Source of the DNA: an uncultured Myxococcales bacterium
GTDB taxonomy: Bacteria; Myxococcota_A; Polyangia; Polyangiales; Polyangiaceae
Reading direction: 5' to 3'
DNA: 36,158 nucleotides
Assembly (NCBI GenBank): GCA_937902985.1
Contig: CALFNG010000388.1
Coordinates: 1 to 36,158, forward strand
Part shown: positions 1-36,158 of the stretch, piece after piece
Layout: each line of letters starts with the position of its first letter
Numbering within the stretch: position 1 is the stretch's first letter
Notes under the pieces: model-generated
Told to the model about the DNA's origin: nothing
Databases searched by the model: none
The model's input: the letters and a program-made list of their open reading frames with translations, nothing else
Position numbers and translations under genes: made by a program

Positions 1-30
1 ATTTAGTCAAACCTGGGCGAATAAATCGGG

Positions 31-55
31 CGAGCGTGATCGAAGATCACGCTCG
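31..55. terminator. Perfect 11-bp hairpin with GAA loop
   Basis: The arms CGAGCGTGATC (31-41) and GATCACGCTCG (45-55) pair perfectly around a 3-nt loop. The right arm is followed by TCGATTT, so there is only a short T-run. It lies beyond the stop of the truncated GntR gene and could be the terminator of that gene or of a gene left of the window. It could equally be a palindromic protein-binding site. Confidence 0.4.
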
Positions 56-92
56 TCGATTTAGCGCGCGGTCTCTCTTCGGCCCCTCTGCC

Positions 93-224
93 TCACACGC
101 CCGTCAGCGCGCGCTCGGCCGGCAAGTTGGTGCCGGGCAGCCACCGCCCGGTGATGATCTCGGTCGCCAGCTGTTCGAAGACTTGCTCGGAGAGCGAACG
201 GGTCCGAATCGCGTGCAGCGGCAT
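93..224 (-). pseudogene. Truncated GntR-family transcription regulator (N-terminal stub)
   Basis: A 43-codon frame starts at an ATG preceded by AGGGGG. It reads like the beginning of a GntR/FadR-family winged helix-turn-helix: residues 10-37 run [14 protein letters not shown], then [15 protein letters not shown]. In an intact family member this continues through the recognition helix into a 150-200 residue effector domain. Here a TGA follows two residues later, so the recognition helix and the effector domain are missing. No continuation is visible before the window edge. It sits divergently from purC. I infer a decayed regulator remnant; a very short functional protein is unlikely because it could not bind DNA in the normal way. 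Confidence 0.6.
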
Positions 225-256
225 CAAACCCCCTGGTGGGAAGGCCGGCGTGACAA

Positions 257-267
257 TGGTCGAACCC
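257..267. promoter_or_regulatory. Operator-like site matching the FadR-subfamily pattern
   Basis: TGGTCGAACCC fits the TGGTNNNACCA pattern known for several GntR/FadR-subfamily regulators at every fixed position except the last. It lies 33 nt upstream of the GntR stub and about 54 nt upstream of purC, the expected place for an autoregulatory operator. The link is inferred from position and pattern only. Confidence 0.35.
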
Positions 268-320
268 CTAGTACAACATGCGCGCGTTCTCCCGGCCGGT
301 GCGCTAGAAGCACGAGACCC

Positions 321-1319
321 ATGGTCGATACGGTGACCCTCAGGAACGCGCTCCCGAACTGTCTCGCCGAGACGGACCTTCGCTCGCTCGGGTCGAAGTA
401 CGAGGGCAAGGTACGCGACAACTATACCCGCGATGGGCAGCGATTCATCGTCGTGACGGATCGGATCAGCGCCTTCGATCGCGTGCTCGGGACCATCCCC
501 TTCAAGGGGCAGGTGCTGAACCGGCTCGCCGCGTGGTGGTTCGAGAAGACGAAGAGCATCGTCCCGAATCATGTCGTCGGGGTGCCCGATCCCAACGTGC
601 TGCAGTGCGTCGAGTGCGAGCCGATCCTCGTCGAGATGGTGGTTCGCGCGTACGCGACCGGCACCACGTCGACGAGCCTCTGGACCAACTACGAGAAGGG
701 CGTCCGCGTGTTCTGCGGACACCGCCTCCCCGAAGGTCTGAAGAAGCACCAGAAGCTCGCGGCGCTCATCTTGACGCCCACGACCAAGGCGCCCAAGGGC
801 GAGCACGACGTGTCGGGCTCGCGCGAAGAGATCCTCGCCACCGGAAAGGTGACGGCGAAGGACTTCGACGAGGCCGCGGTGCTGGCCATGAAGCTGTTCG
901 AGGCTGGCCAGAGCCTCTGCGCCGAGCGGGGCCTCATTCTCGTGGACACGAAGTACGAGTTCGGCCGGACGCCCGAGGGGCGCATGGTCGTCATCGACGA
1001 GATCCACACGCCCGACTCCTCGCGCTTCTGGCGCGCGGACACGTACGGAGAGCGGTTCGCGGCGGGCAAAGACCCGGAGCCGCTCGACAAGGACTTCGTG
1101 CGCCGGTGGTACAGCGCCCAGGGGTACATGGGCGACGGCGAGGCCCCGCCCATGCCCGACGAGATTCGCATCGGTGCGGCGGAGCGTTACATCGCGGCAT
1201 ACGAGCAGATCACCGGCGAGCCCTTCGTGCCGAACACGGAGCCGCCGGCCGCCCGCATGGCGAACCTCGCGAGTCACGCGAGTCATGCCAGTCACCAGCA
1301 GAGCGGAGCCAGCCGATGA
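321..1319 (+). CDS. purC: Phosphoribosylaminoimidazole-succinocarboxamide synthase
   Basis: SAICAR synthase joins aspartate to CAIR with ATP in de novo purine synthesis, in the cytosol. The 332-residue product has the family N-terminus ([12 protein letters not shown] at 24-35, [20 protein letters not shown] at 44-63) and is the longer PurC form of about 300 residues rather than the short E. coli form. I chose the ATG at 321 because this motif then lies near the N-terminus; the frame stays open further upstream but that part has no family similarity. The 3' end carries three tandem 9-nt units (1269-1295) giving an Ala-Ser-His triplet repeat. The stop overlaps the purS start as ATGA, so the two are probably translationally coupled. 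Confidence 0.95.
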
Positions 1320-1558
1320 AAGCCACCGTGGTCGTGACGTTGAAGCCCGAAGTGCTCGACCCGCAGGGCGACGCGGTGCGCCGCGCGCTCGAGAAGCTCG
1401 GTTTCCAGGGCGTGAAGGGCGTGCGGGTGGGCAAGCTCATCGAGATCGAGCTCGACGACGCGCAGGCTCGCGCGCCGGGCGTTGCGGACAAGCTGCGGAA
1501 GATGGCCGACGAGCTCCTCGCCAACCCGGTCATCGAAGACTTCGACGTCAAGGTCTGA
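1316..1558 (+). CDS. purS: Phosphoribosylformylglycinamidine synthase subunit PurS
   Basis: PurS is the small subunit that holds PurL and PurQ together in the three-subunit FGAM synthase of de novo purine synthesis. The 80-residue product is the usual length and begins [18 protein letters not shown], a hallmark of the family, with the conserved [10 protein letters not shown] strand at about 39-48. It overlaps the purC stop by 4 nt (ATGA). purQ and purL are not next to it: the following gene is convergent, so the complex must be completed from elsewhere in the genome. Confidence 0.95.
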
Positions 1559-1580
1559 ACGCGCCGGCGTTGCAGACGCG

Positions 1581-2807
1581 TCACATCCTGATCGGCGTCG
1601 GCATGAAGAGCAGGACGAAGAACGCCAGGGTCAGGATCGCGATGAGCGCCCGGCCGCGGCCGAGCGGCTCTTCTCCCGTGGGCGGGTGATCGACGGTGGT
1701 GCTCGACGGGCGAAGGGCGCCCCAGCGAGCCTCCATCGCGATCAGGACGCCGAGGCCGAGGAACCAGGCGGCCCACACGGCCGCTGAGCTCCTGTCCCGG
1801 AAGAGGCCCGCGAGGACGGCGAGTCCGAGCGTGGCGAGTACGCGGGTGCGAAGGTCGAGCGGCGAGGCGTCGCTCGCGTCGGGTTCCGCGCGGCGGGTCG
1901 TAGCCGCGCGCGGTTGCGAAAGGCTCCCGAGGATGGCGAGGGCCTCGAACCACACGAGCCAGAAGAGGGAGTCGTTCACGTGGTGGCCGAGGTGCCAGAG
2001 ACCCAGGCCGGCGCTCACGTCGCGCGCGGCGAAGCTGGCGATGCTGACGAAGAAGAAGACGAGCATCGATCGGTGCACCCACTGCGCGATGCGGTTCTGC
2101 TTCGGCCCGAACAGCGCAAACGCGACGTGACCGGCGTCGAGCTGGCCGGCGGGGATGAGATTGATCATCGTCACGAACATCCCTCCCCAGCCCGCGAAGG
2201 CGACGGGAGACAGCATGAGGTCCGAGCCCGGGGGGACCGCCGGTGCAAAGAGGTGATCGAGCAAGCGCGTGAGCAGCGATTCGCCGAGCTGCAGGCCGGA
2301 CTCGGCGGTCTCGATCGGGACGACCTGCGAGTGTGCGGTGCCCCACGCGTAGAGCGGAATGGCCAGCGCGAGGCCGGCGAGGGGCCCCGCAGCGCCGATG
2401 TCGAGCAGCGCCCGCCGGGTTGGAATGCTCGACCGCATGCGGATGACCGCGCCCATCGTGCCGAACGGAGACAGGATGGGTAGCGGGATGAAGAAGGGGA
2501 GCGACGCGTCGACCTTGTGGCGTCGTGCGGCGATGTAATGACCGAACTCGTGCGCGAGGAGGATGCCGAGGAGCGCGCCGGTGAACTGCGTCGCGTGGAC
2601 GAGCGCCACCCGGAAGGTCTCTTGCCGGTCCCACTGCGTGACGAAGACGCTCGCGACCGTCGCGGTGAACAGGAGCGCGTTCGCTCGCCACGCGAAGGGC
2701 GCCAGCGTGCGCGCCGAGTCCGGCGCTGAAGGCCGGCTACTCGAGCGAGTCGAGGGCGTCGCGGAGGGCGGCGGCGAGTCGGCCGAATCGGGGGGCAAGG
2801 CGGGCAT
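1581..2807 (-). CDS. M50-family (site-2-protease-like) membrane zinc metalloprotease
   Basis: This 408-residue protein has several hydrophobic membrane segments. The zinc-binding HEFGH is at residues 86-90 inside a hydrophobic stretch, GPLAG at about 141-145, and a second metal-ligand motif LDAGH at 223-227. Together they identify an intramembrane protease of the M50 class, which in known members cleaves membrane-anchored regulators. Its substrate is unknown. Residues 1-35 are a Ser/Pro-rich low-complexity tail. The ATG at 2807 lies inside the upstream FliH/SctL-like gene (71-nt overlap) but is preceded by TAGGAA at good spacing, and no later ATG is available before the first membrane segment. 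It is the last gene of a four-gene overlapping operon. Confidence 0.85.
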   Translation of the reverse strand: MPALPPDSADSPPPSATPSTRSSSRPSAPDSARTLAPFAWRANALLFTATVASVFVTQWDRQETFRVALVHATQFTGALLGILLAHEFGHYIAARRHKVDASLPFFIPLPILSPFGTMGAVIRMRSSIPTRRALLDIGAAGPLAGLALAIPLYAWGTAHSQVVPIETAESGLQLGESLLTRLLDHLFAPAVPPGSDLMLSPVAFAGWGGMFVTMINLIPAGQLDAGHVAFALFGPKQNRIAQWVHRSMLVFFFVSIASFAARDVSAGLGLWHLGHHVNDSLFWLVWFEALAILGSLSQPRAATTRRAEPDASDASPLDLRTRVLATLGLAVLAGLFRDRSSAAVWAAWFLGLGVLIAMEARWGALRPSSTTVDHPPTGEEPLGRGRALIAILTLAFFVLLFMPTPIRM

Positions 2808-3390
2808 CGATGGTTCCTACATCGGTGTGTAGCCGAAGCTCGCCGCGCGCAAGGGTCTCGTCGCTCCGCACTTCGACGGACCCGAGGTCGAGAGCACCGC
2901 TCGCGAGCAGCCGTTTGAGCTCGTCCGCGTCGAGAGGGTGGGCCTCGACGAGCGCGCGCCTCGCCCCGCGGGTCTCGTCGAAGACCGCACGCGCCAGGGC
3001 CGCGATGTGCGACGGGTCGAGCGTGAGCGACGCGCCGAGCAAGCGCTCGGCGAGGACCACAGCCAGAGCGATCACGCGCTCTCGGTCGCGACCGCGCGTG
3101 GACTCCTCCTTCTGTCGCAAGGCGAGCCACCGGGCCGTGAGCTCGGAAGACGCTTCTTCGCGTGCTTCGCGCGTCGCGGTCTCCACCGCGTGTGCGGCCT
3201 GCGCCCGCGCGCCGGCCATCAGGGCTTCTGCCGCGGCCCGCGCCTCGACCATCACGCGCTCGGCCGCCAGGCGCGCATCGAGCTCTTCACGAGCGACGCG
3301 TCGCGCGGCGGCGGCCCCGGCGCGCGGCGCGAGGAGCGGTTCGCCGCGCTGGGCTGCCGATGCCGGAATGATGCGCCCCCTCGCCGTCAC
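2737..3390 (-). CDS. FliH/SctL/V-ATPase-E-like stalk protein
   Basis: The 217-residue product has an Ala/Arg/Glu-rich, probably coiled-coil region at about 30-115. A globular C-terminal half follows with an ERLLGASLTLDP segment and alternating strands and helices. This layout is that of FliH, SctL/YscL and the E subunit of rotary ATPases, which form the peripheral stalk that regulates an export ATPase. No other flagellar or type III secretion gene is in the window, so the partner ATPase is not known. The start overlaps the preceding small gene by 4 nt (ATGA). The family call rests on overall pattern rather than on catalytic residues. Confidence 0.6.
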   Translation of the reverse strand: MTARGRIIPASAAQRGEPLLAPRAGAAAARRVAREELDARLAAERVMVEARAAAEALMAGARAQAAHAVETATREAREEASSELTARWLALRQKEESTRGRDRERVIALAVVLAERLLGASLTLDPSHIAALARAVFDETRGARRALVEAHPLDADELKRLLASGALDLGSVEVRSDETLARGELRLHTDVGTIDARLAPRFGRLAAALRDALDSLE

Positions 3391-3614
3391 GCGAGCCTCA
3401 CGGCGTCGATCGTCATGGCCAGCTCGGAGATGACGCGCGCGAGCCCGCGGGCGCGCGCTTCACGCGAGGCTGCACCGAGCTTGCGTAGCCACTCCGTCGC
3501 CGGACCGTTGCCGGGTCCGCCGAGCGCGCTCGCGACGTCGTCGACGGGCTCGCCAACGAGCACGCTCACGGCGACGAACGCCGTCTCCCAGGTAACGCTC
3601 GGCGCTGCGTTCAC
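3387..3614 (-). CDS. Small conserved-looking protein of unknown function
   Basis: I do not recognise this 75-residue protein. It starts at a GTG overlapping the stop of the metallo-beta-lactamase gene (GTGA), and its stop overlaps the start of the FliH/SctL-like gene. The tight packing on both sides is the main evidence that it is real. It has a mostly helical, Ala-rich composition with no Cys, no signal peptide and no clear membrane helix. Its place directly before the stalk-like protein suggests a physical or regulatory partner, which is inference. Confidence 0.6.
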   Translation of the reverse strand: MNAAPSVTWETAFVAVSVLVGEPVDDVASALGGPGNGPATEWLRKLGAASREARARGLARVISELAMTIDAVRLA

Positions 3615-4426
3615 GGGCGACCCTCGTCTGCGAGCTTCTTCAAGTGCGCCTTGACGCTCAAGAGCGCGATGGGCCACCTGCTCGCCGGGACGTCGTCGTA
3701 CGCTTCGGGCAGGATCTGCTCGGCGGTCGGAGAAGCGAGCCCCCCGGCGCGCAAGGCGGCGCGCGCGGCGACGATCTTGGCCTCGCGCTTCTTGCGATGG
3801 GCCACGTAGCCGCGAAAGAGCACCGTGGGTTGGTCGATCGGTTCGCCATGAGCTGGCAACGCGACGCGAGCGTCGAGCCGACCCAGGCGCTCGAGCTGCT
3901 CGAGGTAGGCGCGCATGTCGCCGTCGATCGGATCGATGAGGATCGTCCCGACGCTCGCGACCATGTCGCCGGCGACCACGGCCCGCTCGTCGGCGTTCCA
4001 GAGGCACACGTGTCCCGGCGCATGACCCGGCGTATGGAGAACCTGCCACGCGTCGGGCACGGGTCCGTCGAGGACGAGCGTGTCGCCGTCTTCGAGGCGC
4101 CTCGCCACGGGCGTCGCGATGCGCGCCGCCGTCTCGGCGTGGGCCCAGAGCGGCACCCCGAGCGCCCGCAGCAGCGCGTCGGCCCCGCCGACGTGGTCGG
4201 GATGGTGATGCGTCGCCACGACCGCCACGAGCCGGCGCCCTTCGGCCTCGAGCGAGCGCGCCCATTCGATCCACGCGCGCTGCTCGTCGGCGAAGGGCGT
4301 CGCCGGCTCGACGAGCAGCACCTCCCGGGCGCCGAGCGCGTAGCTGTTCGTGTGCGTCGCCGGCGGGAGCGTGGGGGTGCGCGCCGCGAACAGCGCGATC
4401 GAACGGGCAATCTCTCTCGGTCGCAT
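3611..4426 (-). CDS. Metallo-beta-lactamase-fold hydrolase (LACTB2/glyoxalase-II-like)
   Basis: The 271-residue protein carries the complete metal-binding set of the family: THHHPDHVGG at 72-81, HTPGHAPGHV at 131-140, AGDMVAS at 152-158 and LPAHGE at 190-195. A helical C-terminal domain after residue 200, including an HRKKREAKI stretch, resembles LACTB2-type enzymes, which may hydrolyse thioesters or RNA. The substrate cannot be told from the sequence. There is no signal peptide, so it should act in the cytosol. It heads the overlapping operon with the 75-residue protein, the FliH/SctL-like protein and the M50 protease. The thiolase gene starts upstream on the same strand, with 66 nt between the two genes. 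Confidence 0.85.
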   Translation of the reverse strand: MRPREIARSIALFAARTPTLPPATHTNSYALGAREVLLVEPATPFADEQRAWIEWARSLEAEGRRLVAVVATHHHPDHVGGADALLRALGVPLWAHAETAARIATPVARRLEDGDTLVLDGPVPDAWQVLHTPGHAPGHVCLWNADERAVVAGDMVASVGTILIDPIDGDMRAYLEQLERLGRLDARVALPAHGEPIDQPTVLFRGYVAHRKKREAKIVAARAALRAGGLASPTAEQILPEAYDDVPASRWPIALLSVKAHLKKLADEGRP

Positions 4427-4492
4427 GATCCGCGTGCGCTGGCCTCTCCTCGGGGCGTCTGCCGGCGGGAAAGACCTCGGCGCCCGCGCCCC

Positions 4493-5677
4493 TCAGCGCT
4501 CGACGACGACGGTCAGCGCCTCGCCGCCGCCGATGCAGATGCTCGCAAGGCCGCGCTTGTCGCCCCGGTCTTTCATGGCGTGCAAGAGCGTGGTCACGAT
4601 GCGCGCGCCCGACGCACCGATGGGGTGTCCGAGCGCGACCGCGCCCCCTCGAACGTTGACCCGTTGCGGATCGATCCCGACGAGCCGGCTGTTGACCATC
4701 GTGACGACCGCGAACGCCTCGTTGATCTCGAAGAGATCGATGCGCTCTTTCGTCATGCCGAGCTGCCCCAGGGTCTTGTCGATCGACTTGGCCGGCGCGG
4801 TCGTGAACCATTCCGGCGCCTGGGCCGCGCCGCCGTACCCGACGAGGCGCGCGAGCGGCTCGAGCTTGTGTTCCTTCACCGCCCGCTCGCTCGCGAGCAC
4901 GAGCGCCGCCGCCCCGTCGTTGAGGCTCGACGCATTCGCCGCGGTGATGGTTCCGACCTTCGAGAACGCCGGCTTCAGCGTGGAGAACTTCGAGGGGTCG
5001 CCCTTCGACGGGCCCTCGTCGTCCTTCACGACGGCTGGCTCGCCCTTCTTCTGCGCCGCGCTCACCGGCTCGATCTCGGCGGCGAAGAGGCCCTCTCGCT
5101 GCGCCGCGAGCGCGCGGCGGAAGCTCTCCTTCGCAAACTCGTCTTGCTCGGCGCGGGAGACCTTGTATTCGGCCGCGCATTTGTCGCCGCAGGTCCCCAT
5201 GTGGACGTCGTCGTACGGGTCCCACAGCCCATCGCGGATCATCCCGTCGACGAGCTTCGCGTCGCCCATGCGGTACCCCGTGCGCGCCCGCTCGAGGTAG
5301 TAGGGCGCGTTCGACATCGACTCCATTCCGCCGCAGACGACGAGGTGCGCGTCGCCGAGCGCGATGGCGCGGGCGCCGAAGATGAGCGCTTGCATGCCCG
5401 AGCCGCAGACCTTGCTCACGGTCGTCGTCGGCGTGGTGTTCGGGATGCCGGCGGCGAGCGAGGCCTGCCGGGCGGGGGCCTGCCCGATACCCGCCGAGAG
5501 GACATTCCCCATGAACACCTCTTCGATCGCATCGGGCGTGAGCTTCGCTCGCTTGAGCGCACCCTGAATGGCGGTCGCTCCCAGCTGGGGCGCGCGAAGC
5601 GAAGAGAGGGAACCGAGAAACGCGCCGATCGGCGTGCGAGCGGCGCTCACGATGTAGATGGCGGCAGATTCCGACAT
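4493..5677 (-). CDS. Acetyl-CoA acetyltransferase (thiolase)
   Basis: This 394-residue enzyme is the normal length for a type II thiolase, which condenses two acetyl-CoA or cleaves 3-ketoacyl-CoA. The acylated Cys91 is in SKVCGSGMQ, the catalytic His is in the GHPIGASGARI motif, and the C-terminal active-site Cys is in SICIGGGEAL. The N-terminus (SAARTPIGAFLG) is also typical. The frame is open further upstream, but the ATG at 5677 is preceded by GAAGAGG and gives the standard start. Its role could be beta-oxidation, ketone-body metabolism or polyhydroxyalkanoate precursor supply; the neighbours do not decide which. Confidence 0.93.
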   Translation of the reverse strand: MSESAAIYIVSAARTPIGAFLGSLSSLRAPQLGATAIQGALKRAKLTPDAIEEVFMGNVLSAGIGQAPARQASLAAGIPNTTPTTTVSKVCGSGMQALIFGARAIALGDAHLVVCGGMESMSNAPYYLERARTGYRMGDAKLVDGMIRDGLWDPYDDVHMGTCGDKCAAEYKVSRAEQDEFAKESFRRALAAQREGLFAAEIEPVSAAQKKGEPAVVKDDEGPSKGDPSKFSTLKPAFSKVGTITAANASSLNDGAAALVLASERAVKEHKLEPLARLVGYGGAAQAPEWFTTAPAKSIDKTLGQLGMTKERIDLFEINEAFAVVTMVNSRLVGIDPQRVNVRGGAVALGHPIGASGARIVTTLLHAMKDRGDKRGLASICIGGGEALTVVVER

Positions 5678-5748
5678 GGGTGGCCTCTTCGCGTCTGGCG
5701 TCTCGCCTATCTTGAGATCGCCTGCGTCTTCCCGTCTAGGAGCTTGTA

Positions 5749-5769
5749 GCGTAACCCCCTGGGTTGCGC
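5749..5769. promoter_or_regulatory. Palindrome in a divergent intergenic region
   Basis: GCGTAACCC and GGGTTGCGC form a 9-bp stem (one wobble pair) around a 3-nt loop. It lies between the divergent thiolase gene and the small basic protein gene, a plausible operator position. TGTAGCGT occurs at 5745-5752 and again at 5785-5792. No regulator can be assigned. Confidence 0.25.
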
Positions 5770-5812
5770 GCCTCGAGACGGTCCTGTAGCGTGCCGCCCC
5801 CCGAGGAAACCC

Positions 5813-6145
5813 ATGGCCGAGACGAAGTTTGCCGAGTTCATCGCTTCGAAGAAGCTCGATACGCGCCGCATCCTGGCGGCTTCCCACCGGATGGAGCAGC
5901 TCCAGCCGGAGGACCGCATCATCAAGCTCAACAAGCGCCGCGCTCGCGCGGCCGAGAGCGGCGACAGCGCGCCGAAGGAAACCAGGAAGCCCCGCTCGGG
6001 CCGGCCGGTGACGCCTCGCGCCATGACCGCGGCGCTGACGGGCGGGAAGCTCAGCGGCCCTATGAAGACGCGGCTACTTCTGGCCGTCAACCACCTCCTC
6101 GAGCTGAAGAAGCAGGAGAAGGTCGACCTCCGCCTGCTCTTCTGA
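5813..6145 (+). CDS. Small basic protein of unknown function
   Basis: The 110-residue product is Lys/Arg-rich, with no Cys, signal peptide or membrane helix. Residues 1-45 (MAETKFAEFIASKKLDTRRI onward) and the C-terminal half (from about 70, with a LLLAVNHLLELKKQEKVDL helix) look helical, joined by a basic linker with KPRSGRPVTPR. GAGGAAA sits at good distance before the ATG. I do not recognise the family. The basic composition would fit a nucleic-acid-binding or chromosome-associated protein, but that is only a possibility. It is divergent from the thiolase gene. Confidence 0.7.
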   Translation: MAETKFAEFIASKKLDTRRILAASHRMEQLQPEDRIIKLNKRRARAAESGDSAPKETRKPRSGRPVTPRAMTAALTGGKLSGPMKTRLLLAVNHLLELKKQEKVDLRLLF

Positions 6146-6575
6146 TCGCTCGCTGGCGTGCGCGGGGTAGCTCCCGCTCCAGCGGTTGACCCCGAGGGCC
6201 TGCTCGGCCCCGCACCGGCTCGTGACGCCGAAAAGTGGGCCGCCTGGTGCGCTCGCGGGCAACCTCGGCGAATGCTCGTCGTGGCGGCTGCTGTGGTCTT
6301 GAGTCTCGTCGTGCTCGACTTGCGTGATCTGCTGAATCGGCCCAGGCAAGGGTGAAGGCGCGCGATGAGCGGCTCCGCCGCGAACGGGAGCAGCGCCCGT
6401 CGACGCAGGCCGTCAACCTTTCCGATATGGCGGCTTGATCGGGCCGCTTGAATGAGCCAAAGGCTGGAGCATCCAATAGAGGTTAGTGGGTGCAACGCTT
6501 TTCCCCGCTCCGTTCGTCTCCCCGCTCGCTGCCTTCGTTGCGGCGGCGCCGCCTACTCGCGAGCTGAAGTCGCGC
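6146..6575. other. Gene-poor spacer before the sigma-factor gene
   Basis: No well-supported gene. A 65-codon GTG frame at 6158-6355 has a hydrophobic stretch near its end (LVVAAAVVLSLVVLDL), but its third-position GC is lower than in the real genes and no ribosome site is evident. The sigma-factor promoter should lie between about 6360 and 6480, where the base composition is slightly more AT-rich; I could not pick out a convincing -35/-10 pair. Confidence 0.3.
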
Positions 6576-7187
6576 ATGTGGGACGAGGACAGACTCATCG
6601 CACGCGCGGCCGCTGACGACGAAGCGGCCTTCCGTGATCTCTACATCCGTCATCGGGGCGACGTCTCTCGGCTCGTTTATCGAATGCTCGGGGGTCGGGG
6701 CGACCTCGACGACGTCATTCAGGAAGTCTTCGTTCAGGTCCACAAGAGCCTCAAAGACTTTCGCGGGCAGTCGAAATTCAGCACCTGGCTGCACCGCGTC
6801 ACGGTGAACGTCGTACTGATGCACCGGCGCGCCGCGCGCAGCCGGCCCGTGTTCGCCGACGAGCCTCTCGGAGAGGCCCTCGTTCACGGCGAAGACGTGG
6901 CGCCCGACGAAGACGTCGAACGCCGAGAGCGCGTTCGCGCCTTCGCGCGCCTGCTCGAGAGGCTCGCCGAGAAGAAGCGCGTCGTCTTCATCTTGCACGA
7001 GCTGGAAGGGATCGCCCCCGTGGAGATCGCCCAGATCGTCGGCGCTCCCGTCTTGACCGTTCGCACGCGCCTCTTCTACGCGCGCCGCGAGCTCGAAGCG
7101 ATGCTGGCTGATGAGCCGTCGCTATCCGGACTCAACCTCCGGTTCTCCAAAGCTCCTGGCGCCGAAGGCGCCGAAGAGGACGTATGA
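6576..7187 (+). CDS. ECF-type RNA polymerase sigma factor
   Basis: The 203-residue product has the two-domain layout of extracytoplasmic-function sigma factors. Region 2 covers about residues 15-80 (FRDLYIRHRGDVSRLVYRML, then DLDDVIQEVFVQVHKSL and FSTWLHRVTVN). Region 4 is at about 130-180, with a helix-turn-helix in IAPVEIAQIVGAPVLTVRTR. I prefer the ATG at 6576 because the protein then starts MWDEDRLIARAAADDEAAF as the family does. An in-frame GTG at 6486 with a GAGG nearby would add 30 non-conserved residues. The stop overlaps the next gene's start as ATGA, tying it to the FecR-domain protein, its probable membrane regulator. Confidence 0.88.
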   Translation: MWDEDRLIARAAADDEAAFRDLYIRHRGDVSRLVYRMLGGRGDLDDVIQEVFVQVHKSLKDFRGQSKFSTWLHRVTVNVVLMHRRAARSRPVFADEPLGEALVHGEDVAPDEDVERRERVRAFARLLERLAEKKRVVFILHELEGIAPVEIAQIVGAPVLTVRTRLFYARRELEAMLADEPSLSGLNLRFSKAPGAEGAEEDV

Positions 7188-8377
7188 GCCGCGCGCTCGA
7201 CAAGATACTCGCCGAAGCCCGCAGGGACTTCGGAACCCGTGAAGCGAAGGCGGTCGACTGGGACGCCGTCGACGAAGCCCTGTTCGCGCGCATCGAGCGA
7301 GACCATCGGTCCGATCGCGCTCGCCTCGCTCCGCAACGGCGGCGCGGACTCACGCTCGCCGCGGTCGGGCTTGTGGCCGCCGCTGCTGTCGCCGTGGTGA
7401 TGGCGGGAAAGGGCCACGACGCGGCCGACGCGGGCGGCTACGCGGTGACCGAGGGCGCGGGGACGATCGTGGCGATTGACGCCGATGGGCACGATGATTC
7501 GCTGTTGATCGACGGAAAGCCGGCCGCGCGTGGCGCCGTTCTGCGTCTGGGCGACGTGCTCGAAACGCGAGCCTCTCGGGCGACGCTCGAACGACCTGGA
7601 AAGCTCACGGCGACGCTCGAGCCGGGGTCGCGCGCCGTCGTGACGCACGTGCACGGGGCGCTCGTTCTGGCGCTCGAGCAGGGCGCTATCGAAGCCCAGG
7701 TCGTGCCGGTGGCGTCCGGCGAGGCGTTCGCCGTCGACGTCGAGAGCTCGCGGGTCGCGGTGCACGGCACCCACCTGCGGGTGGCGCGCTCAAGCGACCA
7801 TGTGGTAGTCGACCTGAACGAAGGCGTGATCGCGGTCGGCGCGGCTCCGCGCTCGGGCTCGGTGATCGGGACGCTTGTGAACGCGCCGGCTCACGTCGAG
7901 TTCCTGGCCGGCGACGCCATCGGGACCCTTGCGCAGACGCACGACGCCTCTGCGGTGCGACGCCCCGCAGGCGCTCGCATCGCGACGGCGGCTCGTCCCT
8001 TCGGGTCACCCCGCCCAGACTCCTCGGGACCGCGTACGTCCCCGGCGAGCCCCGGTGAGCCCCGAGCCGAAGGGCGTGCGCCGGTCGCTTCGAGCGTGAC
8101 CGCGAAGCCGGTCGCCTCGAAGCTCGAGCTGAGCCCGGAGGAGACCATCGTGTATGCCGTGCGCGCCTGCATGGCCGAACGACTGCACTCCGACAACGTG
8201 ACCGTGGTGGTGAGCACGACGCTCCATCTCGATCTGGCCGACGACGGCGTCGTTCGTGCCGCGCGCTTCGAGCCGCCAGTCGCGCCTGACGTGAACACCT
8301 GCGCCGCGCAGGCGATCTACCGCGCGCGGTTCGGCCACGGCGGCGCCGCCGTCGTCGCGGTCGACTTCTCGAATTGA
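7184..8377 (+). CDS. FecR-domain membrane protein, probable anti-sigma partner
   Basis: The 397-residue protein has a cytoplasmic N-terminus of about 54 residues, one membrane helix at 55-74 and a long periplasmic part. Residues 100-235 match the FecR pattern: a beta-rich domain with GDVLETRASRATLERPG and FAVDVESSRVAVHGTHLRVA. A Pro/Ser/Arg linker follows, then a small C-terminal domain (about 315-397) with two Cys and an alternating strand-helix layout, like domains found at the ends of gliding-motility and TonB-like proteins. It overlaps the ECF sigma gene by 4 nt, the usual arrangement for a sigma/anti-sigma pair. No TonB-dependent receptor gene follows, so the signal it reads is unknown. 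Confidence 0.8.
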   Translation: MSRALDKILAEARRDFGTREAKAVDWDAVDEALFARIERDHRSDRARLAPQRRRGLTLAAVGLVAAAAVAVVMAGKGHDAADAGGYAVTEGAGTIVAIDADGHDDSLLIDGKPAARGAVLRLGDVLETRASRATLERPGKLTATLEPGSRAVVTHVHGALVLALEQGAIEAQVVPVASGEAFAVDVESSRVAVHGTHLRVARSSDHVVVDLNEGVIAVGAAPRSGSVIGTLVNAPAHVEFLAGDAIGTLAQTHDASAVRRPAGARIATAARPFGSPRPDSSGPRTSPASPGEPRAEGRAPVASSVTAKPVASKLELSPEETIVYAVRACMAERLHSDNVTVVVSTTLHLDLADDGVVRAARFEPPVAPDVNTCAAQAIYRARFGHGGAAVVAVDFSN

Positions 8378-8380
8378 GTT

Positions 8381-8406
8381 CGAGGGGAGCCGGGGGGCTC
8401 CCCTCG
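8381..8406 (+). terminator. Hairpin just after the FecR-domain gene
   Basis: CGAGGGGAGCC (8381-8391) pairs perfectly with GGCTCCCCTCG (8396-8406) around a GGGG loop, starting 3 nt after the stop codon. There is no T-run after it, so it is a weak match to an intrinsic terminator. Termination or mRNA 3'-end protection are both possible. Confidence 0.45.
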
Positions 8407-8556
8407 AGCTCCCCTCGAGCTCCCCATCCGGGAGGGCTTCGCGCCGGCTTTGCGGAGGGGTCGCGCCGGCGTTGGGGGGGCCAACGGCTCGAGGGCTTCG
8501 CGCCGGCGTTGGGGAGGGGTCGAACGGCTCCCCGTCCGGGAGGGCTTCGCGCCGGC
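8398..8556. repeat. Cluster of tandem and dispersed short repeats
   Basis: CTCCCCTCGAG occurs twice in tandem (8398-8408, 8409-8419) with a third partial copy. After that, GAGGGCTTCGCGCCGG is repeated at 8432, 8491 and 8540. GCGCCGGCGTTGGGG occurs at 8463 and 8500, and CCAACGGCTC/CGAACGGCTC precede units. The units are about 50-59 nt apart, so this is a degenerate satellite of roughly 50 nt. It fills almost the whole 200-nt gap between the FecR-domain gene and the convergent PilZ gene. No coding frame explains it. Confidence 0.75.
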
Positions 8557-8576
8557 GTCGGGGCGCTATCAAACGG

Positions 8577-8885
8577 CTATTTAGCGCGGGTCAGCTCGGT
8601 GATCGCGTGCGTCTCGCGCGCGCCGATGAGCCCGAACTGCACGCCCATCCCGCCGTCACGCGTCCAGCGCACGACCCCCGGCAGCATGAACGGCGCCTTC
8701 TGCGAAGGCAGCGTCACGTGCACCGTGAGCTCGCTCGAGAACGGGAGCGGCTCGGTCGTCTCGATGAACATCCCTCCGAGGGAAATGTCTTTGGCCCGCC
8801 CGCGGACCCGCGTGTCCGAGCCCTTCCCGACGAACTCGACGGATGCGTCGAGGACTGAACGCTGGTGGCGACGAAGGTCGATCAC
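8577..8885 (-). CDS. PilZ-domain protein (cyclic-di-GMP receptor type)
   Basis: The 102-residue product is a single PilZ domain. It has the two binding motifs of the family near the N-terminus: RRHQR at 5-9 (RxxxR) and DISLGG at 33-38 (DxSxxG). PGVVRWTRDGGMGVQFG near the C-terminus is also typical of PilZ. Such proteins bind cyclic-di-GMP and change the activity of a partner in motility, surface growth or development. The frame is open further upstream, but the GTG at 8885 follows AAAGGGGAA and puts RxxxR at the right place. The gene is divergent from the membrane-protein/two-component group. Confidence 0.88.
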   Translation of the reverse strand: MIDLRRHQRSVLDASVEFVGKGSDTRVRGRAKDISLGGMFIETTEPLPFSSELTVHVTLPSQKAPFMLPGVVRWTRDGGMGVQFGLIGARETHAITELTRAK

Positions 8886-8931
8886 GGTTCCCCTTTCCGA
8901 GAGAATGCTCGAAGCATAGCATCGAGTTTCC

Positions 8932-9915
8932 GTGCGCGAGGAGACCGGTTCCAGGCTGGCCGAACTTCGCGACGGAATGCGCCTCGCGGCGATTCCCTTC
9001 GGCGTCGCGATTGCGCTGGCGATGCTGCTCGTCCCGCGCCACGCCGCGCCGGGGGCGGATGACGTCCCCGTTCCCATTGCCGACGCGCACGCCCTCGCAC
9101 ATTCGGCGGAGATCGATCACGACCTCGCCGAGCGTGCACGCCGCGAGACCTTGCCTGGCGCCGTTCGCGGTCTCGGCTCCGCGATGCGCGCCTACCATAC
9201 GCTCGAGGCCGCGCTCGACGGCGCCGATCCGTCCCGCCTCGTGGCCGCCCGACGGGCGATCGACGTCGCGCTGACGGAAGCGCGCGGTCCCGGCGAGGTA
9301 CGCGACGAAGCGATGCTTCGTTTGCGCGCGCTCGAGCTCGAAGGGTTCATCGCCGAAGTGCGGCGCTTCGAGGCGACCGGCACCCAATCCGCCGAACTCT
9401 CCGCGCTCGCGGGAGGCTTCGTGAGCGCCATGACGGTCGCCGGCTGGTGCGAGGACCACACCCTCTTGCCGGACGAGTCGGCGCTTCGCACCATGTACAA
9501 GCAGATGTGGAACGGTCTCGTCGGCTTCGAGGGGCGGCCGGGCTTCGAGCCTTCTCTCGACGAGCAGCGCGCCCTCTATGCGCTCTTTCTCTCGTCTCCC
9601 CACCCTTCGGCTGCGATGCGCGACGCGCTCGACGCCGCCCGGCGTGGCGCGTCGAGCCCCAAGGCATGCGCCGCGGTCGTCGAAGCCGAGCGCTCGGCCA
9701 CCGAAGCCTGGCGCCTCGAACACATCGCTCGCCTGGCGTCGATCGATCCAACCTATCCGGAGGCCTTCGCGCGCGGGGTCGCGGCGTTCCGCCGTGCCGA
9801 CTACCACGCGTCCGCACAGGCATTCCGGACGTGGCTCGACGGGCACACCGACGGGCCTCTCGCGCTCCGTGCGCGCACGTTCCTGCGCGCCGCCGAGGCC
9901 GGGCAGGCCGAGTGA
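8932..9915 (+). CDS. Membrane-anchored helical-repeat protein, unknown function
   Basis: The 327-residue protein has one hydrophobic segment at about 18-35 (AAIPFGVAIALAMLLVP), acting as a signal anchor or signal peptide. The rest is Ala-rich and helical. The last third (YPEAFARGVAAFRRADYHAS, then AFRTWLDGHTDGPLALRART) has the spacing of TPR-like helical pairs. Its stop is only 3 nt before the response-regulator gene, so it is very likely co-transcribed with the two-component pair and may be the periplasmic sensor accessory for it. An in-frame ATG at 8977 would give a cleaner signal peptide; neither start has a clear ribosome site. Confidence 0.7.
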   Translation: MREETGSRLAELRDGMRLAAIPFGVAIALAMLLVPRHAAPGADDVPVPIADAHALAHSAEIDHDLAERARRETLPGAVRGLGSAMRAYHTLEAALDGADPSRLVAARRAIDVALTEARGPGEVRDEAMLRLRALELEGFIAEVRRFEATGTQSAELSALAGGFVSAMTVAGWCEDHTLLPDESALRTMYKQMWNGLVGFEGRPGFEPSLDEQRALYALFLSSPHPSAAMRDALDAARRGASSPKACAAVVEAERSATEAWRLEHIARLASIDPTYPEAFARGVAAFRRADYHASAQAFRTWLDGHTDGPLALRARTFLRAAEAGQAE

Positions 9916-9918
9916 GCC

Positions 9919-10647
9919 ATGCGCGCGCTGCTCGTCGACGACGACCACGAGCTCGCTCGCTTGCTTCGCGAGTACCTGGGCCCTCACGGCGTCACGGTCG
10001 ATCACGTCGACGAGGGCGCGGGAGCTCTCGAGCGGCTCGCGAAGACGACCGAGCCCTACGACATCGTCCTCCTCGACGTGATGCTGCCGGGTATCGACGG
10101 CTTCGACGTGTGCCGACGCATCCGCGCCAGGCAGGCGATCCCCATCGTGATGCTCACCGCCCGGGGCGACGACACCGACCGCGTCGTGGGCCTCGAACTG
10201 GGCGCCGACGACTACGTCCCGAAGCCCTTCAACCCGCGCGAGCTCCTGGCTCGCATGCGCGCCGTCCTGCGGCGCGCGCAGCCCGCGCCGCCGCCGCCGT
10301 CGGAGCCGGCCGAGTTGCCCGGCCCCATCGTGGTCGGCGACCTGACGGTCGACGTTCCCGCGCACAAGGCCACCCTCGGTGGCCGCGAGCTCGCGCTCAC
10401 GTCGTTCGAGTTCCGGGTCCTCGTCGTCCTCGCACGCCGCGCCGGCGAGTCCGTCACGCGCGAGGAGCTCGCGAGTGCTGTGCTCCCGCGCCGCGCGCCC
10501 GACGGTGCGCAGTACGACCCGAGCGTCGATCGCTCGCTCGACGTCCACGTCTCGCATCTCCGCCAGAAGCTCGGCGACGGCCCGCGCGAGCCGAAGCGGA
10601 TCCGTACGGTCCGCGGCATCGGTTACATCCTGGTCCGCCCCTCGTGA
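9919..10647 (+). CDS. OmpR/PhoB-type response regulator
   Basis: The 242-residue protein has a receiver domain (about 1-118) and a winged-helix DNA-binding domain (about 135-240). The acidic pocket D7-D9, the phosphoacceptor D53 in LLDVMLPGIDGFD, T80 and K102 in YVPKPF are all present. The C-terminal half has the LTSFEFRVLVVLARRAGESV motif and ends GIGYILV, as in the OmpR/PhoB/CpxR group. It should bind target promoters when phosphorylated by the histidine kinase encoded next. The target genes are not known. Confidence 0.95.
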   Translation: MRALLVDDDHELARLLREYLGPHGVTVDHVDEGAGALERLAKTTEPYDIVLLDVMLPGIDGFDVCRRIRARQAIPIVMLTARGDDTDRVVGLELGADDYVPKPFNPRELLARMRAVLRRAQPAPPPPSEPAELPGPIVVGDLTVDVPAHKATLGGRELALTSFEFRVLVVLARRAGESVTREELASAVLPRRAPDGAQYDPSVDRSLDVHVSHLRQKLGDGPREPKRIRTVRGIGYILVRPS

Positions 10648-10721
10648 TCCTCGCAGCAGAACGCGGGCGTGCCCTCGTAAAAGGAGTGTCCGGCTCGTCG
10701 CGGGGGCGCCAAGATGGGACG

Positions 10722-12086
10722 ATGCGGCGCCCGCACTCGCTCCGGTCTCGCCTCTTCCGCTGGTTCTTCGGGGCGATCCTGCTGGCGATGCTCACGAGCG
10801 CGCTCGTCGTCTCGACCACGCGCCCCGAGTCCATCACGGGCGCCGAGGCGCTCGCCCACAACGTGGCCGACCGGCTCGCGCAGAACTGGGACGATCCCGA
10901 GGCGACCCGGGCGTTCGTCGCCGAAGTTCGCGACGTCACCGGCTTCGACGTGCGCCTCGTCCGGGATCCGCGCCGCCTGCCGCTCCACGTGCGGCGGGTC
11001 GCCGAGCGCGGCGGGGCCATCGCCCCGGACGGCCCGGAGCACATCTTCGTCCCGGTCATGCGGAGCGGACAGCTCGAGGGTGCGCTCGAGATGGAGAAGT
11101 TCGGACCGCGGCCGGTGGCGTGGGCCTGGTGGCGGTTCGTGCTCGCGTTCTTTCTCGTCGTGGCCGCGCTCTCGGCGATGGCCGGCGGGGTCGCCAACCA
11201 GCTCGCGAGACCGCTCGAGCACCTGGCCCACGCGGCCGATCGAATCGGCGGCGGGGATCTCGGGTTCCGGACGGACCTCGTCGGCGGCAGCCGCGCAGGA
11301 ATGCGCAGGTGGGTGGCGCAAGAGGTCCGCGACGTCGCCGTCAGCTTCAACCGGATGGCCGATCGCATCGAAGCGATGGTCCGCGGCCAGCGCGAGCTCC
11401 TCGGCGCGATCAGTCACGAGCTCCGTTCGCCGCTCGGTCGCGCCCGGGTGGCGCTCGAGATTGCACGCGATCGCCTCCCACCGCCCTCGAGTGATGCGAG
11501 CGGTCGGTCCCCGGTCGCCGCCCTCGACGACGTCGAGAAGCAGCTTGGCGGCGTCGACGCGATCCTCGGCGACCTGCTCGACGTCGCTAGAACAGGCCTG
11601 GCCGATCTCCGCACGGAGACGCGCGGCCTCGTGGACTGGCTCGAGGCGCGCGTGGCCGAAGAGCCGTCCCCGCCTGCGATCGAGCTCATCGCCGGCCCCG
11701 ACGCGCGCGCCATGGTCCTCGCGTTCGACGCGGCTCTCCTCGCCCGTACGGTCCAGAACCTCCTCGTCAATGCGCGTGCCCATGGTCACCCCGCGGACCG
11801 GCCCATTGAGCTCCGGGTCTCGTTCGAACGCGACGCCGCGCGCGTCGTCGTTCGGGATCGCGGGCCGGGCTTCTCGGCAGGCTTCGCCGAGCGGGCGTTC
11901 GCACCCTTCGTGCGCGGCGACCCGTCGCGGGCGCGCCCCGTGGCGGGCCCTGGTTACGGCCTGGGGCTGACGCTCGTCCGGCGCATCGTCGAGGCCCATG
12001 GCGGCCGCGTCTTTGCCCGGAACGCGGCCGATGGAGCCGGAGCCGAGGTGGGCTTCGAGTTGCCCCTCGCGCCGTCTGCTCACTAG
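10722..12086 (+). CDS. Membrane sensor histidine kinase
   Basis: The 454-residue protein has two membrane helices (about 13-32 and 134-158) flanking a roughly 100-residue periplasmic sensor domain. A HAMP linker follows (PLEHLAHAADRIGGGDLGFR), then the phosphoacceptor H232 in AISHELRSPL, an N box (TVQNLLVNARAHG, about 343-355) and G boxes (RDRGPGF, GPGYGLGLTLV). All catalytic parts are intact. It is the partner of the adjoining response regulator. I use the ATG at 10722, which puts basic residues just before the first helix. An in-frame GTG at 10644 overlaps the regulator stop (GTGA) and would add 26 residues, so translation may really begin there. Confidence 0.92.
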   Translation: MRRPHSLRSRLFRWFFGAILLAMLTSALVVSTTRPESITGAEALAHNVADRLAQNWDDPEATRAFVAEVRDVTGFDVRLVRDPRRLPLHVRRVAERGGAIAPDGPEHIFVPVMRSGQLEGALEMEKFGPRPVAWAWWRFVLAFFLVVAALSAMAGGVANQLARPLEHLAHAADRIGGGDLGFRTDLVGGSRAGMRRWVAQEVRDVAVSFNRMADRIEAMVRGQRELLGAISHELRSPLGRARVALEIARDRLPPPSSDASGRSPVAALDDVEKQLGGVDAILGDLLDVARTGLADLRTETRGLVDWLEARVAEEPSPPAIELIAGPDARAMVLAFDAALLARTVQNLLVNARAHGHPADRPIELRVSFERDAARVVVRDRGPGFSAGFAERAFAPFVRGDPSRARPVAGPGYGLGLTLVRRIVEAHGGRVFARNAADGAGAEVGFELPLAPSAH

Positions 12087-12119
12087 GTTAGGCTATAGGC
12101 TATAGGGTCGCGGATCGCG

Positions 12120-12755
12120 ATGCGCTCTATCGTCAAGGTCGCCTGCTGGTTGAGCGTCATCGCTGGCGTCGTCCTCGGCGCGCTCTACGCGCTCCTGTTC
12201 GACGTATGGGTCGTTCCCACAGACGACCCGATGCTCTCGGTGTCGATCGCGCCGAACCTCGCGCCGGGCGACGTGCTCGTCCTGTCGCGGCAGGGGTCCA
12301 TCGGCTACGGCAACCTGCTCCGGTGCTCCGATCCGCAGGCGCCGGGGCGGTACGTCATCGCACGGGCCATCGCGCGCGGCGGCGACAAGATCGACATCGA
12401 GAACGAGATCGTCAGCGTCGACGGCCGGCGAGCGTCGAGTCCGCGCGGTTGCGACACAATCCGGCGCACGCTGCGCGACCCGAGCAGCGGCGACGACATC
12501 GACCTGACCTGCATGGTCGAGGACTACGGGGAGGTCGCGTTCGACGCGCTTCGGGTCGCGACGCACCCCGTGCCGGCGGCGTCCGCGACTGTCGAGTCCG
12601 GCCGCTGGTTTCTCGTTAGCGACGACCGGCACCTCCACGTCGACTCGCGCGACTACGGCTCCGTCGACCCTGAGACGTGCAAACACGTCATCTTCCGGAT
12701 CGTCAGCGCCGCGGGCTTCCGCGACGCGAAGTCGCGCTTCAGCATCATCTGGTGA
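12120..12755 (+). CDS. Signal-peptidase-I-like (S26) protein lacking the catalytic dyad
   Basis: The 211-residue protein has an N-terminal membrane helix (about 8-30) and the boxes of type I signal peptidase in order. A box-B-like part lies at 32-46, box C is PGDVLVLSR at 49-57, box D is YVIARAIARGGDKI at 78-91, and box E is SDDRHLHVDSRDYGSV at 167-182. In active enzymes box B holds a Ser before Met and box D holds a Lys before Arg. Here those positions are Pro37 and Ala81. The structural motifs are kept while both catalytic residues are gone, so it is probably a non-proteolytic relative. It lies between the histidine kinase and FHA genes on the same strand. Confidence 0.7.
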   Translation: MRSIVKVACWLSVIAGVVLGALYALLFDVWVVPTDDPMLSVSIAPNLAPGDVLVLSRQGSIGYGNLLRCSDPQAPGRYVIARAIARGGDKIDIENEIVSVDGRRASSPRGCDTIRRTLRDPSSGDDIDLTCMVEDYGEVAFDALRVATHPVPAASATVESGRWFLVSDDRHLHVDSRDYGSVDPETCKHVIFRIVSAAGFRDAKSRFSIIW

Positions 12756-12799
12756 CGGTGTTCGCCTGGATTTCTTGGTAGTCTCGGCTGCGCATCGCC

Positions 12800-13978
12800 A
12801 TGGAGATCGAGCTCGGCGTCGCTTGCGGTCGGTGCGACCGGTACAACGTGCTCGGCTCCGGGGTGTGCTCGTGCGGGCAGGCGCTGGCCATCGGCCTGCC
12901 GCTGCCGTCGGCCAAGGCGGCGGTCAAGTCTGCCGCCGAGGCGCCTCCGCCATCGCTGTTCGAGAACGACGTCCTCAAGCCGCGCCGCGTCCCGGGCGTC
13001 GCGGCGGCCGGTCCGCCTCGTCCCGGCGCCACGTCCGGAGCGGCCATCGCGCCCGCCGTGCCTCGCCCGGGCACGACCACCGCGGCGGTTCGTGCCCAAG
13101 CGATGGAATCGGCGTTATCTTCGTCGAGCGCGGCGATCGAACAGGTATCAAGGACCGGCCACGCCGCCGGCGGCGAGCTTTCTGAGGAGGAGCGCATGGA
13201 ACAAGCCAAGAACTATGTATGCAGGTCGTGCTCGACGCCCGTCCCCTTGAGCCACAAGTTCTGCGGCCGGTGCGGGGCCGCGATCCCGCCCGACATCATG
13301 AACGCGCGTACGCAGTTCTTCGGCCAGTTGCAGACGCCCGGCAAGGCGAAGCTCATCCTGATCCGCGGCGAGGGCGTCGAGGGCCTCAGCTACCAGCTCA
13401 ACGCCGAGCAGCACATCGTCGGCCGCAACGGCCAGCTCGTTTTTCCGGACGACCCCTACGTGTCGCCCCGGCACGCGAACCTCTTTTACCGCAACGGCAA
13501 GCTCGTCGTGCGCGACGAGGGGTCGCTCAACGGCGTCTTCTGGCGGGTGCGAGGCGGTATCGAGGTCGCATCGGGAGATCTCTTCCTGGCCGGCGAGCAG
13601 CTCTTTCGCATCGAAGGCCCGCCCCGTCCGAACGACGGCCCGGCCCCGGACGGTACGTACTTCTACACGTCGCCGAAGCACCAGACGCAGTTCAAGATCT
13701 CGCAGGTCCTCGAGGGCGGCGGCCTCGGAATGGCCGTCTCGGCGCGAGGCACCGTGCTGCAGATCGGGCGCGAAGGCGGCGATCTCAATTTTCCGGGCGA
13801 TCTCTACATGAGTGCCTCGCACTGCAAGCTCGAAGACACCGGCGGCAAGCTCACGCTTACGGATCTGAGCAGCCGCAACGGCACCTACGTTCGCCTGAAG
13901 GCCGAGCGGGAGCTCGCGAACGGCGACTACCTGTTCATCGGGCGCAAGCTGTTGCGGGTCGAGATCACGCCGAGCTGA
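12800..13978 (+). CDS. Protein with two zinc ribbons and two FHA domains
   Basis: The 392-residue protein starts with a Cys cluster (C9, C12, C23, C25). A Pro/Ala-rich linker follows, then a standard zinc ribbon (C141, C144, C155, C158 in [19 protein letters not shown]). Two FHA domains come after it, at about 180-275 ([20 protein letters not shown], then DEGSLNGVF) and 300-390 ([20 protein letters not shown], then LSSRNGTYV). FHA domains bind phosphothreonine peptides, so it is likely a cytosolic adaptor read by Ser/Thr kinases, which are numerous in myxobacteria. No kinase gene is in the window. The second FHA keeps the SxxH and N-G motifs more clearly than the first. Confidence 0.9.
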
Positions 13979-13998
13979 CGGCGGCGCGAGCGACGCTC

Positions 13999-16089
<2,091 letters not shown>

Positions 16090-16092
16090 AGA

Positions 16093-16220
16093 GTCGAGCT
16101 GCCGCCGGCTAGACGGAACGGGTCCGGCTCGGCGGTCGCCGCGCGGAAACGCACTTCCCGTGCGTTGAGCACGGCGAGCGTCGAGACGGGCCCGTTCCGT
16201 CTAGCCGGCGGTAGCTCGAC
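16093..16220. repeat. 33-bp inverted repeat with nested hairpin between convergent genes
   Basis: The arms 16093-16125 and 16188-16220 are complementary at 31 of 33 positions and enclose 62 nt. Inside the loop AACGCAC (16148-16154) pairs with GTGCGTT (16160-16166). The element starts 4 nt after the stop of the DUF255 gene and ends directly at the stop of pcnB, so it can act as a bidirectional terminator. The arms are unusually long for that role and have no T-run. A small inverted-repeat element of the MITE or REP type is the alternative. Confidence 0.7.
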
Positions 16221-17591
16221 CTACTCGGCTCCGCGCCGCTGGCGAGGCCCGCGAACGTCGCGGTAGGCCGGAGGACGCGACGACGCGGAGCGGCCCGGAG
16301 CGGCCACGTGTCCCGCGCGCATCTTGTGTACGGCGTCCGTCGACCGGCCGTTCGCCAGGAGCTCGGCTTCGAGGACGTCGAGCGCGGGGATGATGAGATC
16401 CGTGCGCGCGAAGCGCCCCGCCTTGCCGGCCGCGAGTCGCGGCAGGATCGCGACGATGCGCCGCACGCCGTCCGCGATCCGGCGAGGGACCGCGACGCGC
16501 TCGATCACCGGGTCGAGGAACTCGCTGGCCGCATGGATCTTGTCGCGCTCTCCGTCGCAAGCCTCGTCGAGCGGCTCCTTGAGCAGGAGCGTCCAGAGGG
16601 CGATGTCGTCGAGCGGGCGCCCGCGCGCCTTGGTCATCGAGTCGATGGCATCCATCGTTCGAAAGAGCCGGCTGCCGCCGCCGTCGGTCGCCTCGTCGTC
16701 GTCGAGGAACGCGGCCAGCTCGGGAAGCATCACCGACATGGCGCCCGTCTCCCAGAGGAGCCACATCGAACGGTGGGCAGCGCCGCCGCGGAGAAGGCGC
16801 AAGATCTCTTCGAAGAGCCGGGGTCGCGCCGCCTTGGCGAGATCTTCCCGGGTCGAGACCATGGCGTCGTACACATCGGGCGCGATCCCGAGGTCGAGGC
16901 GGGCGGCGAACTTGATGGCCCGGAGGATCCGGATCGGGTCTTCCCGGAAGCGCGTGATCGGCTCGCCGATCGTGTGGATCGTTCGATGCTGGACGTCTTG
17001 CATCCCGCCGCACCAGTCGAGCACTTGATGGCGGTCGAGATCGTAGAAGAGGGCGTTCATGGTGAAGTCGCGCCGGAGCGCGTCTTCGTGAGCCTCTCCG
17101 AAGACGTTGTCGCTCCGGATGAGGAGGTCGTCGAACACCTCGCTCGACTCTTCTTCGGGGGCTTCCATCGCCGGGTTCCGCCGGAAGGTGGCGACCTCGA
17201 TGACCTTGCCCCCACCGAAGAGGATGTGGGCGAGGCGAAAGCGCCGGCCAATGACCCGACAGTTGCGGAAGAGCGAGCGCACGTCTTCGGGGCGGGCGCT
17301 GGTGGCGATGTCGAAATCCTTTGGCTTTCCGCCAAGTAAGAGGTCTCGAACGCACCCGCCGACCAGATACGCTTCGTGGCCGCCGCGCTCGAGGCGCCGA
17401 ACGACCTTCGCCGCGTCGGGGTCGATTCCCTCTTCGAGCCCCACGTTGTGGCGAACCAGGCCCGTGCCGGCGTGCCGCTCGAGGGCGTCGCGATTCCGCC
17501 GCTTTTCCGGGGCGGGGGCTTCTACGGCGTCCTCGACCGTGTAAGACGGGAGATCGGGCGGTGCAGGTATGTGGTCGTCGGGAGGGGACAT
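16221..17591 (-). CDS. pcnB: Poly(A) polymerase / CCA-adding-type nucleotidyltransferase
   Basis: This class II nucleotidyltransferase adds A residues to RNA 3' ends. The 456-residue product has YLVGGCVRDLLLGGKPKDFD at 75-94, containing the nucleotide-binding Gly pair and the metal-binding D92 and D94. RRDFTMNALFYD and FREDPIRILRAIKFAARL follow in family order. A Lys/Arg/Pro-rich N-terminus of about 40 residues and a basic C-terminal tail are typical of PcnB rather than of CCA-adding enzymes, but the sequence alone does not exclude CCA addition. The frame is open upstream to 17777; I chose the ATG at 17591 because the extra 62 residues are not family-like. Confidence 0.88.
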   Translation of the reverse strand: MSPPDDHIPAPPDLPSYTVEDAVEAPAPEKRRNRDALERHAGTGLVRHNVGLEEGIDPDAAKVVRRLERGGHEAYLVGGCVRDLLLGGKPKDFDIATSARPEDVRSLFRNCRVIGRRFRLAHILFGGGKVIEVATFRRNPAMEAPEEESSEVFDDLLIRSDNVFGEAHEDALRRDFTMNALFYDLDRHQVLDWCGGMQDVQHRTIHTIGEPITRFREDPIRILRAIKFAARLDLGIAPDVYDAMVSTREDLAKAARPRLFEEILRLLRGGAAHRSMWLLWETGAMSVMLPELAAFLDDDEATDGGGSRLFRTMDAIDSMTKARGRPLDDIALWTLLLKEPLDEACDGERDKIHAASEFLDPVIERVAVPRRIADGVRRIVAILPRLAAGKAGRFARTDLIIPALDVLEAELLANGRSTDAVHKMRAGHVAAPGRSASSRPPAYRDVRGPRQRRGAE

Positions 17592-17896
17592 AAGGCTCGC
17601 GCTCGGCCGCGACGCGCTTGAAATTCTACCGGGCAATCTATCACGGCGGAGTCGGCGGCTCCAGACTGCCTTTTGTCTGAATGACCGGAAGACCTCAACT
17701 TTCATGCCGTTGACGCCGCGACCCTGGTGGTTAGGTTCCCTCGCGTTGCTGCGGATCGTCGTGATGAGAAAGAGCATTTCGTCACGATAAGTCGAACGGG
17801 AACCGCCGCGACGTGACTGGATGATGAGCTCGGCCGGGGAGGCCTGAGCTCGTATTCGACTGTTCCGCTAGCGCGAAAGGATTCGGAGGCACCCAC
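17592..17896. promoter_or_regulatory. Divergent leader between pcnB and dnaK
   Basis: This 305-nt gap holds no supported gene. CTTGAAA at 17617-17623 resembles the -35 of a sigma-32 heat-shock promoter, with CAATCTAT at 17634-17641 as a poor -10 match at short spacing. A stem of about 12 bp with G-U pairs lies at 17759-17787 (TCGTGATGAGAA/ATTTCGTCACGA), in what would be the dnaK 5' leader. GGAGG precedes the dnaK ATG. No CIRCE element is visible. Promoter calls here are tentative. Confidence 0.35.
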
Positions 17897-19816
<1,920 letters not shown>

Positions 19817-19842
19817 TAAGCCCCGAGGTCTCCGAATGAAAG

Positions 19843-19877
19843 CGGCGGCGTCGTCCTCGGACGATCGCCGCCGTTTT
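19843..19877 (+). terminator. Rho-independent terminator of dnaK
   Basis: CGGCGGCG (19843-19850) pairs with CGCCGCCG (19866-19873), and the inner TCGTCC pairs with GGACGA apart from one bulged T. TTTT follows directly at 19874-19877. It begins 26 nt after the dnaK stop codon and is the best terminator in the window. Confidence 0.85.
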
Positions 19878-19941
19878 CACGCCCGCGTGGCGCCGCGATC
19901 GGTGCCGTGGGCGCGGAGGCGCCCGGAAGCGGAGATTGGCC

Positions 19942-19967
19942 GCAGAGGCGCAGAGGACGCAGAGGAC
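19942..19967. repeat. GCAGAGG triple repeat
   Basis: GCAGAGG occurs three times at 8- and 9-nt spacing, in the gap between the dnaK terminator and the broken end of ssuD. Similar GCAGAGG-rich runs are, as far as I recall, scattered in other environmental genomes; whether they are mobile or only slippage products is not known. Confidence 0.5.
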
Positions 19968-20000
19968 AGCGGGTTTTGCGCGCGCTGGAGCAGGCGATCG

Positions 20001-20535
20001 CTAGGCGCGCGTGGGGACGAGATCGTTCGCGATGATCTCGCCGAACGGGCCGGTGAGGTTTCCCCAGGCTCGAGGCCTCTTCCCTTCGAAGTCGACGGTC
20101 TCGCCCTGCATGACTCTGGGCCAGATTGCGAGGAACTCGTCGGTGAGCTCGTAGCGCTCGTCGTGCGAGAGGAAGAGCCCGTCGCCCTCTGCTTCCACCG
20201 GGTCACCGTCGGTCACGACGTTGATGAGCAGGCGCCCCTCGGAGAGCCTGTCGACGGTGGCCGCCAGACGCGCCGCCGCGGTCGGAGAGGTGATTCCCGG
20301 GCGAATGGCGACGAGGAACTTGAGCCGTCGGGTCAAGGGGACCATCGCCGACGCGACGGCCCACGCGTCCTCACACGACCGACCCGTTGGCAGCAGGCAG
20401 CACGCCGTCGAACCCCAGCTCGTCGGCCGCCGAAGCGATCTGCCTCAAGTATCCGACCGAGACGGGGCGAGCGCCGCGCGCCGTCCCGAGAAAGCGACCG
20501 TCGCCGTGGGTCGGCAGGAACCAGAAGATGTTCAT
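20001..20535 (-). pseudogene. ssuD: Frameshifted and truncated FMNH2-dependent alkanesulfonate monooxygenase
   Basis: SsuD uses FMNH2 and O2 to release sulfite from alkanesulfonates. The first frame starts at the ATG at 20535 with [13 protein letters not shown] and [18 protein letters not shown], a clear SsuD N-terminus, but stops at 20371 after 54 residues. The second frame continues the family match ([19 protein letters not shown], then [19 protein letters not shown] and [17 protein letters not shown]). The break coincides with a CTGC duplication at about 20391-20402; removing four bases restores [11 protein letters not shown]. The second frame loses similarity after about 150 residues in total and ends at 20001, whereas SsuD is about 380 residues long. 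The gene therefore has both a frameshift and a 3' deletion. Confidence 0.85.
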
Positions 20536-20545
20536 GGCCGGTCCC

Positions 20546-20896
20546 TCAGCCGCCGTCGTCCGCGGCGTCGATCACACCGGCGTCGATCACACCGGCGTCG
20601 ACCGAGGCGTCGCTCCCGCCGTCCCTGGTGGCTTCGACGTCGGACGATCCGTCGAGGGTCGAGCCATCGTGGTCGGACGCGTCGGGGGTTGCGTCGGCTG
20701 CCGCGTCACCCTCCTTGCCCGCGTCGGGCTTGCCGGTCGTCGCGTCACCGGCCGCGCCATCATGGGCCTTCCCGTCCGCGCTGCCGCCGTCGGCTGGAAG
20801 CGGAAGAGAGTTGTCGTCCCCGGTGCACGCGAGGAGCGGGACCGAACCGCCCGCGAAGAGAGCCCCGAACACGAGCGCAAACCGGTTGAACCGCAT
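20546..20896 (-). CDS. Small Asp/Gly-rich lipoprotein
   Basis: The 116-residue product has a signal peptide with lipobox LLAC and lipidation Cys24. After that it is almost wholly low-complexity Asp, Gly, Ala and Ser, with a VIDAG repeat encoded by 15-nt tandem units (20563-20592, plus a degenerate third copy). AGGAG precedes the ATG at good spacing, so the start is firm. No catalytic domain is present. In myxobacterial genomes such tails usually link a lipid anchor to a domain; here the domain is absent. It lies between the porin gene and the ssuD remnant with gaps of 49 and 10 nt, so it probably shares the transcript. Confidence 0.8.
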
Positions 20897-20945
20897 GAAC
20901 GTATCTCCTGAACGAAAGACAAAATTCGAAGGAAACGCGCGCCGA

Positions 20946-22436
20946 TCAGTAAACGACCTGGGCGCGCCCGAGGAAGATGTTCTCGGCTTCGCGATGCCCG
21001 GCGGCGAGCTCTGGAGCGCTCTTCGCTCCACCCTGGAACTCGGTGTGGTCGTAGTTCACGACCAGCTTTGCGTTGTCCGACCAGTACCAGTTGACGCCAA
21101 ACGTCTCCTCCGTGGCGCCGCGGACCGACGCCGTGGGCGAGACGTAGTTCGGGAACGCCGAGGGATCGATCGACAGGTGGCCCGCGCGTGCCGCGAGCTC
21201 GACGGCGCCGAAGTCGCCGGCCGCCGGAGCGAAGGGCGTCTTGACGTGAACGAAGTCGTACGACGCGTCGGCGCCGAAGAGGACGAACGTCGCCTGCGCC
21301 TGGTACGCCGCGTTCGAGAGAACCGCGTTGCCCTTGCCGGCTCGCCCCACCTCTTGATTCGAAACGTAGTATTCGCCGAGGAGGCTGAACGGACCGAGCG
21401 CATAGTAGAAATACGCGCCGTAGCGGTTGTGCGGGCCGTTGGCGACCACGGTGTTGGAGTAATCGGGCGTCACTCCCGACGCCGCCGTGATGTACGCGAA
21501 GTCCGTGCTCTGGCCCGGCGTCTTGTATGCCGGCGTCGACGTGGGGGTCGCGAAGGCCGGGTTCGTCGGCGTTCCGTAGACCCGGCCGAAGCTCGTCGCA
21601 CCGCCGACGAAGAGGCGGCCGAGGGTGTCTTTCAACGGCTCGAACGGACGGAAATACGCGCGACCGACGAACTCCTTCTCTCGATCCGAGTCGAGGTCGC
21701 CGCTGCCGTTGTCGGGCACGCCGTTGTAGACGCCGGCGGCGTACCCGAAGACGCGCCCGAAGAGGTCGCCGTACACCATCGCGCCGACGTCGCGGTTGGG
21801 CGTGAGCAGCGTCGGGAGACCGAACTCCACGAACGACAGGTTCGACGTCGGCTGAAGGCGCTCGAGGCCGAACGTGGGGCGGTACTTCCCGAAGCGGAAT
21901 CGCAACCCCTCGCCGATTTGCAGACCGAGGAAGGCGTCCTGGAGCACGGTGGTGCCGCCGCCGAAATCGGGGTTCACCAGGAAGCTGACCCCGTAGGGGA
22001 GCTTGCCTTCGAGGGACGGCTGCGCGCGGCGGATCAAGAAGGTGTCCGTGTTGACTCGCTGCGTCTCGTCGAACCAGAACCGCCCGTCGGCCTGGACGAG
22101 CGCGCGAAAGCGAATCTCGGACTTCTTGTCGGCCGACGTGATCGCGAACCCGCCGGGACCCGCGGCCACGGAGGACGGGTCGCCCGGCCCTCCGCTCGCG
22201 GTCGGCGTCGTACGCGCGCCGAGCGGCAGCGCTCCGTTCGCCGTCGGGCCCGAAGGGGCCGGCACCTCGACCGCCGTAGCCGAAGGCACCGTGCCCGTCG
22301 CGGCCGGCGCAGGCTCGGGCGGGAGCGTATTCGGGGGAAGGGGGTTCTGCTGAGGACTCGCTTCGTCCGCTCGGGCAGCATGGGCGAGACCGCCGAGAAC
22401 GACCAGCGACCAGGCTAACGAAGTGGCTATTTTCAT
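20946..22436 (-). CDS. OprO/OprP-like outer-membrane porin
   Basis: The 496-residue product begins with a signal peptide (MKIATSLAWSLVVLGGLAHA), then a Pro/Ala-rich stretch and a beta-rich region from about residue 100. That region has alternating aromatic strands typical of the Porin_O_P family (RFRALVQADGRFWFDE, FLIRRAQPSLEGKLPYGVSF, LRFRFGKYRPTFGLERLQ) and ends in an aromatic residue (QVVY), as outer-membrane barrels do. Known members pass phosphate or other anions. Its place in the ssu cluster suggests sulfonate or sulfate uptake, which is inference. A 17-nt tandem duplication at the start offers several ATGs (22451 also in frame); I chose the one that begins the signal peptide. Confidence 0.85.
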   Translation of the reverse strand: MKIATSLAWSLVVLGGLAHAARADEASPQQNPLPPNTLPPEPAPAATGTVPSATAVEVPAPSGPTANGALPLGARTTPTASGGPGDPSSVAAGPGGFAITSADKKSEIRFRALVQADGRFWFDETQRVNTDTFLIRRAQPSLEGKLPYGVSFLVNPDFGGGTTVLQDAFLGLQIGEGLRFRFGKYRPTFGLERLQPTSNLSFVEFGLPTLLTPNRDVGAMVYGDLFGRVFGYAAGVYNGVPDNGSGDLDSDREKEFVGRAYFRPFEPLKDTLGRLFVGGATSFGRVYGTPTNPAFATPTSTPAYKTPGQSTDFAYITAASGVTPDYSNTVVANGPHNRYGAYFYYALGPFSLLGEYYVSNQEVGRAGKGNAVLSNAAYQAQATFVLFGADASYDFVHVKTPFAPAAGDFGAVELAARAGHLSIDPSAFPNYVSPTASVRGATEETFGVNWYWSDNAKLVVNYDHTEFQGGAKSAPELAAGHREAENIFLGRAQVVY

Positions 22437-22468
22437 CGCGGGGGCATTCATATCGCGGGGGCACTCAT
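22435..22468. repeat. 17-nt tandem duplication over the porin start
   Basis: ATCGCGGGGGCATTCAT (22435-22451) is followed by ATCGCGGGGGCACTCAT (22452-22468), one mismatch. On the minus strand the outer copy creates a six-codon frame (ATG at 22468) whose TGA overlaps the in-frame ATG at 22451 as ATGA. Confidence 0.85.
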
Positions 22469-22532
22469 TACGTGAGCCATCGCCTCGGGGCAAGCCCTTG
22501 TGGGTGTGTCTGAACGTTCTCGAGTTGGGCAG

Positions 22533-23495
22533 TCAGTTCGAAATGGGAATTACGGCGTCCGCAATCTTCACGGCGTGAGGCAGGAGTCCGAGCGCGAAGA
22601 ACGTGTCGGCGACCCGCTGCTGGTTCGCGACGACATCCGCGTCGACCGCGCGGAGATCGAAGACGTTGCGCCTGAGCGAATCTTCGACCGCCTCGACCTG
22701 CATGCCGATCTTCGGCGCGAGGAGGGTGGCGACGTCGTGCGGGCTCGTGCGGACGTACGCGTCCACGTCGTGGATGGCCCCCTCGATCGCGGCCAGGACG
22801 TCGCCGTGGTGGGACGCATAGTCGCGCGTCGACAGGTAGTAGGGCACATTGCCCGCGAGGCCCGTGGCGTCGCGCAGGACCCGCGCGTCGGTCGAGTGCA
22901 GCGCGCTCGCCAGGAACGGGTCCCAGATGACCCACGCGTCGACCGCGCCGCTCTCGAACGCGGCTCGCGCGTCCGACGGGGACAGGAATTCGAGCGTCAC
23001 TTGATCGTAGGGAACGCTCGCCGAGGCCAGAGCCTGGGCGAGGAAGTAGTGAACGTTCGACCCGCGGTTGAGCGCGATCTTCTTTCCCTTCAAGTCCGCG
23101 ATCGTCTGGAAGGTCGACCCCTTGCGAACGAGGATCACCTCGCCCCGAGGCGAAGGCGGATCGCACGCCACGTAGACGATCGGCGCGTCGCCCGCCTGGG
23201 CGAACACGGGGGGCGCCTCGCCCGCGAGACCGAGGTCGATCTTGCCGGCGTGGAGCGCCTCCATGACCGGCGGACCGGAGGGAAACTCCGACCACTCGAC
23301 CGAGACGTTCGACGCCTTGAGGATCGGCTCGAGCGTTCCGCGCTCTTTGAGGACCAGGAGGACGCCGAACTTCTGGTACCCGATGCGGACGGTCTGCGCC
23401 TTCTTGCAGGCCGTCAGCCCGGCGAGGCACGAGAGCGCGAGCGAGGCGGCGAGCACGCGCTGCAAGGCAGGCGTGAAGCGAAGACGACGGATCAT
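22533..23495 (-). CDS. ssuA: Aliphatic-sulfonate ABC transporter substrate-binding lipoprotein
   Basis: The 320-residue product is a periplasmic binding protein of the SsuA/TauA type. It has a signal peptide with lipobox LTAC (Cys30), so it is probably membrane-tethered. VRIGYQKFGVLLVLKERGTL, then GKIDLGLAGEAPPVFAQAG, GKKIALNRGSNVHYFLAQAL and DAWVIWDPF are hallmarks of SsuA. The frame is intact and the length normal. Its start overlaps the out-of-frame end of the ssuC/ssuB fusion as ATGA. The transporter ATPase gene beside it is deleted, so uptake would need an ATPase from elsewhere. Confidence 0.92.
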   Translation of the reverse strand: MIRRLRFTPALQRVLAASLALSCLAGLTACKKAQTVRIGYQKFGVLLVLKERGTLEPILKASNVSVEWSEFPSGPPVMEALHAGKIDLGLAGEAPPVFAQAGDAPIVYVACDPPSPRGEVILVRKGSTFQTIADLKGKKIALNRGSNVHYFLAQALASASVPYDQVTLEFLSPSDARAAFESGAVDAWVIWDPFLASALHSTDARVLRDATGLAGNVPYYLSTRDYASHHGDVLAAIEGAIHDVDAYVRTSPHDVATLLAPKIGMQVEAVEDSLRRNVFDLRAVDADVVANQQRVADTFFALGLLPHAVKIADAVIPISN

Positions 23496-23502
23496 GGGCG
23501 TT

Positions 23503-23817
23503 CTAGACTCTTCCTGGATTCTCGCGCGCTTCGTCGCGTATCGCCGAGGCTCGGGGGACGTGCTCGGGGACGGGGTCTCCCGCCAGGTCTGGCGCGACCG
23601 GCGCCGTAGCCGGCGGTAGCGACGATGGCGCCGTTCCGAGGATGCGACCCAGGAGCCGCGTCGCCGTGTCGACGAACCGGCTCTCGTGGGGCGCTCGGGG
23701 ACGGGGAATCGCGATGGTCTCGTCGGCGACGACGACCCCTTCGTCGAGCACGACCACGCGGTCGGCCAGCGCGACCGCCTCCTGGATCTCGTGGGTCACG
23801 AGCACCGCCGTGAAGCC
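23503..23817 (-). pseudogene. ssuB: 3' remnant of the sulfonate transporter ATPase gene
   Basis: This frame begins inside the ABC ATPase fold at GFTAVLVTHEIQEAVALADR, the switch-His (H-loop) segment, and continues VVVLDEGVVVADETIAIPRP to the normal C-terminal region of SsuB. Walker A, the ABC signature and Walker B, about two thirds of the protein, are missing. It joins directly to ssuC in a different frame at about 23816-23818. A single deletion of roughly 0.5-0.6 kb that removed the end of ssuC and the front of ssuB explains this. Confidence 0.85.
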
Positions 23818-24541
23818 GCACGTTTGCCTCTGCCCACTTCCCGAGCAGCGCGTAGACCACGATGCTCGCCACGACGATGTCGGTTCGCATGAACTCGCGA
23901 GCTGACATGGCCAGGTAGCCAATGCCGGAATCGGCGCCGATCGTCTCCGCGACGATGAGCGTGAGCCACATGAGCCCGAGGGCGAACCGCAGCCCGACCA
24001 TCACCGAGGGGATGGCGCCGGGCAGGATGACGCGGCGGAACATCTCGAACCGCGAGAGCTCGAATACGCGCGCCATCTCGACGAGTGCCGGGTCGATCGA
24101 ACGGACGCCGTGGAAGGTGTTCACGTAGACCGGGAAGAAGACGCCGAGGGCGACGAGGAAGACCTTGGCGCCTTCACCCAGGCCGAACCAGATGATGACC
24201 ATCGGGATGAGCGCGAGGTGCGGGACGTTTCGCACCATCTGCAGCGTCGTGTCGAACAGGCGTTCGGAAAGCGTCCAGTACCCGTTCGCCACCCCGAGCC
24301 CGAACCCGATCGCGCCGCCGATGGCGAAGCCGGCGAACGCTCGGCCGGCGCTGATCAAGAGGTGCTTCAGGAGCTCGCCGCTGCGAACGAGACTCCACGT
24401 CGCCATGGCCACGCTGATCGGCGTGGGCAACACGTGCGACGAGATCGCTCCCGACGTGGTCGACCACTGCCAGATGGCGACGAGGAGGACCGGCAACAGC
24501 AGCGGCAGCCACTGGCTCCAGCTTCGTCCGTCCGGCCGCAT
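23816..24541 (-). pseudogene. ssuC: Sulfonate ABC transporter permease truncated by deletion
   Basis: The first 240 or so codons encode a normal BPD_transp_1 permease with membrane helices and the EAA-loop region. Segments include LPLLLPVLLVAIWQWSTTSG, MVRNVPHLALIPMVIIWFGL, GLMWLTLIVAETIGADSGIG and VVASIVVYALLGKWAEA. The expected last 15-25 residues are replaced: translation runs out of frame through the ssuB remnant to a TGA at 23492, adding about 107 unrelated residues. The last membrane helix is still present, so the permease core might fold. It starts 172 nt from the divergent AprA-like gene. A sequencing or assembly error is the main alternative to a true deletion. Confidence 0.8.
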
Positions 24542-24547
24542 GCGTCC

Positions 24548-24576
24548 CTAATAACAGATGAAAAGGTATCAAACAA
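24548..24576 (-). promoter_or_regulatory. Sigma-70-like promoter candidate for ssuC
   Basis: On the minus strand TTGTTT (24576-24571) and TATTAG (24553-24548) lie 17 nt apart in an AT-rich patch that stands out from the GC-rich surroundings. The predicted transcript start falls at or near the ssuC ATG (24541), giving a leaderless or very short leader. AGGGA at 24550-24546 could also be a ribosome site of a longer transcript. Confidence 0.35.
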
Positions 24577-24713
24577 GACAATTGCACAGCTCAGGCAGGC
24601 ACTGGCTCGCTGCGATGATTCCGTCTTGGCGCGCCCTGCGAGATGCCCTTGTGAGGCTACGTTGTTCGTACTAAGAGACGCTCGTCTGCAACGGGATGGT
24701 GCCCCGAGGAGCG

Positions 24714-26480
24714 ATGGAAGAACGGATCATCGAAGCCGACATCGTCGTCGTGGGCGGCGGGAGCGCGGGCTCGACCGCGGCCATCCGCGCGCGGGAGTCG
24801 CTCCCGCGAGGGCGCGTGGTTCTCATCGAGAAGGCCCACGTCAAGCGGAGCGGTGCCATCGCCATCGGCATGGACGGCCTGAACAACGCGGTGATCCCCG
24901 GGCACGCCACGCCGGAGCAGTACGTCAAGGAGATCACGATGGCCAACGACGGCATCGTGAACCAGCGCGCGGTGCTGGCGTACGCCGAGAGCAGCTTCGC
25001 GATGATCCAGGAGCTCGATCGCTGGGGCGTGAAGTTCCAGAAGACCGAGAGCGGCGACTTCGATGTCAAGCAAGTCCACAACAACGGCCGCTACGTCCTC
25101 CCCATGCCCGAGGGCTACGATCTCAAGAAGATCCTCACCCGCAAGATCAGGCGCGAGGGCGTGCAGATCGTCAACCGGCTCGCGGCGACGCGCGTGCTCC
25201 TCGACGGCGACCGCGCCTGCGGGATCATCGGGGTCGACGTTCGCACGGGCGAGATCGGCGTCGTCCTCGCGAGGGCCGTCATTCTATGTTGCGGCGCGTC
25301 GGGGCGGCTCGGTCTGCCGGCGTCGGGATACCTGTACGGCACCTACGAGAATCCCTCGAATGCCGGCGACGGATACTCGATGGCTTACCACGCGGGCGCC
25401 GAATTGACCGGCATCGAGTGCTTTCAGATCAACCCGCTCATCAAGGACTACAACGGGCCCGCGTGCGCGTACGTGACCGGTCCTCTCGGCGGGCACACCG
25501 TGAACGCGCTCGGGAATCGGTTCATACGGAGCGACTACTGGAGCGGGCAGATGATGCTCGAGTTCCATCGCGAGCTCCACTCCGAGAACGGCCCCGTCTA
25601 CTTGAAGCTCACGCACCTGGCCCCGGAGACGATCGAGGAGATCGAGCGCGTCTTGCACAGGACCGAGCGCCCGAGCCGCGGTCGATTCCACCTGGGTCGT
25701 CGCCAGTCGTACGACGAGAACCTCGTCGAGATGCACGTCTCGGAGATCGGGTTGTGCAGCGGTCACAGCGCGTCCGGTGTCTGGGTCAACGAGCGCGGCG
25801 AGACCACGGTGCCCGGCCTCTACGCGGCCGGCGACATGGCGTGCGTTCCGCACAACTATCTCCTCGGGGCGCTCACCTACGGCAAGATCTGCGCTACGAG
25901 CGCGCTCGACTTCATCTCTCGGGCCGGGGCGCCGGCCCTCGACGCGGACCAGGTGGCCGCCGAGCGCGCACGCCTTCTGGCGCCCCTCTCCCGCCCGGAC
26001 GGGATCCCGCATCACCAGTACGAGTACAAGGTCCGACGCCTGGTGAACGACTATCTGCAGCCGCCCAAGACCGCGAATCGCATGAACAAGGGCCTCGAGT
26101 ACTTCTTGCGCGCGAAGGACGAGCTCGACGAGGTCGGCGCCGCCGGCGCGCACGATCTGATGCGCGTCGCAGAGTGCGGCTTCATTCGCGACTGCGCGGA
26201 GATGGCGGCGCGCGCGTCGCTCTATCGCACCGAGAGCCGGTGGGGTCTCTACCATCATCGCCTCGATTTTCCCGAGATGAACGACGACGAGTGGTTCGTG
26301 CACGTGAATCTCAAGAAAGGTCCCGACGGCGCGATGGTCCTCTTCAAGCGGCCCGTGGGCGAATACGTCGTTCCCATGAGCCGCGCGGAGCTCTCGGGTT
26401 ACCGCGACCTTCGAGTCTCGGAGCGCTCGCCACCGCTCGAACCGCCGACCGTTCACGACGGGATGGCCGCCCCCCCATGA
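24714..26480 (+). CDS. AprA-like FAD-dependent reductase (fumarate reductase/APS reductase alpha type)
   Basis: The 588-residue flavoprotein belongs to the succinate dehydrogenase/fumarate reductase superfamily. The FAD-binding VVVGGGSAGSTAAIRARE lies near residue 11. KRSGAIAIGMDGLNNAVIPG at about 46-65 closely resembles the APS reductase alpha subunit (AprA), as does the LDRWGVKFQ region. PGLYAAGDMACVPHNYLLGA near 370 is a second FAD motif, and a helical C-terminal domain follows. No signal peptide: cytosolic. It is translationally coupled (ATGA) to a two-cluster ferredoxin, its probable electron partner. Similar flavoprotein-ferredoxin pairs next to sulfonate transporters are known to me as AsfA/AsfB in aryl-sulfonate desulfurisation; orthology is not proven. 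GAGGA precedes this ATG; an in-frame ATG at 24696 also exists. Confidence 0.85.
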   Translation: MEERIIEADIVVVGGGSAGSTAAIRARESLPRGRVVLIEKAHVKRSGAIAIGMDGLNNAVIPGHATPEQYVKEITMANDGIVNQRAVLAYAESSFAMIQELDRWGVKFQKTESGDFDVKQVHNNGRYVLPMPEGYDLKKILTRKIRREGVQIVNRLAATRVLLDGDRACGIIGVDVRTGEIGVVLARAVILCCGASGRLGLPASGYLYGTYENPSNAGDGYSMAYHAGAELTGIECFQINPLIKDYNGPACAYVTGPLGGHTVNALGNRFIRSDYWSGQMMLEFHRELHSENGPVYLKLTHLAPETIEEIERVLHRTERPSRGRFHLGRRQSYDENLVEMHVSEIGLCSGHSASGVWVNERGETTVPGLYAAGDMACVPHNYLLGALTYGKICATSALDFISRAGAPALDADQVAAERARLLAPLSRPDGIPHHQYEYKVRRLVNDYLQPPKTANRMNKGLEYFLRAKDELDEVGAAGAHDLMRVAECGFIRDCAEMAARASLYRTESRWGLYHHRLDFPEMNDDEWFVHVNLKKGPDGAMVLFKRPVGEYVVPMSRAELSGYRDLRVSERSPPLEPPTVHDGMAAPP

Positions 26481-26767
26481 AGAGCAAGAAGGTCGAGGAT
26501 CGCGAAGGGTTCAAGGCCGCCCAGGCGTTGACGGTCGGCCACGCGCAGACGACGCGCGTCTACGACGTGCCCGTCGTGGTCGATCTCTCCAAGTGCATCA
26601 CGGGCTGCCAGATCTGCATCGATTCGTGCCCCGTCGATTGCCTCGCGGTCAATCCCGAGACCACGAAGGCGCACATGAAATACGACGAGTGTTGGTATTG
26701 CCTCGCGTGCGAGCTCGATTGCCCGAAAGACGCCATCACCGTCAAGATTCCCTTCCTGATCCGCTGA
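26477..26767 (+). CDS. AprB/AsfB-like 2[4Fe-4S] ferredoxin
   Basis: The 96-residue product binds two iron-sulfur clusters. The first Cys set is CITGCQICIDSCP (C-x3-C-x2-C-x3-CP, one residue longer than the usual first gap) and the second is CWYCLACELDCP (standard CxxCxxCxxxCP). The end DAITVKIPFLIR resembles AprB, the iron-sulfur subunit of APS reductase, but the long AprB tail is absent. Residues 1-35 are an extra N-terminal segment. It overlaps the flavoprotein stop by 4 nt and is 14 nt from the HEAT gene, so the three are one operon. Confidence 0.9.
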   Translation: MKSKKVEDREGFKAAQALTVGHAQTTRVYDVPVVVDLSKCITGCQICIDSCPVDCLAVNPETTKAHMKYDECWYCLACELDCPKDAITVKIPFLIR

Positions 26768-26781
26768 GCGAGGAACTCTCG

Positions 26782-27711
26782 ATGGGATCCGCGCGCGACG
26801 ACCTCTTCATGGCACTCGAGAGCCCCGATCCGGCCGGGCGGCAGCTGGCGCTGATCGCGCTGGAAGACGGCGTGGAGCCGGCGCTGTTCGAGCCGCTCGT
26901 CCAGGCCGCGCACGACGTGGATCCGACGGTGCGGCGCCTCGCGGTGGGCATGCTCGAGGAGCTCGGCGATCCCCGGGCCGTCCCGGCCGTGGTCGAGGCG
27001 CTCGCCGACCAAGACCAGGGCGTGCACGAGGCGGCACAATCCGCCATTCGCGAGTTCCGTGGTCCCGAGGCCGCGGCGCACCTGCTCGCCGCGGCCCGCC
27101 ATCCGAGCGCCGCCGTTCGAACGTGGGTCATCGTCGGTCTCCGCGAGCTGAAAGACGCGCGTGCGACCCCCATCTTGTTGCAGGCGCTCGGCGACGAGTC
27201 GGCCGAAGTGCGCCGTGCGGCAGTCGTCACCCTGGCCTATCTCCGGTCGCCCGAGGGCCTCGCGGCGCTGGTTCAACGCCTCGGCGACGAGGACGCGGGC
27301 GTGCGAAGGCTCGCCGTGGCCGCCCTGGGGAGAGCGTGGTCGCCGGACCGGGCAGCAGCCGCCATCGCTCGACTCGAAGACGAAGACTGGCAAGTTCGGG
27401 TCGAGGCTGCGTCGGTGCTCGGCAGCAGCGGCACCGTCGAAGCGACCGCCGCGCTCGTCACGGCGACGCGCGACTCGCACTGGCAGGTCGTCAAGGCCGC
27501 GGCAGCCGCGCTGGGCGCGCTGAAGGGCGCCGACGCGGCGCCTGCCCTTCTTCGGCTCCTCGAGAGCGACGTTCCGGACGTTCGACGCTCCGCCGCGCAG
27601 GCGCTGGGCGAGCTGCGTACGCGCGAGGCGGGTCCGCGGTTACGCGGATTGCTCGCCGACGCCGATATCGAAGTCCGCAAGGCAGCGGAGCGCGCGCTCG
27701 AGAGCCTGTAG
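26782..27711 (+). CDS. HEAT-repeat protein
   Basis: The 309-residue product is made almost wholly of 31-residue HEAT/PBS-lyase-type repeats, about nine of them, with the recurring pattern LGDESAEVRRAAVVTLAYL and LGDEDAGVRRLAVAALGRA. Such solenoids hold or shield partner proteins and, in phycobilin lyases, attach cofactors. No catalytic residues are evident and there is no signal peptide. GAGGAA precedes the ATG. Because it directly follows the flavoprotein and ferredoxin genes, it may be an assembly or scaffold factor for them; that role is inferred from position. Confidence 0.88.
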   Translation: MGSARDDLFMALESPDPAGRQLALIALEDGVEPALFEPLVQAAHDVDPTVRRLAVGMLEELGDPRAVPAVVEALADQDQGVHEAAQSAIREFRGPEAAAHLLAAARHPSAAVRTWVIVGLRELKDARATPILLQALGDESAEVRRAAVVTLAYLRSPEGLAALVQRLGDEDAGVRRLAVAALGRAWSPDRAAAAIARLEDEDWQVRVEAASVLGSSGTVEATAALVTATRDSHWQVVKAAAAALGALKGADAAPALLRLLESDVPDVRRSAAQALGELRTREAGPRLRGLLADADIEVRKAAERALESL

Positions 27712-27739
27712 TCGCGCGATGCGATAGCGATGCGATACT

Positions 27740-28966
27740 GTGCGCGCAGTGAAGCGCTCCTACGTCGTCTTCGGCGCGACCGGCGCGCTGATTGTCGTCG
27801 GCGCGATCTTCTTCCGGCCTCCGGCGAGCGCCGATGTCCCGCGTCTTCCCGCAGACGACGCCGAGATCCTCGAGCGCCTGCCGATGCGGTCGAGCGATCC
27901 GCGCGAGCGCGAACGCCTGCGCCTGCACGATGCCCTGGTGGCGCACCCGGACGACCTGGGCACGGCGCTGACGCTGGCGCGACTCGACATCCAGCTCTCT
28001 CGCGCCCGCTCCGATCCGCGGTACCTCGGATACGCCCAGGCGGCCCTCGGGGCCTGGTGGGAGCTCCCGTCGGCCCCGTCCGACGTGCTCGTCTTGCGCG
28101 CGACGATTCGCCAGTCTTCGCACGACTTCGACGGCGCGCTCGCTGACCTCGATCGGGTGCTTGCGATCGATCCCGACGACGCGCAGGCGTGGATCACGCG
28201 CTCGGTCGTTCTCGCCGTGCGGGGCCGCTACGAGGAGGCCAAGGCGAGCTGCCAGCCTCTGGCTCGCCTGGCGCCCGAGCTCGTCTTCACGGTCTGCGAG
28301 ACGTCGATCGACGCCGTGAGCGGCTCGGCAGGGCCGGCCTACGACCGGCTCTCCATGTCGATCCGACGGTCGCGCCGGGTCTCGGCGAACGAGGACGCGG
28401 ACGAGAGGGAATGGGCGTCCTCGACGCTCGGCGAGATCGCGCTCCGGCGCGGCCGCGACGACGACGCCGAGAGCGCGTTCTCGGCCGCGCTCGCGATCGA
28501 TCCCGACGACGCGTACGTACTGGCCGCCTATGCCGACCTGCTCATCGATCGGGGCCGACCGGCCGAGGCGATGAAGCTCGTGGCGGGACGCACCGACAAC
28601 GATGGCCTCCTATTGCGCCTCGCGCTCGCCGAGGCGAAGGCCCACGCTCCGGCGGCCGCGACCCATTCGGAGATGCTTGGCGCCCGCTTCGAAGCGAGCC
28701 ACCTTCGGGGCGACACGGTGCACCGGCGCGAAGAGGCGCGCTTCGAGCTCGAGCTGAAGGGCGATGCGCGCGCCGCGCTGGCGCTCGCGCGCGCGAACTG
28801 GGACGTGCAGCGCGAGCCCTGGGACGTGCGCGTCTTGCTCGCATCGGCGGTCGCCGCGGGCGAGCCCGGCACGGCGGCCCCGGCCCTCGCGTTCCTCGAC
28901 GAGCACCACCTCGAAGACCCTCGCATTCGAGCCCTCGCCGCCCGCCTACGAGGCGGGGCGCCGTGA
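27740..28966 (+). CDS. TPR protein with N-terminal membrane anchor
   Basis: The 408-residue protein starts with a hydrophobic anchor (VVFGATGALIVVGAIFF, about 9-25). It then carries several tetratricopeptide repeats, clearest at about 125-165 (FDGALADLDRVLAIDPDDAQ, AWITRSVVLAVRGRYEEAKA) and 230-275 (RRGRDDDAESAFSAALAIDP). It should lie in the periplasm and mediate protein contacts. The next gene, for a HupE/UreJ-like membrane protein, starts inside its stop (GTGA), so the two are coupled. The HEAT gene ends 28 nt upstream, so the whole series from the AprA-like gene could be one transcript. The start is a GTG; another in-frame GTG lies at 27749. Confidence 0.82.
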   Translation: MRAVKRSYVVFGATGALIVVGAIFFRPPASADVPRLPADDAEILERLPMRSSDPRERERLRLHDALVAHPDDLGTALTLARLDIQLSRARSDPRYLGYAQAALGAWWELPSAPSDVLVLRATIRQSSHDFDGALADLDRVLAIDPDDAQAWITRSVVLAVRGRYEEAKASCQPLARLAPELVFTVCETSIDAVSGSAGPAYDRLSMSIRRSRRVSANEDADEREWASSTLGEIALRRGRDDDAESAFSAALAIDPDDAYVLAAYADLLIDRGRPAEAMKLVAGRTDNDGLLLRLALAEAKAHAPAAATHSEMLGARFEASHLRGDTVHRREEARFELELKGDARAALALARANWDVQREPWDVRVLLASAVAAGEPGTAAPALAFLDEHHLEDPRIRALAARLRGGAP

Positions 28967-30114
28967 AGCGGCGAGAGGGAGCGCGACGCGCGATCGCGCT
29001 GCTGGCGTTTGCGCTCGTGGCGCTGGTCGCCTGGCCCGCGCACGCGCACAAGCCGAGCGACAGCTACCTGACCCTCGTGGCCGTCGGCTCGCGGATCGAC
29101 GTCCGCTGGGACATCGCTCTCCGCGACCTCGACAACGTGATGGCCCTCGATCGCGACGCGAACGGGACGATCACCTGGGGCGAGCTCCGCGCGCGACGGG
29201 ACGACGTGACCGCGCTCGCCCGTGAGCGCCTGACGGTTCGCTCCGGCGACGACGCCTGCCCGTTGAACGCGACCCGCCTCGAGGTCGCCGATCACTCGGA
29301 CGGCGCGTACGCGGTCCTGCGGTTCGATGCGGTCTGCCCGTCGGAGCCGCGCGCGCTCGACGTCGACTACGAGCTCTTCTTCGACGTCGATCCCCAGCAC
29401 CACGGGATCGCGCGAATCGACGACGGGGCCGGCACCCGCACCGCGATCTTCACGTTCGCCGACCGCCGTCAGCGCTTCGAGCGGTCGACACTCGGTCGCG
29501 CCCACCAGCTCGGGGCGGCCATCCGGCTCGGGATCGGACACATCTTCTCCGGCATCGACCACTTGCTCTTCTTGATCGCGCTCCTTCTGCCCTCGGTGCT
29601 GGTGCGCAAGGGCGACCGGCGCGGGTGGGAGCCCGTCGGCCGATGGCGCCCCGCGCTGATGGACGTCCTCAAGATCGTGACCGCGTTCACCGTCGCCCAC
29701 TCGATCACGCTCTCGCTGTCCGCTCTCGGCGTCCTCAGGCTCCCGAGTCGGTTCGTCGAGTCGGGGATCGCCGCGTCGGTCGTGCTCGCCGCGATCAACA
29801 ACGTCGTCCCCATTCTCGAAGAAGACCGTTGGACGGCGGCCTTCGCGCTCGGGCTCCTCCACGGCTTCGGCTTCAGCGCGACCCTGATGGACCTCGGGCT
29901 GCCGCGCCAGAACCTCGTGGTCACGCTCTTCGGCTTCAACGTCGGCGTCGAGCTCGGGCAGATGTGCGTCGTCGCGGTGTTTCTGCCGCTCGCGTACCTC
30001 GTGCGTCGGACCGTGGCCTACCGGCGGGTCGCGCTGCTCGGCGGCTCCGTGGCGATCGCAGGGGTGGCGACCGTATGGTTGATCGAGCGAGCCTTTGCGC
30101 TCAAGGTCTTCTGA
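28963..30114 (+). CDS. HupE/UreJ-family membrane protein with EF-hand-like loop
   Basis: The 383-residue product has a signal peptide ending AHAHKPSDSY and a periplasmic domain of about 170 residues. The C-terminal half has about six membrane helices in the HupE/UreJ pattern (GIGHIFSGIDHLLFLIALLL, VTAFTVAHSITLSLSALGV, LLHGFGFSATLMDL, GFNVGVELGQ). Family members are thought to move nickel or another metal. Conserved His residues in GHIFSGIDH and AHSIT are present. Within the periplasmic part, residues 63-74 (DRDANGTITWGE) fit a canonical 12-residue calcium-binding EF-hand loop. It starts at a GTG overlapping the TPR gene stop. Confidence 0.85.
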   Translation: MKRREGARRAIALLAFALVALVAWPAHAHKPSDSYLTLVAVGSRIDVRWDIALRDLDNVMALDRDANGTITWGELRARRDDVTALARERLTVRSGDDACPLNATRLEVADHSDGAYAVLRFDAVCPSEPRALDVDYELFFDVDPQHHGIARIDDGAGTRTAIFTFADRRQRFERSTLGRAHQLGAAIRLGIGHIFSGIDHLLFLIALLLPSVLVRKGDRRGWEPVGRWRPALMDVLKIVTAFTVAHSITLSLSALGVLRLPSRFVESGIAASVVLAAINNVVPILEEDRWTAAFALGLLHGFGFSATLMDLGLPRQNLVVTLFGFNVGVELGQMCVVAVFLPLAYLVRRTVAYRRVALLGGSVAIAGVATVWLIERAFALKVF

Positions 30115-30126
30115 CCGGCGCGGCCC

Positions 30127-30154
30127 GCTCAGATTGCCCCGCTCAGATTGCCCC
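30127..30154. repeat. 14-nt perfect tandem duplication
   Basis: GCTCAGATTGCCCC occurs twice without a gap (30127-30140 and 30141-30154). It sits in the 42-nt space between the convergent HupE-like gene and the Ser/Pro-rich lipoprotein gene, directly after the latter's stop. Confidence 0.9.
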
Positions 30155-30156
30155 GT

Positions 30157-30807
30157 TCACATCGCGAGGAACGCCGCGACGAGCTTCTTCTTCAGCGCCG
30201 TGGTCGCGTCGTCGTCTTTCAGCTGCACGATGGCCAGCGTGCCGGCCTTGTGGCTCCAGACGTCGCGCACCGTCACGTGCGACAAGATCGTCTTCGAGAG
30301 GTCGCGTCCGGCCGTGGCCGCCGCCGCGTCCGCGTACTCGCAGGCGCTCAGTGCGAAGGCCCCGTCGAGCGTGTAGCCGCCGAGGCAGTAGCTGGCCTTG
30401 TAGGTGTCGCCGAGCGACTGCTGCCTGGTGGGGACGCTCTCTCCGGCCTTCTCGAGCGTGGCGAGCACTTCTTCGGCCGTGGGTTGCACCTTCGGGCGAT
30501 CGCGGGCCTCGCGGGCGAGCCGCCCGATCAACCCGTCGAGGGGAACCGCGGGCGCCTCGAACGAGCTGGCCGGCGCCTCTGACGACGGCGCCGACCCCGT
30601 CGCCGCCGCAGACGAGGCCGGCGGGTGGGAGGAAGGCGAGGAAGCGGGGACCGAAGAAAGGGGGGCTGAAGAAAGGGGGGCTGGCGGTGAATCCGTGGAG
30701 GAGGACTTCTTGTCGCACGCGGCCGAAGCCGGCGAACCGAGCACGAAAATCACGGTCAGGGCCGCTTGTGGCGAAAATGGCCACGACGTCAGTGTGGAGC
30801 TCTTCAT
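30157..30807 (-). CDS. Ser/Pro-rich lipoprotein of unknown function
   Basis: The 216-residue protein has a signal peptide with a lipobox-like SAAC (Cys31). A Ser/Pro/Ala-rich low-complexity spacer follows to about residue 85, including a 15-nt tandem duplication (30653-30682) that repeats APLSS. A globular C-terminal domain has two Cys (in YCLGGYTLDGAFALSACEYA) that could form a disulfide. I do not recognise the domain. It is divergent from the DUF4331 gene, sharing a 92-nt promoter region. No clear ribosome site precedes the ATG. Confidence 0.75.
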   Translation of the reverse strand: MKSSTLTSWPFSPQAALTVIFVLGSPASAACDKKSSSTDSPPAPLSSAPLSSVPASSPSSHPPASSAAATGSAPSSEAPASSFEAPAVPLDGLIGRLAREARDRPKVQPTAEEVLATLEKAGESVPTRQQSLGDTYKASYCLGGYTLDGAFALSACEYADAAAATAGRDLSKTILSHVTVRDVWSHKAGTLAIVQLKDDDATTALKKKLVAAFLAM

Positions 30808-30899
30808 TTTAATCCGAATCCAAAGACCACCGTGACACGTACGTTGGCGACGACCCTAGTTCCCCGCGAGGGAGCCTTTGCAAAATTAGGAGGATGACC

Positions 30900-32495
30900 A
30901 TGAGGATGCAACGAGCAATCACTGCTCTTTCGGTGGGGGTGCTCCTCGCGCTTCCAGGGGCAGCGCTGGCGTCGAGCCATAGAGAAGCGCCGTTCGTCAC
31001 GAAGAACCCGAAGGTCGACGGGACCGATCTCTATGCGTTCAGCAGCTACGAGTCGGGTCGTACCGGGTTCGTCACGTTGATCGCGGACTATCTGCCGCTC
31101 CAGGACGCGTACGGCGGGCCGAACTACTTCGAGCTCGATCCCACCGCGCTCTACGAGATTCACATCGACAACACGGGCGACGGAGTCGAAGACCTCACCT
31201 TTCAGTTCCAGTTCCAGCACACGCTCGGGAACAACATGAAGGGGTTGTCGCTCGCCATCGGGTATGCCGACGGCGGCCCCACGCAAGACATCGCCGTTCC
31301 GTTCCTGAACCTCGGCGACGTGAGCAAGGCGGGGACCCTGAACGTCACGGAGTCGTACACCGTGAACGTCGTCCCGGGCCCGCGCCGCTCCGGCACTCCG
31401 GCTCCGGTGAAGGCCGTCGGGGGCCCGAACGCCGCGGTGGTCGCGGGCGCGACGACCTTCTTCAAGCCGACCGACAACATCGGCGTCAAGTCGTTCCCCG
31501 GGGGCTACGCCGCCTACGCGAGCAGCTTCGTTTACCCGATCAACATTCCGAACTGCCCGACGCCGGGCAAGATGTTCGTCGGCCAGCGCGCGGAGCCCTT
31601 CGCGGTGAACCTGGGGCCCGTGTTCGATCTCATCGACGCGCCTGCGATGGTCATCACCCACGGCGACACGAGCGCGAACGCCGTACCGAATCCGCTGGCG
31701 AAGAAGAACGTCACGTCGCTCGAACTCGAGGTTCCGGCCTCGTGTCTCATCAAGGCAGGGCAGCCGGTCATCGGGGTCTGGACGACGGCCAGCATGAGGC
31801 AGGCGCGGGTGCTCAACCCGGGCGCGACCTACACCGTTCCTTCGGTCGAAGGCGGCGCGTGGACGCAGGTGTCGCGCCTCGGCGCGCCGCTCGTCAATGA
31901 AGTGGTCATCGGCCTCCCCGACAAGGACCGCTGGAACGCCAGCGAGCCGAAGGACGACGCGCAGTTCGCCAGGTACGTGACGAACCCGACGCTTCCCGCC
32001 GTCATCGACGTGCTCTTCGGGCCGGGCCTCGCGCCGCAGCTCTTCCCGCGGGCGGATCTCGTCGAGGCGTTCCTCACCGGCGTTCCCGGCGTCAACGCGT
32101 TCCCGACGACGGACGCCGGCCCCCCTCCGGCGACCTGCGAAGAGCTCCGCCTGAATACGGCCATTGCGCCGACCGCGGCAGCGACGCAGAACTATCTCGG
32201 CGCGGCGGGTTGCTTCGTCGACGGCACGCTCACCACGACCAACAACGCGGCGTGCGATCCGGCAGGCTTCCCCAACGGCCGACGCCCCGGCGACGACGTG
32301 GTCGACATCGCGCTCGACGTGATGGAGGGGTACCTCCTCGGCACGTCGAAGACGATCGGCACCACCACGCAAAAGGCCGCGCCGGCGGCGGGCATCCCCT
32401 TCACGGATGCCGTTCAGCAGATGGCCAGCCAGTTCGACGTCACGTTCCCTTACCTGAAGACGCCGACGTCCGGCGCCAACGGGGACGGGACGTGA
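30900..32495 (+). CDS. DUF4331 secreted protein
   Basis: The 531-residue product begins with a signal peptide (MRMQRAITALSVGVLLALPG, cleaved after ALA) and then SSHREAP, the typical mature start of DUF4331 proteins. NPKVDGTDLYAFSSYESGR, then ADYLPLQDAYGGPNYFELDP and YEIHIDNTGDGVEDLTFQFQ follow. The family is large, beta-rich and of unknown function. I use the ATG at 30900 because AGGAGG at 30888-30893 has ideal spacing to it, while the ATG at 30894 abuts that site. The lipoprotein gene after it starts 10 nt downstream with its own GGAGG and is probably co-transcribed. Confidence 0.9.
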   Translation: MRMQRAITALSVGVLLALPGAALASSHREAPFVTKNPKVDGTDLYAFSSYESGRTGFVTLIADYLPLQDAYGGPNYFELDPTALYEIHIDNTGDGVEDLTFQFQFQHTLGNNMKGLSLAIGYADGGPTQDIAVPFLNLGDVSKAGTLNVTESYTVNVVPGPRRSGTPAPVKAVGGPNAAVVAGATTFFKPTDNIGVKSFPGGYAAYASSFVYPINIPNCPTPGKMFVGQRAEPFAVNLGPVFDLIDAPAMVITHGDTSANAVPNPLAKKNVTSLELEVPASCLIKAGQPVIGVWTTASMRQARVLNPGATYTVPSVEGGAWTQVSRLGAPLVNEVVIGLPDKDRWNASEPKDDAQFARYVTNPTLPAVIDVLFGPGLAPQLFPRADLVEAFLTGVPGVNAFPTTDAGPPPATCEELRLNTAIAPTAAATQNYLGAAGCFVDGTLTTTNNAACDPAGFPNGRRPGDDVVDIALDVMEGYLLGTSKTIGTTTQKAAPAAGIPFTDAVQQMASQFDVTFPYLKTPTSGANGDGT

Positions 32496-32505
32496 GGAGG
32501 CCTTC

Positions 32506-32838
32506 ATGAGAGCGCTCCTCAGCGGCTTGCTCGCGCCGGTTCTCGCCGGGGCGATGCTCATGGCCTGCGGCAACGGCGACGACAACAACGGCGCCGCTCG
32601 GGGGATCGACGCCGGCAGCGACGCGGAACCGCCGATCCCCGATGGGTCTTTTCCGCCAGTCAACGACGGCGGCAAGGGCCCGGCGACCGACGCGAGCGAC
32701 GGCGGGTGCAACTTCGCCACGTTCGTGAAGGGACTCATCGCGAACGACACGACGGCGAGCGCACTCCCGTCGACCGATCTCGGCCAGAGCTGCAAAGACA
32801 ACCAGGACCAGGCCGAGTTCCAGTCGCTGTTTCCGTGA
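32506..32838 (+). CDS. Small lipoprotein coupled to the DUF4331 gene
   Basis: The 110-residue product has a signal peptide with lipobox LMAC (Cys21), then an Asp/Gly-rich linker. A short C-terminal segment (CNFATFVKGLIANDTTASAL, then PSTDLGQSCKDNQDQAEFQS) has two Cys that may bond. Comparable short endings occur on myxobacterial-type lipoproteins found beside DUF4331 proteins, as far as I recall; the function is unknown. GGAGG precedes the ATG. Confidence 0.85.
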   Translation: MRALLSGLLAPVLAGAMLMACGNGDDNNGAARGIDAGSDAEPPIPDGSFPPVNDGGKGPATDASDGGCNFATFVKGLIANDTTASALPSTDLGQSCKDNQDQAEFQSLFP

Positions 32839-32988
32839 GCCGGCGGCGGCCCTGCTCGGTCACGAATCGCGCGCGGCAGCCCGGGAAATCGAGCCGCCGT
32901 GCTTCGCGCGCGGGTCGCTGGAACGACCTTTGCTCAGGATCGACGTGCAACCTGGCCCCAACTGGCTGGAGCGCATGGAGGAATCGTC

Positions 32989-33240
32989 ATGGCTGCAAAG
33001 AAATCGTCCGGTCGAAAGTACGGCAGAGGCGCGAGCTCGAAGGTGGAGAAGACGATGAAGGAGCGCAACGAGGGAACGCTCCGCTCCGGGTCGTCGGGCA
33101 AGCGAGTCACGAGCCGCAAGCAGGCGATCGCCATCGGCCTGTCCGAGGCCCGTCGTGCAGGGAAGAAGGTCCCCAAGAAGCCGAGCGCCAAGCGCAAGAG
33201 CGCCAAGCGCACGACGCCGAAGAGCAGCACGAGCAGGTAG
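32989..33240 (+). CDS. Small basic DUF6496-like protein
   Basis: The 83-residue product is strongly basic (Lys, Arg, Ser). It has the motif SRKQAIAIGLSEARRAGKKV at about 45-64, which marks the DUF6496-type family of small proteins often carrying KYGRGASSKVEKTM-like N-termini. It may bind nucleic acid; the function is not established. GGAGGAAT precedes the ATG, so the start is firm. The C-terminus is a Lys/Ser/Thr tail (KRKSAKRTTPKSSTSR) like those of histone-like proteins. Confidence 0.8.
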   Translation: MAAKKSSGRKYGRGASSKVEKTMKERNEGTLRSGSSGKRVTSRKQAIAIGLSEARRAGKKVPKKPSAKRKSAKRTTPKSSTSR

Positions 33241-33329
33241 AGCGAGGCGCCGACGGCGAGGGGCTGACCCCCGGCTCCGAGGACAGCGAGAGCGCGCCCG
33301 CGGCGCCGTTCGGCTACGCTCGCGCTCTC

Positions 33330-34169
33330 TTGCGCAGCGGCGCCGCTTCCGTGACGGCTCTGGCCGTTCTGGCCATCGGTGGGGCGAGCGTCCCGGCGGT
33401 CGCGCAGGTGCGCGACCTCCGGTGGGATCACGTCGCGGACCCCGTGGCCGTCGGCGTCGGTGGGATCGCGTGGCTCACGAGCGAGCTTCTCAAGTCGACG
33501 CTCGTCCCCTCCGCTTGCCGCTGGTGCGACGTCGACGGCCTCGACCTCGGCGTGCGGAACGCGCTCAGGTGGCAATCGACGTCGGCGGCGGGGACCGCGA
33601 GCAGCGTGATCGCGTTCGGACTCGCGCCCATCGCCGCCGCGCTGACCCTGGGGCTCGCGGCCGATCACGATCACGCCTTCCGCCGCGACATCGTGGGCGA
33701 CGTGGTCATCGTCGGCGAAGCCACCGTGCTCGCCATGGACCTCGATCAGCTCACGAAGTTCGTGGTCGCGCGCGCGCGCCCGTTTGCGCGCGCGCTCGGC
33801 CCCGACGAGCGAAGTCACCGCGCGGATCCGGACGACGACCTGTCGTTCTTCTCGGGTCACACGACCGCCACCTTCGCGCTGGCGGCTGCCGCCGGGACGG
33901 TCGCCACGATGCGCGGCTACCGGTGGGCGCCGGCGACGTGGATCGCGGGTGGGACCCTAGCGACCGCAACCGGCTATCTGCGCATCGCGGCTGACAAGCA
34001 CTGGCTCACCGACGTCTTGACCGGAATGATCGTCGGCACGGCAGTCGGCGTCCTCGTGCCCGTCGCCTTCCACTCGCCTCGCGGCATGCCCGCGGGCACG
34101 GACGCCGGCGCTGTCTCGCCGTCGCGTGCGGGGGCGCCCGTCACGGCGTCGCTGTCGTTCGCCTGGTAG
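33330..34169 (+). CDS. PAP2-superfamily membrane phosphatase
   Basis: The 279-residue protein carries the three PAP2 phosphatase motifs in order: KFVVARARPF, FFSGHT and LRIAADKHWLTD, with the catalytic His in the last two. The Ser of the usual PSGH is kept (SGH), while the Ser of SRxxxxxH is Leu. It has a signal-peptide-like N-terminus ending VPAVAQ and several membrane helices. Typical substrates are lipid or isoprenoid phosphates in the envelope. The start is uncertain: no ATG is available. TTG at 33330 gives a good signal peptide, and GTG at 33351 is the alternative. Confidence 0.8.
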   Translation: MRSGAASVTALAVLAIGGASVPAVAQVRDLRWDHVADPVAVGVGGIAWLTSELLKSTLVPSACRWCDVDGLDLGVRNALRWQSTSAAGTASSVIAFGLAPIAAALTLGLAADHDHAFRRDIVGDVVIVGEATVLAMDLDQLTKFVVARARPFARALGPDERSHRADPDDDLSFFSGHTTATFALAAAAGTVATMRGYRWAPATWIAGGTLATATGYLRIAADKHWLTDVLTGMIVGTAVGVLVPVAFHSPRGMPAGTDAGAVSPSRAGAPVTASLSFAW

Positions 34170-34301
34170 CGTGCGTGGCCCGCGTGCGGGCATCTCGTAC
34201 GACTCCCGAAACATTCGCGGTCGCCGACAGAAACGTCCCACGCTGCCTCTCGGGCCGCTTCTTGCGTACTCGCCCGGTCGTCGCTACGAGGGATCGACAC
34301 G

Positions 34302-34955
34302 ATGCAAAAGCTCGCCGAGGGCGTCCACGCGTTTCACTCGCAATACTTTGCGACCCATCGCGCCCTCTTTCGTCGCCTCGCCGAGCGCGGTCAACACCCC
34401 GAGACCCTCTTCATCACGTGCTCGGATTCGCGCGTGGTGCCGAACCTCATCACGAGCACCGAGCCGGGCGAGCTGTTCATCGTCCGCAACGTCGGCAACA
34501 TCGTCCCCGACGTCACGCTGCCCGGCGGCACGGCGGCGGCCATCGAGTACGCCGTCGAGTACCTGTGCGTCGAGAACGTGATCATCTGCGGACACACCGA
34601 CTGCGGCGCCATCGAGGCCGCGCTCAAGCCGGAGATGCTCGAGCGCATGCCGCTCGTCAAGAAGTGGCTCGCGCAGACCGAGCGCCTCCGCGCCATCGTC
34701 GCCGAGCGCTACGGGCACCTCGAGGGGCCGGAGAAGTTCGTGGCCACCGTCGAAGAGAACGTGCTCGTGCAGCTCGAGAACCTCCGCGCCTTCCCCTTCG
34801 TCGCCAAGCGCATGGAGAAGGGCGAGCTCAAGATCAGCGGCTGGGTCTTCCAGATCGCGACAGGCGACGTCTTCGAATACGACCCGGCGGTCGGTCAGTT
34901 CGCGCCCATCGGGCGCCCCTCGATCAAGCCGCTGGCACCCGTCTCGGCGCGCTGA
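34302..34955 (+). CDS. Beta-class carbonic anhydrase
   Basis: The 217-residue enzyme interconverts CO2 and bicarbonate using zinc. The zinc ligands are C40 (in ITCSDSRVV, with D42-R44 as the catalytic dyad), H98 and C101 (in ICGHTDCGAIEA). The length is normal for the bacterial beta class. There is no signal peptide, so it is cytosolic. GAGGGA precedes the ATG. It stands alone between the PAP2 and dehydrogenase genes; no bicarbonate transporter is adjacent. Confidence 0.95.
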   Translation: MQKLAEGVHAFHSQYFATHRALFRRLAERGQHPETLFITCSDSRVVPNLITSTEPGELFIVRNVGNIVPDVTLPGGTAAAIEYAVEYLCVENVIICGHTDCGAIEAALKPEMLERMPLVKKWLAQTERLRAIVAERYGHLEGPEKFVATVEENVLVQLENLRAFPFVAKRMEKGELKISGWVFQIATGDVFEYDPAVGQFAPIGRPSIKPLAPVSAR

Positions 34956-35184
34956 CCGGGCTGGCGTCGTCTCCCGGAACCGCGGCGCTGGCGTCGTCGC
35001 CCGCGGGCGATGTCGAGGTATCGGCGGTTTCGTCGCTGGACGGGGCAGACGCCCGCGACTTTTCAGAAGGTGGCGAGCCACGCCTGACGCGAATGACGCG
35101 AGGCGAAAGAGTCGCCGCGATCGTGGGTTCACCCGCCACTCGGGGCCCGCATCCGGCATCGGAGGATCGAGGACGAGCTCGCCC

Positions 35185-36006
35185 ATGACGCCGATTCGCG
35201 AACAGACCGTACTCGTCACCGGAGCGACCGACGGATTGGGCACGGGGGTCGCCCTCGATCTGGCGCGCCGCGGGGCCACCGTGCTCGTGCACGGGCGCGA
35301 CGCCGGACGGATCGCGCGCACGGTAGACGAAGTGAAGCGGGCGAGCCGTGGCGGCGCCGTGCGCTCGTACAAGGCGGACTTCGCTTCGCTTGCGGAAGTG
35401 AGGGCGATGGCCGCCGAGCTCGTCGCGAACGAACCGCGGCTCGACGCGCTCGTGAACAACGCCGGCATCGGCACGACCGTGCCCGGTGGCCCCGCCCGTC
35501 AGGAGAGCGCCGACGGGCACGAGCTCCGGTTCGCGGTGAACTACCTCGCGCCGTATCTCTTGACGCGGCTCCTCTTGCCGAAGCTCCGGAGCTCGGCGCC
35601 CGCGCGCGTCGTCAACGTGAGCTCGGCGGGCCAGATGTCGCTCGACGTCGACGACGTGATGCTCCACCGCGGGTATACCGGCGTGCGCGCGTACTGTCAG
35701 AGCAAGCTCGCGCAGATCCTCTTCACGATCGACCTCGCCGACGAGCTCCGCGTGGCACGGGTCACCGTGAACGCGCTTCACCCGGCGACGTACATGCCCA
35801 CGAAGATCGTCGAGTCGCCCACGAGCAGCCTGAAAGAGGGCGTCGACGCCACCGTGCGCCTCGTCGTGGAGCCCGCGCTCGACGCGGTGTCGGGCCAGTA
35901 TTTCGACGGGACGCGCGAGACGAGGGCGAACGGGCAGGCTTACGACAAGGTGGCGAGGCAAAAGCTGCGCGCGCTCTCGGCCGCCCTCGCCGGCGTCGAC
36001 GGGTGA
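35185..36006 (+). CDS. Short-chain dehydrogenase/reductase
   Basis: The 273-residue protein is a classical-type SDR. The NAD(P)-binding TGATDGLG is at 12-19, NNAG at 91-94, the catalytic Ser in VNVSS (about 146) and YCQSK (Y170, K174). After it the usual substrate-binding loop and ALHPATYMPTKI are seen. The arrangement is closest to the WW-oxidoreductase/retinol-dehydrogenase-like group. The substrate cannot be told. The preceding 229-nt gap holds no gene that I can support. Confidence 0.93.
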   Translation: MTPIREQTVLVTGATDGLGTGVALDLARRGATVLVHGRDAGRIARTVDEVKRASRGGAVRSYKADFASLAEVRAMAAELVANEPRLDALVNNAGIGTTVPGGPARQESADGHELRFAVNYLAPYLLTRLLLPKLRSSAPARVVNVSSAGQMSLDVDDVMLHRGYTGVRAYCQSKLAQILFTIDLADELRVARVTVNALHPATYMPTKIVESPTSSLKEGVDATVRLVVEPALDAVSGQYFDGTRETRANGQAYDKVARQKLRALSAALAGVDG

Positions 36007-36158
36007 GCGACGAGGCGGGCATCGATGCGCTCGGCGATGTTGAACGACACGCCAGACTCGGCATCTATCCTGACGCAGGGGGGGCCCGGTGAACGTCGCA
36101 TCCCGACTCTGCCCAGGTTGGAGGCGGCGGACGGGTATTTTTATGGTCTACGGGTCCA
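36007..36158. other. End of window, no supported gene
   Basis: After the dehydrogenase stop no confident gene is present. A GTG at 36089 begins a frame that stays open to the window edge, with a G-rich stretch a few bases upstream. About 23 codons are too few to judge, so I make no product call. Confidence 0.3.

Follow-up and report, generated by a model that had tools for sequence, protein, structure and literature searches.

A probably decaying alkanesulfonate uptake and desulfonation operon on a contig of an uncultured Myxococcales bacterium

The gene row ssuC-ssuB-ssuA-porin-ssuD in the window (the whole stretch of 36,158 nt analysed here, contig C388 of a draft genome with 563 contigs and 96% completeness) is best explained as a former alkanesulfonate uptake and desulfonation operon that is now a decaying set of pseudogenes, a reading to which we assign a probability of roughly 80%. 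Three distinct lesions have disabled the importer's motor as well as the enzyme that would act on its cargo. What is left of the pathway at this locus is almost certainly non-functional, a case of ordinary gene decay. The first-pass annotation of this DNA had already regarded the importer as dead after the loss of its ATPase, unless another ATPase serves it, and this judgement gains weight from the separate damage to ssuD and from a search of the assembly that found no other SsuB. The breakage of ssuD is new here and goes beyond that earlier finding. The features are listed in Table 1.

Table 1. Features of the decaying operon and its divergent neighbour, in window coordinates.
Feature	Position	Strand	Evidence or remark
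Open reading frame spanning the junction	23492-24541	-	Presence confirmed; SsuC followed by off-frame tail
ssuC, 5' part	23822..24541	-	NF008470 and PF00528 matches; membrane helices intact to the last one, final ~20 codons missing
Deletion junction ssuC/ssuB	23812..23822	-	Motif positions and relatives; bases fitting both parents CGGCTT(C)
ssuB remnant, H-loop to stop codon	23503..23820	-	Frame unlike that of ssuC; NF008420 positions 181-247; GC by codon position
ssuA, substrate-binding lipoprotein, full length	22533..23495	-	TIGR01728, 207 bits (cut-off 163.5)
Porin (Porin_O_P), intact, between ssuA and ssuD	20946..22493	-	PF07396
ssuD pseudogene	19992..20535	-	Aligned to the intact ssuD genes on contig C524 and in G021
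Flavoprotein gene (AprA/fumarate-reductase-like), divergent, intact, followed by ferredoxin	24696..26480	+	NF006131, 964 bits

The permease frame was claimed earlier to be intact through its last membrane helix, and the profile matches bear this out. The SsuC profile NF008470 matches residues 12-243 of the open reading frame (profile positions 13-244 of 263) with 319 bits, a score under the equivalog cut-off of 347, and PF00528 is matched at positions 2-168 of 184, with a complete membrane domain. The SsuB profile NF008420 is covered only at positions 181-247 of 257 and in a different frame, in agreement with the proposed out-of-frame join to the last third of SsuB at the H-loop and with the reported loss of Walker A, signature and Walker B. 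LLGK, a motif in the last SsuC helix, begins at 23848, and the SsuB motif GFTAVLVTHE at 23817; the SsuC-like reading ends in ...NVRL and the SsuB-like reading begins with GFT. The change of frame is not a chance effect, because the third-position GC content of the ssuC frame is 0.91 up to the junction and falls to 0.52 when this frame is carried on past it, while it stays high (0.83) in the frame of ssuB.

The two genes, previously described as fused, are therefore joined in the DNA only. Their parts are never in frame together, and a chimeric SsuC-SsuB protein is ruled out: the SsuB part lies in another frame, the tail of 109 residues that follows SsuC is off-frame, and the fusion protein does not exist. 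Likewise, the ATGA overlap with ssuA is real in the off-frame reading, where it is incidental, and does not hold for ssuB, whose remnant has its own stop codon at 23505-23503, 7 nt before the ssuA start.

Comparison with relatives, which the first-pass annotation had proposed for locating the deletion ends and any short repeats there, revealed a large shortfall in spacing. From the LLGK block to the H-loop block the window has 43 nt, against 641-925 nt in relatives (39 loci with an ssuC-ssuB pair, one G021 place being counted twice; four values above 1100 were set aside because an earlier LLG in SsuC had been matched). This supports the deletion of the ATPase core as the best explanation. The loss itself stands as described before; its size, given then as 0.5-0.6 kb, is nearer to 0.6-0.7 kb, and it also includes the end of SsuC. 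The missing stretch of about 0.6-0.7 kb covers ~20 codons at the end of ssuC, the spacer, and ~184 codons from the start of ssuB, in which Walker A, the Q-loop, the signature and Walker B were encoded. An intact orthologue of the same genus is lacking (a search for the window ssuC in two other genomes of the genus gave no match at E<=1e-60), so that ancestral lengths were taken from other genera and the deletion ends are bounded rather than seen.

At the junction the two parent genes could share at most ~7 bases (CGGCTTC); a longer direct repeat was looked for at the site and not found, and the junction contains no Ns. Such very short shared sequence fits a deletion between short matches and not the collapse of a repeat by the assembler, which is ruled out in the absence of any repeat of useful length at this place. 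We therefore infer a short-match route, in which a deletion of ~0.6-0.7 kb, probably between copies of CGGCTT, would have taken the SsuC tail together with the catalytic core of SsuB.

The damage to ssuD is of two kinds. Near 20399 the four bases CTGC are duplicated in tandem, so that the frame shifts after residue 46; a separate internal loss of ~200 codons (~0.6 kb) is joined near 20061-20080. The single open frame of about 370 codons expected for SsuD is consequently absent at this locus. Here a second deletion and a 4-bp duplication by slippage would have broken the gene.

The two losses, both of ~0.6 kb and 3.7 kb apart in one operon, resemble each other in a way that a local fault of assembly or scaffolding could produce, and the organism could then be intact for ssuCB and ssuD, with sequence dropped at two places in a poorly covered stretch. 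The fragmented state of the draft and the conserved appearance of the retained parts are compatible with such a fault. We nevertheless consider it unlikely, given that the junction repeats amount to a few bases and Ns are lacking, that the tandem duplication in ssuD is a third and different kind of lesion, and that the missing cores occur on no other contig, although unbinned short pieces would be invisible to this comparison. Neighbouring genes and domains elsewhere are also whole: domain coverage is full for other genes in the window, including those for DnaK, a carbonic anhydrase and a DUF4331 protein, and throughout the genome the sigma-54 activator domains that were listed are complete, as are most of the ABC-ATPase domains. 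The damage is thus local, and general assembly damage is not supported. Taken together, the lesions were probably present in the living organism and not made during assembly.

The retained genes show few signs of degradation. No stop codons interrupt ssuA, ssuC or the ssuB remnant, and ssuC is retained through the last helix and the coupling loop with its conserved sites mostly kept. Relaxed selection, sought as odd residues at conserved sites of ssuC, ssuA and the ssuB remnant, was not apparent as a clear excess, and was dropped as a reading of the conserved residues of ssuC and ssuA. Since the conserved sites of ssuA and ssuC show no visible degradation, the decay is probably recent; this pattern would alternatively be expected if the retained parts were still in use.

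Continued use would require that the truncated SsuC and SsuA still work, that the off-frame tail is tolerated and that another ATPase energises the importer, for example that on contig C256. Some type I importers are known to share an ATPase (PMC7658222), but no feature of the window suggests such an arrangement. The MsmK/MsmX systems resemble the window in that a permease and a binding protein occur without a complete local ATPase. Those systems are sugar importers, however, whereas in the window a truncated ssuB lies in place, which indicates a loss and not a system built without an ATPase. Of a functional SsuABC importer the window holds SsuA and the SsuC membrane domain, and it lacks an SsuB that carries the Walker A, signature and Walker B motifs. 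The search of the genome for a second ssuB, likewise proposed earlier, found none at the SsuB level when the assembly was searched with the SsuB profile. SsuB-related ATPases do exist on contigs C53 (198 bits) and C256 (182 bits), the best other matches, compared with 271 bits for the intact SsuB of the relative G021, and both are ruled out as a second SsuB by score and other affiliations.

The ATPase on C53 belongs to a system with a binding protein and a permease of its own, amid genes of the urea-carboxylase type. That on C256 likewise comes with a permease, and is flanked by a nitrite/sulfite reductase gene and a siroheme-synthesis gene; the neighbouring genes were named by reading their translations. 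Neither of these two best candidates is therefore an intact ATPase without a permease of its own. The downstream ssuD is also broken. Even though SsuA and SsuC up to the coupling loop are retained and conserved, we regard a service by another ATPase as very improbable. The same low expectation applies to its wider implication, namely that a distantly related ATPase from another locus energising SsuC and SsuA would extend ATPase sharing beyond the sugar-importer class. The literature searched yielded no published experiment on whether Tau and Ssu ATPases can be exchanged. The C256 locus (L044, G000:C256:65000-74000) contains SaoA/Tau-like ATPase and permease genes together with an XRE-cupin regulator.

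Gene decay remains the preferred reading. SsuA, SsuC and what is left of SsuD are clearly homologous to their counterparts in the SsuABC-SsuD alkanesulfonate uptake and monooxygenase operon of the E. coli type, and the remnant of SsuB corresponds to the C-terminal part of PRK11247. The window differs from that type in an SsuB without catalytic core and an SsuD that lacks ~200 codons and carries a frameshift. With bacterial pseudogenes formed by internal deletion it shares the pattern of joined homologous flanks, a missing middle, a broken frame and several lesions in one operon; it differs from these in nothing of kind, except that the intact parent of the window genes is unavailable.

The nearest relatives of the window SsuC are Alphaproteobacteria, with up to 65% identity, compared with mostly 53-55% to members of its own family (G021, G170 and others), and a tree places it outside the clade of its own family with weak support. 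On these similarities, the ssuC operon may have been acquired sideways and may now be in the course of being lost. The genome has an intact SsuD on contig C524 and further sulfur genes at other places, which may be why the loss is tolerated. The case illustrates, in a modest way, how an operon for sulfur scavenging is lost step by step while the large genome around it retains other organosulfur genes. It also corrects the annotation: a pipeline could call an SsuC of 349 residues here and miss that import and desulfonation are both broken at the locus.

Two further observations concern the surroundings of ssu genes. On contig C524 (L029:10957-13158, G000) and in G022 (L136:3674-5542), one frame combines a sigma-54 AAA+ activator, a helix-turn-helix of the Fis type and a C-terminal SsuA-like substrate-binding domain that has no signal peptide; it adjoins ssuD and is 60% identical across genera. 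The product appears to be a one-component sensor of sulfonates in the cytoplasm. Divergent from ssuC, the window carries AprA-like flavoprotein, ferredoxin and HEAT-repeat frames (24696-27711), and the same three frames precede a more distant ABC importer of the sulfonate type in G021 and G022.
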